A stretch of DNA of 51,296 bases from Clostridia bacterium (GTDB lineage: Bacteria > Bacillota > Clostridia > Oscillospirales > Acutalibacteraceae): NCBI GenBank assembly GCA_024692685.1, contig JAILMJ010000018.1, positions 1-51,296 of the forward strand, in the 5' to 3' direction. Position numbers and translations under genes: made by a program. This document shows positions 1 through 51,296 of this stretch, one piece after another. Under the pieces are notes generated by a model. The model had not been told where the DNA came from, searched no databases, and saw only the letters and a list, made by a program, of their open reading frames with translations. Each line of letters begins with the position of its first letter. Within the stretch, counting starts at the first letter, position 1.

Positions 1-1
1 A

Positions 2-238
2 AAATCAAATCTCTTATATGAAGCGTTTTTGCTGATGAAAAACAGGTATCATGTTGAAGACGATCATATCCGGGAGTATTACGATTATTACCGCATCGGC
101 GGCATCTATTGCGTCTATCTGCGATGGCTGGAAACAGACTGCAAAGAAACGCCGGAGAAACTGTGTGATATTGTTCTTCAAGTCATGCGTGTATATGGGG
201 TCGTTCCCGAAACAGACTACGAACGGCAAAGGCCCTGA
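2..238 (+). CDS. TetR/AcrR-type regulator, C-terminal fragment (partial at left edge)
   Basis: The reading frame is open to the first bases of the window, so this is the 3' part of a gene that begins outside it. The TTG at 29 is not needed as a start. The visible residues are helical with aromatic and charged positions (EYYDYYRIGGIYCVYLRWLE) and end in a short polar tail. This resembles the C-terminal ligand/dimer domain of small TetR-family repressors of the TetR_C_8 kind. The DNA-binding domain is not in view, so the assignment rests on pattern alone. A HAD phosphatase follows 45 bp downstream on the same strand and may be co-transcribed. Confidence 0.5.
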   Translation, partial: KSNLLYEAFLLMKNRYHVEDDHIREYYDYYRIGGIYCVYLRWLETDCKETPEKLCDIVLQVMRVYGVVPETDYERQRP

Positions 239-283
239 TTTCCGCAGAACAATAAAATATAGGCAAGAGGAGTAAACAGCAGT

Positions 284-892
284 ATGATAAACTATATTTT
301 TGACTTTGGCATGGTCCTGTTTAATTATGATACGAAATATATGACAAGCCTTTATACAGAGAATGAAGCGGATCGTGATTTTCTGGAAAGCGTAGTCTTC
401 GATCGCTTCTATTGGGATCGGCTTGACCGGGGTGAGATCAGCGACAGCGAAGTAACAGAGGCAATCTGCCAAAGAGTTCCCGAAAGACTTGCAGAAACTG
501 CGGTGAAAATCTACAATCACTGGATAGAGAATCTGACACCGATCCCCGGAATGGCAGACCTCCTTGGTGCAATCAAAAGCAAGGGTGGGCGGCTGTATCT
601 GCTGTCCAATATCAGTATCGGTTTTGCTGAAAACTACCGAAACGTCCCGGCCATATGCAGCGTTTTGTCCCTGTTTGACGGTCTTGTGTTTTCCGGACCG
701 ATCCATATGGCAAAGCCGGATCCTGCAATATTCCGTTATCTTTTGAACAAATATCAGCTGTCTCCGGAAGTAACCTTATTTATCGACGACAATCCGAAGA
801 ATATTGAAGCCGCACAGCTGCTGAACCTGCATACCTTCCTGTTTGACGGTGACAGCGGAAAACTTTTGCGATGGATTGAAAGCGCAGAATAA
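284..892 (+). CDS. HAD-superfamily hydrolase, subfamily IA (YihX-like phosphatase)
   Basis: A 202-residue cytoplasmic phosphatase of the haloacid dehalogenase superfamily. Motif I is IFDFGMVL (residues 5-12). Its nucleophile Asp is followed by F-G rather than the usual x-Asp, a variant also seen in YihX-type sugar-phosphate phosphatases. Motif II is the Ser in LYLLSNIS (about 106), motif III the Lys in KPDP (about 145), and motif IV the acidic pair in LFIDDNPKN (about 166). A helical cap lies between motifs I and II. AGAGGAG precedes the ATG by about 11 bases. The substrate cannot be told from sequence. It follows a TetR-type gene and may be regulated with it. Confidence 0.85.
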   Translation: MINYIFDFGMVLFNYDTKYMTSLYTENEADRDFLESVVFDRFYWDRLDRGEISDSEVTEAICQRVPERLAETAVKIYNHWIENLTPIPGMADLLGAIKSKGGRLYLLSNISIGFAENYRNVPAICSVLSLFDGLVFSGPIHMAKPDPAIFRYLLNKYQLSPEVTLFIDDNPKNIEAAQLLNLHTFLFDGDSGKLLRWIESAE

Positions 893-1077
893 AAAGAACG
901 GCAAGAGTTTTAAACTGATTGTGTTCTTCTAAGGTTTGGGTTCCGAATCCTTTACACACAAGCAATCAAAAAAACTGTATAGTATAGCAAATCAAATCCA
1001 TATTATTCATCGCAGCCGCTCGGAGTGATCCGGGCGGCTGTGACGTTTCGGGCGATTCCACGTTTTTTGCCCGCGCT

Positions 1078-1200
1078 CGGTTTCCGCAAAGATACCGATA
1101 GTCGCCTTTGAGGGCGATTGGCATCTGCGGCGAAACCGAAAAAAGCCGGTCAAGGATGGCTAATCCTTGCCCAGCAAAAGTGATGGGAACCGTCACTTCA
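1078..1200. other. Cluster of three hairpins in gene-free DNA
   Basis: Three inverted repeats lie in tandem. The first (1078-1139) is long and imperfect, with outer arms CGGTTTC and GAAACCG and inner arms around GTCGCC/GGCGAT closing on TTTGAG. The second has arms CAAGGAT/ATCCTTG around GGCTA. The third has arms AAGTGATGG/CCGTCACTT around GAA. No coding frame explains them. They could be the remains of a mobile element end, a structured RNA or a replication/transfer signal. None can be chosen from this sequence alone. The rest of 893-1077 shows nothing recognisable. Confidence 0.5.
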
Positions 1201-1209
1201 TACTGGGTA

Positions 1210-1362
1210 TTATCTGCCGAAAAATGAGCCTATTTCTGCAGGGTTATTCGAGGCGGAGAAAAGCGTCAAGCTTTTATTGTGAAACAATCTGAGACAGAAA
1301 AAGAAAAATCTATTACCAAAATGCATATAGGTTTTCTTTAACTCTTCCTCGTTTTCAATCAT
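1210..1362 (-). CDS. Short ORF with good ribosome binding site (50 aa, unknown)
   Basis: A 50-codon frame starts at an ATG preceded by AGAGGTG at about 7 bases. It begins MIENEEELKK and ends in a Phe-rich and then basic tail (KSLTLFSASNNPAEIGS). It resembles no family I recognise. The acidic start followed by an abrupt hydrophobic stretch suggests the N-terminus of a gene truncated or frameshifted by rearrangement. It sits in decayed DNA between the HAD gene and the mobile element, so it is probably a remnant rather than a working gene. Confidence 0.25.
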   Translation of the reverse strand: MIENEEELKKTYMHFGNRFFFFCLRLFHNKSLTLFSASNNPAEIGSFFGR

Positions 1363-1389
1363 TTTTATTCACCTCTGAGATAAGTCTAA

Positions 1390-1518
1390 CAAATTCAAAG
1401 TCCCAAAAACCGGATTGATTCACTCCGCCGCTTTGAAATTATAGAGCGGTTTTATAATCCTGATTATATCCGCGGTGGGAGAGATGTTATTGACGATATT
1501 CCAATACATTCTAGGTAA
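1390..1518 (+). pseudogene. Possible decayed coding fragment
   Basis: An open stretch of 42 codons with no start codon and stops on both sides. It has protein-like composition (for example RRFEIIERFYNPDYIRGG). It could be the tail of a lost gene. No family was recognised and it may be chance. Confidence 0.2.
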
Positions 1519-1568
1519 GGCTTTATAATCTACCGCTAGTTGCCGCGTTTAATGCGTGGAGCTAATCA

Positions 1569-1624
1569 CCGGAGTTATCTTGAAGAGTATTTCTATGCTC
1601 TGAAAAGATAGCTCCGGCTTTTTT
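1569..1624 (+). terminator. Strong rho-independent terminator-like hairpin
   Basis: The arms CCGGAGTTATCTT (1569-1581) and AAGATAGCTCCGG (1605-1617) pair with a single wobble, and a run of T follows (1619-1624). A smaller AGAG/CTCT hairpin sits in the loop. It would stop plus-strand transcription from the left and so insulate the repeat array and rep gene that follow. No intact plus-strand gene lies just upstream. Confidence 0.65.
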
Positions 1625-1677
1625 CTGCTTTTCTGAAACAATTCAAAAATTATTTGCGTTTCAGGGGTGAAAAAACT

Positions 1678-2300
1678 GCTTCTGTTTACCAATTACATAT
1701 GAAGAAGAAAAAAATTTTTGATTTTATGTGTACCTTTTTGCCTTTTTCTTTCCTTTTCAAGTGAGGAGATTTGTAAATAAATTATGAACATTTGCGAAAA
1801 CAGGGGGTTCAAAATGGCACTTAAATCTGTGTATAGTGAGGGGGTTTTTAAATGGTTTCAAAAAATATTCGAAATCAGGGACGTCAAAACAGCATGGTTT
1901 TCTGTTTAATAATGAGAGGATTTTTTAAAAACAGGGTTGGGAAAATGATTAATTTCATTCCTATTCAACTGAGGGGGGAATTTTTTTAACTTGGCTTGAA
2001 AAAAACACGATTTCATTCCTATTCAAGTGAGGAACTGTGTAAATATTTTTGAAAATTTGCAAAAACAGGGACGTCAAAACGGCACTTAGATGTGTGTATA
2101 GTGAGGGGAAAATATAAAAAAATTTCAAAAGAGACTCCCAAAAACAGGCTTCTGTTTACCAATTACATATGGAGAAGAAAAAAATTTGCAAAATAGGGCA
2201 AAAAAATGAATCGTTTTTTACCTATTAAAGTGAAGAGAAAAAATTTTTTTCAAAACAGGCCCCCCAAAAGTGCCATTTTCATTCCTATTCAAGTGAGAGG
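1678..2300. repeat. Degenerate tandem repeat array, about 10 units of 57-76 bp, upstream of rep
   Basis: The segment is AT-rich and built from similar units. Most units start with CAGGG (often CAGGGACGTCAAAAC, as at 1876-1890 and 2066-2080), contain a middle such as ATTCCTATTCAAGTGAGG or TGTGTATAGTGAGGGG, and end in a T/A tract (AATTTTTTT). The TGAG-like core recurs near 1761, 1837, 1913, 1970, 2028, 2101, 2230 and 2293. One 40-bp block at 1678-1717 recurs at 2148-2187 with a single difference. It contains no gene of credible length. By position in front of a RepA-like ATPase the likeliest role is an iteron-like replication origin of the element, but that is inference. Confidence 0.75.
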
Positions 2301-2336
2301 TAAAAATTCCGGTTAATGAAGCAGGAAAAATATCCC

Positions 2337-2367
2337 GGCAGGAAAAAACGCTTTCTCGCTGCCTGCC
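2337..2367. other. Hairpin at the end of the repeat array
   Basis: Arms GGCAGG (2337-2342) and CCTGCC (2362-2367) enclose a loop, followed by TTTAAAAG. It may be a weak terminator or part of the origin structure. The next 80 bases hold nothing recognisable. Confidence 0.35.
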
Positions 2368-2450
2368 TTTAAAAGAATTCTTTGATTATGGTTAATCTTT
2401 TTGCTTTCTCGTTGGCTACCTATTGAAAAAACTTTTAGAAAATCCTTACA

Positions 2451-2644
2451 TTTGACCTTCTCCCACAGCTATATATTGAGGGGCTTATCAAAATCAGATA
2501 TATTTTCCCGTCAGGGTCAATATAAATAATCAATTCAAAGGAGGAACATATCATGTTTGACTCATCTTAGATAAATTTTACAAAAAGCGTCAACTTTGAC
2601 CTTCTCTCACCGCCTAATATTGAGAGGCATAACTCAAATCAAAT
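2451..2644. repeat. Two direct repeats of about 50 bp (2451-2499 and 2595-2644)
   Basis: Both copies begin TTTGACCTTCTC, continue through CAC-GC to an ATATTGAG core and end CAAAATCAGAT or CAAATCAAAT. The ATATTGAG(G/A)GG core resembles the TGAG core of the array to the left. Each copy is followed by a good ribosome binding site and a very short ORF (2553-2570 and 2663-2710). They look like paired regulatory or Rep-binding sites in front of the rep gene. No well-spaced -10 box was found for the TTGACC in either copy, so a promoter role is not established. Confidence 0.65.
2553..2570 (+). other. Micro-ORF (MFDSS) with strong ribosome binding site
   Basis: AAAGGAGGAACATATC stands directly before an ATG that opens only five codons before TAG. 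Such a strong site with so short a product suggests a leader or decoy translation start, or the stub of a truncated gene. It lies between the two 50-bp repeats. Confidence 0.35.
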
Positions 2645-2662
2645 TATGAAAGGATGATTATT

Positions 2663-2710
2663 ATGAACTGCAAAATCAGAAAAAGAAAAGCGAGGTGGTG
2701 TGATGGCTGA
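2663..2710 (+). CDS. Short basic leader ORF overlapping rep start
   Basis: Fifteen codons (MNCKIRKRKARWCDG) follow AAAGGA at about 8 bases and end 8 bases inside the rep gene. The product is very basic. The overlap suggests translational coupling, with ribosomes finishing this leader reaching the rep start. Whether the peptide itself matters is unknown. Confidence 0.4.
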   Translation: MNCKIRKRKARWCDG

Positions 2711-3947
2711 CACAACATCCCTCGCAAAAACAGAAATGACCGTTCCCGATATGCCTGTTGGCGCAGGCACGGAACAGTCACCTAAAACTAACAAATATAA
2801 TATAGCACAGGACGATGACAATTGCAACCCTCTTGCGGAAGTGAAGATTTTTCTCGCGGAAAAGGATAAGAGAGAGGCCGGATTTATTCCGACGAAGCCG
2901 TGCCTGTCTGTCACCAACCTTAATGACCTTTACAGTTACTCGTTCAAAGGCAGTCCGCCGATAATCGAAAACTTACTTTATCCGGGTGTGTTTATTCTCG
3001 CCGGAGCTCCGAAGGTAGGAAAAAGTTTTCTTGTGGGCCAGATTGCCTATCACGTGAGTATGGGTATTCCGTTCTGGGGTATGAAGGTCACTCAGGGCAA
3101 TGTTCTTTATCTTGCCCTTGAAGATGACCTCAGCCGCCTTCAGAAAAGAATGAGCACGATGTTCGGAGTTGAAGGTACCGACAAACTGGATTTCGCCATT
3201 AGCGCCGGAACGATATCAGACGGACTCGAAACTCAGCTGGAGCATTATCTCGGAGGCCGCCCGAATACAAATCTCATCATTATCGATACTCTGCAGAAGG
3301 TGAGAGAAAATACTCACGAAGGATACAGCTACGCCGGCGATTACGAAGTCATTTCAAGACTTAAGCACTTTGCCGACGCAAATAAAATCTGTATTCTCGC
3401 AGTACACCATACCAGAAAGCAGAAGGCAAATGATATCTATGAAATGATTTCGGGTACAACGGGAATACTCGGCTGCGCAGACGGAGCAATGGTTCTCACC
3501 AAAGAAAACCGTACCGATAACAACGCCGAACTCTCAATTGTAGGCAGAGATATGCCCGACCAGAAACTGCTGCTTGTGAGAAATACAGACACACTCTGCT
3601 GGGAGATGACGGAACGCGAAGTTGAAACTTTCGAAACGAGGATTGATCCGGAGCTGATGAAGATTGTCAATCTGATAACGGATGATAATCCTGAGTGGAT
3701 CGGAACTCCGAGCGACCTGATTGAAGAATCCGGAGCCGTCATACCGGTAAATATGATAACCAAGACGCTCAACGTCAACTCTTCCGAACTTAAAAACCGC
3801 TTCAATATCAACTATATCAGCGGAAGAACAAGTGTCAGCAGATGGATCCGTCTCTATCGTGATACGCCAGAAAATGACAGCAATGACAGCAATGACGGCT
3901 TAAATGGTACCCCAAAACAGCTGTCACAGCCGTCACAGCCGTCATAA
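2703..3947 (+). CDS. RepA-like AAA ATPase (AAA_25, RecA/DnaB-type fold) of the mobile element
   Basis: A 414-residue soluble ATPase. Walker A is GAPKVGKS (101-108) and the Walker B region is LIIIDT (191-196). A later ILAVHHTRK resembles the H-motif of RepA/RadA-like hexameric ATPases. This family includes plasmid RepA helicases and is common as the replication protein of small clostridial integrative elements, where it probably unwinds or helps replicate the excised circle. The C-terminal 100 residues are winged-helix-like and end in an Asn/Ser-rich tail with short SND and SQP repeats. The ATG at 2703 follows GAGGTG at 5 bases and is preferred over the GTG at 2700. The repeat array lies directly upstream. 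Confidence 0.8.
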   Translation: MADTTSLAKTEMTVPDMPVGAGTEQSPKTNKYNIAQDDDNCNPLAEVKIFLAEKDKREAGFIPTKPCLSVTNLNDLYSYSFKGSPPIIENLLYPGVFILAGAPKVGKSFLVGQIAYHVSMGIPFWGMKVTQGNVLYLALEDDLSRLQKRMSTMFGVEGTDKLDFAISAGTISDGLETQLEHYLGGRPNTNLIIIDTLQKVRENTHEGYSYAGDYEVISRLKHFADANKICILAVHHTRKQKANDIYEMISGTTGILGCADGAMVLTKENRTDNNAELSIVGRDMPDQKLLLVRNTDTLCWEMTEREVETFETRIDPELMKIVNLITDDNPEWIGTPSDLIEESGAVIPVNMITKTLNVNSSELKNRFNINYISGRTSVSRWIRLYRDTPENDSNDSNDGLNGTPKQLSQPSQPS

Positions 3948-3980
3948 AAATGAAAATATTAACAACAAGGAGGAATAATT

Positions 3981-4244
3981 TTGAATCCCAAAATACAGAA
4001 AATTGAGGAAAGCATTCTGAAAAACAATCAGAGAATTTCCGATTGCAAAGCTAAAATATCCGAACTTCAGAAACGCAATGCCGAACTTGAAGCGGAGAAA
4101 GCCGCCGCGAAGGACGATGAGATTCTCGCCTTTATGCGTGAGAACGGCAAGAGCATCGACGATCTTAAGAGAGCTTTCGCAAAGCGTATTGTTTCCGAAC
4201 CGGGAGGAATAAGCCATGTCCAGAGACGCGAAGAGTCAGATTGA
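3981..4244 (+). CDS. DUF4315-family coiled-coil protein
   Basis: An 87-residue protein starting with TTG behind AAGGAGG (8 bases). Residues 1-45 are a coiled coil rich in Lys, Glu and Gln, followed by DDEILAFMRENGKSIDDL. This layout fits the DUF4315 family found in conjugative and mobilizable elements of Clostridia. Its function is unknown; an accessory role in DNA processing is likely from context. It overlaps the next gene by 29 bp. Confidence 0.7.
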   Translation: MNPKIQKIEESILKNNQRISDCKAKISELQKRNAELEAEKAAAKDDEILAFMRENGKSIDDLKRAFAKRIVSEPGGISHVQRREESD

Positions 4245-4518
4245 TGAGCTTTCTTCCGAGCAGGAAGCAAATGCGAAAAAACTGAGGATGTATCAGGATA
4301 AAGTCAAAGCCCTGGAAGCAAAAGAGGAACTGCTTACTAAAAAAGGCAGAAACAAATTCATTTTTTCGCTCGGACTTAAGGCTGAGAAATGCATTCCCGA
4401 TGCGGAATATCTTACCGATGAGGAGCTGCGTATCATATTCAATTACGCATTTGATACGCCTGAGGTAAAGAAACTTATAGCACGGTTCTCTGCGGAGAAC
4501 AGGGAATTACGGAAATAA
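4216..4518 (+). CDS. DUF3847-family small mobilization-associated protein
   Basis: A 100-residue protein whose ATG follows GGGAGG at about 8 bases. The N-terminal half is helical and charged. It is followed by the basic KKGRNKFIF segment and the acidic LTDEELRIIF and TPEVKKLI helices, a pattern typical of DUF3847 proteins encoded just before MobA relaxases. It may be a relaxosome accessory protein binding the transfer origin that follows, in the way MobC-type proteins do, but this is inferred from position. Confidence 0.65.
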   Translation: MSRDAKSQIDELSSEQEANAKKLRMYQDKVKALEAKEELLTKKGRNKFIFSLGLKAEKCIPDAEYLTDEELRIIFNYAFDTPEVKKLIARFSAENRELRK

Positions 4519-4522
4519 CCCC

Positions 4523-4640
4523 ATAGCAACCTGTTGCTATGCGCAATTATACACCGAAGGTGCCATTGCGCCCTGAAGGGGACGTTCGGCTCCGCTCACT
4601 TACAGACAAAGGGCTGACGCCCCTTCGCAACAGGTGTTGC
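4523..4640. other. Putative origin of transfer (oriT) of the mobilizable element
   Basis: The gap between the DUF3847 gene and the relaxase is packed with inverted repeats: ATAGCAAC/GTTGCTAT (4523-4540), CACC/GGTG (4552-4562), AAGGG/CCCTT (4609-4625) and GCAAC/GTTGC (4627-4640). Four bases after the CACC/GGTG hairpin lies TGCGCCCT (4567-4574), identical to the nick-region core I recall for MOBQ plasmids of the RSF1010/R1162 type. A hairpin just upstream of a nick site beside the mobA gene is the expected layout. Nicking itself is not shown. Confidence 0.6.
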
Positions 4641-4673
4641 TACCCCAATTAATTACAAGGAGATGATTCATAT

Positions 4674-6239
4674 ATAGCGTGTCCGCATTTTAAAATCACA
4701 ATCAGAAACCGCATGAGTTCCTCCGCTCTTGCCGGCGCCGCTTACGCCGCGGGCGAAAAACTCTTCAGCGAATATGAACAGCGGTTTAAGGATTATACAG
4801 ATAAGAAACCCGAGGTTATGTATTCCGAAATACTTCTGCCTGCCAATGCTCCGGAAAAGTTTTATGACAGAGAGACACTCTGGAACTCCGCCGAGTCTGT
4901 TGAAACAAATTACAATTCTCAGCTTGCGAGAAATACTGTTGCCGCTCTGCCGAATGAAATTCCGAAAGAGCAGCTGCCGGAAATTGTGAGAGAATTTTGC
5001 AAAGAGCAGTTTGTGAAAAAAGGAATGTGCTGTGATTTTTCAATTCACGATAAAGGTGACGGCAACCCTCACGCGCATATTCTTCTCACTCTCAGGTCGC
5101 TGGATGAAAACGGAGAGTGGATGCCCAAGTGCAGAAAAGAATACGATCTCGATGAAAACGGAGAAAAGATTCTTCTGCCCTCAGGCGAATACAAAAGCCA
5201 CAGAGTTGATTTGACCGACTGGAACAAAAGAGAAAACTGTGAACTCTGGCGCAGCGAATGGGCGAAGGTACAGAACAGATACTATGAAAAGAATAATATT
5301 GATGTTCAGATTGATCTCCGTTCATACGAGCGCAGAGAAATTGACAAACTTCCGTCTGTTCATCTCGGACCTTACGCATCCGGTCTGGAGAAGCAGGGTG
5401 TTGAAACCGAACTCGGAAATTTCAACAGAGCCATTGAGGAACACAACAAAGAAAAAATGACTCTGCTTGAATTAATCGGTAAGATTAAATCGGTCATTTC
5501 GGAAATTGCCGATAAGCTTCGCAGGCTCAGAACAAATTCAGTCAAAGAACCTACACTTACGGAAATACTTATCGATTATCTTGAAATCCGCAAGAGCGGG
5601 AGAAGCGACTGGGGATTTTATGCTAAAAGAAACTGCGCGATAAAAGATCTCAAGGAAGTTTCAGCGGCTATAGTATTTCTGAGCAATAACAATCTGAGGA
5701 CCGTCAAAGATCTCAGACGGATAATAGATTCCGCAGACGAAAAGGAAAAGATTCGCAAAGAGATGAAAGACACAAAACAGATTATTCTGAAACTCAGGGA
5801 TATTTATGATACCGAGGAAACTTACGGCAAGTATCTGAAATCATTTTTCAAAGACGGTTACTACAAAACCCATAAGGAACAGATTGACAGATACCGTAAA
5901 GCCGAAAAATATCTTAAGAGCCGCGGTTACGATTCGCTGACAAATATTGAGCCGTTTGAAGCAGAATATGACCGGCTCAAGGCTGAATACAAATCATTCG
6001 GAGATGATGTTCCCGAAAAGAACAGCGATAAATACAAAGAAATGTATCGCATCAGCAGAATTGTTTCCACCGTTCTTGACGATATGGGTATTCAGTCCGA
6101 CAGCGCCCAGCCGGAGAAGAAAAGGGAATCCGTGCTTGACCGCTTGGAGAAAAATAAGAAAAAAGTAAAAGAAAATGAAACTCTGGATAAAAACCGAGTT
6201 TCACAGAAAAATCATAAAACAAATAAAGAATTGAGGTGA
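4674..6239 (+). CDS. mobA: MobA/MobL-family (MOBQ) relaxase, apparent AUA start
   Basis: The relaxase that should nick oriT and lead the strand during mobilization. The family N-terminus ACPHFKIT is encoded from 4677, upstream of the first ATG (4713). The only codon in start position is ATA at 4674, 9 bases after AAGGAG; an in-frame stop lies further upstream. Counting from there, the probable catalytic Tyr is residue 24 (GAAYAAGEKL) and the metal-binding HUH-like histidines are in GNPHAHILL (133 and 135). About residues 1-240 are the relaxase domain and the rest is a long charged coiled coil. Starting at 4713 would remove the first beta strand. Either AUA is used poorly or the gene has lost its start. 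Confidence 0.85.
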   Translation: MACPHFKITIRNRMSSSALAGAAYAAGEKLFSEYEQRFKDYTDKKPEVMYSEILLPANAPEKFYDRETLWNSAESVETNYNSQLARNTVAALPNEIPKEQLPEIVREFCKEQFVKKGMCCDFSIHDKGDGNPHAHILLTLRSLDENGEWMPKCRKEYDLDENGEKILLPSGEYKSHRVDLTDWNKRENCELWRSEWAKVQNRYYEKNNIDVQIDLRSYERREIDKLPSVHLGPYASGLEKQGVETELGNFNRAIEEHNKEKMTLLELIGKIKSVISEIADKLRRLRTNSVKEPTLTEILIDYLEIRKSGRSDWGFYAKRNCAIKDLKEVSAAIVFLSNNNLRTVKDLRRIIDSADEKEKIRKEMKDTKQIILKLRDIYDTEETYGKYLKSFFKDGYYKTHKEQIDRYRKAEKYLKSRGYDSLTNIEPFEAEYDRLKAEYKSFGDDVPEKNSDKYKEMYRISRIVSTVLDDMGIQSDSAQPEKKRESVLDRLEKNKKKVKENETLDKNRVSQKNHKTNKELR

Positions 6240-6285
6240 TATTACGGATAATACATCAAGAGAATCGGTCCAGATTCAAGAGGTA

Positions 6286-6447
6286 ATGAACGCAAAAGAT
6301 ATTGCAGCTTATCTCAAGATATCTGTTTCGCAGGCTTATGCCTTACTTTCATCAGAATCTTTTCCGACTCTGCATATTGGCAACAGAAAACTTGTCACAT
6401 TGAATAACCTGAACGAATGGATGTTGAAGAATACTAATGTAATATAA
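6286..6447 (+). CDS. Excisionase-like helix-turn-helix protein (HTH_17/MerR-like fold)
   Basis: A 53-residue protein. AKDIAAYLKISVSQAYALL is a typical winged-HTH recognition segment, followed by FPTLHIGNRKLV and a closing helix LNEWML. The shape is that of small excisionases and plasmid DNA-binding proteins that assist tyrosine integrases. It lies between the relaxase and the integrase, as expected for Xis. The ATG at 6286 has AAGAGG only 2 bases away; an in-frame ATT at 6241 after GAGGTG is an alternative start that would add 15 residues. Confidence 0.75.
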   Translation: MNAKDIAAYLKISVSQAYALLSSESFPTLHIGNRKLVTLNNLNEWMLKNTNVI

Positions 6448-6563
6448 AATATAACGAATGCTTGTACTGTTGCTGTTAATATGATAAAATAAATGTGCCA
6501 TCATTCAAGAGGTGGCGCAAGTCAGCAGGCACTTGCAAATTAAAAACGGAAGGAGCAATGTCT

Positions 6564-7676
6564 ATGGCAAAACGCCGCTCCAACGGTGAGGGTCATTTCA
6601 AAAAGCACCCGAACGGTAAGTGGGAGTGGCAAGTTATGATAGGCCGTGATAAAAACGGCAAGCCAATAAGAAGGAGTTTTTATGCATTAACAAAAAAAGA
6701 AGCAAGAAGATTAGGCGAAGATTATATTGAGGAATACGGAAACGGATCAGGGAATCTAAACGGCTTTATATCATTTTCCGAGTGGGCAGACAAATGGTAT
6801 GCCTACATTGAAGGAACCGTTACAATTACAACCTATGAGAGTTATAAATATACTCTCAGAATACTCAAAGATTATTTCAAGGATACTCCAATCTGCGAAA
6901 TAAAAGCGATTGACATTGAAACAATGCTCAAAACAATGGCGATTGAAGGCAAGTCAACTTCTTACACTTCAAAAATACGCGGTATGCTTCACCAGATTTT
7001 CAGAAAAGCGGAAGCGAATGAAATGATAAGCAGAAACCCGGTCGCTTTAGCCGACAGACTCAGAAGACCCAGACAGCTCGGTGATGAAGAGGTCGCAAAG
7101 AAAGATTCGTTCACTGCAGATGAAATATTCAGATTGAATAAATATCTGCCGGATGACCGCGTAGGCTGGAGCATAAGACTGATGCTCGGAACCGGTATGA
7201 GAACCCAGGAACTTCTCGCGTTGCAGCCTGAGCACATAGCGCTTGACGGTTCGTGGATAAATATCCACCAAGCGGTGGTTATGCATAAAGGAACTGCTGT
7301 AATCGGTCCTACAAAAACAAAGGAAAGTTACAGAACAATCCCCGTCCCGCCGAATCTGCGCAAATACGCTGTCAAGATGCGAAATACCGACAGGGAGTTC
7401 TGCTGGTACGGCACAAAAACGCCGTTTATTAATCCGAGCACATTCCGGGATTATTTCAAAGAAGCCCTGGAAGAAATCGGCGGAGTAAGAATACTAACTC
7501 CACACTGCTGCAGACATACATATGTGTCTCAGTTGCAGTCGCAAGGAGTTGACATTGAAACGATTATGGCTATGACCGGTCACACGAAACTGCAGACTAC
7601 AGAAAGATATCTGCATGTTCAGAGTGAAACCAAGGATAATGCCGTTGCCCAACTCAATGTATTATTTGCTTCTTAA
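6564..7676 (+). CDS. int: Tyrosine recombinase / site-specific integrase
   Basis: A 370-residue phage-type integrase. An N-terminal arm-binding domain (1-58, basic, GKWEWQVMIGRD) precedes a core-binding SAM-like domain (about 68-165) and the catalytic domain. The active-site residues are Arg213 (GMRTQELL), probably Lys252, His314 and Arg317 (HCCRH), His340 (GHT) and Tyr349 (ERYLH). AGGAG lies 8 bases before the second ATG (6564), preferred over the ATG at 6558 (2 bases) and an upstream GTG. Two hairpins precede it (GTGCCA/TGGCGC at 6495-6518 and GCAAGT/ACTTGC just after). It points at the tRNA-Ala gene 165 bp downstream, its likely target. Confidence 0.92.
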   Translation: MAKRRSNGEGHFKKHPNGKWEWQVMIGRDKNGKPIRRSFYALTKKEARRLGEDYIEEYGNGSGNLNGFISFSEWADKWYAYIEGTVTITTYESYKYTLRILKDYFKDTPICEIKAIDIETMLKTMAIEGKSTSYTSKIRGMLHQIFRKAEANEMISRNPVALADRLRRPRQLGDEEVAKKDSFTADEIFRLNKYLPDDRVGWSIRLMLGTGMRTQELLALQPEHIALDGSWINIHQAVVMHKGTAVIGPTKTKESYRTIPVPPNLRKYAVKMRNTDREFCWYGTKTPFINPSTFRDYFKEALEEIGGVRILTPHCCRHTYVSQLQSQGVDIETIMAMTGHTKLQTTERYLHVQSETKDNAVAQLNVLFAS

Positions 7677-7723
7677 TGGAATTATTGCTTCTGATTGTAA
7701 AATTAAATAGATAATGTACCCAT

Positions 7724-7757
7724 AATAATTGCAGTAAAACGCAAAATAATTGCAGTA
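7724..7757. repeat. Two 13-bp direct repeats between int and tRNA (probable arm-type integrase sites)
   Basis: AATAATTGCAGTA occurs at 7724-7736 and again at 7745-7757, exactly 21 bp apart, about two helical turns. Short phased repeats between an integrase gene and its tRNA target are the usual form of arm-type integrase binding sites, so this is probably part of the right attachment site. Confidence 0.6.
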
Positions 7758-7841
7758 CAGACACAGAGAGCGCTTGAAAGGCAGCCAAAAGAGAAAACCC
7801 GCAAACCCTTTATATACAAGGATTTACGGATTATCTGAGAC

Positions 7842-7917
<76 letters not shown>

Positions 7918-7929
7918 AAAGGCATAGGT

Positions 7930-7958
7930 ATAATAACACAATATCTTTTAAAAATCAA
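7930..7958 (-). promoter_or_regulatory. Promoter of tRNA-Ala
   Basis: On the minus strand TTGATT (7953-7958) and TATTAT (7930-7935) are separated by 17 bp and end 12 bp before the tRNA 5' end. Confidence 0.65.
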
Positions 7959-8084
7959 GAGTTTTTTTCTCAAAATCATATTGCAGCTTCAGGTTTGCGA
8001 CAGATATGTTACAAAGAGAATAAAAAAGTTGTATGTTTAAACCAAATGCGGAACAAAAGGCAGAAAAAAAGAACTTAATAACTG

Positions 8085-8258
8085 TTATTTCAAATCAAAC
8101 CGGAATTTGCCGTTACCGCATTTTCCGTCGGTTTCGATGATTATATAAACCGTTCCGTCAGGCAAATTATCTGTTACCGATTCAGTCTCATCTCCTGATT
8201 TGACAGAACAGAGCGCGGATTTTCCGTTACCGCAATCATAAGAAATAACCGGCTCGCC
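8085..8258 (-). pseudogene. Remnant of a secreted/lipoprotein-like gene (C-terminal fragment)
   Basis: An open frame of 57 codons with no start codon, preceded by a stop. It reads like a real protein tail with two similar motifs, DCGNGKSALCS and KCGNGKFRF, around LPDGTVYIIIETDG, suggestive of a beta-rich extracytoplasmic domain. The trpB2 terminator hairpin overlaps its 5' end. Probably a truncated gene next to the tRNA insertion hot spot. The rest of 7959-8084 shows nothing recognisable. Confidence 0.35.
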
Positions 8259-8274
8259 TTAACAGCGGGCCGGT
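8248..8274 (-). terminator. Terminator downstream of trpB2
   Basis: Arms ACCGGCCCGC and GCGAGCCGGT (minus strand) pair over 10 bp with one wobble and are followed by TATTTCTT. A second perfect 7-bp hairpin, ATCAGGT/ACCTGAT (8293-8311), lies between it and the trpB2 stop codon. Confidence 0.6.
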
Positions 8275-8331
8275 CTGGTTTTGCTGTGATATATCAGGTG
8301 ATAGACCTGATTTGCTATTTCGGTTAACTTA

Positions 8332-9702
8332 TCAGTCAATCTTCGGGAGGGTGGCAACACTTGCCTTAATCTCATCGTCTGTGGGAATATAGTCGCTCAT
8401 TGCTCCGTCGTTATATGCCTGATATGCAACCATATCAAAGTAACCTGTGCCGGTAAGGCCGAATACAATGTTCTTGGCTTCGCCGGTTTCGCGGCACTTG
8501 ATTGCTTCATCAACAGCCGCCTTAATGGCGTGTGAGCTCTCGGGAGCGGGAAGGGTTCCTTCAACTCTTGCAAACATTTCCGCTGCGGCAAAAACATCCG
8601 TCTGGATGGCAGAAGTTGCTTCAAGCAGACCGTCGGCGCGAAGCTGTGAAAGAACAGAACTCATGCCGTGATATCTCAAGCCGCCCGCGTGGTTGGGAGA
8701 GGGAATGAAGTTTGAGCCGAGAGTATACATCTTGGCAAGAGGACAAACCATACCGGTATCGCAAAAATCATATGCATAAGTGCCCCTTGTAAGGCTCGGG
8801 CAGGACGCGGGTTCAACAGCGATGATTCTGCAATCAAGTTCACCCTTAATCTTATCTCTCATAAACGGAGCGATGAGTCCGCCGAGGTTGGAGCCGCCGC
8901 CTGCGCAACCGATAATTATATCAGGCTTGATGTCATATTTTTTGAGAGCCGCCTCAGTCTCAAGGCCGATAATGCTCTGATGAAGGAGTACCTGATTAAG
9001 AACGCTGCCCAGAACATATCTGTAACCCGGGGTCGAGGTCGCAACTTCAACCGCCTCTGAAATTGCGCAGCCGAGGCTTCCCGTTGTGCCGGGATGAGCT
9101 TCAAGAATCTTTTTGCCTATCTGAGTTGAAGTCGAGGGAGAAGGAGTTACGGAAGCGCCGTAAGTTCTCATGACCTCGCGTCTGAAAGGCTTCTGCTCAT
9201 ACGAAACCTTAACCATATAAACTTTGCAGTCAAGGTCGAAATATGCGCATGCCATTGAAAGAGCCGTTCCCCACTGACCTGCTCCGGTCTCGGTTGTAAC
9301 ACCTTTGAGGCCCTGCTTTTTGGCATAGTAGGCCTGAGCAATTGCGGAATTAAGCTTATGCGAACCGCTTGTGTTGTTTCCTTCAAACTTATAATAGATA
9401 TGAGCCGGGGTATCAAGAGCCTTTTCAAGATAATATGCTCTTACGAGGGGTGAAGGACGGTACATCTTGTAGAAGTTGAAAACTTCTTCGGGAATTTCAA
9501 AATACGGGGTATCGTTGTCGAGTTCCTGCTTGATGAGCTCCTCACAGAATACGGGAGCAAGCTCCTCTGCCTTCATAGGCTGATGGGTTCCGGGATTGAG
9601 AAGCGGAGCCGGTTTGTTTTTCATATCGGCTCTGAGGTTATACCATGCGCGGGGAAGTTCGTCTTCAGTTAAATAGATTTTGTAGGGTATGTTGTTACTC
9701 AT
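8332..9702 (-). CDS. trpB: Tryptophan synthase beta-like protein TrpB2 (PLP-dependent)
   Basis: A 456-residue cytoplasmic enzyme of the TrpB2 branch, which joins indole to serine to make tryptophan. The PLP lysine is in GSHKLNSA (about 117), the catalytic-loop region is ETGAGQWG, and the phosphate-binding glycines are CAGGGSNLGG. The extended N-terminus (LTEDELPRAWYNLRAD) and length mark TrpB2 rather than TrpB1, which is near 400 residues. No trpA or other trp gene is next to it, so it may act as an indole-salvage synthase. GAAAGGA lies 8 bases before ATG. It is 150 bp downstream of the aro operon and has its own leader ORF. Confidence 0.93.
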   Translation of the reverse strand: MSNNIPYKIYLTEDELPRAWYNLRADMKNKPAPLLNPGTHQPMKAEELAPVFCEELIKQELDNDTPYFEIPEEVFNFYKMYRPSPLVRAYYLEKALDTPAHIYYKFEGNNTSGSHKLNSAIAQAYYAKKQGLKGVTTETGAGQWGTALSMACAYFDLDCKVYMVKVSYEQKPFRREVMRTYGASVTPSPSTSTQIGKKILEAHPGTTGSLGCAISEAVEVATSTPGYRYVLGSVLNQVLLHQSIIGLETEAALKKYDIKPDIIIGCAGGGSNLGGLIAPFMRDKIKGELDCRIIAVEPASCPSLTRGTYAYDFCDTGMVCPLAKMYTLGSNFIPSPNHAGGLRYHGMSSVLSQLRADGLLEATSAIQTDVFAAAEMFARVEGTLPAPESSHAIKAAVDEAIKCRETGEAKNIVFGLTGTGYFDMVAYQAYNDGAMSDYIPTDDEIKASVATLPKID

Positions 9703-9759
9703 AATTATTAATTCCTTTCAATTATTTCATTTTTTCTTTTTTCTGACAACAAACTCTTT

Positions 9760-9801
9760 TTATTCGGCGCGAATGCGCCAGCTCTTCGACATAATAACCA
9801 T
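9760..9801 (-). CDS. Leader peptide upstream of trpB2 (one Trp codon, internal hairpin)
   Basis: Thirteen codons (MVIMSKSWRIRAE) with a strong GGAGG 7 bases before ATG, 57 bp ahead of trpB2. The Trp codon lies at the base of a perfect hairpin inside the ORF (GGCGC/GCGCC around ATTC). A ribosome paused at Trp would keep that hairpin open. No T-run follows, so classical termination is not visible. A role in trpB2 control is inferred from position and composition. I see no promoter I would defend in the gap. Confidence 0.5.
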   Translation of the reverse strand: MVIMSKSWRIRAE

Positions 9802-9852
9802 AAGTTTTCCTCCGTTGCAATTTGTTTATTCAAAGAATACGTTGCGCAAAGG

Positions 9853-10290
9853 TCAACGGTTCTCAAAATACGATTTCAATGATTTTATTGCGAGGGAATA
9901 ACCCTCAAAGCCGTAACCGGCGAAGGTTTTTATACAAGCCATTCCGGCGTAGGAAATCTGCCTGAATTCTTCCCTTTTCGTGATATCCGACAGGTGGACC
10001 TCAACCGCGGGCAGATTGACCGCTTTAAGAGCGTCATATATAGCAATACTGGTATGGGTGTAAGCGGCGGGATTTATGACAATACCGTCAAATATACCGT
10101 ATGCGGACTGGATTTTATCAACTATATCACCCTCGTGATTGGACTGAAAGCATTCAACTTCGTCGCCGCCTGAGCCGGCTTCCTTTTTTATGTATTCGAG
10201 GAGGTCTTTATAAGAGCCGTTACCGTAAATGCCGGGCTCTCTTATGCCGAGCATATTGATATTCGGCCCGTTTATAACAAGTATTTTCAT
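9853..10290 (-). CDS. aroQ: 3-dehydroquinate dehydratase, type II
   Basis: A 145-residue enzyme converting 3-dehydroquinate to 3-dehydroshikimate, step 3 of the shikimate pathway. Type II features are clear: NGPNINMLGIREPGIYG with the catalytic Tyr22, a SNHEGDIVD stretch, INPAAYTHTS with the key His, and VEVHLSDITKREEFR. The length is normal for this dodecameric class. Its ATG overlaps the aroE/K stop by 4 bp (ATGA), so translation is coupled. It is the last gene of the aro operon. Confidence 0.96.
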   Translation of the reverse strand: MKILVINGPNINMLGIREPGIYGNGSYKDLLEYIKKEAGSGGDEVECFQSNHEGDIVDKIQSAYGIFDGIVINPAAYTHTSIAIYDALKAVNLPAVEVHLSDITKREEFRQISYAGMACIKTFAGYGFEGYSLAIKSLKSYFENR

Positions 10291-11519
10291 CTTTCAAGCC
10301 TCCCGACTGTTCTGATAACTTCCGAAGCAACCGTTTCAGGCGATGAATCCGACCTGACTGTTACATCTGAAAATTTGCGATAAAGAAGGTCTCTTTTCTT
10401 GAAAAGCGCTTTAATTCCCTCGGCTTTGGTTATAGGTCTTCCGTCATCCGGCAGAGAATTCAAATCTCTGTCAAGCCTGATAATAATACCGTTCTGATGA
10501 AGGCAGGGGTAGTTTCTTTCAACCGTAACCGCCCCGCCTCCGGTAGCAATGACTGCGCCGGACTGTTTACCGAAATCCGAAAGAACTTCGCTTTCAAGTT
10601 TTCGGAAGGACGGCTCCCCTTCTTCCGTTATTATCTGAGCCGGTGTTTTTCCAGTTCTGTTTTTGATTTCTTCATCGGAATCAAGGACCTGTCTGCCGCT
10701 TATTCTGCCGATTTCACGGGCTACCGTTGTTTTTCCGCAACCCGGCATTCCTATGAGCACGATGTTTTCACTCGCCGCTGCCAGTTCAGTATGTATCTGA
10801 GATACAACCCGGTCGTCTATTGCTTTGCCGGTAAAGAGCTCCGCGCTTTTCTGGGCCTGGGCAACAAGCATATACAGACCGTTTTCACAGGGAATTTTCA
10901 ATTTCTCCGCCTGCATCAGCAATGCCGTTCTGCACGGATTATAAATCAGATCTATTACTCCTTCACAATGCGGAAAAAGGCTGAGGTCAACGGGTGACCG
11001 ACCGTTATCCGGATACATACCTACGGGTGTTGTATTAACTATAAACCGAGCGTCGCTGTGAAGCCGGAGGTTATCATAATTATTTTCCCCGGTCCTGCTT
11101 ATCACAACATAAGGCGAACCTATATTTTCGAGAGCCGCTCTTACGGCGCTTGAAGCGCCGCCGCTTCCGAGCACGAGGGTTTTTTTGCCCTTCATTCTCA
11201 TACCGCTTTTTTTCACAAGCTCAGTAAAGCCCGCAACATCGGTATTGCAGCCCTTGATTTCACCGCCTGAAGTTCTGACTACAGTATTTACGCTTCCGGT
11301 TTTTTCGGCCGTTTCACTCAGAGAGTCCATAAAAGGAATAACGGATTTTTTATACGGAACCGTAACATTAAGTCCGTCCCAGACATCACTTCTCAGAAAG
11401 CCTCCTATATCCTCCTCCTGCATTTCAAAGAGTTTATATGAATAATCCCCGAGACGCTTATGAATCTGCGGCGAATAGCTGTGGCCGAGTTTTTTACCTA
11501 TCAGTCCGCACCGAAGCAT
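10287..11519 (-). CDS. aroE/aroK: Fused shikimate dehydrogenase - shikimate kinase
   Basis: A 410-residue bifunctional protein. Residues 1-245 are AroE (dehydroshikimate to shikimate with NADPH): SYSPQIH for shikimate binding, NVTVPYK with catalytic Lys57, NTD (92-94) with catalytic Asp, and the LGSGGASSAV nucleotide loop (118-126). Residues 250-410 are AroK (shikimate to shikimate 3-phosphate with ATP): P-loop GMPGCGKT (257-264), then DSDEEI, the FRKLE region and the GGGAV motif. The two domains are joined without a long linker. The start is the ATG at 11519 (GLIGKKLGHS), one base after the pheA stop and preceded by GAGG inside pheA; longer upstream starts have no conserved sequence. Ends in a 4-bp overlap with aroQ. 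Confidence 0.95.
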   Translation of the reverse strand: MLRCGLIGKKLGHSYSPQIHKRLGDYSYKLFEMQEEDIGGFLRSDVWDGLNVTVPYKKSVIPFMDSLSETAEKTGSVNTVVRTSGGEIKGCNTDVAGFTELVKKSGMRMKGKKTLVLGSGGASSAVRAALENIGSPYVVISRTGENNYDNLRLHSDARFIVNTTPVGMYPDNGRSPVDLSLFPHCEGVIDLIYNPCRTALLMQAEKLKIPCENGLYMLVAQAQKSAELFTGKAIDDRVVSQIHTELAAASENIVLIGMPGCGKTTVAREIGRISGRQVLDSDEEIKNRTGKTPAQIITEEGEPSFRKLESEVLSDFGKQSGAVIATGGGAVTVERNYPCLHQNGIIIRLDRDLNSLPDDGRPITKAEGIKALFKKRDLLYRKFSDVTVRSDSSPETVASEVIRTVGRLER

Positions 11520-11520
11520 A

Positions 11521-12663
11521 TCAGAATACCTCGCTGTAACTGCCGAGATAGTTGAAACTTTCGCAGGCATCCGGCAATTCTCCGAGAAGCTGAATAAGCT
11601 CCGGCGAATATACCGGTGTATCAAGGTCAAAATAGAACATGAACTCAAATTCCCTGCCCGGCAGAGGACGGCTTTCAAGTTTATTCAGGTTTATTCCGAG
11701 AGCATAAAATCTTGACAGCAATTTATAAAGCGAACCCTGCTCGTGAGGAAGAGTCAGCATAATACTGGTTTTATCTGCGCCCGGGTATATTTCCATATTC
11801 TTTGATATACATATAAAGCGGGTGTAATTGTTATCGTTATTCTGAACGGAATCTCTGATACTTTCGAGGCCGTAATACTTGGTGCACTGTTTTGAAGCAA
11901 GGGCTGCGATATCCGGCCTGTCAGACTCGGAAACCATCTTTGCCGCAGAGGCGGTATTCTCACAGGGAATAACTCTCACTCCCTTCAGAGATGAAAGAAA
12001 TTCCGAACTCTGGGCAATGGCCTGTTCGTGAGAATATATCTCTTTTATATCCTCAATTTTCGTGCCCGGCTTTGCAAGCAGGTTGTGCTCAATTTTAATT
12101 CTGATGCTTCTAACAATATTGAAGTGATGGTTTATCATCAGGTCATAAACCGAATTTACCGAACCCGCGTAACTGTTTTCAACGGGAATAATACCGTAAC
12201 GGCAAAGGCCTTTTTCTATTGCAGAGAATACCGATTTGAAATCCGAGAAAAACATTATATTGGCATTACGCATAAGCTTTTCACAGGCAAACTGCGAATT
12301 GGCGCCTTCCACGCCCTGGCAGGCAACGCTTGCTCTGTCCGGAAACAGTTTGGGAGTGTTTTCAATTGCCGCCTGAATTTTATCCGTAAGTTCAGTGGTA
12401 TGATGAATGAGACGATTCTGATAACTGCGGCTAAGCTCCATAATAAGCGAGAAAAGAAGATATGAATAATCTCTTATATTTTCCGGGGAATTCTCCACAA
12501 CCGAATTGATTTTTTCTTTTTCTCTTTTTAAATCGAGAACAGGGATATTATTGGCTTTTTTGAATTGTGCTATCGCTGCGCTGACATCCATTCTTTCGGA
12601 AAAAAGATTTAATAATTCCTTGTCAATTGAATCAATCTGCTTACGGCAGTCTTCTATTTTCAT
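11521..12663 (-). CDS. pheA: Bifunctional chorismate mutase / prephenate dehydratase with ACT domain
   Basis: A 380-residue P-protein that makes phenylpyruvate from chorismate. Residues 1-85 are an AroQ-type chorismate mutase (IDSIDKELLNLFSERM, then DLKREKE). About 108-285 are the prephenate dehydratase domain (GVEGANSQFACEKL; IIPVENSYAGSVNSVYDLM; a TRF-like YTRFICIS). About 295-380 are an ACT domain with GSLYKLLSRF and the ESRP phenylalanine-binding motif, so feedback inhibition by phenylalanine is expected. AAAGGAG sits 7 bases before ATG, overlapping the end of aroC. It also supplies prephenate to TyrA encoded in the same operon. Confidence 0.95.
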   Translation of the reverse strand: MKIEDCRKQIDSIDKELLNLFSERMDVSAAIAQFKKANNIPVLDLKREKEKINSVVENSPENIRDYSYLLFSLIMELSRSYQNRLIHHTTELTDKIQAAIENTPKLFPDRASVACQGVEGANSQFACEKLMRNANIMFFSDFKSVFSAIEKGLCRYGIIPVENSYAGSVNSVYDLMINHHFNIVRSIRIKIEHNLLAKPGTKIEDIKEIYSHEQAIAQSSEFLSSLKGVRVIPCENTASAAKMVSESDRPDIAALASKQCTKYYGLESIRDSVQNNDNNYTRFICISKNMEIYPGADKTSIMLTLPHEQGSLYKLLSRFYALGINLNKLESRPLPGREFEFMFYFDLDTPVYSPELIQLLGELPDACESFNYLGSYSEVF

Positions 12664-12667
12664 ATTT

Positions 12668-13729
12668 TCACTCCTTTACCGATAACGCATCATAAACCGC
12701 AAGTGCCGCGGCCGCTTCAACACAGGGCACCGCTCTGGGAACAATACAGGGATCGTGGCGGCCTTTAATAACTATTTCCGTATCCCTGCCGTCTGAAAGA
12801 TCCACACTGTTCTGCTTAATTGCTATTGACGGCGTCGGCTTAACGGCAACCCTGAATGTCAGAGGCATACCGTTTGTTATTCCGCCTAGTATTCCTCCGC
12901 AGTTGTTTGTGCGTGTTTTCACCACACCGTCGCTGAAATAAAACTCGTCATTGTTTTCACTTCCGAACATCGCGGCAACTCCGAAACCCGCTCCGAATTC
13001 TATGCCCTTGACAGCCGGAATACCGAAAACCGCTTTGGAAATTCTGTTTTCCATTCCGTCAAAAACGGGATCGCCGATACCTGCCGGAATACCTGTGACA
13101 GCGCATTCAATAATACCGCCTACCGAATCTCCTTTTTCTTTTACTTCGGCTATGAGTTCCTGCATCCCTTCCCCTTGCTTATCATCAACAACGGGAAACG
13201 GTTTGCCGCCTGTGCTGCTTTCGAGTGTGCCGTTATCCATGACATTGCCTATCGAGAAAATTCTGGAAATAACCGAAATGCCTTTCTTTTCCAGCAAATC
13301 CTTGCAAATACCGCCCGCGATACACAGCGGAGCCGTAAGTCTGCCCGAAAAGTGGCCGCCCCCCGCTGCGTCCTGATAACCCGAATACTTTATCTGCGCG
13401 GTGTAATCCGCATGGCCGGGACGGGGAATATTCTTTATATTATCGTAATCCTGCGAACGGACATCGGTGTTGCGGATAATTGCCGTAATCGGAGTGCCGC
13501 AGGTAACACAGTCATCATTTAATCCGGATAAAAATTCGGGAATATCCGCCTCTTTTCGGGATGTTGACCAGGCTGCTCTGCCCGGCGCTCTTCTTTCGAG
13601 GAAACGTAAAAGGGCATCCAAATTGATTTTTTCGCCCGCCGGTATTCCTTCAAGAGTCATACCTATAGCCGGAGAATGAGACTGGCCGAAAACCGTCAGT
13701 CTTATATTTTCACCGTAACTGCTGCTCAC
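12668..13729 (-). CDS. aroC: Chorismate synthase
   Basis: A 353-residue FMN-dependent enzyme that removes phosphate from EPSP to give chorismate, the last common step. Family signatures are present: SYGENIRLTVFGQSHSPAIG at the N-terminus, RPGHADYTAQIKY with GGGHFSGR, RTNNCGGILGGITNG and the C-terminal RHDPCIVPRAVPCVEAAAAL. The length is typical for the short bacterial form. The start overlaps the aroA stop by 4 bp. Confidence 0.97.
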   Translation of the reverse strand: MSSSYGENIRLTVFGQSHSPAIGMTLEGIPAGEKINLDALLRFLERRAPGRAAWSTSRKEADIPEFLSGLNDDCVTCGTPITAIIRNTDVRSQDYDNIKNIPRPGHADYTAQIKYSGYQDAAGGGHFSGRLTAPLCIAGGICKDLLEKKGISVISRIFSIGNVMDNGTLESSTGGKPFPVVDDKQGEGMQELIAEVKEKGDSVGGIIECAVTGIPAGIGDPVFDGMENRISKAVFGIPAVKGIEFGAGFGVAAMFGSENNDEFYFSDGVVKTRTNNCGGILGGITNGMPLTFRVAVKPTPSIAIKQNSVDLSDGRDTEIVIKGRHDPCIVPRAVPCVEAAAALAVYDALSVKE

Positions 13730-14979
13730 ACCTCTGCCTCCAGACTTTCAAATTCTTCCCAAAATCCGGGAAATGATTTTGCCGTACAATCCGCATTGAG
13801 GATTTCAATTTTTCCTTTGCTGAAGAAGGAAAGTAATGCTGCCGCCATTGCAATTCTGTGGTCGCCGTAAGAATTGACTGTGCCTCCGTTTATTACGGGC
13901 TTACCGTAAATAAGCAGACCGTCATCCTTCTCAATCGCCTGCGCTCCAACTCCGTTAAGCATTTCCGAAACAGCGCTCAGTCTGTCAGACTCCTTGAAAC
14001 GCAGCCTTGAAGCGTTCGTGATTTCCGTTATACCGTTTGCTCCGGCAGCCAGAGCGGCTATGACAGGAACAAGGTCGGGAACATTGCGTGCGTCCACTGT
14101 ACAGGCGTTGAGTTGGCCTTTGCTGACATTTATGTCATTCCCCGTTACTTCAACTTTTGCGCCGAAAGCTCTGAGAATATCCGTTATCCTTCTGTCACCT
14201 TGAACGGATGAGATATTCAAATCTCTGACGGTTATACCCTTTTCCGACAGCGCGCCCATACACAGGAAAAACGAAGCGCCTGACCAATCGCGCTCAACTT
14301 TATAGCATTCCGGCGCGCGATATGATTGATTGCCGTAAATCAGATATCCATTATTTTTCTTTTCAAATTTAATACCGGAAAGCTTTATCATCTCTTCAGT
14401 CATTTTTATATAATCCAATGATTCCGTTGAACCGGTTATATTGATTTCGCTGTCACCCGGGAGCAGAGGCAGGGCAAACAGCAGTCCCGATATAAACTGC
14501 GAGGAAACATCTCCGGGCACTGTGTAACTTCCCGGTCTCAGTCTGCCCGAACATTTGAGAAGCGAGCCGTTTTTTTCGATACTCACACCGTTTTGCTCCA
14601 AGGCGTTTACCAATCCGTAAACCGGACGCCCGGGAAGTCTGCCTCTCATATTGAATACCGTTTCTCCTCCGATGGCGGCGGCAACGGGAAGCAGAAATCT
14701 GAGGGTGGAGCCGCTTTCGCCGCAATCGGTGTATCTGACGGTGTCCGTAAGCGGCTGAATACATCCGGCGGTGATTCTGTTATTGCCGAAAACTGTTTTT
14801 GCTCCAAGGGCATTCAGACAGTCAACTGTTGCGGAAATGTCATCCGGAAGACCCTCACACAAAATCGTGTTTTTTCCCTCTGTCAGAGCAGCGCATATCA
14901 GCGCTCTGTGAGCATAGGATTTTGAGGAAGGAACAGTTACCTGACCGCATCTGCGCGAAGACTTGATTTCATAATTCAT
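13726..14979 (-). CDS. aroA: 3-phosphoshikimate 1-carboxyvinyltransferase (EPSP synthase)
   Basis: A 417-residue enzyme adding PEP to shikimate 3-phosphate. Signatures: VPSSKSYAHRAL with the catalytic Lys (residue 20), ESGSTLRFLLP, the SRLRFKESDRL motif and GDHRIAMAAAL near the C-terminus. The ATG at 14979 has GGAGG 6 bases upstream and overlaps the aroB stop as ATGA; an upstream in-frame ATG at 15003 would add eight non-conserved residues. Residue ESGST in place of the class I L-F-LGNAGTA motif suggests a class II-like active site, which is often less glyphosate-sensitive; this is inference. Confidence 0.95.
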   Translation of the reverse strand: MNYEIKSSRRCGQVTVPSSKSYAHRALICAALTEGKNTILCEGLPDDISATVDCLNALGAKTVFGNNRITAGCIQPLTDTVRYTDCGESGSTLRFLLPVAAAIGGETVFNMRGRLPGRPVYGLVNALEQNGVSIEKNGSLLKCSGRLRPGSYTVPGDVSSQFISGLLFALPLLPGDSEINITGSTESLDYIKMTEEMIKLSGIKFEKKNNGYLIYGNQSYRAPECYKVERDWSGASFFLCMGALSEKGITVRDLNISSVQGDRRITDILRAFGAKVEVTGNDINVSKGQLNACTVDARNVPDLVPVIAALAAGANGITEITNASRLRFKESDRLSAVSEMLNGVGAQAIEKDDGLLIYGKPVINGGTVNSYGDHRIAMAAALLSFFSKGKIEILNADCTAKSFPGFWEEFESLEAEV

Positions 14980-16034
14980 TTCAGGCCTCCTGCAGTAAGC
15001 CATGTAATAACTTCGTTTCTTTTTACCGTTGTTATTTTACAGCTGCAAAAACCGTCGGCTGTAACAATTCTGAGGTCATCGCCCGCGCTTTTTTTATCGT
15101 TCATCGCCGCATTTGCAACATCCGCTGCAGTAAACGGCATTTCAGCCGGCAAACCGTATTGCTCCAGGAGCTTAAGAAGCTTATCATAAACATCGCCGCC
15201 GCACAGGCCCTTGTTTACACAGGCCTTAACCATCACAGCCATCCCCATGGCAACGGCTTTGCCGTGGGAAATCGTATAGCCGCTGAGAGCTTCGGCGGAA
15301 TGCCCGAAGGTATGACCGAAATTAAGGAACATACGGCAACCGGTGTCAAACTCATCCTTTTCCACATAATCGCGTTTCATGGAAACGCAGGTAAAAATCA
15401 CATTTTCATATTGCTCGGAAACCGGGATTTCAGATATTGACCCGAACAGTTTCCTGTTGCCTATCATTGCGTATTTTATTATTTCCGCACAGCCGTTTGA
15501 ATACTCCTCCGGCGGCAGGGTTGAGAGGGTGTTCGTATCACAAATCACAACATCGGGCTGGTGAAAACAGCCAACCTGATTTTTGCCGTTATCAAGGTCA
15601 ATTCCGGTTTTTCCGCCGACCGACGAATCAACAGCGGCAAGGAGGGAAGTCGGAATCTGGACAAAGGATATTCCCCTTTGATAGGTTGCGGCGGCAAAGC
15701 CCGCAAGATCTCCCACAACTCCTCCGCCGAGAGCTATCACGGTATCGCTTCTCGTCAGCTTTTCAGAGCACATTCTGTTTACAAGTTCGCCGTAAACGGA
15801 AAGACATTTTGAACTTTCACCGTGCGGAAAAACAAAGTCAACAACCTTGATTCCTTCACGGGAAAGACTGTCGGCAAGTATTGCGCCGTAAATGGGAAAA
15901 ACATTGTCATCGGAGACTATAACCGCCGTTTTCGGCTTTACAGTCCGGGCAATAATCCCGCCCGACTCACGGAGCAGACCGGCACCGATCAAAATATCAT
16001 ATTTTTTTGAAGAATTGACCGTAACTTTCCGCAT
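14976..16034 (-). CDS. aroB: 3-dehydroquinate synthase
   Basis: A 352-residue NAD and metal-dependent cyclase converting DAHP to 3-dehydroquinate. Motifs: ALGGGVVGDLAGFAA (101-115) for NAD, PTSLLAAVDSSVGGKTG (128-144), EIIKYAMI and NFGHTFGHSAEA supplying metal-binding histidines. The ATG lies immediately after the tyrA stop. The gene overlaps aroA by 4 bp. Confidence 0.96.
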   Translation of the reverse strand: MRKVTVNSSKKYDILIGAGLLRESGGIIARTVKPKTAVIVSDDNVFPIYGAILADSLSREGIKVVDFVFPHGESSKCLSVYGELVNRMCSEKLTRSDTVIALGGGVVGDLAGFAAATYQRGISFVQIPTSLLAAVDSSVGGKTGIDLDNGKNQVGCFHQPDVVICDTNTLSTLPPEEYSNGCAEIIKYAMIGNRKLFGSISEIPVSEQYENVIFTCVSMKRDYVEKDEFDTGCRMFLNFGHTFGHSAEALSGYTISHGKAVAMGMAVMVKACVNKGLCGGDVYDKLLKLLEQYGLPAEMPFTAADVANAAMNDKKSAGDDLRIVTADGFCSCKITTVKRNEVITWLTAGGLK

Positions 16035-16865
16035 TTATCCGTCAACCTCTTTTTTAATCCTGCTGCCCTGTTCCAGAAGGTCAATGAGTTTTTCCGTATC
16101 TGAGCTTTCAAGGGCATCTTTATATGAATTCAGGTTTTCTATCAGGTTTTTTATTTCAAAAATCAGATTATCCTTATTTGCCATAAACAGTTCCGCCCAC
16201 ATTTCAGGGTTGAGCCGCGCTACTCTCGTAAGGTCATTGTAGCTTCCGGCGGAAACTCCTGTGTGCTTTTTCACGGTCGGGCTTTTGACAAATGCATTGG
16301 AAACCACATGAGCAAGCTGTGAGGTATAAGCTATTATTTCATCGTGCTCATTTGCAGTGGTAACTGTGATTCTTGAAAAACCAGCAGGAGTGAGCAATTC
16401 TTTTATCCTGTTCAGAATGGCAACGTCGTCATATACCGGTGGAACGATAACCATAGGCGCCCTGACAAACATATTTTCTTTTGAATATTTGTAGCCCGAA
16501 TACTGTGTTCCCGCCATAGGATGGCCTCCGGCGAATGTAAACCCGTATTTTTTCGCGGCTGCCATTCCTCTGCTGACAACTTCTTTTTTTATTCCGCAGC
16601 AGTCAATGACAACAGGCCTTCCGCCTATGTATTTACCGTTTGTTTCCATATATTCCGCAGCCGCTTCGGGGTAAGTGCAGATGAGAACCAAATCGCAGGT
16701 TCCGACATTTTTATCTGTCAGTTTTTCGCTGACAATACCGTCGATTATCGCAAATTTCAGTATTGAGTCATCAGTGTCAGCGGCAATAACCGTATGGCCT
16801 GCTTTATGATACGCCTTTGCGAAGGATCCGCCTATAAGGCCAAGCCCTACGATACCGACTTTCAT
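16035..16865 (-). CDS. tyrA: Prephenate dehydrogenase
   Basis: A 276-residue NAD(P)-dependent enzyme making 4-hydroxyphenylpyruvate from prephenate for tyrosine. The Rossmann loop GLGLIGGS is at 7-14. Substrate-site stretches are GGHPMAGTQYSGY and the helical TSQLAHVVSNAFV. There is no fused chorismate mutase and no ACT domain, so tyrosine control probably acts elsewhere. Its ATG shares one base with the aroF stop (TGATG), implying coupled translation. Confidence 0.94.
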   Translation of the reverse strand: MKVGIVGLGLIGGSFAKAYHKAGHTVIAADTDDSILKFAIIDGIVSEKLTDKNVGTCDLVLICTYPEAAAEYMETNGKYIGGRPVVIDCCGIKKEVVSRGMAAAKKYGFTFAGGHPMAGTQYSGYKYSKENMFVRAPMVIVPPVYDDVAILNRIKELLTPAGFSRITVTTANEHDEIIAYTSQLAHVVSNAFVKSPTVKKHTGVSAGSYNDLTRVARLNPEMWAELFMANKDNLIFEIKNLIENLNSYKDALESSDTEKLIDLLEQGSRIKKEVDG

Positions 16866-17863
16866 CAGATTACACCTCTGATTGCTTCAACTTTTCTGAC
16901 GAGCTCCGCATATTCTTCCGGGCGGAGTGATTGTGCTCCGTCGCAAAGGGCGTGAGGAGGATCGTTATGAACCTCTATAATCAATCCGTCACAGCCGCAC
17001 GCCGTTGCCGCCATTGCCATGGGAGAAACCATACGGGCAATTCCGGTAGCGTGACTGGGATCCACAATAACGGGAAGATGAGAAAGCTCGTGAAGCATGG
17101 GAACCGCAGCAAGATCAAGCGTGTTTCTCAGGTAGTCGCTGTAAGTCCTGATTCCTCTTTCGCAAAGGATTACATTTTCATTGCCGCTCGCCATAATATA
17201 CTCAGCGCTCATAAGCAATTCCTTGAGCGTATTGGCGAGACCTCGTTTAAGAAGAATCGGCTTGCCTGTGCGTCCGAGTTCCTTAAGGAGGTCAAAGTTC
17301 TGCATATTTCTCGCGCCGACCTGAAGGACATCTATATCTTCAAAGAGCGGAAGATCCGAAACACTCATTATCTCGGTAACAATGGGTAACCCGGTTTCTT
17401 TTCTGGCAATTTTCAGAAGTTCAATGCCTTCACCTTTAAGTCCCTGGAAATCATAGGGGGAAGTTCTCGGCTTGAAGGCACCGCCTCTGAGAAGATTCGC
17501 ACCTGCCTCTTTGACGGCTTTGGCAACATATACTATCTGCTCTTCATTCTCAACCGAGCAGGGTCCTGCTATCAGAGCAAAGTTGCCGCCGCCTATTTTC
17601 ACATCCCCGACACTTATTATGGTATCGTCGGGATGAAACTTCCTGTTGCAGCATTTGAAAGTTTCAGTTACTCTTTTTACCGATTCAACTATATCAAGAC
17701 TTTCTATAAGATCGGTATCGACCTTTGTTGTGTCTCCGATAAGACCGAGGACTGTCTGATATGCACCGGTGGAAATATGAACGCCGAGGCCCATATCCTT
17801 GAACCAGTCAATAAGCTGACTTTGTTTTTCATCCTGAGTTCCCTGTTTTAATACAACAATCAT
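16865..17863 (-). CDS. aroF: 3-deoxy-7-phosphoheptulonate (DAHP) synthase, AroF/type I-beta
   Basis: A 332-residue enzyme committing PEP and erythrose 4-phosphate to the shikimate pathway. Residues 1-70 form the ferredoxin-like (FL) regulatory domain typical of this subgroup. The barrel follows, with AGPCSVE (99-105), RGGAFKPRTSP (126-136), LLKRGLANT, LCERGIRTY and VIVDPSHATG. The FL domain is where aromatic amino acids usually inhibit related enzymes. It is the first gene of the operon, about 33 bp after an attenuator-like terminator that follows an aromatic-rich leader peptide. Confidence 0.96.
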   Translation of the reverse strand: MIVVLKQGTQDEKQSQLIDWFKDMGLGVHISTGAYQTVLGLIGDTTKVDTDLIESLDIVESVKRVTETFKCCNRKFHPDDTIISVGDVKIGGGNFALIAGPCSVENEEQIVYVAKAVKEAGANLLRGGAFKPRTSPYDFQGLKGEGIELLKIARKETGLPIVTEIMSVSDLPLFEDIDVLQVGARNMQNFDLLKELGRTGKPILLKRGLANTLKELLMSAEYIMASGNENVILCERGIRTYSDYLRNTLDLAAVPMLHELSHLPVIVDPSHATGIARMVSPMAMAATACGCDGLIIEVHNDPPHALCDGAQSLRPEEYAELVRKVEAIRGVI

Positions 17864-17895
17864 TTGTCTACCTTCTTTTCAGTGATTTCAAATAT

Positions 17896-17929
17896 AAAAA
17901 GTGCGGCACAGGGTAATCTGTGTCGCACT
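17896..17929 (-). terminator. Attenuator terminator of the aro operon leader
   Basis: On the minus strand GTGCG-A-CACAG and CTGTG-C-CGCAC pair as two 5-bp blocks around an internal mismatch, closing on a loop of ATTACC, and are followed at once by five T. It lies between the leader peptide and aroF, within the same transcript, so it must be read through for the operon to be expressed. Confidence 0.85.
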
Positions 17930-17954
17930 CAACTTATGAACCGATTATCATAAA

Positions 17955-18044
17955 TTATTTGCACCGCAAATTGACCCTACTATTTTCAATAGTAAAGTAA
18001 AAGCCATACCAGAAATATTCAACGGTGCAATTGTATGTGGCCAT
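17955..18044 (-). CDS. Aromatic-rich leader peptide controlling the aro operon
   Basis: A 29-codon ORF with GGGAG 8 bases before ATG. Its middle reads EYFWYGFYF, so seven of nine codons are for Phe, Tyr or Trp, and an earlier Tyr is at residue 4. An ACTATT/AATAGT hairpin with loop GAA begins a few codons after this cluster. TTGCACCG near the start of the ORF (18023-18030 on the complement) can pair fully with CGGTGCAA near its end (17959-17966). A terminator follows, then aroF. This is the classical layout of a ribosome-mediated attenuator that senses charged tRNA-Phe, -Tyr and -Trp. An exact antiterminator was not resolved by eye. Confidence 0.85.
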   Translation of the reverse strand: MATYNCTVEYFWYGFYFTIENSRVNLRCK

Positions 18045-18079
18045 TTGTTTTCTCCCTTAAACCAAATCCCGGAAAGAAC

Positions 18080-18107
18080 TTGATAATTCCCGAAAAAGTG
18101 GTAAAAT
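18080..18107 (+). promoter_or_regulatory. Probable bioY promoter, interleaved with the aro promoter
   Basis: TTGATA (18080-18085) and TAAAAT (18102-18107) are 16 bp apart on the plus strand. Initiation near 18114 would fall between the -10 boxes of the two opposing promoters, so the two transcription units overlap at their 5' ends and may interfere. No BirA operator of the usual GTTAAC type was seen. Confidence 0.5.
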
Positions 18108-18124
18108 GCTAAGTAATTGTCAGT

Positions 18125-18153
18125 AGAATAGCACTTTTTTCGCAACTTGTCAA
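18125..18153 (-). promoter_or_regulatory. Promoter of the aro operon
   Basis: On the minus strand TTGACA (18148-18153) and TATTCT (18125-18130) are 17 bp apart, a near-consensus sigma-A promoter. Transcription would begin near 18118, about 75 bases before the leader peptide start. Confidence 0.75.
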
Positions 18154-18182
18154 TACCGAAAAAGAAAAACGGAGAAAAAATA

Positions 18183-18731
18183 ATGAGCAAAACGCAAACA
18201 AATCTGAAAAGTCTGAGTCAGATAGCTGTCACCGGCGCCTTTCTCGCAATATGTGCACAGATAGCTGTTCCGGCTCCCGTTCCGTTTACCATGCAAACCT
18301 TCGGAATATTCACAGCCCTTAAACTGCTGGGAGGAAAAAAAGGAACAGTTTCCATATTCATATATATTCTTCTCGGCGCTTTCGGCGCCCCTGTTTTTGC
18401 TTCATTCAGAGGCGGAGGAGGAGTCCTTGCGGGTCCGACGGGCGGATACATTGCAGGCTTTCTTATTACGGGATTGCTTTATCTGGCCTTTGAAAAAATT
18501 TGTAAAAACAGCATTTCAAAAAACATCGTGCTTGCCGCAGGCCTTGCGCTATGCTATCTTTTCGGCACTGTATGGTATGCGCACGTGCTTGGTTCAAGAG
18601 GAGAAACCGTTATATTTACCCAAGCTCTTCTCACCTGCGTAGTTCCCTATCTTATTCCCGACGCGCTTAAACTTGCGCTGTCGGAAGTTCTGTGCAGAAG
18701 GCTTAAAAAAATATCATACTTCAAAAACTGA
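18183..18731 (+). CDS. bioY: Biotin transporter BioY (ECF substrate-binding subunit)
   Basis: A 182-residue integral membrane protein with about six hydrophobic segments. The family motif region VPAPVPFTMQTFG (residues 24-37) and the Gly-rich GAFGAPVFASFRGGGGVLAGPTGGY loop are characteristic of BioY, which binds biotin and works with the shared ECF energizing module. The ATG at 18183 follows CGGAG at 8 bases; upstream in-frame starts lie inside the promoter region. No bioM/bioN genes are adjacent. Confidence 0.94.
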   Translation: MSKTQTNLKSLSQIAVTGAFLAICAQIAVPAPVPFTMQTFGIFTALKLLGGKKGTVSIFIYILLGAFGAPVFASFRGGGGVLAGPTGGYIAGFLITGLLYLAFEKICKNSISKNIVLAAGLALCYLFGTVWYAHVLGSRGETVIFTQALLTCVVPYLIPDALKLALSEVLCRRLKKISYFKN

Positions 18732-18739
18732 CAAAGCTG

Positions 18740-18764
18740 CGCTGTGCATGGATATTGCACAGCG
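18740..18764. terminator. Terminator between bioY and the convergent flavoprotein gene
   Basis: CGCTGTGCA (18740-18748) and TGCACAGCG (18756-18764) form a perfect 9-bp stem. CTGTTGTTT follows on the plus strand. It can serve both convergent genes, though the T-run is imperfect. Confidence 0.65.
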
Positions 18765-18782
18765 CTGTTGTTTATATACCTG

Positions 18783-19259
18783 TTATTTTTCATTTACCAG
18801 TTTTCCGCAGATATGCTCCGGTGTGATTGCAAAGCAAAGAGTCGACGCGGCAAACTTTTTGATTTCGTTCTCGATATAATCTGAGTCATCGGTATATTTA
18901 TAACTCAATTCTCTGCTTATCTCAACGGTTTTCTCAAATGAATCAATCAGAGTGACCCTGCCGAAAACTACAACGCTCTTTATGTTCAGAGCCCATTCGC
19001 CGGGCTTGCGATATCCGCTGTCATAAACGCAGAACGAAACCTTTCCGTCTCTTTTAAGCGCGTCGATTTTATGGCCGTTTCTGCCGGAATGAAAGTATAT
19101 TTTTCTGTCAGTATCGGAATAATAAAAATTCATCGGCATTCCGTAAGGATAACCGTCATCGCCGTTTACGCAAAGCACTCCACGAGGCTCTTTTCTCAGT
19201 ATTTCCAGACACTCATCCGGAGTGAGCGCCTGCTTTTTTCTTGTCAATTCTCTGAACAT
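18783..19259 (-). CDS. Pyridoxamine 5'-phosphate oxidase-family flavoprotein (NimA-like)
   Basis: A 158-residue protein starting MFRELTRKKQALTPDECLEIL, the typical opening of NimA-like FMN-binding split-barrel proteins. PYGMPMNFYYSDTDRKIYFHSGRNGHKID carries the strand and FMN-contact pattern, followed by VVVFGRVTLID. Related proteins include nitroimidazole reductases, but many have unknown substrates. It starts 3 bases after the thioesterase stop and lacks a clear ribosome binding site, suggesting coupled translation. Confidence 0.85.
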   Translation of the reverse strand: MFRELTRKKQALTPDECLEILRKEPRGVLCVNGDDGYPYGMPMNFYYSDTDRKIYFHSGRNGHKIDALKRDGKVSFCVYDSGYRKPGEWALNIKSVVVFGRVTLIDSFEKTVEISRELSYKYTDDSDYIENEIKKFAASTLCFAITPEHICGKLVNEK

Positions 19260-19262
19260 AAC

Positions 19263-19661
19263 TCAAAGTTTGTGTGCTATCGCAGTATATTGAGCTATAT
19301 CTCTGCCCGTATCGTCAACCACATCCACATTGATGACGGTGGAGGTTCTTCCGCTTTTTCTGCACTTCGCTTTTGCTGTAAGTTTTGTGCCCTTGGGAGC
19401 GCTGAGATAAATGATATCCACCTGCTGAGCTACCGAAGGCGAATGAATCTGATTTGAAAGAATTGCAAAAGCAAAATCGGCAAGAGTAAAAGTAACTCCG
19501 CCCATAACCCCTCCGAGAGCATTCCTGTGGTTTTCACCTAAAACCATGCTGCAAACGGAGTAATCCTCACCAAGATCCTCAAGCACCATACCGTTTGTAG
19601 TGGCAAATTTATCTCCTTTGAAAAACTCCGCGGCTTCGCTCACCGATTTATAAGTCCCCAT
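19263..19661 (-). CDS. PaaI-type hotdog-fold thioesterase
   Basis: A 132-residue single-domain protein. NHRNALGGVMGGVTFTLADFAFAI is the hotdog central helix with its Gly-rich lead-in (N-x-x-G-x-x-H/GG pattern) and VDIIYLSAPKGTKLTAKAKC is the conserved strand pair. It probably hydrolyses small aromatic or acyl-CoA thioesters. AAGGAG precedes the ATG. It is co-directional with, and nearly touching, the flavoprotein gene. Confidence 0.85.
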   Translation of the reverse strand: MGTYKSVSEAAEFFKGDKFATTNGMVLEDLGEDYSVCSMVLGENHRNALGGVMGGVTFTLADFAFAILSNQIHSPSVAQQVDIIYLSAPKGTKLTAKAKCRKSGRTSTVINVDVVDDTGRDIAQYTAIAHKL

Positions 19662-19795
19662 ATTTTTCTCCTTATATTTTCTGTTGATTTTATCTGCACC
19701 ATTTTACCACAGAGAAGGTTCAATTTAAAGTAAAATTTTCAGGGCAGGTAATTTTATGTGATTTTCATACCTATATACCTGTAAAAAATAATTAT

Positions 19796-19824
19796 TTGAC
19801 TGAAATTAAAAGAGGTGATATAAT
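19796..19824 (+). promoter_or_regulatory. Near-consensus sigma-A promoter for the zinc-ribbon operon
   Basis: TTGACT (19796-19801) and a perfect TATAAT (19819-19824) are 17 bp apart. Initiation near 19831 fixes the downstream translation start at or after 19857 and rules out the TTG at 19830. Confidence 0.85.
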
Positions 19825-19859
19825 AAAATTTGTATAAATTTCCGAAAGGGGAGATTTTG

Positions 19860-20726
19860 TTGAATTGTCCGAAATGCGGCGGATATATTCCCTTTTACGA
19901 CCTGAAGCCGAACTGCAGGCACTGCGGTGTAAATATTATGTATTACATACAGAATGACGGCCTTATGCGTGACGCGAAGCGCACCGAGCTTGAATCAGCG
20001 GTTGCAAGGATGATAATCGCGCGTATAAAAGCGGAATTCATCGGAGGCAAACTGCAGATAATGCGTATGATAGCGGTAATTGCCTCGCTGTGCGCGTTAA
20101 TGATTCCGTATGCCTCGGCAAGCTACACGATGCCGTTTTTTGAGAGAAAGCTTTCCGTCGGTCTGATAGGTATAATACAGTCCTTCGGTAATGGTCTGGC
20201 GGTTCTTGTCCCCAAACTCCTCGGCAGCACGCTCTTTGCCGCCGGCACGAGAAACGCGGTTATTGCCGCCGCTTTTATGCTGGTTATAACAATTATAAAT
20301 TTGCTTATATTTGCGGCGTTCTTCCTTGGATTTCTCAACCTCACCTCCGCCGCAAAGTTTATGAAAAACGCTTCTCTGGTCGGCGCGGCTGCCGCGCTTG
20401 CGGGGCAGATAGCCGTTATCATTATGAAAATGACCTTTTCAGATGCGGCAGGAAGCGGTTTCTCACCGGGATTCGGCGCAATTGTGTCAGCGGTTCTGTT
20501 TGCCGTTATCTACTATATAAACCGCTCTCTGCTGAAAAAAGGTATCGAGCCCGAATACCGCGAGAATGATCTGAAACGTAAAGAAATGCTGAAAAAAGTA
20601 CGAAAAGGCGAAATCAATCTTGACGATCTCCCGGTACCCATTTTTGAGAGCGAAGAGGAACATAAGGAGAGAATGAAAGCTCTTGAAGAGGCACTCAAAG
20701 CAGAAGAGGAGGGCAAGGAATTATGA
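19860..20726 (+). CDS. Membrane protein with N-terminal zinc ribbon (unknown function)
   Basis: A 288-residue protein starting with TTG 6 bases after GGGGAG (the TTG at 19857 is also possible). Residues 3-22 form a zinc ribbon: Cys3, Cys6, Cys19 and Cys22 in CPKCGGYIP and CRHCG. A helical linker leads to at least four hydrophobic segments between about 72 and 215 (for example FMLVITIINLLIFAAFFLGF). The C-terminus is a long charged tail rich in Glu and Lys. I recognise no family. The next gene overlaps it by 4 bp, so the two are produced together. It may be a membrane protein sensing or assisting the transporter downstream. Confidence 0.7.
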   Translation: MNCPKCGGYIPFYDLKPNCRHCGVNIMYYIQNDGLMRDAKRTELESAVARMIIARIKAEFIGGKLQIMRMIAVIASLCALMIPYASASYTMPFFERKLSVGLIGIIQSFGNGLAVLVPKLLGSTLFAAGTRNAVIAAAFMLVITIINLLIFAAFFLGFLNLTSAAKFMKNASLVGAAAALAGQIAVIIMKMTFSDAAGSGFSPGFGAIVSAVLFAVIYYINRSLLKKGIEPEYRENDLKRKEMLKKVRKGEINLDDLPVPIFESEEEHKERMKALEEALKAEEEGKEL

Positions 20727-21835
20727 GTAAACCCATGAAGAAATCCTCTAGGATCATACTCGGAGTGTTTACGGTTGTCCTTCTGCTCGGCGCCTGTTTC
20801 GGTTCTGTCGGTCTCTATGCAAAAAAGGCCCTGAACAAGCCGAAATTTATCAAACCGGAGGACGCGCCGATTGCTTCGGCTTCCCGGCTCCCGTCACAGC
20901 AACAGGAAGCATACGAACTGATTATGCGCGTTTATACCGATACTGTTAACGCAGATGATATCGAAGGCAACTGGCACACCGAGGCCGAAATAAACGGCGA
21001 TATAGTAACACCGTTTTCACAGGCTGATAATGCAATCATTTCGTATGCAAAGGGCGATATCGCCGGTAAAATCTCAGAACTCTATCCTTCCGCATCGGGA
21101 GTAAAAATGACCGAGGCAGAGGATATACCGGATATAAGAGTACCTGCCTCTGATATCACGGGATTCACCGCCGAGTGCGGCAAAACAGATGAAAACGGCA
21201 ATGTGACAGAAGATGATTACTATTTCATCACATTGACGGTAAACCCGGATGCGGTCAAGGACGACAAGATTACCGAAAGTGATATTTTCAGCAGCATAAA
21301 AGATGGCTTTAAAGAAGTTTTCACCGTTGATGAAGCGGATATAAAACTCAAAAGCGTTGTTTACAGCTTCAGAATTGACCGTGTTACCGACGATTTGCTG
21401 AACGCCGAAATTACCCGGGAATATGACGCCAAAGCAAAGATTACTCTCACAGATAAGTATTCCGCTCTTGTGCCCGGTGAATCAAGCAAACAGGCGGAAA
21501 CAGAATTTCCGTATAAAGCGGTCACCAAGATGAGTTTTTCCCATTACGGCGCAAAATTCACCCAGCGTTCGATGGCAGTCAGCCCCAATGATATTAAAGC
21601 CCTGCCTGCTTCGGTTACCGTTAATTCCGAGACTACAAAAGATGATTACAAACTTACCTTTGAGCCGTCTGCTCAGGGATATGTCACTATCGATGAGGAC
21701 GGTGTAATGACCGTTGAAAAAGCGAGTGAAACTCCCATTATTATCACTATGACTCTTGATTATGACGGCCACATATATACCGATGAACTGACTGTTTACA
21801 TTACGGAACTGGAGGTGGAAACAAATGTCGGATAA
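20723..21835 (+). CDS. Membrane-anchored extracytoplasmic protein (unknown function)
   Basis: A 370-residue protein with one N-terminal hydrophobic segment (IILGVFTVVLLLGACFGSVG, about 10-30) after a basic start, which probably anchors it with the rest outside. The body is acidic and beta-rich. The last 90 residues resemble a bacterial Ig-like (Big) domain, with SVTVNSETTKDDYKLTF followed by DEDGVMTVEKAS. No catalytic motif is visible. The Cys in LLLGACFG sits in a lipobox-like position, so it could be a lipoprotein. It overlaps both neighbours (4 bp and 11 bp). Confidence 0.65.
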   Translation: MSKPMKKSSRIILGVFTVVLLLGACFGSVGLYAKKALNKPKFIKPEDAPIASASRLPSQQQEAYELIMRVYTDTVNADDIEGNWHTEAEINGDIVTPFSQADNAIISYAKGDIAGKISELYPSASGVKMTEAEDIPDIRVPASDITGFTAECGKTDENGNVTEDDYYFITLTVNPDAVKDDKITESDIFSSIKDGFKEVFTVDEADIKLKSVVYSFRIDRVTDDLLNAEITREYDAKAKITLTDKYSALVPGESSKQAETEFPYKAVTKMSFSHYGAKFTQRSMAVSPNDIKALPASVTVNSETTKDDYKLTFEPSAQGYVTIDEDGVMTVEKASETPIIITMTLDYDGHIYTDELTVYITELEVETNVG

Positions 21836-23351
21836 TGCCAACGCCACCGAGCGTGTTGATGTAAAAGAAGCTGCCGAACAGAACGCGAACAAGAATATTT
21901 ATCGCAGCTTCAATTACGTCGGCACCAAAGAGACCATTGCTTATCTGTTTAATGACTGGTCAAACACCTTCAGCGGTATAGGATACGGCGAGAGATATAT
22001 CTGGGATGTTGTCAAAATCGATTTCGGCATTGCCGCGGTTGTCAGCCTTTTTACCGGGGCGTGGGATATCATAAACGATACTTTCATCTCCGCGATAGTT
22101 GACAATACCCGTACAAGAATCGGTAAATTCCGCCCCTACCTCGTAGGATTCCAGATTCCCATGACTTTTATAGGCCTTCTGTATTGGTTCATACCCTACT
22201 TTTTCCCCAATACCGCTGCGACCTATGTGCCAAAGCTTGTTTTCTACTATATTTTCAGTGTGTTCACTGAAACGGCGAATACTTTCACAGGTGTTGCAAA
22301 GAGCGGATATATGAGCACCATAACGCCGAATCCGAATGAACGTATCCGTCTTATCACCCTCGCCGAGCTGCTTACAGGATATATGGGCGAAGATATGCCG
22401 AGATACATTTTCGGCTTCATGTACGATATGGTTACAACCGGCAGATGGAAGGTTCAGCTGCGCACCATATTTATGGGAATGGGCGTCACCTGTGCCGTTA
22501 TCTCCTCGGCGTTCACTCTGTGGTTCTTCCTGGTTTCAAAAGAGAGAGTTCCGCAGAGCATAGAAAAGCCAAATGTTAAAGAAGGCTTAAAAGCGATTGT
22601 CACAAACTACCCCGTTTTGCTCATGTGCCTGAGTGAATTCCTGCAGGGATTCGGCGTAGGCACCAGCCAGGATAACTACTGGATAGATGTTTTCGGCGAA
22701 AATTCAATGATAAACACTCTCAAGGCTCTCGTCAGCGGTATTTCCGGCCCGATCGGAAGCATAAGCTACGCGTTTGTTGCTCCCCTCAGAAAGCGATTCT
22801 CATCAAAATTTCTCTGGGTCGGCTCGGATATGTACGGCGATATGATCTCGTTGGCGTTTTTCCTGATAGGCATTACAAACAAGAATTATCTTAAACTTAA
22901 ACCGATGCTCACCGCCTACGGCTTTTCGGAGTTCCTCTCCAAGCTTCTCTTTGGCGTGAATAAGGTTATTAACGCCGACCTCTGGAACGAAGCAATGGAC
23001 TACTGCGAATGGAAACACGGCTACCGTATGGAGGCAACAACCGGTGTTGCCAAGAATCTTGTTATAAAGCTCGAGCGTACGTTTATGAACTCTATCAACC
23101 TCTTTGTTATGAAGAAGGTCGGTTATGTTCAGGGCCTCAAGGTCGGCACACAGGATGCCAGAACGAAGAAGTGGCTGTTCTACCTGAGCACGGTTGTTCC
23201 CCTCGTCACCAGCGCCCTGGGCATTGTACCCAAGATGCTTTGGCCGATTTCAAAGAAGAAACGTACCCAGATGTATTATGAGCTTTCGGAACACAGAAAC
23301 AGAGCTGTTACCGATTATGTTAACAGCCTGAAAGAGGACGAAAACGCATAA
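21825..23351 (+). CDS. GPH/MFS-type transporter-like protein
   Basis: A 508-residue polytopic membrane protein with about ten or more hydrophobic segments. GAWDIINDTFISAIVDNTRTRIGKFRPYLV matches the loop 2-3 signature of glycoside-pentoside-hexuronide (MFS_2) symporters, and NEAMDYCEWKHGYRMEATTG resembles their central loop. That group usually takes up sugars with Na+ or H+. The N-terminal 45 residues are polar and the sequence is divergent, so the substrate is unknown. It is the third gene of a tightly overlapping operon with two uncharacterised membrane proteins, which is not the usual neighbourhood of a sugar symporter. Confidence 0.75.
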   Translation: MSDNANATERVDVKEAAEQNANKNIYRSFNYVGTKETIAYLFNDWSNTFSGIGYGERYIWDVVKIDFGIAAVVSLFTGAWDIINDTFISAIVDNTRTRIGKFRPYLVGFQIPMTFIGLLYWFIPYFFPNTAATYVPKLVFYYIFSVFTETANTFTGVAKSGYMSTITPNPNERIRLITLAELLTGYMGEDMPRYIFGFMYDMVTTGRWKVQLRTIFMGMGVTCAVISSAFTLWFFLVSKERVPQSIEKPNVKEGLKAIVTNYPVLLMCLSEFLQGFGVGTSQDNYWIDVFGENSMINTLKALVSGISGPIGSISYAFVAPLRKRFSSKFLWVGSDMYGDMISLAFFLIGITNKNYLKLKPMLTAYGFSEFLSKLLFGVNKVINADLWNEAMDYCEWKHGYRMEATTGVAKNLVIKLERTFMNSINLFVMKKVGYVQGLKVGTQDARTKKWLFYLSTVVPLVTSALGIVPKMLWPISKKKRTQMYYELSEHRNRAVTDYVNSLKEDENA

Positions 23352-23355
23352 AAAC

Positions 23356-23383
23356 ACCGCCGGAAGGAACACCATCCGGCGGT
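23356..23383. terminator. Bidirectional terminator between the transporter gene and queT
   Basis: ACCGCCGGA (23356-23364) and TCCGGCGGT (23375-23383) form a perfect 9-bp stem, with AAAA on the left and TTAATTATT on the right, serving both convergent genes. Confidence 0.8.
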
Positions 23384-23393
23384 TAATTATTGT

Positions 23394-23918
23394 CTAATTG
23401 TTTTTAGGTTTATCCGCAAAAATCCGAGATTTGCGAAAAGCAAGAAAAAGAGGAATTCCTCCTATCAGACACACGGCAAGTTCGCCGAGCGCCACCTGAC
23501 ACGCATTGATAAGGAAGGCAGTGAAGCTCGCCTGAACCGAAGGCATGAGGTAAACAATCTCAATTCCGATAATTATGCCGTTGAAAACAACAGGCATAAG
23601 AATGGAAAGAATCGGGATTCCTCTGACTGTAACTTTTCTGAGCATACGGGCGGTCACTGCCGCAAGTAAAGTTGCGATTGAACCGAAAATGATATCAACC
23701 ACTCCCATAGGGCTGCCTATATTGGCTATAATGCATCCTATTGTAAGCCCCGGAATTGCTGCGGGCGTAAGCACAGGTAACACGGTCAGTGCTTCGGAAA
23801 TCCTGAATTGGACAGGGCCGTAGGCAAGACCGAAGATTGAACTCAGATAGGTTGCGGCGGCGTATATGGCCGCAATCATTGCGCCCTGTACGAGATAAAG
23901 TATTCTTTTGTCTTTCAT
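23394..23918 (-). CDS. queT: QueT-family transporter (queuosine precursor uptake, ECF subunit)
   Basis: A 174-residue membrane protein with about five hydrophobic segments. AAATYLSSIFGLAYGPVQFRISEALTVLP and NIGSPMGVVDIIFGSIATLL are the conserved stretches of the QueT (DUF988) family, which binds queuine precursors such as preQ1 for an ECF transporter. AAAGGAG is 5 bases before ATG. The leader carries a structured element resembling a preQ1 riboswitch, which fits the predicted cargo. Confidence 0.9.
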   Translation of the reverse strand: MKDKRILYLVQGAMIAAIYAAATYLSSIFGLAYGPVQFRISEALTVLPVLTPAAIPGLTIGCIIANIGSPMGVVDIIFGSIATLLAAVTARMLRKVTVRGIPILSILMPVVFNGIIIGIEIVYLMPSVQASFTAFLINACQVALGELAVCLIGGIPLFLAFRKSRIFADKPKNN

Positions 23919-23923
23919 ATTTG

Positions 23924-24001
23924 CTCCTTTTGCTGTCTAACAGCGCCTTTAGTTTTGTTCAGCACCGAGCAGGTGCCTGTCGGGAAGGTTTCGAACCGAC
24001 A
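23924..24001 (-). ncRNA. Probable preQ1 riboswitch (class III-like) in the queT leader
   Basis: Reading the minus strand: a stem TGTCGG/CCGACA (24001-23996 and 23983-23978) encloses TTCGAAACCTT. A second hairpin GCACC/GGTGC follows (23976-23962). Then comes AACAAAACTAAAGG, whose AAGG can pair back to the first loop's CCTT as a pseudoknot. A GCTGT/ACAGC hairpin (23944-23932) then sits directly against the AAAGGAG site. Pseudoknot plus SD-proximal hairpin, upstream of queT in a Ruminococcaceae-like genome, is what preQ1-III leaders look like. Class and ligand are inferred by eye without a covariance model. A -10-like TATAAT precedes it inside the end of the upstream HAD gene region. Confidence 0.65.
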
Positions 24002-24011
24002 TTATATTGTA

Positions 24012-24797
24012 TTATAAGTAATCCGCAAGAGCCTTGAGATTTTCAACTGCAACATCCGCTTTTATATCGGATGCTTCGTACATTTCGGGTGTTGTCACTC
24101 CGCTGAAAACAAGAGCGCACGGAATATTATAATTCATCCCTATGGCTATATCGGTTGCAAGGCGGTCGCCGACAAAAGCGATCTCATCTTTATCACATTT
24201 GAGAATGTCCGTAATGTAATCTACCGTAGGCCTCATAGGTTTACCGAGCACAATCGGCCTTTTACCGGTTGACGCCGCAAACATCTCTATCATTGAACCT
24301 GTATCCGGCATAAAGCCGTCGGCCATAGGACAATTGACATCCGGATGGGTTGCTATGTACTCCGCTCCGCCTGCGATATAGTTTGCTGCCCTGCGGATTT
24401 TTTCATAGGTAAGGGTTGTATCAAACCCGAGAAGGACTATGTCCGGGTCTTCATCAACAAGGTTTATGCCGGCCTTACGCATATCGCGGGTAAGACGTTC
24501 GTTACCCAGCAGATACACTTTTTTCCCGCTGTAATTCTTGTTAAGGTAAGCGGCTGCAACATGGGAGGAAACAATAATCATATCCTCCTCAACGGGGAAC
24601 CCCATATTTGCGAGTTTATCCCTGCATACCTGAACATCATTGGAAGAATTGTTGGTGAAGAAGCGGAAGTCTCTCCCTGTGGAACGGACTTTTTCAATAA
24701 ACTCTTCGGAACCTTCTATTATGTTTCCGCTCAGATAAAAGGTACCGTCCATATCTATAATGAAATATTTGGTTTTTTTAAACAGATTGCTCTTCAT
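24012..24797 (-). CDS. HAD-IIA family sugar-phosphatase-like hydrolase (NagD-like)
   Basis: A 261-residue cytoplasmic HAD phosphatase. Motif I FIIDMDGTFYLSG (about 13-25) carries the D-x-D pair, motif II FFTNNSSND (about 46), the C2 cap spans about 80-175, motif III is the Lys in VLGKPMRP, and motif IV is VGDRLATDI with its Asp pair. This layout fits the NagD/4-nitrophenylphosphatase group. The substrate is uncertain. It follows the coiled-coil gene in the rsmD-coaD operon after a 69-bp gap. Confidence 0.88.
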   Translation of the reverse strand: MKSNLFKKTKYFIIDMDGTFYLSGNIIEGSEEFIEKVRSTGRDFRFFTNNSSNDVQVCRDKLANMGFPVEEDMIIVSSHVAAAYLNKNYSGKKVYLLGNERLTRDMRKAGINLVDEDPDIVLLGFDTTLTYEKIRRAANYIAGGAEYIATHPDVNCPMADGFMPDTGSMIEMFAASTGKRPIVLGKPMRPTVDYITDILKCDKDEIAFVGDRLATDIAIGMNYNIPCALVFSGVTTPEMYEASDIKADVAVENLKALADYL

Positions 24798-24866
24798 AAT
24801 GGCACACTCTCACCTGAAAACTCACCGGAGTTATCTCAAATGAATTTCCATGCTGATATGAATTTA

Positions 24867-25637
24867 TTATTCTTCCGTATCGGCCTGAGCCCTGGCTCTT
24901 GAATTCATAAAGCCTGTCCTTGCAGACTGAATATTATTCAAACTGCTTACAAGAATTTCATCGGCATCCTTGAAGACGCTGTCAACATATTCCTCCGCTG
25001 CCGCTCTTATTTCGGCAGACTGGGAATTGGCTTTTTCTATGGCTTCCTTGCAATTGGCCTCGGCCTGTTTTTCAGCATATTGAGCCGCCTGATTTGCTTT
25101 TGAGATTATTTCCTCAGCCTGCTGTTTGGCAGCTGCCAGTGTTTCCTCTGCCTTAGCAGCCGCCTGACGTGTAATCTCATCCGCTTTGTCTTTTGCTGCA
25201 ATAACAATTATGCTGTCATCAACCATCTGGGCGGCATCTACCTGGGCGGAATTTCTTATGTTTGCCGCGTCATCATTGGCAAGGGCAACTATCTGATTTG
25301 CCTTTGCTTCAGCTTCAGAGACTCTGTTTTTGCAGTAATCATCAGTTTTTAAAACAAGGGTTCTGACCTTGTTCTCCGCCTCGGAAACAAGGGCTCTTGA
25401 CTTTTCCTGAGCCGTGGTAACTGCCTTGACAGACTCCTGCTTTGCCTTGCCGAGAAGGTTGTTTCTGTCCGCAACAATGACCCGTGCCTGGGAAATTTCT
25501 CCGGGCAGGCCGAGCCTGATTTCTTCAAGCGCAGATTTGATTGCTTCCGCGTCAACGGCAACTTTCCCGCCTCTGAGAGTTTTAGATCCGGAATCAATTA
25601 TATCTTCAATACGATTTAAAAGCTGTTCAGTATTCAT
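24867..25637 (-). CDS. Long coiled-coil protein (DivIVA-neighbour type, unknown role)
   Basis: A 256-residue soluble protein. Residues 60-225 are one long Ala/Glu/Lys-rich coiled coil of the AEETLAAAKQQAEEII kind, resembling the helical parts of ATP-synthase b subunits and DivIVA-like proteins, with no membrane segment. The N-terminal 50 residues form a short helical head. Orthologs sit beside coaD and rsmD in several Clostridia, to my recollection. It overlaps coaD by 4 bp (ATGA). A structural or scaffolding role is the most that can be said. Confidence 0.65.
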   Translation of the reverse strand: MNTEQLLNRIEDIIDSGSKTLRGGKVAVDAEAIKSALEEIRLGLPGEISQARVIVADRNNLLGKAKQESVKAVTTAQEKSRALVSEAENKVRTLVLKTDDYCKNRVSEAEAKANQIVALANDDAANIRNSAQVDAAQMVDDSIIVIAAKDKADEITRQAAAKAEETLAAAKQQAEEIISKANQAAQYAEKQAEANCKEAIEKANSQSAEIRAAAEEYVDSVFKDADEILVSSLNNIQSARTGFMNSRARAQADTEE

Positions 25638-26134
25638 TTTCCTATTCTTCTCCTTTCGTTGATTCTGGTTATGATGTCCTCATAAACCTCACGCGGAACG
25701 AATTCCGCAATATCGCCTCCGAACTCCGCAACTTGCTTAACAATACTTGAGGAGAGGAACATATTCTCCGCATTGGTAGTCATAAACACGGTTTCGAGTT
25801 CAGGATTCAGTTTTTTATTTGTCAGAGCCTGCTGGAATTCATATTCAAAGTCCGATACGGCGCGCAGACCCTTGACTATCGCGCAGGCATTCTTTTGCTT
25901 CGCATATTCGGCGAGCAAACCCACATAGGTATCAACCTCGGCATTTTCGATTTCGGAAATGCTGCGCCTGATAAGGTCAACACGTTCATCAGCTGTGAAA
26001 TAACTGTTGGGCTTATTGTAATTGACCATTACAACAACTATGACTTTATCAAATATATGTGAAGCCCTCCGGATGATATCCATATGGCCGTTTGTAATTG
26101 GGTCAAACGAACCCGGGCAAATTGCTGTTTTCAT
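25634..26134 (-). CDS. coaD: Phosphopantetheine adenylyltransferase
   Basis: A 166-residue enzyme catalysing the penultimate step of coenzyme A synthesis, adding AMP from ATP to 4'-phosphopantetheine. The T/HxGH signature is in CPGSFDPITNGHMDII (residues 5-20). VKGLRAVSDFEYEFQ and the late LSSSIVKQ complete the family pattern. AAAGGA lies 8 bases before the ATG at 26134; the longer frame upstream runs into rsmD and has no conservation. Only 4 bases separate it from rsmD. Confidence 0.96.
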   Translation of the reverse strand: MKTAICPGSFDPITNGHMDIIRRASHIFDKVIVVVMVNYNKPNSYFTADERVDLIRRSISEIENAEVDTYVGLLAEYAKQKNACAIVKGLRAVSDFEYEFQQALTNKKLNPELETVFMTTNAENMFLSSSIVKQVAEFGGDIAEFVPREVYEDIITRINERRRIGK

Positions 26135-26138
26135 ACTG

Positions 26139-26675
26139 TCAGTCCTTTCGGTAAATTGATACCGCTGTCTTTCCGTATCTGTAGTCTCTGTATTTTTTGA
26201 GTGAACCTGTTTCATCCGGCAGAGCATCGGTCAAAGCATGCTCACAAACTACCGTGCCGCCTTCTGCAACGAAAACACTCACCTCATCCAGCGCTTTTTT
26301 CATCAGGCCCGATGAGTAAGGGGGATCGAGAAAAACAAGGTCAAAAATCCGGGTATTCATTCTGAGAAAAGAAAATGCATCCATATTTACAATCTTTGAA
26401 TTACTCTCAAAGCCGGTTTTTTCAATGTTACTTTTGATAATTTTCACAGCGTTTTTATCGTTATCGGCAAACACGCAGCTTTCGGCTCCCCTGCTCAGTG
26501 CTTCTATGCCCAACTGACCGGAACCGGCAAAAAGATCCAGCACGCGTCTGCCCTCAATCTCAAACTGAATAGCGCTGAAAACAGCTTCTTTAACTTTTTC
26601 AGTAGTGGGCCTTGTGGTTTCGCCGTCAAGGGTCTTTAATGTCATACCCCTTGCACGGCCGGTTATCACTCTCAT
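26139..26675 (-). CDS. rsmD: 16S rRNA (guanine(966)-N2)-methyltransferase
   Basis: A 178-residue SAM-dependent methyltransferase. MRVITGRARGMTLKT is the usual N-terminus. TRPTTEKVKEAVF, the SAM loop LDLFAGSGQLGIEALSRGA, and the catalytic LDPPYSSG follow. It modifies G966 of 16S rRNA during 30S assembly. GGAGGT lies 6 bases before the ATG at 26675; the 12-residue upstream extension is not conserved. First gene of an operon with coaD, a common pairing. Confidence 0.95.
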   Translation of the reverse strand: MRVITGRARGMTLKTLDGETTRPTTEKVKEAVFSAIQFEIEGRRVLDLFAGSGQLGIEALSRGAESCVFADNDKNAVKIIKSNIEKTGFESNSKIVNMDAFSFLRMNTRIFDLVFLDPPYSSGLMKKALDEVSVFVAEGGTVVCEHALTDALPDETGSLKKYRDYRYGKTAVSIYRKD

Positions 26676-26713
26676 AGCAAACCTCCGGAAGCAGATACTC
26701 ATACAGCCCAAAT

Positions 26714-26743
26714 ATTATCTCACTAATAAGATATCTGTGTCAA
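26714..26743 (-). promoter_or_regulatory. Promoter of the rsmD-coaD operon
   Basis: On the minus strand TTGACA (26738-26743) and GATAAT (26714-26719) are 18 bp apart, about 40 bp before the rsmD start. Confidence 0.65.
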
Positions 26744-26784
26744 GTCACTTTTTGTAAACAGTTTTTTTACCGATTTAGTTAATC

Positions 26785-26813
26785 TTGACAAAGGTAAACA
26801 GGTATGATATTTT
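26785..26813 (+). promoter_or_regulatory. Promoter for the small membrane protein / ligase / hydrolase genes
   Basis: TTGACA (26785-26790) and TATTTT (26808-26813) are 17 bp apart, with a TG-extended -10 (TGA just before it). Divergent from the rsmD promoter. Confidence 0.65.
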
Positions 26814-26858
26814 ATTTTTATATCATATTTATTATTTAAAGTGATTTACGGAGGCTTT

Positions 26859-27026
26859 ATGAATTCCGATAAAATCAAAACTGACAAATCAAAACTCACA
26901 GCTTCAAAAAACGGCTCCGCCGGCAAAGGCGGAAATACAGGGACGGTAAAAGCCCTGCTTGGGATTGCCGATCTGGTTTTTATTGCTGTGTATTTTTTGC
27001 TTTTATGGAAAGCAAAAGGCGTTTAA
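26859..27026 (+). CDS. Small single-pass membrane protein
   Basis: A 55-residue protein with GGAGG 5 bases before ATG. The first 28 residues are basic and polar (Lys, Ser, Gly). Residues 32-50 (LLGIADLVFIAVYFLLLW) form one membrane helix, and the end is KAKGV. No family is recognised. It begins 16 bp before an O-antigen-ligase-like gene and may be a small partner of it. Confidence 0.6.
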   Translation: MNSDKIKTDKSKLTASKNGSAGKGGNTGTVKALLGIADLVFIAVYFLLLWKAKGV

Positions 27027-27042
27027 TAAGCGGTGAAAAAAA

Positions 27043-28584
27043 ATGAAAGAAAACAATTATAAGACGGACTTTATCTCAGCCCTGAGCTTGTTGATCCTGA
27101 TCTGCGTTTATCCTTTCTTTGTTACAAACAATTACCACAACATAACCATCTCAAAATACTACTTTTTCAATATCGCCTCAGTTCTCCTGTTTTTTATATG
27201 CTCATTTGCCCTGCTTATTGATGATAAACGCGGAGACAATCTTAACAGGATAAAATCAAAATTCGGCACTGCCGATTTCTTCGCCTGCCTGTTTCTTATT
27301 GAAGCGATAGTTTCCTGTATGTTTTCCGCTGACCGCATGCACGCCCTGAGCGGCACCGAAGGCAGGCACATGGGTCTTGTTACTTTTATTGCGATGGTAA
27401 CCGCGTACTTTCTCGTTTCAAAGTTTTACACATGCAGAGAAATCGATATGGCTATATTTGCGGCATCGGTTATATTTATGACGTTGTTCGGGTTCCTGCA
27501 ATTCCTAGGATTCGACCCGATGAATATGCTCAGCACGGTCGCATATCAATCTCGCAGTTATTTCATCGGCTTTGTGGGAAACGTTGATGTCTATTCAAGT
27601 TACTTGTGCCTTGCCGTCCCTCTTGTTGCCGAGCTTGCTCTTCTTTCCCGCAGCGATAAACTGCGTATACTCTGGTATGTTGCCGTCGGGGCCGGATTTC
27701 TCGGATTCTTCTCCTCAAATAGCGACAGCGGAGTTATGGGGCTTACTGTATGCCTGTTTATCCTGTTTATTCAGTCCTGCAAGCATCCGGTGTATTTCCG
27801 CAGATTCTGGACTGTTATAGCCGTATTCTTCATTTCGTCGGTCCTGTTCTATTCCGTAAATTATTTCCGCAGATATGAGGCAAGAACGGTTGAATCTGTC
27901 TTCAAATATTTGCTCAATCCTGCAATATTCATCTGCGGAATGGCAATCTGCGCAATAATTATCATACTTCTGACGAAATTTGACATTAAACAGCGCACCC
28001 TCAGAATCATCAGGATATCTGCTCTGGTGCTTACAGGTCTTCTCGCGGCGGCAACAATTATCGCCTTCATTTATTTCACATTCTTTGACAGATTTACCCT
28101 GCTCGGATATTTCGGTAACTATCTCCGCTTTGATAACTATTGGGGTTCGCACCGCGGATTTATCTGGAAGAAATGCCTTAGTGCTTACGGCTCTCTGCCG
28201 GCATTCAAAAAACTCATCGGGTTCGGAGAGGATATGGTTCCCTCCCTGCTTATAAGCAAATTCGGCACTTCTTTCTTCCCCGACGAATTCATTTACAATA
28301 TAGATAATGCCCACAGCGAACTTGTACAGTATCTTGTAACTGTCGGCTTCTGGGGATTGATATCTTATCTCGGTGTTTTCATAACCGTCATTGTAAAAGG
28401 AATTAAATCCGACAGCATAATCAAAAAGGCTGTCTGTCTCTCCGTTTTCGGCTACTTTGTGCAGGGGCTTGTCAACATCACACAGCCCATAACGACTCCG
28501 CTGATGTTTGTCTTTCTCGGCCTTGCGGCAGCAGATGTCGGCAAAAACTATGACAAAACTCTTTCTTCCGATACGGAGGAATAA
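27043..28584 (+). CDS. O-antigen ligase / Wzy-like polytopic membrane protein
   Basis: A 513-residue membrane protein with about eleven hydrophobic segments. The GFVGNVDVYSSYLCLAVPL stretch and, after a large extracytoplasmic loop, NAHSELVQYLVTVGFWGLISYL fit the Wzy_C/WaaL pattern in which an Asn-His pair precedes a glycan-transfer site. Such proteins join or polymerise surface glycans. In a Gram-positive it would act on cell-wall or exported polysaccharide. No glycosyltransferase or flippase gene is adjacent. Two lipase-like genes follow at 4 and 1733 bp, suggesting a surface-envelope role. Confidence 0.78.
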   Translation: MKENNYKTDFISALSLLILICVYPFFVTNNYHNITISKYYFFNIASVLLFFICSFALLIDDKRGDNLNRIKSKFGTADFFACLFLIEAIVSCMFSADRMHALSGTEGRHMGLVTFIAMVTAYFLVSKFYTCREIDMAIFAASVIFMTLFGFLQFLGFDPMNMLSTVAYQSRSYFIGFVGNVDVYSSYLCLAVPLVAELALLSRSDKLRILWYVAVGAGFLGFFSSNSDSGVMGLTVCLFILFIQSCKHPVYFRRFWTVIAVFFISSVLFYSVNYFRRYEARTVESVFKYLLNPAIFICGMAICAIIIILLTKFDIKQRTLRIIRISALVLTGLLAAATIIAFIYFTFFDRFTLLGYFGNYLRFDNYWGSHRGFIWKKCLSAYGSLPAFKKLIGFGEDMVPSLLISKFGTSFFPDEFIYNIDNAHSELVQYLVTVGFWGLISYLGVFITVIVKGIKSDSIIKKAVCLSVFGYFVQGLVNITQPITTPLMFVFLGLAAADVGKNYDKTLSSDTEE

Positions 28585-28588
28585 TAAA

Positions 28589-30295
28589 ATGAATAAATCA
28601 AAACATAATCCTTTGATAATTCTGCCGGGAATCAATCATTCCCAAACCTTTCTTTATGACTCTTACGGCCATCACATTAAAGACAGAAAAGGGAACGATT
28701 TGGGCGGAACATTCATTTTTCCGGATACCGATACCGCACGATTGTATTTCCCTGAGGTGAAAAGGGAAATATTCAAATCAATAGCAGCGTCAGACCCGGC
28801 TAAGGTAAAAAAAGCGGTTTACAAATTGGTATCCGAGTCTCTTTGGCCTCAGAAATGCGACAGTGACGGCAACCATGTCAACAACCTGATAACGCAGCGC
28901 AATCCACACTCGATGGCCACGTTCTCGGATGAGGAACTCCGCTGGCTTGACATTATGGTACCTATGAAGGAACTCCCCGATATCATAGGAAGGGACAAAA
29001 TATACTTCTTTACGTTTAACCTTGTGGGCGATCCTTTGAAAAGCGCCGAAGAACTTGACAGCTATATACAAAACGTAAAATCCGAAACGGGCTGTGAAAA
29101 GGTCACACTTCTCCCGATAAGCCTGGGAGGAACAATACTGACCGCTTATCTTGAATGCTTCGGTCACAGGGACATAGATAATATTGTGAATGCCGTTGCC
29201 TGCCTTAACGGAACGGACATAGTCGCGGATCTCTTTGAGAAAAATTTCAACATGTCATCCGCCTTTATTCATCACGTTTTTCCTGCGGATATCTCGGAGG
29301 AAATTGCAGGGAAGAAATCATATGGTTATATTATCGGGAGTCTGCTTCACATTCTGCCGGACAGAGTCATAAAAGCCGTCCTGGAGTCGGCGGTTGATGC
29401 CGCTCTTGATACGGTAATGATTAACTGCCCGCAAATGTGGGCTATGCTTCCGTCATACAGATATGATGACCTCGCTGACAGATATTTGTCGGACGCCTCC
29501 AAAAAGAAATTAAAAGAAAAAACCGACAGATTTCAAACCGCGAGACTGAATCTCAAAAAAAATATTCTTTCGGCTGTCGCAGACGGAGTGAAGGTTTCCT
29601 TCATTTCGGGGTCCAATCTTTCATTCGGCGAACCTGAATACAGGTTTTTTGAGGTTGTTTCATCAACCGGCAGATATAATACCGACGGTATAATAAATCT
29701 GTCATCAACCACTCTCGGAGCGACCGGTGTGCCCAACAAAGGTACCCTCGGCAAAAACTACAGGCAGAAAAAAACCAACCCGGAGTATCCGGATTACAGT
29801 TATATTTCGCCGGATAACAAAATTGACGTTTCAACCGCTCTCCTGCCGGACAGCACCTGGATTTTCCTTAACCAGCATCACGAGGTTGGAAGAAATGATG
29901 CCGTACTCAATCTCTTCATATCATTGATCCTCGGCAGAATTGACGATGTACATTCAGATCCCGTGAACTATCCTCAGTTTAATTTTTCAAGCAACACACA
30001 GTCGCTCAGAAGGCACCTTCTCCCGGAAGCGGAAAGGCTTCTCGGTAAAATTGAAAACGGCACTCTTCCTCGCGATGCAGGGATAACGGAAAAGCTCAGG
30101 GAATCGGTTGCGCAAGCGCGTGCCGTATTGGACCTGACCGTTGCAGATTCCGAAAGAGCGAAAAAATCAGCGGAAAGCATAAAGGCCGTTCTTTCTTATT
30201 TCACGGAACAGAAAAAAGACGAACAGCAATCGATAAAAGATGCTGTAATAGAAAAAATCTCGAAAAAAATCAGTCTCGGTTTACTAAAAAAATAA
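28589..30295 (+). CDS. Alpha/beta-hydrolase (lipase-like), cytoplasmic paralog
   Basis: A 568-residue protein with no signal peptide. LIILPGINHSQTFLYD is the first strand and oxyanion loop. LLPISLGGT is the nucleophile elbow, with Ser178 in PxSxGG rather than GxSxG. LLPDSTWIFLNQHHEVGRND probably carries the catalytic His. The last 80 residues are a helical charged tail ending in KKISLGLLKK. GGAGG lies 9 bases before ATG, 4 bases after the ligase stop. It is a clear paralog of the next gene (shared elbow, CPQMWA/CTNMWA, YISPDNKIDVSTALLPD-like and SDP-N-PQFN stretches). The substrate is unknown. Confidence 0.75.
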   Translation: MNKSKHNPLIILPGINHSQTFLYDSYGHHIKDRKGNDLGGTFIFPDTDTARLYFPEVKREIFKSIAASDPAKVKKAVYKLVSESLWPQKCDSDGNHVNNLITQRNPHSMATFSDEELRWLDIMVPMKELPDIIGRDKIYFFTFNLVGDPLKSAEELDSYIQNVKSETGCEKVTLLPISLGGTILTAYLECFGHRDIDNIVNAVACLNGTDIVADLFEKNFNMSSAFIHHVFPADISEEIAGKKSYGYIIGSLLHILPDRVIKAVLESAVDAALDTVMINCPQMWAMLPSYRYDDLADRYLSDASKKKLKEKTDRFQTARLNLKKNILSAVADGVKVSFISGSNLSFGEPEYRFFEVVSSTGRYNTDGIINLSSTTLGATGVPNKGTLGKNYRQKKTNPEYPDYSYISPDNKIDVSTALLPDSTWIFLNQHHEVGRNDAVLNLFISLILGRIDDVHSDPVNYPQFNFSSNTQSLRRHLLPEAERLLGKIENGTLPRDAGITEKLRESVAQARAVLDLTVADSERAKKSAESIKAVLSYFTEQKKDEQQSIKDAVIEKISKKISLGLLKK

Positions 30296-30317
30296 AACTG
30301 TTTCAGGGGGGAAATTT

Positions 30318-32174
30318 ATGAAAAAAATAATCTCTGTTCTGCTCGCAATATCATTTGTTTTTTCGATTTGCAGCGTGGCCGCGGTTGCCGCTGACGGCAC
30401 AAAAACACATTGCGGCGGTGAAGGTAATTGCAACACAGTGCCTTCAATAGTCATTCACGGAATAGGTCAGTCCAACGTATACCTTACCGACGGAAACGGA
30501 AACCGTGTTCTCGACAAGGACGGCAAAGAAATAACCTGTTTCCCGATGTACGCCGATGTCGGTGCGATTGTACGCACAGTACTTTTTCCCGTTCTTTTTA
30601 CCTTGCTTTTCCAGAAAAATATGGGTCTCTCCAAAGCTCTGAAAAAAGTGGTATACCAGCTTTTCTATATGAACATCTGTGACTCTCAGGGCAAAGACAG
30701 CAAATACTGCGAACTTGAAGAATATCCGAAATCGGTAGCCGCCTGCACCCCGGAAGAGAAGGCCACAATTTACAGAAATATTCCTCTTGAAAAATACGGC
30801 GAAATAGCGGGTGAGGATCATCTCTACTACTTCGCATACAATTCATTCGGCAACAATCTTGATATTGTTGACAGACTTTACCGCTATATAGAAATGGTCA
30901 AGGAAGAGACCGGACATGATAAGGTTAACATCGTTCCGATTTCTTTAGGCGGCGCAATTTCAAATGGTCTGCTTGAGTACTACAACGGCACCTATGAAGG
31001 CAGACCTGACGTTTATCCTTCAATCAATAAAGTCGTTTATATTGTGCCCGCTCTTGACGGTTCTTCCATAATCGGTGATGTATTTAACCTTGACCTTACT
31101 TTTCTTAATCTTGATTACCTCTACAACGGTTTCCTTGAAGGGCTGATGGATGAAAACACGGCAAGATGGATCGAGGTTGCGCTGAGAATTCTCCCCGATG
31201 ATGTCATTGAGGAAGTGCTGAACGACACCTGCTATAATCTTGTCAACGATGTCATAAGATATTGCACAAATATGTGGGCGCTCTGCCCCTCTGCCGATTA
31301 TCCCGGCGCCGCTGAAAAATGGCTTTCCGACCCGGAGATGGCCGAAATAAAGCGCCAGACGGATATGTTCTACAAGGCACAGTTAAACTCGGACGCAAAT
31401 ATAAAGAGGCTTGCGGAATTCGGAATCAAGGCTTTCAATATCGTTGATTATGATTTCCCGATTTACAATGTCGGAAACTCCTGGAACAAGGAAAACGCAG
31501 ACGGCGTTATTGACCTTGACTCAACCTCCATGGGTGCAATAAGCGCAAACTGCGGAGAAACATTACCGGAGGGTTATCAACAGGCAAACACCTATTGCTC
31601 AAATCCCGACCATAACCATATTTCCCCGGACAGGGTTGTTGACGCTTCAACCGGCCTTCTGCCCGACACAACCTTCTACTTTGACAATCAGGGGCATGAG
31701 AGTACAGCGAGAAACGATATAATACTCACTCTTGCCACAAACATACTCGCATACGATGACATAGAGAATGTTTATTCGGACCCCAATTTCCCGCAGTTTA
31801 ACCAGGCCAGAGATACAAGAGGCTTGAAAAACCTGCTGAAAGAAGCTAAAGAAGCTGACAAGTCAGGACTTACCGCCGAACAGGCGCAGGAACTTGAAAA
31901 GGCCATAGCCGACACCGAGGCTCTGCTCGCCTCAACCGTGGAAAAGGAAGGCGAAACCAAAAAGGTTGAAAAGGAACTTAAGGACGCACTTGCCAATGCG
32001 GGATTGCGCAAAGCCGATAAAGATAAAGAAAAAGAGGCGGGACTTTCAAAGAAACTGAGCCTCGGTATGCTTGATAAATTCGGCACAAACGGGCTGTCGG
32101 AGTATCCGATTGTTCTTGTTACCAAACTTTTCAGTCTGATAAAAGGTCAGCCCAAGGCAGATAAGGCTGCTTAA
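30318..32174 (+). CDS. Alpha/beta-hydrolase (lipase-like), secreted paralog
   Basis: A 618-residue protein with a standard signal peptide (MKKIISVLLAISFVFSICSV, likely cut after about residue 25 in AVAAD). PSIVIHGIGQSNVYL is the first strand and oxyanion loop. IVPISLGGAIS holds the nucleophile Ser209. LLPDTTFYFDNQGHESTARND holds the probable His. A possible membrane-associating hydrophobic stretch is at 84-98. The tail is an Ala/Glu/Lys coiled coil (about 510-575) then SKKLSLGMLDKFG, matching the end of the cytoplasmic paralog. There is no LPXTG or transmembrane anchor at the C-terminus, so it may be released. GGGGGG precedes ATG by 6 bases. Confidence 0.8.
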   Translation: MKKIISVLLAISFVFSICSVAAVAADGTKTHCGGEGNCNTVPSIVIHGIGQSNVYLTDGNGNRVLDKDGKEITCFPMYADVGAIVRTVLFPVLFTLLFQKNMGLSKALKKVVYQLFYMNICDSQGKDSKYCELEEYPKSVAACTPEEKATIYRNIPLEKYGEIAGEDHLYYFAYNSFGNNLDIVDRLYRYIEMVKEETGHDKVNIVPISLGGAISNGLLEYYNGTYEGRPDVYPSINKVVYIVPALDGSSIIGDVFNLDLTFLNLDYLYNGFLEGLMDENTARWIEVALRILPDDVIEEVLNDTCYNLVNDVIRYCTNMWALCPSADYPGAAEKWLSDPEMAEIKRQTDMFYKAQLNSDANIKRLAEFGIKAFNIVDYDFPIYNVGNSWNKENADGVIDLDSTSMGAISANCGETLPEGYQQANTYCSNPDHNHISPDRVVDASTGLLPDTTFYFDNQGHESTARNDIILTLATNILAYDDIENVYSDPNFPQFNQARDTRGLKNLLKEAKEADKSGLTAEQAQELEKAIADTEALLASTVEKEGETKKVEKELKDALANAGLRKADKDKEKEAGLSKKLSLGMLDKFGTNGLSEYPIVLVTKLFSLIKGQPKADKAA

Positions 32175-32210
32175 TCCTCTCCTTAACCACTTTAAAAGCA
32201 AACATTAAAA

Positions 32211-32242
32211 AACTCCGGATGGCTTTATGCTCATCCGGAGTT
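32211..32242. terminator. Bidirectional terminator between hydrolase and prsW
   Basis: AACTCCGGATG (32211-32221) and CATCCGGAGTT (32232-32242) form a perfect 11-bp stem. A-rich sequence on the left and CAATTTAT on the right allow stopping in both directions between convergent genes. Confidence 0.8.
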
Positions 32243-32262
32243 CAATTTATATATTGTATTAT

Positions 32263-32982
32263 TCAGTATTGCCCGTCTATATAGGTGTCGTTTTTACTGG
32301 CTTTTCTGACCGATAAAAATGCAAGGATAAAAATAACAGCCACCACCGCAAAAAACGGTATTCCCGAATTCTCATAGGAAACTGAGTAATCGTAAAGCCC
32401 GTGGGCAAAAACAGGAACGGCAAGTGACAGAAGTCTGAAAAAGAGTGAGCAGCCGCGTTTGCCGGAGCTATAATACCGCTTAGCCACTCCGTACCAAACG
32501 CCCATAAACACGCCGAAACAGGCGTGACCGGGAACCGCAGTAACAGCCCTTACAAGCGCCGTAGCAAAGCCGAAATTGAGGACATATTTCACGTTCTCAA
32601 TAGCGGCGAAACCGAGCGAGACGAAAGTTGAATACACAACTCCGTCAAACTGACAGTTAAAATCGCGGGAACGCCAGGTTCGTCTGTGAAGCATCAGGTA
32701 TTTCGAGAGTTCTTCCGAACCGCCTACCACCGCAAAATACAAAACCAGGTTGTATTCTCTGGTATCCTTCTCATAAAAATTGTCGATAACGGACATCCCT
32801 ATTGTTTCAAGAACAATGGCAATTCCGGCCGAAATAAAGCCGTATAACACAAGTGATATCAGCAGCGAGGCCGGTTCTTTCTCAATCCTGTCAGCCCTGT
32901 AAACCCTTACAAGCAGAATTAAGGCGGGAACAAGCGCCATTACAATCAGCCTGAACTGAGGAGATAAAAGAAACAGCAACAT
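32263..32982 (-). CDS. PrsW-family intramembrane metalloprotease
   Basis: A 239-residue polytopic protein with about seven hydrophobic segments. The family motifs are VGGSEELSKYL (the EExxK-like Glu pair), FDGVVYSTFVSLGFAAIENVKY, GHACFGVFMG and AHGLYDYS, whose Glu and His residues probably bind the metal. PrsW cleaves the anti-sigma factor RsiW in Bacillus; many homologs have other or unknown substrates. The ATG at 32982 has GGAGGGG 5 bases upstream and starts just after the fumarase stop (TGAAATG). The ATG at 33024 would overlap the upstream gene and lacks such a site. Confidence 0.88.
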   Translation of the reverse strand: MLLFLLSPQFRLIVMALVPALILLVRVYRADRIEKEPASLLISLVLYGFISAGIAIVLETIGMSVIDNFYEKDTREYNLVLYFAVVGGSEELSKYLMLHRRTWRSRDFNCQFDGVVYSTFVSLGFAAIENVKYVLNFGFATALVRAVTAVPGHACFGVFMGVWYGVAKRYYSSGKRGCSLFFRLLSLAVPVFAHGLYDYSVSYENSGIPFFAVVAVIFILAFLSVRKASKNDTYIDGQY

Positions 32983-32983
32983 T

Positions 32984-33520
32984 TCAGCCCCTCCCGGTAT
33001 ATATATCGTTCCCGGAGGAATCAATTCCCACGTAAACAGGAAAGTTCTTTACTGTCATCCTTTTGACACTTTCACATCCGAGATCTTTGAAAGCAATCTC
33101 CTCACAAGATGTTATGCACCCGGAATACAACGCTCCCGCGCCGCCGATGGCGCAGAAATAAACCGCTTTATTCCTGATTATTGCATCTTTGACTTCATCG
33201 TTTCTCAATCCCTTGCCTATCATAGCCGCCAGCCCGGCATCGAGAAGGCGGGGAGAATACTTATCCATTCTGCCTGCAGTTGTCGGCCCGCAACTGCCCA
33301 CCGCCATATTTTCCGGTGTGGGCGTAGGTCCGGCGAAATAAATGCAGGCGTCTTTTAATTCAAACGGAAGTTCCCTGTTCTCATCCATAAGGGAAAAAAT
33401 ACGCTTATGAGCCGCATCGCGCGAGGTATAGACCGTGCCGTTCAGAAGCACTCTGTCACCTGCTTTGAGTTTTGGTATTTCGTCCCTGATTTCGGCAAGG
33501 TTAATATTGTATGTGCTCAT
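32984..33520 (-). CDS. Fumarate hydratase, iron-sulfur class I, beta subunit (TtdB-like)
   Basis: A 178-residue protein corresponding to the C-terminal half of class I fumarase and L(+)-tartrate dehydratase. AVGSCGPTTAGRMDKYSP is the signature substrate-binding stretch, and CAIGGAGALYSGCI is also conserved. The 4Fe-4S cluster is held by the alpha subunit, normally encoded just upstream. Here the upstream gene is a coiled-coil protein, so the alpha partner must be elsewhere. Last but one gene of a long minus-strand run. Confidence 0.9.
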   Translation of the reverse strand: MSTYNINLAEIRDEIPKLKAGDRVLLNGTVYTSRDAAHKRIFSLMDENRELPFELKDACIYFAGPTPTPENMAVGSCGPTTAGRMDKYSPRLLDAGLAAMIGKGLRNDEVKDAIIRNKAVYFCAIGGAGALYSGCITSCEEIAFKDLGCESVKRMTVKNFPVYVGIDSSGNDIYTGRG

Positions 33521-33521
33521 A

Positions 33522-34019
33522 TCATTCTCCGTCGTTCAATCCGGAAGCTGAATTCCTGAGTTTATCAAGCAGATCGTCAATACAGGATATTACAGAAGAT
33601 AATGCAGCGTCAGCATCTTCTTTGACAGAACTGACCTTTTCACTCATTCCTTCAATATTGCCGATTGCGTTACCGACGGCCTCGTCTGCCTTTTTAACCG
33701 CAATCCCTGCTCTCGTCTTAGCTTCATCAACAAGGCTGTCCGAATATTTAACAGCATCTCTGACCAGGTTTTCCGATTTTTCATCGGTTACGGATTTACG
33801 CGCTCCGAAACTGTCAATTTCCGAGTGCAAAGCAGAATTCTCCGCAGTCAGTTCGTCAATTCTTTCTTTCAGATTTCCGTTCTCGATTCTGACAGCACTG
33901 AGTTCTTCAACGCTGCGTCTGAGGTATTCGTTTTCTTTCTGGAGAGTTTCTATGCAATCAAGAACATCACTCTTTTTGAATCCGCCGAGAAATGACTTTT
34001 TTAAAACCTTTTCTTCCAT
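33522..34019 (-). CDS. DivIVA-like coiled-coil protein
   Basis: A 165-residue soluble protein. The N-terminus (LKKSFLGGFKKSDVLDCIETLQKENEYLRR) has the look of the DivIVA/GpsB membrane-binding head, with Phe and Gly residues then a Lys/Glu helix. The rest is a coiled coil with a Ser/Ala/Asp-rich tail. A role at the cell pole or septum is possible given SepF and DivIVA upstream in the same run, but unproven. It sits 1 bp from the fumarase gene. Confidence 0.6.
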   Translation of the reverse strand: MEEKVLKKSFLGGFKKSDVLDCIETLQKENEYLRRSVEELSAVRIENGNLKERIDELTAENSALHSEIDSFGARKSVTDEKSENLVRDAVKYSDSLVDEAKTRAGIAVKKADEAVGNAIGNIEGMSEKVSSVKEDADAALSSVISCIDDLLDKLRNSASGLNDGE

Positions 34020-34027
34020 ACAGTCAC

Positions 34028-34978
34028 TTACTTTTTCATAGCTACGGCCTGCTTTGCTTTCGCCGCAATATTGGCAGCATCAAGGCCGAAAATATGGAGA
34101 AGCTCAACAGCAGGTCCTGATTTTCCGAACTTATCCTCAACGCCTACTCTGCACACGGGAACAAGAGTTCCGCTCTCGCAGATTGCCTCACAAACCGCGC
34201 TGCCGAGTCCGCCTATAATGTTATGTTCCTCAGCCGTTACAACACAGCCGGTTTTAGCCGCGGAACGGCAGATGGTTTCCGTATCGAGGGGCTTAACGGT
34301 GTGAACATTTACTATCTCAGCGTCAATTCCGTCAGCCGCAAGTATTTTCCTTGCTTCGACAGCTTCGTTGACCATAAGACCGGAAGCGCAGATGGTTATA
34401 TCTTTTCCTTCGCAGAGGGTAACCGCCTTACCCCACTTGAATTCGTAACTGTCATCAAAAACACAGGGAACGGCCAGCCTGCCGAATCTCATATAGACAG
34501 GGCCTTTATAGTCAGCGGCGGCTATAACCGCAGCTCTTGCTTCAACCGCATCGGCGGGATTTATTATTGTCATACCGGGGATAGTCCTCATAAGACCCAT
34601 ATCCTCACAGCACTGATGACTTGCGCCGTCCTCACCGACAGAAATACCGGCGTGAGTGGCACAGACCTTAACATTGAGATTGGGATATGCTATTGAATTC
34701 CTGACCTGCTCAAATGCGCGGCCTGAGGCAAACATTGCAAAAGTGCTTGCAAATACAGTATATCCGACGCTTGCAAGACCTGCGGCAACACCCATCATAT
34801 TGCTCTCGGCAATACCGCTGTCAATAAATCTCTCCGGATATGCCTTCTTGAACATTCCGGTTTTGGTTGCAGCGGCAAGGTCAGCATCCAGAACAACTAT
34901 CTTATCATTTGTCGCGCCGAGTTCAACAAGTGCTTTTCCGTAAGCATCACGGGTTGCGGTTTTAATAACATCAGCCAT
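34028..34978 (-). CDS. Transketolase, C-terminal (pyrimidine-binding) subunit
   Basis: A 316-residue subunit carrying the Pyr and C-terminal domains of transketolase. RFIDSGIAESNMMGVAAGLA contains the conserved Glu that activates thiamine diphosphate. The THAGISVGEDGASHQ loop and the C-terminal TAEEHNIIGGLGSAVCE are typical. With the upstream subunit it forms the split enzyme that exchanges two-carbon units in the non-oxidative pentose phosphate pathway, yielding erythrose 4-phosphate for AroF. The start is ATG 34978 with AAGGA upstream; a longer frame overlaps the partner gene and is not conserved. Confidence 0.93.
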   Translation of the reverse strand: MADVIKTATRDAYGKALVELGATNDKIVVLDADLAAATKTGMFKKAYPERFIDSGIAESNMMGVAAGLASVGYTVFASTFAMFASGRAFEQVRNSIAYPNLNVKVCATHAGISVGEDGASHQCCEDMGLMRTIPGMTIINPADAVEARAAVIAAADYKGPVYMRFGRLAVPCVFDDSYEFKWGKAVTLCEGKDITICASGLMVNEAVEARKILAADGIDAEIVNVHTVKPLDTETICRSAAKTGCVVTAEEHNIIGGLGSAVCEAICESGTLVPVCRVGVEDKFGKSGPAVELLHIFGLDAANIAAKAKQAVAMKK

Positions 34979-34997
34979 TTTGTCTACCGTCCTTTCC

Positions 34998-35837
34998 TTA
35001 TGCTTCAAGCTCTGCGAGAGCCGCTTTAAGTTCGGCCTGCGCCTGATTGTACTGTTCCTCATTAGGTGCTTTGCCGTGCCAGTCAACCTGGTCCTCCATA
35101 TAGGAAACGCCCTTACCCTTTACGCTCTTTGCCAGAATCAGTGTAGGCTTGCCTTTGAAGTCCTTTGCCGCATTGAAGGCGGCGTCTATCTCATCAAAAC
35201 TGTGGGCGCATATTTCTATAACATTCCAGCCGAAAGCCGCGAATTTCTCCGCTATCGGATAAGGAGAGTTGACTTCTGCAAGTGTTCCGTCTATCTGCAA
35301 ATTGTTGTTATCCACAACGGCGACAAGGTTGTCAAGACCTTTGGCAGCGGCATACATAGCGGCTTCCCAGACCTGACCTTCCTCTATTTCCCCGTCACCC
35401 AAAACTGTGTAGACTCTGAAATTCTTTTTACCGAGCTTTGCTCCGAGAGCCATACCGCAGGCAGCCGAGATTCCCTGACCGAGGGACCCGGTGCACATAT
35501 CAACTCCCGGAATATGGGTGTTGGGATGTCCCTGTAAAATCGAATCGCTTTTTCTCAAGGTTTTGAGAAGATCAACGGGGAAAAACCCTCTGAGAGCCAA
35601 AACGGAATAAAGAGCGGGTGCTGCATGACCTTTTGAAAGAACAAAACGGTCTCTGTTTTCGTCATCCGGTTTTTCCGGATTGATGTTCATATGGGCGAAG
35701 TACAGATATGTAACAATATCCACACAAGAAAGCGCTCCGCCCGGATGGCCGGATTTTGCATTGTAAACTCCTTCAATGATACCCATCCTGGCCTTGCACG
35801 CTTGGATTTTTAACTGCTTTTTGATAACTGCATCCAT
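34998..35837 (-). CDS. Transketolase, N-terminal (thiamine pyrophosphate-binding) subunit
   Basis: A 279-residue subunit. SGHPGGALSCVDIVTYLYF and SKGHAAPALYSVLA hold the catalytic His residues. The ThDP motif GDGEIEEGQVWEA...DNNNLQ (about 150-180) binds metal and diphosphate. GGAGG lies 8 bases before ATG 35837, preferred over the GTG at 35846, which overlaps the site. The C-terminal subunit follows after 19 bp. Confidence 0.94.
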   Translation of the reverse strand: MDAVIKKQLKIQACKARMGIIEGVYNAKSGHPGGALSCVDIVTYLYFAHMNINPEKPDDENRDRFVLSKGHAAPALYSVLALRGFFPVDLLKTLRKSDSILQGHPNTHIPGVDMCTGSLGQGISAACGMALGAKLGKKNFRVYTVLGDGEIEEGQVWEAAMYAAAKGLDNLVAVVDNNNLQIDGTLAEVNSPYPIAEKFAAFGWNVIEICAHSFDEIDAAFNAAKDFKGKPTLILAKSVKGKGVSYMEDQVDWHGKAPNEEQYNQAQAELKAALAELEA

Positions 35838-35890
35838 TGCAGTCACCTCCTGTTTATTCGTTTTTTATTTAAGGCAACAATATCGCTCGC

Positions 35891-36730
35891 CTAATTGTTT
35901 TCAAGTATCTTTTCGTTTATAAGATATTCAAGGAAATCGGCAACCGCGCCTTCCTTACAGCGGCAGGCAACGAATTCAGCTATTTCTTTCAGCGCTTTGG
36001 GCGCCTGACCGCAGGCAGCCGGAACCGCCACACTTCTGAGCAGGTTGAAATCGTTGAAAAAATCGCCTATACCGGCCGTTTTACTTCTGTCAATGCCGAG
36101 CATATCGGCGAGTTTCAGGGCGGTGGTTCCCTTTTCACTTCCCTGAGCCATAAGCTCAATCGCGAAAATCGAAGCACGGCAGGTAATAAATTCGGGATTC
36201 TCTATGCCGTTGAGATATTTCTGTAAACGTTTTACTCTCCACGGTGCGCCCGAGAAAACTATTTTGCCCCAATCTTCCTTGGGAATGCTGTTTATATTGA
36301 AGGATATCTTATGCTTAATTTTGTCTATCAACGTATAATTCAGACCCCACCACGCGGGGAAAACAACATAAGCGTTATCTTTCGTAATTATAACGATGTC
36401 GATTGTCGGGAATTTTTTTGGTATCTTGCAGATTTCATCAACGACGCGGCGACTCATTGCATTGAAATATACCATCTCTTTTTTCCCGAAGTCATAAATA
36501 CCGGCGCCGTTCAGAATAACAGCGGGAATATTGTTGAGAGGCAGGTCTTTATAATGTCTGAACAGGGACTCAACTCCCCGTGAAGAAGCAAGAGTGAAAT
36601 TGCCGCCTTTTTTGACAAAATCTGCTATCGCCTCAATATTTCTCACCGGCAGGCGATGCAATCTGTCAATCAAGGTACCGTCAATATCCGAAATAACAAG
36701 CCACTTGCTGAATTCACTTATTTTGTTCAT
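35891..36730 (-). CDS. HAD-superfamily hydrolase, Cof-type (IIB)
   Basis: A 279-residue HAD phosphatase. Motif I LVISDIDGTLIDR (about 11-23), motif II LASSRG (about 48), a C2 cap with ITKDNAYVVFPAWWG, a GTTALKLADMLGI segment with the Lys of motif III at KG, and motif IV GIGDFFNDFNLL. This is the Cof/SupH pattern, usually acting on sugar phosphates or cofactor phosphates. The start overlaps the end of the pseudouridine synthase gene by 4 bp. Confidence 0.87.
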   Translation of the reverse strand: MNKISEFSKWLVISDIDGTLIDRLHRLPVRNIEAIADFVKKGGNFTLASSRGVESLFRHYKDLPLNNIPAVILNGAGIYDFGKKEMVYFNAMSRRVVDEICKIPKKFPTIDIVIITKDNAYVVFPAWWGLNYTLIDKIKHKISFNINSIPKEDWGKIVFSGAPWRVKRLQKYLNGIENPEFITCRASIFAIELMAQGSEKGTTALKLADMLGIDRSKTAGIGDFFNDFNLLRSVAVPAACGQAPKALKEIAEFVACRCKEGAVADFLEYLINEKILENN

Positions 36731-37665
36731 CTGATTTTCCTGATAAAGTTCGTGAAATACTCCGGCAGCGGAGCTTCAAGCCTAATCCTTTCATTTGTAA
36801 TTGGATGATCAAAGCCGAGCACGGCAGCGTGAAGACACTGCCCTCCCGGGAGTGCCGGCTTTTTATTTCCGTAAACCGTATCGCCGGCAACAGGGTGCCC
36901 GATATACGCCATATGAACCCTTATCTGATGGGTGCGCCCGGTTTCAAGTTTGCAGGAAATAAAAGAAAAACCCGGATACTCCTCAATAACCTTGTAATGA
37001 GTTACGGCATTTTTGGAATTCTTTTGCGTGACGCACATCTTTTTACGGTCGTTTGTATCTCTGCCTATCGGGGCATCCACAACTCCTTCGGATTCTTTTA
37101 GCCTGCCGTGAATAACGGCTCTGTATTCCCTGTCAAGCGAATGCTCCTGAATCTGACGGGAGAGGGATATATGGGCAACGTCGGTTTTAGCCACGAGAAG
37201 CAGACCGCTTGTGTCCTTGTCTATCCTGTGAACTATTCCCGGCCTTGTGACTCCGTTTATCCCGGAAAGCTCTCCGTCGCAGTGATACAACAATGCGTTG
37301 ACTAAAGTTCCGGACAGGTTGCCGGGTGCAGGGTGCACAACCATTCCTCTCGGCTTGTTGACAACAAGCATAACCGTGTCCTCATAAACAATATCGAGCG
37401 GAATATTTTCCTTATCAAGTGAAACCGCCTCGGGCTCCTTCACCGTAAACTCAAATATATCACCGATGTTTGCCCTGTAACTCTTTGACACAGGTTTTCC
37501 GTTGCAGGTAACAAGAGAGTCTGAAAACAGACTCTGAACAAATGAGCGGGAATAACTTTTAAGAAGAAAGGAGAGAATCTTATCGGCTCTCTCCTGTGAA
37601 AAACTTTCATCTACCTCAACGCAAATCGGTTCATCATATTCAATTGAGGTTATTGTTTCAATCAT
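36727..37665 (-). CDS. RluA-family pseudouridine synthase (RluD-like)
   Basis: A 312-residue RNA-modifying enzyme. An S4-like RNA-binding domain spans about 15-80 (RADKILSFLLKSYSRSFVQSL). The catalytic domain has VVNKPRGMVVHPAPG and the HRIDKDTSGLLLVAKT motif with the essential Asp. ETGRTHQIRVHMAYIGHPVAGD completes the fold. The layout with S4 is that of RluD/RluC-type enzymes acting on 23S rRNA. It overlaps lspA by 8 bp, a common pairing in Firmicutes. Confidence 0.94.
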   Translation of the reverse strand: MIETITSIEYDEPICVEVDESFSQERADKILSFLLKSYSRSFVQSLFSDSLVTCNGKPVSKSYRANIGDIFEFTVKEPEAVSLDKENIPLDIVYEDTVMLVVNKPRGMVVHPAPGNLSGTLVNALLYHCDGELSGINGVTRPGIVHRIDKDTSGLLLVAKTDVAHISLSRQIQEHSLDREYRAVIHGRLKESEGVVDAPIGRDTNDRKKMCVTQKNSKNAVTHYKVIEEYPGFSFISCKLETGRTHQIRVHMAYIGHPVAGDTVYGNKKPALPGGQCLHAAVLGFDHPITNERIRLEAPLPEYFTNFIRKIR

Positions 37666-38143
37666 TTTTATCTTTCCCGGTTTTCCGCTTTTCGTTTATA
37701 AATTCATACAATTCATAAACAATGAGCATAAATGCTCCGACCGTTACGCAGCAGTCGGCAAAATTAAAAACGGCAAAATTCACAAAAAGAGGCTCAATAA
37801 AATCAATAACACAGCCGCTTACAATTCTGTCAATCTCGTTGCCTATACCCCCGGCTATAACAAGAATAAGCCCGGCATTGACAAACTTTGACTTTGATTT
37901 ATGCGTAAGTAAAATAAAAAGGCACAGGACCAGCACAAGAGCCGTGAACACGGTCAGCATAAGCGTGTTATCGGAAAAAATGCTGAAAGCCGCTCCGGAA
38001 TTCTCAACATACCTGAGCCTTAATACTCCGTTTATCACCGGCTTCGGATCTTGCTCTGCCAAAGACTTAAGTACAAGAGCTTTGGTAACTCTGTCAGCGG
38101 CAACGAGACCGGCAATAAGAAGAAGAGAAACAAACTGAAACAT
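37658..38143 (-). CDS. lspA: Lipoprotein signal peptidase (signal peptidase II)
   Basis: A 161-residue membrane protein with four hydrophobic segments. It cleaves the signal peptide of prolipoproteins. The conserved blocks are YVENSGAAFSIF, IAGGIGNEIDRI and VIDFIEPLFVNFAVFNFADCCVTVG, which contain the two catalytic Asp residues. The N of the common GN-x-x-DR block is preserved as GNEIDR. It lies 5 bp after divIVA. Confidence 0.95.
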   Translation of the reverse strand: MFQFVSLLLIAGLVAADRVTKALVLKSLAEQDPKPVINGVLRLRYVENSGAAFSIFSDNTLMLTVFTALVLVLCLFILLTHKSKSKFVNAGLILVIAGGIGNEIDRIVSGCVIDFIEPLFVNFAVFNFADCCVTVGAFMLIVYELYEFINEKRKTGKDKND

Positions 38144-38148
38144 ACCTT

Positions 38149-39339
38149 TTAATCAAAAAGGTCGTCAAATAACGAAGTTATATCGTCATCTTCATCGTCA
38201 TTCTCATCGTCGTTTTCAATCAGATCAAGGTCATCAAGAACAGACGAATCATCGTCCTGCGTTGCGTTATCGGGTGTTCCTTCAATAACGGGAATATCTG
38301 AGGAAAATGACGCGGGGGCGGGTTCCTCTTTTTTCTCTTCAACGAATGAATCGGGAAGAAGGTTATCTATATCATCGGATATTCCGTCCTGAGAAGCAGA
38401 CTCAATATCATTGAACAAACCGAAGAAATCGTCAAGGTCGTCCCTGGCACTGTCGGTTTCCTTCTCTTCAAAAGGAATTTCTATCTCTTCAGGAGCATCC
38501 TCTGCTTCGTCAGCAGGAGCAGAGCCTTCCGGTTCGGAGGAATTATCATCAGGCTCTGTCTTGGCAATATCTGCCTCTATCTCGGCAAAGGCCTCTTCTG
38601 TAACGGTGCTTTCCGGAGCTTCGGGTTCCACGGCTTCAGGCTCTTCGACAGTAATCTCTTCTGCGTCCGGCTCAAAGACAGGTATCTCATCGGGAATAAA
38701 GGCGGGAATTTCGCTCACATCAATGTTACCGTTGCAAAGCTCTTCAACGAGAGTCTTGAATTTAAGCATTTCGGATTTGAGCTTGTTGAGCTCACGGGTG
38801 TAAAAATCGAACTCTTTTTTGCTGTTTCCGACTATCTTTTCTCCGTTTGACCTGGCAGCATCAATTATGCTCTGGGCCTTGGCGTTGGCGCTCTCAATCT
38901 TTGCATCCGCCTCTTCCTGTGCTCTTGCGGTAAGGGAATTGACGGCATTTCTGGCGTTGTTGACAATTTCACCGGCCTGCATACGGGCAGCTTCAGAAAG
39001 CTCAACCGAATACTTGTCGGCGTCCGCTCTGACGGAATTCGCCTTTTCTTCTGCGTCCGAAATAAGAGCGGTTGCCTTTTCGTTCGCCTCTTTTGTCACA
39101 CTCTCAGCCATTTTATGAGCATCGAGAAGCGCACTTTTAAGAGCATCCTCATCCTTGCGGTAACTCTCAACCTTTTCGGCGAGAATACTTATTTTCTTTA
39201 TGAGATCGGTCTTTTCGTTAAGCGCCTGTTCATACGCTTCGGCAACTATACCGAGAAAAGCGTCAACTTCCCCGGAATTATAGGTACCCGCCGACACGGG
39301 AGTAAATTTCGCATTTGAAATCTGTTCGGGTTTAAGCAT
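38149..39339 (-). CDS. divIVA: DivIVA-domain protein with long acidic C-terminus
   Basis: A 396-residue protein. The N-terminal PEQISNAKFTPVSAGTYNSGEVDAFL is the DivIVA membrane-curvature head, though with an unusual NAKF in place of the common F-K/R pattern. A coiled coil follows to about 195. The final 190 residues are very rich in Glu, Asp, Ser and Pro and probably disordered. DivIVA marks poles and septa and recruits division or secretion partners. The neighbours sepF, yggS and lspA are its usual company in Firmicutes. The acidic tail is much longer than in Bacillus. Confidence 0.9.
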   Translation of the reverse strand: MLKPEQISNAKFTPVSAGTYNSGEVDAFLGIVAEAYEQALNEKTDLIKKISILAEKVESYRKDEDALKSALLDAHKMAESVTKEANEKATALISDAEEKANSVRADADKYSVELSEAARMQAGEIVNNARNAVNSLTARAQEEADAKIESANAKAQSIIDAARSNGEKIVGNSKKEFDFYTRELNKLKSEMLKFKTLVEELCNGNIDVSEIPAFIPDEIPVFEPDAEEITVEEPEAVEPEAPESTVTEEAFAEIEADIAKTEPDDNSSEPEGSAPADEAEDAPEEIEIPFEEKETDSARDDLDDFFGLFNDIESASQDGISDDIDNLLPDSFVEEKKEEPAPASFSSDIPVIEGTPDNATQDDDSSVLDDLDLIENDDENDDEDDDITSLFDDLFD

Positions 39340-39358
39340 TATCTACACCGCCTTGTAA

Positions 39359-39844
39359 TCAAAATTCGTCTCCCATATCGATAATCTCGTCACCGAGTTC
39401 GCCGGATACGGGAACATTGTTGGGAGTGATGATATAGGCTCTGCCTGCAACCTTCTTGAAAGCTCCGTCATTGGCATATGATACACCGTAGAGAACATCG
39501 ATTATTCTCTGGGCATCGGCATTGGGGCAGGATTCGAGATTGAGGACAACTATCCTCTTTTCTTTAAGGATATCCGCAACCTTGTTAACATCATCAAATC
39601 TGTCAATCTTCTGGAATACTACGCGAGGCTTTGCGCCGGACGGCTTTGAAGAATTGATATTGACAACGTTTGAGGATCTGTCATTTCTCTGGGTAAAAGC
39701 ATGACTTTTAACTATGGGCTGAGAGGGTCTCTCATCTGCATCAGGCTGGAAATCAAATTCATCATCATATTCCCCGTCTGTGCCGTCAACATAGTTATCA
39801 TCCGAGGTGTTGATCCAGTTGTGAAATTTGTCCATAAAACTCAT
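39359..39844 (-). CDS. sepF: Cell division protein SepF
   Basis: A 161-residue protein. The N-terminal MSFMDKFHNWI is the amphipathic membrane anchor. An acidic linker follows, and the SepF core (about 72-155) has VVFQKIDRFDDVNKVADILKEKRIVVLNLE, then a helix and the AYIITPNNVPV strand. SepF bundles FtsZ filaments and ties them to the membrane. GGAGGAAG-type site precedes ATG. It sits between yggS and divIVA, the standard order. Confidence 0.95.
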   Translation of the reverse strand: MSFMDKFHNWINTSDDNYVDGTDGEYDDEFDFQPDADERPSQPIVKSHAFTQRNDRSSNVVNINSSKPSGAKPRVVFQKIDRFDDVNKVADILKEKRIVVLNLESCPNADAQRIIDVLYGVSYANDGAFKKVAGRAYIITPNNVPVSGELGDEIIDMGDEF

Positions 39845-39899
39845 TGGTATACTTCCTCCTTATGAACACGGCCACCCACGGCGACCGAGTTTATACTGT

Positions 39900-40634
39900 T
39901 TAGTGTTTATCTGAATATATCCTGGGGCCGAAGATTGCCGAACCTACTCTGACAAGGTTTGAGCCTCCCTCAATGGCGGTCTCATAATCACCGGACATTC
40001 CCATAGACAAAATATCCATATTGATATTATCCCTTTTTTCTGCTCTAATGTCAATAAACTTATTATATATATTTTCAAAAATTTTTAAAAGTTTGCGTTT
40101 TTCATCGCAAATCGGGGCAACACACATCAGTCCTTTGACCCGTATATTGTCAATTTCAGCGATTTCCAGCGTTTTTTCTTTAACTTCGTCCAATTCAAAT
40201 CCGAACTTACTGTCCTCGCTTCCGGCGTTGATTTCAAGAAGTATATCCTGGACAATGCCGGCGTTTCCGGCGTGCTTGGATATTTCTTTTGCCAGTCCGA
40301 CACTGTCAACGGACTGGATTACGGAAACCTTTCCGATGATTTTCTTGACTTTGTTTGATTGCAGATGACCTATCAGATGGGCAGAACAGTTTCCGAGTTC
40401 AAGCTCCGGTTCTTTTGCGAGAAATTCCTGAACCCTGTTTTCGCCTATGAGGTCAATCCCCTGAAGAATGGCGTGATTGATATATATTGGTTCAACCGTT
40501 TTGGTTACCGCCATAAGATGAACCGACGAGGGTTCGCGGCCGGAAGACACTGCGGCACGTGAAATATTTTCTCTTATAACTTTCAGATTCTCTTCTATAT
40601 CTTCAAATCTCATATCAATCAATGACTTTTCCAT
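39900..40634 (-). CDS. YggS/YlmE-family PLP homeostasis protein
   Basis: A cytoplasmic single-domain PLP-binding barrel of the alanine-racemase fold (PLPBP family) that buffers pyridoxal phosphate. The PLP lysine is in LMAVTKTVEP. GENRVQEFLAKEPEL, HLIGHLQSNKVKKII and the C-terminal SMGMSGDYETAIEGGSNLVRVGSAIFG are signature stretches. AAAGGAG lies 8 bases before ATG 40634, which overlaps the previous gene by 20 bp. The ATG at 40613 (MRFEDIEENLK) gives the more usual family N-terminus and is a fair alternative. Confidence 0.92.
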   Translation of the reverse strand: MEKSLIDMRFEDIEENLKVIRENISRAAVSSGREPSSVHLMAVTKTVEPIYINHAILQGIDLIGENRVQEFLAKEPELELGNCSAHLIGHLQSNKVKKIIGKVSVIQSVDSVGLAKEISKHAGNAGIVQDILLEINAGSEDSKFGFELDEVKEKTLEIAEIDNIRVKGLMCVAPICDEKRKLLKIFENIYNKFIDIRAEKRDNINMDILSMGMSGDYETAIEGGSNLVRVGSAIFGPRIYSDKH

Positions 40635-41832
40635 TTGAAAGCTCCTTTCCGGATACCAGAATCTTATCAAACTGCGAAAGCCAGCCGGGAGTACCTGTCA
40701 TATCCTTGGCAACAACATAAGAATCATTTGAGTAAAGCTCCTGAATCCTGTTGAATTTTACTACATTACCTTCCCGGATATAAACGCCTATACGACCGTC
40801 ATCGTCAAACCTGATTGCGTCTCTGCGTATCTTTATTCCGTTATGGGTTACGGTTACAATCTTTCCCGCAACCTTTCTGACTGTTGCAAGATTTTCATTC
40901 ATTTGCGAGCATTTGAACACAAGCAAAACCTTATTGTCGTCAATAACTGTCTTCTTAAACAGTTCTGCTCTGACCGTTTCACCGTCGGAGTCTCCGAGTA
41001 CCAGGTCTGCCTTTGCTCCCGGCCTCATATCATTGAGCCGCCCCGATCCGACAACGGAGGCGACATACCAGTCAAAGTTTTCGATTATTTTGCCGAAGGT
41101 GTCATTGGCAACCTCTGACTTTTCCGACTTGAAAGCGGTGTTGAGCTTTTCTTCCGTCAGTTCCGCGATATCTTCCGGAGTGAGTATATTTTCATATCCG
41201 TCGGGCCTGCTGACATAATACCCCGATTTCTCCGCGCTGACGATGCTTTTGGGCTTTGCAGACGACATAACCGATATTTCCTTTTCAAGGGCGGCTATCT
41301 GGTCGGCGCAGTCGATTTCATATCCGAGAGAAATGTTTTTACGTGACAGCTTCTCCGCGAATGAAAGTTCGTTTGAAGAAAGATCTGAAAAATCGTTGCT
41401 GTAGGCGGCATCGAGTATGGAATAAAACTCGGAATAGATTTCACTGCTGAGCTTGTCTATATCGAGATTTGCAAGTTTAACCTGACTGTTGATTTTTTCA
41501 TAAACTGCCAGCTTTTTCTCAAGAGCCAGCATCCCGGAATATTTTTCCGCTGATTTTTCGTCACCGAAAACCGCTGCGATACGGCTGCCGTTGCTGACCC
41601 TTTCACCGTTCACGGCAAGGGGAACAACAACTCCCTCCTTGTTTCCGTCAAGCACCGTTTCATCCCTTATGATAAACATATCCGCTTCAACAGCCTCAGG
41701 CACTTCCTGAACGTACGCCGTAACGGTTTTATATCCTCCGCCAATCTTATTATAAACTGCCATTCCCGCAAAACCAAGAACTCCGATTACGGTTATCACC
41801 GCAAGGATTCTCGTAAGTCTGTCGCTGTTCAA
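40615..41832 (-). CDS. HlyD-like membrane-anchored protein of the division cluster
   Basis: A 405-residue protein with one N-terminal membrane segment (ILAVITVIGVLGFAGMAVY, 9-27) and the rest outside. It has a biotinyl-lipoyl-like strand (GVVVPLAVNGERVSNGSRIAAVF), a helical hairpin (about 95-195) and a beta-barrel-like C-terminal half with KIVTVTHNGIKIRRDAIRFDDD. The layout matches HlyD/membrane-fusion proteins that occur next to sepF in many Clostridia. No exporter gene is adjacent, so it is probably not a classical efflux adaptor. It overlaps miaA by 4 bp. Confidence 0.75.
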   Translation of the reverse strand: MNSDRLTRILAVITVIGVLGFAGMAVYNKIGGGYKTVTAYVQEVPEAVEADMFIIRDETVLDGNKEGVVVPLAVNGERVSNGSRIAAVFGDEKSAEKYSGMLALEKKLAVYEKINSQVKLANLDIDKLSSEIYSEFYSILDAAYSNDFSDLSSNELSFAEKLSRKNISLGYEIDCADQIAALEKEISVMSSAKPKSIVSAEKSGYYVSRPDGYENILTPEDIAELTEEKLNTAFKSEKSEVANDTFGKIIENFDWYVASVVGSGRLNDMRPGAKADLVLGDSDGETVRAELFKKTVIDDNKVLLVFKCSQMNENLATVRKVAGKIVTVTHNGIKIRRDAIRFDDDGRIGVYIREGNVVKFNRIQELYSNDSYVVAKDMTGTPGWLSQFDKILVSGKELSNGKVID

Positions 41833-42779
41833 ATATGTTCACCTCCGTTTCTGAGATATTCAAGTGCTGCGTCTGTCATTTCTTCAACAGAAGAGTAATC
41901 GTCAATATAAATGACTTTTATCCTCTCATCCCGTCTGAACCAGGTAAGCTGCCTTTTGGCATACCGTCTGGTCTGCATTTTAAGTGTTTCAATACATTCA
42001 TCAAGACTTTTTTCTCCGTCAATGAACGGCTTGAGTTCTTTATATCCGATGGCCTGAACGGCAGTGTTGCCGGCAGGCAGAGCAAAGAATCGCCTTGCTT
42101 CTTCAACAAGACCCGCCTCAATCATACCGTCAACACGCCTGTTAATCCGGTCATAGAGGACCTGCCTGTCCCTGGCACTCAGGCAAATACTCCTGAACTC
42201 AAAAGGAGAGGGCTGTCCCCTGGATTTTTCATCCGACTGTGTTTTTGTCATACCGGTTACTTGATATTTTTCAAGCGCCCTGATAATGCGGTTCAAATCG
42301 TTTACATGAAGCTTTTCAGCTCCGACGGGATCAATTTCCGCAAGGCGGTCAAGGAGCACCTGCGCACCTTTTTCGGTAGCTTCTTTTTTAAGTTCTTCGC
42401 GATAGACATAATCGTTTTCTTCGTGAAAAAAATCAATATTATCGACAAGGGAAGAGTAGTAAAGACCCGTCCCGCCGACTACGACAGGCATTTTCCCGCG
42501 TGCGTGAATTGAAATAATTGCCTTCTTTGCTTCCTCACAGTAGCGTGCCACGCTGAACTCTTCGGAAGTATCCACAAAGCCAATCAGGTGATGGGGTATG
42601 CCCCCCATCTCGGCAGGAGTGGGCTTGGCTGTCGCTATATCCATATCCTTGTAAATCTGCATTGAATCACAGGAAACAACTTCCCCGTCAAGCGCCCTGC
42701 AGAGATTGACACTGAGAGCCGTTTTCCCTGAAGCTGTAGGCCCGACAACCGCCGCAACCTGTATTTTACACTCTGCCAA
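41829..42779 (-). CDS. miaA: tRNA dimethylallyltransferase
   Basis: A 316-residue enzyme adding the dimethylallyl group to A37 of tRNAs reading UNN codons. P-loop VVGPTASGKTAL is at about 10-21, CDSMQIYKDMDIATAKP is the substrate-recognition stretch, and VGGTGLYYSSL, QAIGYKELKPF and the C-terminal RRYAKRQLTWFRRD are all conserved. MiaB, which acts on its product, is encoded 5 kb upstream in the same gene run. It overlaps mutL by 14 bp. Confidence 0.96.
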   Translation of the reverse strand: MAECKIQVAAVVGPTASGKTALSVNLCRALDGEVVSCDSMQIYKDMDIATAKPTPAEMGGIPHHLIGFVDTSEEFSVARYCEEAKKAIISIHARGKMPVVVGGTGLYYSSLVDNIDFFHEENDYVYREELKKEATEKGAQVLLDRLAEIDPVGAEKLHVNDLNRIIRALEKYQVTGMTKTQSDEKSRGQPSPFEFRSICLSARDRQVLYDRINRRVDGMIEAGLVEEARRFFALPAGNTAVQAIGYKELKPFIDGEKSLDECIETLKMQTRRYAKRQLTWFRRDERIKVIYIDDYSSVEEMTDAALEYLRNGGEHI

Positions 42780-44682
42780 AATTCTTCTCCAACTCTCTTT
42801 GCGTCATTTCAATAAGGACCGGACGTCCGTGAGGACAGTATCTTATATCCGGCATTGACAGAAGCTGCTTTGCAAAAATCTCCATCTCATATTCCGACGT
42901 AAAGTTCCCGGCTTTAACAGCGCTCCTGCATGCAACAGAATGAAAAATCCAATCCAGTTTTTCAAATGAAACATCCTGTTTCTTCTCAACAAATCTGCCT
43001 GCGATTTCGGAAATAACCTCTTCAATCTCCGCAGCTTCAAGCTCCATCGGGCACTCTCTAACTAAAACGCATCCGCTGCCGAAATCTTCAACCGCAAAAC
43101 CCGAATCGGAGAGCAAATCAGCATTTTCAAGAACGGCTGAATACTCCTCTTTGGGCAAGGTTACTGTGACGGGAGCGAGAAGCATCTGGCCCGACCTTTC
43201 ACCGTGCTCTTTTTTCAGCCTTTCGTAAATGATTCTCTCGTGAGCGGCGTGCTTGTCTATGATAACAAGTTTCTTATCATACTCACAGATAATATAGGTT
43301 GTAAAAGCTTCACCGACAAGATGAAACTTCTGCTCGTCAAAACCGTCATTTCCGCTCAGCTGTTCCGGCGTTTCGATAACTGGCTCCGGTACTTCTTCCC
43401 GTACGGGTTCCGCAATCGGGCGGGAATTCAGGAGTATATCTTCGCGACTGTCTATTCTTTCATCATCGGGCTGAAGTGTCTCAACAGGAGAGTTGGCCGT
43501 GAAAGTGGTGGTTACTGCCGGTTTTTTGCCCTCCAGCGCATTGACGGACTTACCCTGAGGCGTGTAGTGCTGCCAGAAATCGGAACGCGGCGGCGCCATT
43601 TTTATCTGTTCAGCCGTTTGCTTCGCACTTCCGGTATATTTTTGCGTATTTTCTCTTTTTACCAATGTGTCGGCAAATATCTGCTTTCTTGTATCTCCGA
43701 GCGCAAGCGCGTTTTTCACGCCTGAATAAACGGCGTTAAACACAGGCCTTTCATCGGAAAATCTGACTTCCGTCTTTGCGGGATGAACATTGACATCCAC
43801 CCTTGACGGATCAATGTCTATATTGATAACACAGGCGGGGAACTTCCCAACCATAATGCTGTTTTTATACCCTTCCGACAGAGCTGCAGAGCAGGTGCCG
43901 GTTTTTATGCAGCGGTTATTCAGAAAGAAGAATTGCATATTTCTGTTTGGCCTTGAAAAAACCGGCTTAGAAATATAGCCCTCAATTTTAACCGCATCCG
44001 AACTGCCTTCGCAGGGAATCATCTGGGAGGCAAACTCCTTACCGAACACTTCTCTGATACAGGTAAGCAAATCCCCGGAACCTGTGGTCATAAGAACTTG
44101 CTTTCCGTCTCTGATAAACCTGAATGTGACTTCCGGATGAGAAAGGGCAATTCTGTCCGCAACTGCGGCCACGGCATTCGCCTCTGTAACATCTTTTTTC
44201 AGGAACTTCATCCTGGCGGGAGTCTTCTGGAAAATATCTCTTACCGTTATGGTTGTGCCCTCCGGGCAGCCCGCCTCATCAAGCAGGGTTTCCTCACCGT
44301 ATTCGACGCAGTATCTCGTGCCGGTGCCGCTCCCTTTGAGCCTTGTAAGCAAATCAATCTTTGAAACTGCGGCTATGCTTGCCAGTGCCTCGCCTCTGAA
44401 ACCGAGGGTCAGAATTGAATTGAGGTCTTCGAATGTTGTAATCTTGCTTGTTGCGTGGCTGACAAATGCATCGCGTACATCCTGAGGATCAATACCGGAG
44501 CCGTTGTCGGTCACTCTGATATATGTTATACCGCCGTTGCGTATTTCCAGAGTTATATTACTTGCACCGGCATCTATTGAATTTTCAAGGAGTTCCTTTA
44601 CAACCGAGGCCGGTCTTTCCACGACTTCACCTGCAGCAATAAGCTCCGCAAGATAATCGGGCATTACATTTATTTTTTTCAT
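42766..44682 (-). CDS. mutL: DNA mismatch repair protein MutL (endonuclease type)
   Basis: A 638-residue protein. The N-terminal GHKL ATPase has AAGEVVERPASVVKELLENS, VTDNGSGI and TLGFRGEALASI. A variable linker runs over about 330-440. The C-terminal domain carries the nuclease motif DKHAAHERIIYE (a DQHA-type motif with Lys for Gln), plus ACRSAVKAG and CPHGRPVLIE, so it should nick DNA during repair, as expected where no MutH exists. AAAGGAG lies 7 bases before ATG. mutS is 22 bp upstream. Confidence 0.96.
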   Translation of the reverse strand: MKKINVMPDYLAELIAAGEVVERPASVVKELLENSIDAGASNITLEIRNGGITYIRVTDNGSGIDPQDVRDAFVSHATSKITTFEDLNSILTLGFRGEALASIAAVSKIDLLTRLKGSGTGTRYCVEYGEETLLDEAGCPEGTTITVRDIFQKTPARMKFLKKDVTEANAVAAVADRIALSHPEVTFRFIRDGKQVLMTTGSGDLLTCIREVFGKEFASQMIPCEGSSDAVKIEGYISKPVFSRPNRNMQFFFLNNRCIKTGTCSAALSEGYKNSIMVGKFPACVINIDIDPSRVDVNVHPAKTEVRFSDERPVFNAVYSGVKNALALGDTRKQIFADTLVKRENTQKYTGSAKQTAEQIKMAPPRSDFWQHYTPQGKSVNALEGKKPAVTTTFTANSPVETLQPDDERIDSREDILLNSRPIAEPVREEVPEPVIETPEQLSGNDGFDEQKFHLVGEAFTTYIICEYDKKLVIIDKHAAHERIIYERLKKEHGERSGQMLLAPVTVTLPKEEYSAVLENADLLSDSGFAVEDFGSGCVLVRECPMELEAAEIEEVISEIAGRFVEKKQDVSFEKLDWIFHSVACRSAVKAGNFTSEYEMEIFAKQLLSMPDIRYCPHGRPVLIEMTQRELEKNFGRV

Positions 44683-44704
44683 AAAGCAACTCCTTTCCGA
44701 ACGA

Positions 44705-47311
44705 TTAATCGATCATTGTTTTAAGTTCATAAAGCAACTGAAGCGCCTCTATGGGCGTAAGGGTATTCACATCTGTATTTTTGAGTCTCTGCCTGACAGC
44801 GTCATCTTTCTCCGAATTGAAAGAAATCTGATAATCGTCAGCATCGCTGTGACTGCTTTCAAAAACAATCGGTCTGCCGCTCTCACTTTCTATCTCTTTA
44901 AGAACCACTTTGGCGCGTTCAACAACGGATGAAGGAACGCCTGCCAGCTTTGCTACCTCAATTCCGTAACTGCCGTCTGCGCAACCGGGAGTAATTCTGC
45001 GAAGGAAGGTGATATCATCCCCTCTCTTCTTGACTGCAACATTATAATTTTTCACCCCGCTGACCGTATTTTCAATTTCGGTCAGTTCATGATAGTGAGT
45101 GGCAAAGAGGGTTTTTGCTCCGAGTTTTTTTGGGTCACATGAATACTCCAAAACGGCTCTCGCTATGCTCATACCGTCATAGGTCGAGGTGCCTCTGCCT
45201 ATTTCGTCAAAAATAATCAGGCTCCTGCGTGTGGCGCTCTTTAAAATATCCGCCACCTCGCTCATTTCCACCATAAATGTGGATGAACCGGATGCAAGAT
45301 CATCTGATGCGCCTATCCTCGTATATATTCCGTCAACTATACATAGGCGGGCACTTGACGCGGGCACAAATGACCCCGCCTGCGCCATAAGGCAAATCAA
45401 GGCAACCTGACGCATATAGGTGGACTTGCCTGCCATATTCGGACCGGTTATTATTGCACATCTGTCATCACCGTTATTAAGGCATGTGTCATTCGGTACG
45501 AAGGGATAATCAATAGTCTTTTCAATAACAGGATGACGCCCTTCTTTTATTATAATCTCATCATTTGCGCTCATTTCGGGGCAGATATAATTATTTTCAC
45601 AGGCAACGGCTGCAAAAGAACACAGGGCGTCCAGAGTTGCGACATGTGATGAAGTTGCCTGTATTTCATAAAGCTTTTCGGCGGCTTTTTCCCTGACGGA
45701 GTCAAAGATTTCAAATTCAAGGTGCGCCATTCTTTCCTGCGCCCCGAGCACCTTTGATTCAAGCTCTTTAAGCTCCTGAGTAATATATCTCTCGCAGTTT
45801 ACAAGGGTCTGCTTTCTGATATAGTCTTCGGGAACAAGCTCTTTGAACGAATTCGGCACTTCTATGAAATAACCGAAAACCTTGTTATAACTGATTTTAA
45901 GTTTTTTGATTCCCGTTCTTTCCTGCTCTCTGCTCTGAATAGCCGCAAGAAAACCCTTTCCGTTACTGACAAGTTCATGCAGTTCGTCAAGCTCGGCATT
46001 GAATCCGGAATTGATCATCCCGCCCTCCCTGACAGAAAAGGGAGGATCCTCAACAATGGCGCTGTTGATAAGCTCTGTAAGTTCATCCAGAGTTTCAATT
46101 CCTTCGCTCGTTTCTTTCAAGAGTGAACAGGTACACTGCGATGTTTTCTCCTTGATGAAAGGCATCTTTTCAAGGGTCTGAGAAAGGGCACGGAGTTCTC
46201 TTGCGTTTGCCGTGCCGTAGGATATTCTTGTGATAAGTCTCTCCATATCCTGACAGCCCGAGAGATGCTCGGTAATATCTTCGCGCAATGCGGATTTTTC
46301 AACAAGCTCACCAACCGCATTGTGACGCTTTGTGATACCGCCTATGTTAACAAGCGGTCTCTCTATCCACGAGCGGAGTTTACGTCTGCCCATTGAGGTT
46401 TTCGCCTTATCAAGCACCCAAAGGAGAGTGCCGCGCTTTTCACGCGTCCTCATAGTCTCGGTTATTTCGAGATTCCTGACAGTCGAAACATCAAGGCGCA
46501 TAAAACTGCCGTCGCCGTAAAAGTTGATTTCCCTGATATTGTCAAGTTCGTTTTTCTGAACCTCTCTGAGATAATTGATTGCCGCTCCTATTGAACACAT
46601 AGCGGCATCCGCTCCCTCGGGAAGCACTTCCTCAACGCTTTTTACCCTGAAGTGGTTTAAAACGGTTGATGTGCAGAGCGAGGGGTCAAAGCACTCATCG
46701 TCAAGAAGTTCACAGGTAGCGGAATCAAGTCTTCTTTTGATGAAGCCTGTTACATCGGTAAGTTTAAGAACATCGGACTTTATTATCACCTCACGGGGAG
46801 AGAATCTTCCGAGTTCGTTTATGATATTTTTTTCACAGTTTCTTTTTGCAAACATTGTAGCGTGAAGACTGCCGGTTGAAACATCCACAAAACAAAGCCC
46901 GATATTCTTTTCCAGGGGACAGATAACCGCAAGAAAATTATTTTTTCCTTCATCGAGCATAGTGCTCTCTATGACAGTACCCGGAGTGACAACCCTGGTG
47001 ACATTTCTCTTGACAATTCCCTTGGCAAGCGCCGGGTCTTCAAGTTGCTCACAGATAGCCACCTTATACCCGTTCGCAACAAGCTTGGCTATGTATGAGT
47101 CGACACTGTGAAACGGGACTCCGCACATGGGAGCTCTTTCTTCCTGACCGCAGTCTCTGCCTGTCAATACAAGGTCAAGCACAGCGGACGCCTTTTTTGC
47201 ATCGTCAAAGAACATCTCATAAAAGTCCCCGAGACGGTACATAAGAATGGTGTCCGGATATTGTTTTTTTATTTCAAAATACTGTTTCATCATGGGTGTG
47301 AAATCTGCCAT
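44705..47311 (-). CDS. mutS: DNA mismatch repair protein MutS
   Basis: An 868-residue mismatch-recognition ATPase. GDFYEMF at about 28-34 is the Phe-x-Glu mismatch-reading loop. Domains II-IV follow. The ATPase has Walker A GPNMAGKSTYMRQ, LIIFDEIGRGTSTYDG and FATHYHELTEIE. The length is normal for MutS1. The first gene after a 63-bp gap with a CGGGCG/CGCCCG hairpin that separates it from ylbF. Only a weak AGG-type ribosome binding site is visible. Confidence 0.97.
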   Translation of the reverse strand: MADFTPMMKQYFEIKKQYPDTILMYRLGDFYEMFFDDAKKASAVLDLVLTGRDCGQEERAPMCGVPFHSVDSYIAKLVANGYKVAICEQLEDPALAKGIVKRNVTRVVTPGTVIESTMLDEGKNNFLAVICPLEKNIGLCFVDVSTGSLHATMFAKRNCEKNIINELGRFSPREVIIKSDVLKLTDVTGFIKRRLDSATCELLDDECFDPSLCTSTVLNHFRVKSVEEVLPEGADAAMCSIGAAINYLREVQKNELDNIREINFYGDGSFMRLDVSTVRNLEITETMRTREKRGTLLWVLDKAKTSMGRRKLRSWIERPLVNIGGITKRHNAVGELVEKSALREDITEHLSGCQDMERLITRISYGTANARELRALSQTLEKMPFIKEKTSQCTCSLLKETSEGIETLDELTELINSAIVEDPPFSVREGGMINSGFNAELDELHELVSNGKGFLAAIQSREQERTGIKKLKISYNKVFGYFIEVPNSFKELVPEDYIRKQTLVNCERYITQELKELESKVLGAQERMAHLEFEIFDSVREKAAEKLYEIQATSSHVATLDALCSFAAVACENNYICPEMSANDEIIIKEGRHPVIEKTIDYPFVPNDTCLNNGDDRCAIITGPNMAGKSTYMRQVALICLMAQAGSFVPASSARLCIVDGIYTRIGASDDLASGSSTFMVEMSEVADILKSATRRSLIIFDEIGRGTSTYDGMSIARAVLEYSCDPKKLGAKTLFATHYHELTEIENTVSGVKNYNVAVKKRGDDITFLRRITPGCADGSYGIEVAKLAGVPSSVVERAKVVLKEIESESGRPIVFESSHSDADDYQISFNSEKDDAVRQRLKNTDVNTLTPIEALQLLYELKTMID

Positions 47312-47353
47312 GACAAATATACCTGACCTTTCGTAATGAGTTTAGCCGGACGG

Positions 47354-47368
47354 GCGGACCGCCCGCTG
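47354..47368. other. GC-rich hairpin between ylbF and mutS
   Basis: CGGGCG and CGCCCG pair around a three-base loop. No T-run follows on the minus strand, so it is more likely an mRNA-stabilising or partial-attenuation structure than a full terminator. Confidence 0.4.
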
Positions 47369-47374
47369 CTGTTA

Positions 47375-47788
47375 TCAGTGGCAGCCACCGCAGGAGCCGC
47401 AGTCACCCTCGCAGTTTTCATCGTGAATATGAGGCTCACACGTGGCGGGATCTTCGCCCTGAAGGCAAAGAGTGAAAATACCGTTGATGTATTTCATAAG
47501 TTTATCAATCTCGCCTGCCGCCTCCTCGTATGCCTGCATATTGGGGTTGGCCATTATTTTAGTATAGAGTGAACCGAATTCGGCATCAAGTTCCTGAATT
47601 CTGTTGTCGTCCTTATCCTCTTTTCCGGCTTCGTGCTGGAAGTTCATCTGGGTAAGCTGTAACTTCGCGATAAGCTCGTTGAGTTCATCGTCTTTCTCAT
47701 TTGCTTTCTGAGCCTGTGAAAATTTTAAATAACGCTCATCCTGCTGAAGGGCTGCTCCGAGTTCTCTTGCTATTGCTATTACGTCCAT
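47375..47788 (-). CDS. ylbF: YlbF/YmcA-family protein with Cys/His-rich tail
   Basis: A 137-residue helical protein. Residues 1-105 match the YlbF/YmcA fold (IARELGAALQQDERYLKF; MNFQHEAGKED; MANPNMQAYEEAAGEIDKLM), members of the Y-complex that guides RNase Y in Bacillus. The tail (108-137) holds six Cys and three His, ending CEGDCGSCGGCH, well suited to hold a metal or Fe-S cluster. AAGGAG precedes ATG. It lies 30 bp after miaB, also a cluster-dependent enzyme. Confidence 0.88.
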   Translation of the reverse strand: MDVIAIARELGAALQQDERYLKFSQAQKANEKDDELNELIAKLQLTQMNFQHEAGKEDKDDNRIQELDAEFGSLYTKIMANPNMQAYEEAAGEIDKLMKYINGIFTLCLQGEDPATCEPHIHDENCEGDCGSCGGCH

Positions 47789-47818
47789 TTTTATTTCTCC
47801 TTAAATTTAAAATTGTAT

Positions 47819-49237
47819 TCATTCATTCAAAAGTCTGCCCCTGAGAATCCAGGTAAGAGATTCAGTGACAGTAACATTTTTGAAATTGCCTATAACACTT
47901 TCCGGCGCAGGGAATTCAATGATGACATTTCCTCCGGTCCTGCCCTGAATGAGGCCGGTTTTAGAAACGCTTTCACACAGAACACGGTATGTTTTGCCGA
48001 CACTTTCGGCTGTTCTCTCCGCTGCTACACTCTCCTGAACCGAAAGAAGTTCCCTGAACCATCTGCTCTTTTCTTCCTCGGAAACAGGGTCATCCATTTG
48101 CGCTGCCTTTGTGCCCTCTCTTGCCGAAAAAATGAATGTGAACATAGATGTGAATTTTGCTTTTTTGACAAGGTTAACCGTTTCACAAAAGTCTTCATAG
48201 GTTTCCCCCGGGAAACCGACAATGACATCGGCGGTGATTGAAAGATCCGGTATCGCCTTGTAAGCGTAATCTATGAGCTCCGTATATTGCTCAACCGTGT
48301 ATCCCCTGTTCATGGCTTTGAGCACTCTGTTGCTTCCGCTCTGAAACGGCAGATGCAGATGCCGAGCGACCTTATTGCATCCGGCAATGGTATCAAGCAA
48401 TTCGCGGGTGCAATCCTTCGGATGAGAGGTCATAAATCTGATTATGAAGTCACCTTCAATATCGTTTATCTCTCTGAGCAATCTTGCAAAATCATACCCG
48501 TAATCGGGATTTTTGCCGTAAGAGTTGACATTCTGACCGAGCAGGGTTATTTCTTTATAACCTGCCTTTACAAGCCGTTTTGCTTCATCGATGACATCCG
48601 CGGGAGCTCTGCTTCTCTCTCTGCCCCTGACATACGGAACAACACAGTAACTGCAAAAATTGTTGCAGCCGTACATTATCGGGAGCCATGCTTTGAAATC
48701 GCTGTCACGGTGAAGCGGAACATTCTCAACTATAACCCCGTCTCCGTCCGGTATTTCGCAGAATTTCTCTCCGTTTGCAAGACTTCTGTAAACAAATTCG
48801 GGAAGTCTGTGCAGAACGTGAGTGCCGAAAACCACATCCACGAACGGATAACTCTTTCTGATTTTTTCAGCGATATGCTTCTGCTGCATCATACAACCGC
48901 AAAGCATAATCTTCATCTGTCTGTTTCGGGCTTTGATGTTCTTCAGTGCTCCGACGTTGCCGAATACTCTGTCCTCTGCGTGCTCCCTTATTGCGCAGGT
49001 ATTATATATGACAAGGTCGGAATTCTCAACCTCATCAACGAGCACATAACCCATTTCAACAAGCATTCCCTTTATTTTTTCGCTGTCGGCAACATTGCCC
49101 TGACAGCCATAGGTATGCACAAAAGCTTTGGGCGAAGCCGGAAATACCGTCTCAATAAGCAAGCTGACTTTTTCTATGTATTCTTTTTGTTTTACGGTTT
49201 CTTCCTGCGGTATCAGGAACCTGTTTTCATCTTTCAA
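47819..49237 (-). CDS. miaB: tRNA-2-methylthio-N6-dimethylallyladenosine synthase
   Basis: A 472-residue radical-SAM methylthiotransferase acting on i6A37 of tRNA, the product of MiaA. The N-terminal domain has HTYGCQGNVADSEK (Gly where most have Met) with further Cys residues for the auxiliary 4Fe-4S cluster. The radical SAM motif is YGCNNFCSYCVVPYVRGRERSR, and a C-terminal TRAM domain is present. The ORF runs on upstream into AT-rich non-coding DNA. The likely start is TTG at 49237, 8 bases after GGAGG (TTG 49240 at 5 bases is possible). Confidence 0.95.
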   Translation of the reverse strand: MKDENRFLIPQEETVKQKEYIEKVSLLIETVFPASPKAFVHTYGCQGNVADSEKIKGMLVEMGYVLVDEVENSDLVIYNTCAIREHAEDRVFGNVGALKNIKARNRQMKIMLCGCMMQQKHIAEKIRKSYPFVDVVFGTHVLHRLPEFVYRSLANGEKFCEIPDGDGVIVENVPLHRDSDFKAWLPIMYGCNNFCSYCVVPYVRGRERSRAPADVIDEAKRLVKAGYKEITLLGQNVNSYGKNPDYGYDFARLLREINDIEGDFIIRFMTSHPKDCTRELLDTIAGCNKVARHLHLPFQSGSNRVLKAMNRGYTVEQYTELIDYAYKAIPDLSITADVIVGFPGETYEDFCETVNLVKKAKFTSMFTFIFSAREGTKAAQMDDPVSEEEKSRWFRELLSVQESVAAERTAESVGKTYRVLCESVSKTGLIQGRTGGNVIIEFPAPESVIGNFKNVTVTESLTWILRGRLLNE

Positions 49238-49325
49238 CAAGAATACCTCCGTACCGGCGGGCAGCGTCTTGCATTCCGCGTCGACTTTTCCGCACAGGCA
49301 CCCACTATAATAAAATATTATTAAA

Positions 49326-49354
49326 ATTATATAATAAAGCGCTGCAATATTCAA
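49326..49354 (-). promoter_or_regulatory. Promoter of the miaB-ylbF-mutS run
   Basis: On the minus strand TTGAAT (49349-49354) and a perfect TATAAT (49326-49331) are 17 bp apart, about 90 bp before the miaB start. Confidence 0.75.
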
Positions 49355-49445
49355 GTACAAAATGAATAAAACAGCGCAAAAAATCAAAATATGTATATTC
49401 CGCCCGAATAGTATTCAAGCAGGCTTCTATTCTTATAGAATGCAA

Positions 49446-49661
49446 CTATTTGAAGAGCTTTGATGCAAGGTCAAAATTAGCGGCCCTTCTCTTTTTTTCT
49501 TCAACGGAATCCGCTTTGAACTTCCCGCTTTCATCCATTATAAGAACACTGCCTTCTTTAATCCGCGAATCTATGCTTTCAAGCCGGACCCGGACTCTTT
49601 TGCCGTTGTCATCGGTGCATACGGCATAACCGTTCTCAATTTTATCAACGCTGTAGAACAT
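49446..49661 (-). CDS. DUF3006-family small protein
   Basis: A 71-residue protein: FYSVDKIENGYAVCTDDNGK then a beta-rich core and a basic helical end (EEKKRRAANFDLASKLFK). This is the DUF3006 pattern, commonly encoded right after ComEC-like metallo-hydrolases. The function is unknown, possibly nucleic-acid binding. It overlaps the hydrolase gene by one base. A TTCTAT/ATAGAA hairpin without T-run lies just downstream. Confidence 0.85.
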   Translation of the reverse strand: MFYSVDKIENGYAVCTDDNGKRVRVRLESIDSRIKEGSVLIMDESGKFKADSVEEKKRRAANFDLASKLFK

Positions 49662-50617
49662 CAGAAAGTAACCTCCGTTTTCTCACCGTCTGTCCTGACG
49701 CAAACCGTGCCGCAGACATCCGTTCTGTAAATCTTTTTTGTGTAACCGGACAGTCTCCGGACAACCGCGTCATTCGGATGCCCGTAATCGTTGTAAGCAC
49801 CCACGGAAATAATGCAGACCAAAGGGGACACCGCCCTAAGAAACTCTGAGCAGGAAGATGAACCGGAGCCGTGATGAGCGACCTTCAGTACGTCGGCTTT
49901 CAAATCCGCTCCCGCGCTCAGCAGTGCCGTTTCTTCTTCCGCTTCCGCATCCCCCGTAAACAGGTATGAAACTTCGCCGTAAGTAATTTTTATAATTGCA
50001 GAAGTATCGTTGACATTCTCTGTTTCGGTTGTTAACGGACCGAGTACGCAAATCACGGCACTTCCCAGCGAATAGGTATCTCCGGCAACCGTCTCACGAA
50101 CCTCAACATCATTCGCAACAAGGGCTTCAAGCATATCGGAATAGGCTTTTGAAGTCGGTGTCAGCTCCAGGGGGAGTTTCGGCATAAGAAACAAATCCGT
50201 GCCGTAATCGTTCAGTACTTCGCTGAGTGCTCCGATATGGTCGGAATGCATATGGGTGGCGACAATGTAATCAAGTCTTGATATTCCGAGGGAATCAAGG
50301 GTCATGGCAACGGAATCATAAGAAGCTCTTTCACCTGAATCTATGAGCATCGTTTTGCCGTCGCAGACAATCAGGGAACAATCTCCCTCTCCGACATCGA
50401 TAAAGTAAACACTCATCCCGCCGCTCTCTCCGGCAAAGGCAGGTGAGGAAGGACTGTTCTGCGCTTTTCTCCCGCCTAAGGTATTTTCAAGGCCTGAAAA
50501 AAAGCTGACATTTCCGCGCAGGGCGAACAATACCGCGGCGGCAAAAGCGGCTGCAACAATGATTACAATCGCTGCGGCAACATATTTATTCCTTTTTCTT
50601 TTTTCTTCTTGCCGCAT
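49661..50617 (-). CDS. ComEC/Rec2-like metallo-beta-lactamase-fold hydrolase, membrane anchored
   Basis: A 318-residue protein with a basic N-terminus and one membrane segment (AAAIVIIVAAAFAAAVLFAL, 14-33), so the catalytic domain is probably outside. VYFIDVGEGDCSLIV opens the MBL fold, THMHSDHIGAL is the metal-binding HxHxDH motif, and LFTGDAEAEEE and KVAHHGSGSS follow. Stand-alone proteins of this type resemble the C-terminal domain of ComEC and may degrade nucleic acid, but the channel part of ComEC is absent. DUF3006 partner overlaps downstream. Confidence 0.88.
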   Translation of the reverse strand: MRQEEKRKRNKYVAAAIVIIVAAAFAAAVLFALRGNVSFFSGLENTLGGRKAQNSPSSPAFAGESGGMSVYFIDVGEGDCSLIVCDGKTMLIDSGERASYDSVAMTLDSLGISRLDYIVATHMHSDHIGALSEVLNDYGTDLFLMPKLPLELTPTSKAYSDMLEALVANDVEVRETVAGDTYSLGSAVICVLGPLTTETENVNDTSAIIKITYGEVSYLFTGDAEAEEETALLSAGADLKADVLKVAHHGSGSSSCSEFLRAVSPLVCIISVGAYNDYGHPNDAVVRRLSGYTKKIYRTDVCGTVCVRTDGEKTEVTF

Positions 50618-50659
50618 ACTGTCTGAACTCCCGTCCGGCGTTTCTTTTCGCAGCTCAAA

Positions 50660-51295
50660 TCAATCGTCGTAATCACCGGAATCTCGATAATCGTCATCGC
50701 TGAAAACGTCATCTATTTCGGTGGGAATATAGTCCTCATCCTCATCGTCAAGGAAATCAAATTCGTCACCGCCGGACGCTTCATCCCGGGCGTCATAGTA
50801 TTCTCTTTCGACATAGCCGTCTTCGGAACTGTCTGTTTTGCCGGGCTTGTTTTTAAGGCCGAATTCAGAGTACAGTTCTTCCTCGTAATATTCGGTTTCT
50901 ATGTCTTCCGGCTCAATGCCGTCATCTTTGTTCTCTGTCGGATTGAAGGGCAATACCGTTCCGGATTCGGCTTCATCATCTTCGTCCTCATCGTATTCGT
51001 CTTCGTCTTCCGCTTCATCCTCAAACTCATCATATTCGAGTTCTTCGTCTTCCGCTTCATCCTCAAACTCGTCATATTCGGGTTCTTCGTCGTCTGCTTC
51101 ATCCTCAAGCTCATCATATCCGGACTCTTCAGCTTCCGCATCGTCCTCATCGTCAAAGATGTCTTCAATTACATCCTGCTGATTGGTATTAAACCCGTCA
51201 AAGGTCATCTGTTCTTCTCTCTTGCCTGAGCCACCTGCAAGCGCCTGCTGCTCATACCACTCCTGCTTGCTGATGAGAATCTGCCTGGGTTTCGC
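50660..51295 (-). CDS. Highly acidic repeat protein (partial at right edge)
   Basis: The frame stays open to the window end, so the true start is probably outside. The ATG at 51208 has only a weak ribosome binding site. The visible N-terminal part (QILISKQEWYEQQALAGG) looks like ordinary protein sequence. From there on it is dominated by Asp and Glu, with a 16-residue repeat containing EYDEFEDEAEDEE present about three times (about 50990-51130), then a Tyr/Asp-rich end. It is probably disordered. No family is recognised. It precedes the ComEC-like gene by 42 bp. Confidence 0.6.
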   Translation of the reverse strand, partial: AKPRQILISKQEWYEQQALAGGSGKREEQMTFDGFNTNQQDVIEDIFDDEDDAEAEESGYDELEDEADDEEPEYDEFEDEAEDEELEYDEFEDEAEDEDEYDEDEDDEAESGTVLPFNPTENKDDGIEPEDIETEYYEEELYSEFGLKNKPGKTDSSEDGYVEREYYDARDEASGGDEFDFLDDEDEDYIPTEIDDVFSDDDYRDSGDYDD

Positions 51296-51296
51296 G

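Follow-up and report, generated by a model that had tools for sequence, protein, structure and literature searches.

What controls an operon that carries the full shikimate, phenylalanine and tyrosine gene set in a member of the Clostridia? The question is raised by a short leader in front of aroF on the 51,296-nucleotide contig analysed here (JAILMJ010000018.1 of assembly GCA_024692685.1; hereafter the window). Classical attenuators such as the trp, his and pheA leaders combine an ORF containing codons for the end product with a sensor (1:2), an antiterminator (2:3) and a terminator (3:4) helix. T-boxes also sense the supply of charged tRNA and act at a terminator; they bind tRNA directly and need no ORF. 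An earlier note, made from the sequence alone, had proposed a ribosome-mediated attenuator that would respond to a shortage of any of the three aromatic amino acids. Our analysis makes it highly probable that the leader is a ribosome-mediated transcription attenuator, gating aroF-tyrA-aroB-aroA-aroC-pheA-aroEK-aroQ according to how much charged tRNA-Phe and tRNA-Tyr is available.

The promoter, ribosome binding site, 29-codon ORF with the run EYFWYGFYF, long-range pairing, terminator and aroF named in the earlier note are all present in the window, on the minus strand. A sigma-70-like promoter (18125-18153) consists of TTGACA (18153-18148), a 17 nt spacer and TATTCT (18130-18125), with 10 of 12 matches and a TG before the -10 element. 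The ribosome binding site AAGGGAG (18052-18058) lies 7 nt before the ATG at 18044 of a leader ORF of 29 codons plus TAA (MATYNCTVEYFWYGFYFTIENSRVNLRCK, 17955-18044, TAA at 17957-17955). Judged by sequence, the locus has the start, Shine-Dalgarno (SD) motif and stop of the short translated ORF that belongs to a ribosome-mediated attenuator. The sensor codons EYFWYGFYF occupy 17994-18020 inside this ORF. Immediately 5' of the aromatic codons, TTGCACCG (18023-18030) forms the 5' arm of a helix, P1, whose 3' arm CGGTGCAA (17959-17966) lies at the end of the ORF. A second helix, P2, pairs ACTTTACTATT (17998-17988) with AATAGTAGGGT (17984-17974). This is the ACTATT/AATAGT hairpin that had been placed just after the aromatic codons; it is present, but extends over 11 bp and its 5' arm contains the last two of these codons. 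P1 and the hairpin both belong to the switch proposed earlier, which missed a further strand, AGGGTCAATTTG (17967-17978). This antiterminator strand, recognised from the comparison of relatives, overlaps the P2 3' arm, abuts the P1 3' arm and pairs (17978-17967 with 17920-17910) with CAGATTACCCT, the upper 5' arm and loop of the terminator. Between the leader ORF and the first gene follow a small AU-rich hairpin predicted in the window fold (TTTATGA/TCATAAG, 17933-17954) and an intrinsic terminator, with a stem-loop AGTGCGACACAGATTACCCTGTGCCGCACT (17900-17929, from fold and comparison) and a U-tract (17890-17900, from the sequence), 36 nt before aroF. The minimum free energy of the leader had a z-score of -4.1, and none of 200 shuffles was equally stable.

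The first gene, aroF (16865-17863), encodes a DAHP synthase (NF006421, TIGR01361). Profile matches identify the remaining genes on the same strand (9853-16865) as tyrA, aroB, aroA, aroC, pheA, a fused aroE-aroK and aroQ, with pheA encoding a chorismate mutase-prephenate dehydratase, and the operon holds the full shikimate, Phe and Tyr set including both tyrA and pheA. The fusion is seen at 10287-11678, where shikimate dehydrogenase and shikimate kinase matches fall within a single ORF. Divergent from the leader promoter, a BioY-family gene is found on the plus strand (18147-18731); its mechanically assigned start at 18147 falls in the -35 region, and the ATG near 18183, which has an SD motif, looks likelier. 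On the other side of the operon, a MobA/MobL relaxase and a phage-type integrase adjoin a tRNA-Ala (GGC, 7842-7917) within 4713-7917, a possible boundary of an integrated mobile element neighbouring the aro operon. The AroF protein shares 84-86% identity with L018, from a different genus of the same family, and with L046, and at most 67% with members of its own genus, of which 28 of 45 genomes gave no match. Being closer to L018 and L046 than to its own genus, the AroF sequence suggests that the operon was acquired by transfer or replacement.

Conservation of the leader ORF was examined upstream of aroF in three sets of relatives that share some species. AroF searches matched 17 of 45 genomes of the genus, 199 of 300 of the family and 109 of 148 of the class. 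The family set comprised the 44 best-scoring genus and family loci (no more than 30 from either search), including the window and leaving out the partial hit L017. The named set was drawn from the best 80 loci among named genomes, of which 77 were kept after L086, L112 and L119 were excluded for short upstream DNA, and the class set of 89 combined 29 loci with 60 upstream regions hand-picked for spread over families. We defined a leader as an ORF with an ATG start, at most 60 codons, a position within 350 nt of aroF and at least 6 aromatic residues in 10 codons. By this rule, a leader was found in 41 of the 44 best-scoring family loci, 66 of the 77 named-genome loci and 44 of the 89 class loci, while 45 of the latter had none. 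The reverse strand of the same regions yielded 0, 0 and 1 leaders, respectively, and 2.7%, 0.8% and 1.0% of shuffles passed the rule. Reading frame matters as well, since the aromatic fraction of the leaders fell from 0.35 in frame to 0.13 and 0.15 when the other two frames were read. An SD-like motif preceded 79 of 149 leader starts compared with 53 of 593 further ATGs found in these regions; the remaining 70 leaders had none by the rule used. The device is widespread, with at least one leader by rule in 26 of the 45 class families sampled, and leader plus terminator in 24 once L135 and L220, whose leaders lack a good terminator, are removed. The operon behind it is conserved too: of the 57 named loci whose downstream sequence reached 7.9 kb or more, 38 had all eight genes from aroF to aroQ in this order, and a TrpB-like gene came next after aroQ in 4 of those 38. 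By their record titles, many of the named relatives derive from rumen or gut samples. Three contigs titled Thermoguttaceae (L058), Treponema (L071) and Kiritimatiellae (L125) carry the same AroF and leader-like ORFs, that of L071 starting with TTG, and are perhaps misbinned contigs of metagenome-assembled genomes.

A run of codons for the end products of the operon is a further hallmark of such an attenuator, and here the leaders are enriched in Phe and Tyr, and not in Trp. Phe and Tyr together made up 351 of 1000 residues in the leaders found in the family set, 547 of 1574 in the named set and 453 of 1509 in the class set (30-35%). The corresponding numbers for Trp were 2, 11 and 14 residues (0.2-0.9%), and any Trp at all was present in 2 of 41, 9 of 66 and 13 of 44 leaders. 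Because the leader rule scores Trp as aromatic, it does not select against Trp. Searches for TrpA and for the chorismate-binding domain gave no match in the window's own genome, which is 91% complete, and each of these searches matched in 14 of 14 control genomes. The organism is, on these profile matches, likely a Trp auxotroph, perhaps with indole salvage by a TrpB-like enzyme, and extra chorismate would not yield Trp by the usual route. Since the leaders are rich in Phe and Tyr and poor in Trp, and since the TrpA and chorismate-binding matches are missing from this genome, the leader appears best described as a Phe/Tyr sensor, and the response to any of the three aromatic amino acids that had been proposed is not supported.

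That version, in which the same attenuator is a true three-way sensor for Phe, Tyr and Trp, is in our assessment unlikely. It draws on the Trp codon in the window's run, which is common to the three near relatives L047, L048 and L049, on the 13 class leaders that hold Trp, and on a second flavour of leader from other families in which Trp recurs, e.g. SWGYFYFSTGYFFCKK in L177. The overall scarcity of Trp speaks against it, as do the leaders of L018, L046 and L050, which contain no Trp although their AroF is equally close or closer to that of the window. The missing TrpA and chorismate-binding matches point the same way, and so does the TrpB-like gene, which has its own T-box in 9 of 19 family relatives scanned (none was seen in the window). 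The single Trp codon of the window could also stall a ribosome and is probably incidental to a Phe/Tyr sensor.

In the window, the TrpB-like gene begins 150 nt after the operon and has its own promoter-like site. The intervening region (9703-9852, minus strand) contains a second short ORF, MVIMSKSWRIRAE, with a strong SD motif and one Trp codon, as well as a small GC-rich palindrome, in the place that the T-box takes in those 9 of 19 family relatives. By eye, an ORF in L239 (MKIMSERWQTK...) faintly resembles it.

We then turned to the RNA structure, where an attenuator should show an antiterminator that excludes the terminator and covaries. Among the 121 usable loci of L001-L125, 112 had a leader under the criteria used here (at least 5 aromatic residues in 10 codons, within 600 nt). 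Five of these (L052, L053, L056, L067 and L106), whose ORF or terminator was seemingly misassigned, were removed by hand, and the remaining 107 were reduced to 94 by removal of near-duplicates. In L106, the cultured relative Aminicella lysinilytica DSM 28287, the ORF of the leader is clear and it was the terminator that could not be assigned properly. From the class set, 42 of 44 leaders had a terminator of -9 kcal/mol or lower (L135 and L220 were dropped), and 38 of them, none close to the first set, entered the comparison after removal of four near-duplicates. In this swap test, the duplex energy of each leader's own strands is compared with that of strands exchanged between leaders. The antiterminator is built from different sequences in different relatives, as in L046 (AGGTTAATTTG/CAGATTAACCT), L098 (AGCGATTTGTG/CACAGAATCGCT) and L093 (AGTGATTTC/GAAATCACT), and from unrelated ones elsewhere, for instance CCTTTGAGCCTG/CAGGTTCAAAGG in L175. 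For the 94 leaders, the mean antiterminator duplex energy was -17.2 for own strands and -12.5 for swapped ones (z -15.2). P1 (z -9.1), P2 (z -10.8) and the terminator arms (z -31.7) also preferred their own partners, and control segments not expected to pair gave a z of -1.1. The 38 class leaders behaved likewise, with z-scores of -12.1 for the antiterminator, -10.5 for P1 and 0.0 for the control; for the 23 of them with unrelated terminator sequences, the antiterminator still reached -8.2 (control -0.8). The picture is less clear for single leaders, with the own antiterminator partner ranking within the best 10% for 53 of 94. The window's antiterminator strand is not specific, as 11 of the 94 terminators pair better with it than its own.

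Covariation was measured in an alignment of 20 of 22 near relatives that were hand-chosen for resemblance, with the structure written from row L046; L072 (a near-duplicate) and L062 (terminator seemingly misassigned) were left out. Across this alignment, 95% of the antiterminator cells were paired. Double-sided changes affected 6 of its 11 pairs, and its covariation of 0.307 exceeded that of shuffled alignments (0.208; 0 of 500 as high). Versions of the antiterminator slid along the alignment were paired in at most 52% of cells. Terminator and P2 together were paired in 89% of cells with a covariation of 0.266 (shuffled 0.157; 0 of 500 as high). Their double-sided changes comprised 5 pairs, all in the terminator and none in P2, which was not above shuffles (99 of 500 as high). 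The window's leader thus contains an antiterminator that is mutually exclusive with the terminator and covaries in this alignment. Both the aromatic codons and the alternative helices, whose alignment in relatives had been suggested as a check on attenuation of the whole aro operon, proved to be conserved, and with them that part of the earlier proposal is supported.

The two helices described earlier, P1 and the hairpin, were considered as the whole switch and rejected. In the predicted fold, TTGCACCG/CGGTGCAA and the hairpin both coexist with the terminator, which leaves antitermination unexplained by these two helices alone. A hand-worked pairing between P1 arms and terminator arms was dropped because the comparison could do without it.

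With the antiterminator included, a mechanism can be proposed. When both charged tRNAs are plentiful, the ribosome would reach the end of the leader ORF and cover the antiterminator strand (17967-17978), which allows the terminator to form. Under shortage of either one, it would stall within EYFWYGFYF and break both P2, whose 5' arm holds aromatic codons, and P1, whose 5' arm lies just upstream. The freed strand would then pair with the 17910-17920 segment as this emerges, ahead of the terminator 3' arm, and RNA polymerase would read into aroF. Translation of the leader, the stalling, its timing and the read-through are what we infer from these arrangements.

Ribosome positions were modelled by folding solely the stretch of RNA from the downstream edge of the ribosome to the terminator loop. 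The mean antiterminator fraction of the 94 leaders was 0.31 without a ribosome, 0.75 with a ribosome stalled in the middle of the run and 0.38 with a ribosome at the stop codon; the 42 class leaders gave 0.41, 0.72 and 0.24. With a margin of 0.05, the mid-run stall raised the fraction over that of free RNA in 114 of 136 leaders and lowered it in none, and compared with the stop position it was higher in 120 of 136 and lower in 6. Stalling at the second codon also raised the fraction, to 0.54 (94 leaders) and 0.67 (42 leaders), which means that the model does not single out the aromatic codons. In case of the window, the values were 0.71 without a ribosome, 0.74 for the mid-run stall and 0.33 at the stop. 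As its free RNA is already at 0.71, P1 and P2 alone do not block its antiterminator, and the model predicts that in the window the operon is shut solely by a ribosome at the end of the ORF. Once the transcript is complete, equilibrium favours the terminator whatever the modelled state (means 0.81-0.96). The switch must consequently be kinetic and be decided during transcription.

A stalled ribosome could also arise in another way, by a nascent peptide that arrests it through its sequence and answers a free metabolite instead of a lack of charged tRNA; TnaC is a precedent. The flanking residues that recur in several families by eye, e.g. AGY..CKK, would fit such an arrest peptide, but they are encoded where the arms of P1, P2 and the antiterminator lie, an overlap that would account for their recurrence, and the aromatic run itself varies in order and length (by eye). 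We regard arrest by the peptide as very unlikely and retain charged-tRNA supply as the probable signal.

An altogether different possibility is that the leader acts as a T-box, a metabolite riboswitch or a protein-bound, TRAP-like element in which the ORF is incidental. T-boxes are no strangers to these bacteria: the window's own genome has nine matches, five of them over the curated cut-off, and the genes behind them include pheS, valS, cysS, alaS and thrS (by eye from translations). Among 40 class aroF loci scanned, a T-box in sense orientation occurred in 6, all among the 28 without a leader. The earlier note's remark that Firmicutes more often control aromatic genes by T-box was therefore a fair one. 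In the window, the T-box model (RF00230) had no match at the gathering score, and the sole Rfam match at that score was a tRNA, leaving none in the leader. None of the 12 scanned class loci with a leader had a T-box, and a conserved start, SD motif and aromatic run would be unexpected for an incidental ORF. On these Rfam scans and the features of the ORF, this explanation is extremely improbable for the window, and the ribosome-mediated attenuator is kept. The distribution (0 of 12 with leader, 6 of 28 without) implies that the two devices appear to alternate at aroF.

The attenuator resembles the classical ones in its leader ORF with product codons, its competing helices and the terminator just before the first gene. 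It differs in responding, as proposed, to two amino acids at the common first step of a whole shikimate operon, in hosts where T-boxes are common, and in an antiterminator that contacts the upper 5' arm and loop of the terminator. T-box leaders (RF00230), for their part, are found at aroF in some class relatives.

Devices of this kind are in print. A figure legend in PMC6429828 (2019), which screened five genomes (HIMB5, C. novyi, T. lienii, Arcobacter and Baumannia), lists candidate upstream ORFs (uORFs) containing F and Y for genes of shikimate metabolism. These likewise contain Phe and Tyr codons and are probably the same kind of device; in the text compared, that paper names no antiterminator, range or codon counts. 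The uORFC-13-1 motif of PMC8632094 (2021), for which attenuation was proposed, similarly places a uORF, a terminator and a further helix 5' of aroF in Acholeplasma. By its description it differs in being confined to Acholeplasma and environmental sequences, with 24 representatives and at least one Phe codon, and the section on it reports neither a Tyr run nor an antiterminator. Other Firmicutes attenuators, namely the histidine leader of hisS/hisZ in bacilli (passages of PMC2965389) and a leucine-rich attenuator peptide of S. aureus (PMC5794164), concern other amino acids and genes. Passages of PMC11109978 mention neither phenylalanine nor tyrosine, and those of PMC1262725 and PMC2494555 deal with Actinobacteria and T-boxes, respectively. 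Leader-peptide attenuation is mostly known from Proteobacteria and Actinobacteria and T-boxes from Firmicutes (in part after passages of PMC2965389). In the literature searched, the running text of non-subscription journals, we found no Phe/Tyr aroF leader from these bacteria, nor a distribution in the class, a Phe/Tyr specificity by count or this antiterminator. The leader is a well-supported example of a kind of device already known, with an unusually broad range.

We lean towards the broader view that ribosome sensing of both Phe and Tyr is the standard way in which shikimate operons are controlled across much of the class, that it swaps with T-boxes, and that Trp is left out because it is watched elsewhere, by the T-box on the TrpB-like gene in relatives. 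A single leader-peptide switch, strongly covarying and with an RNA of two definable states, would thereby cover nearly all of the best-scoring family loci and about half of the class families sampled. These leaders form a natural set for studying the sensing of two amino acids by one leader and the exchange between leader peptides and T-boxes at one gene, and the switch would give a role to many short ORFs before aroF.

Two further observations concern the codons themselves. Six Phe/Tyr codons in a row were sought in the window's own genome and gave 8 matches, compared with 22 for a backward-pattern control, and none of the 8 looked by eye to be part of an obvious leader. Since the run of the window itself falls outside the six-codon pattern, the scan would miss similar leaders. 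The second flavour of aroF leader was seen in L162, L164, L176, L177, L178, L185, L191 and L194, with recurrent Trp in all except L191. These leaders have an AGY..CKK-like tail, and L162, L176, L177, L178 and L191 have the terminator motif CTCAT in common. Trp may be relevant in these leaders of other class families.
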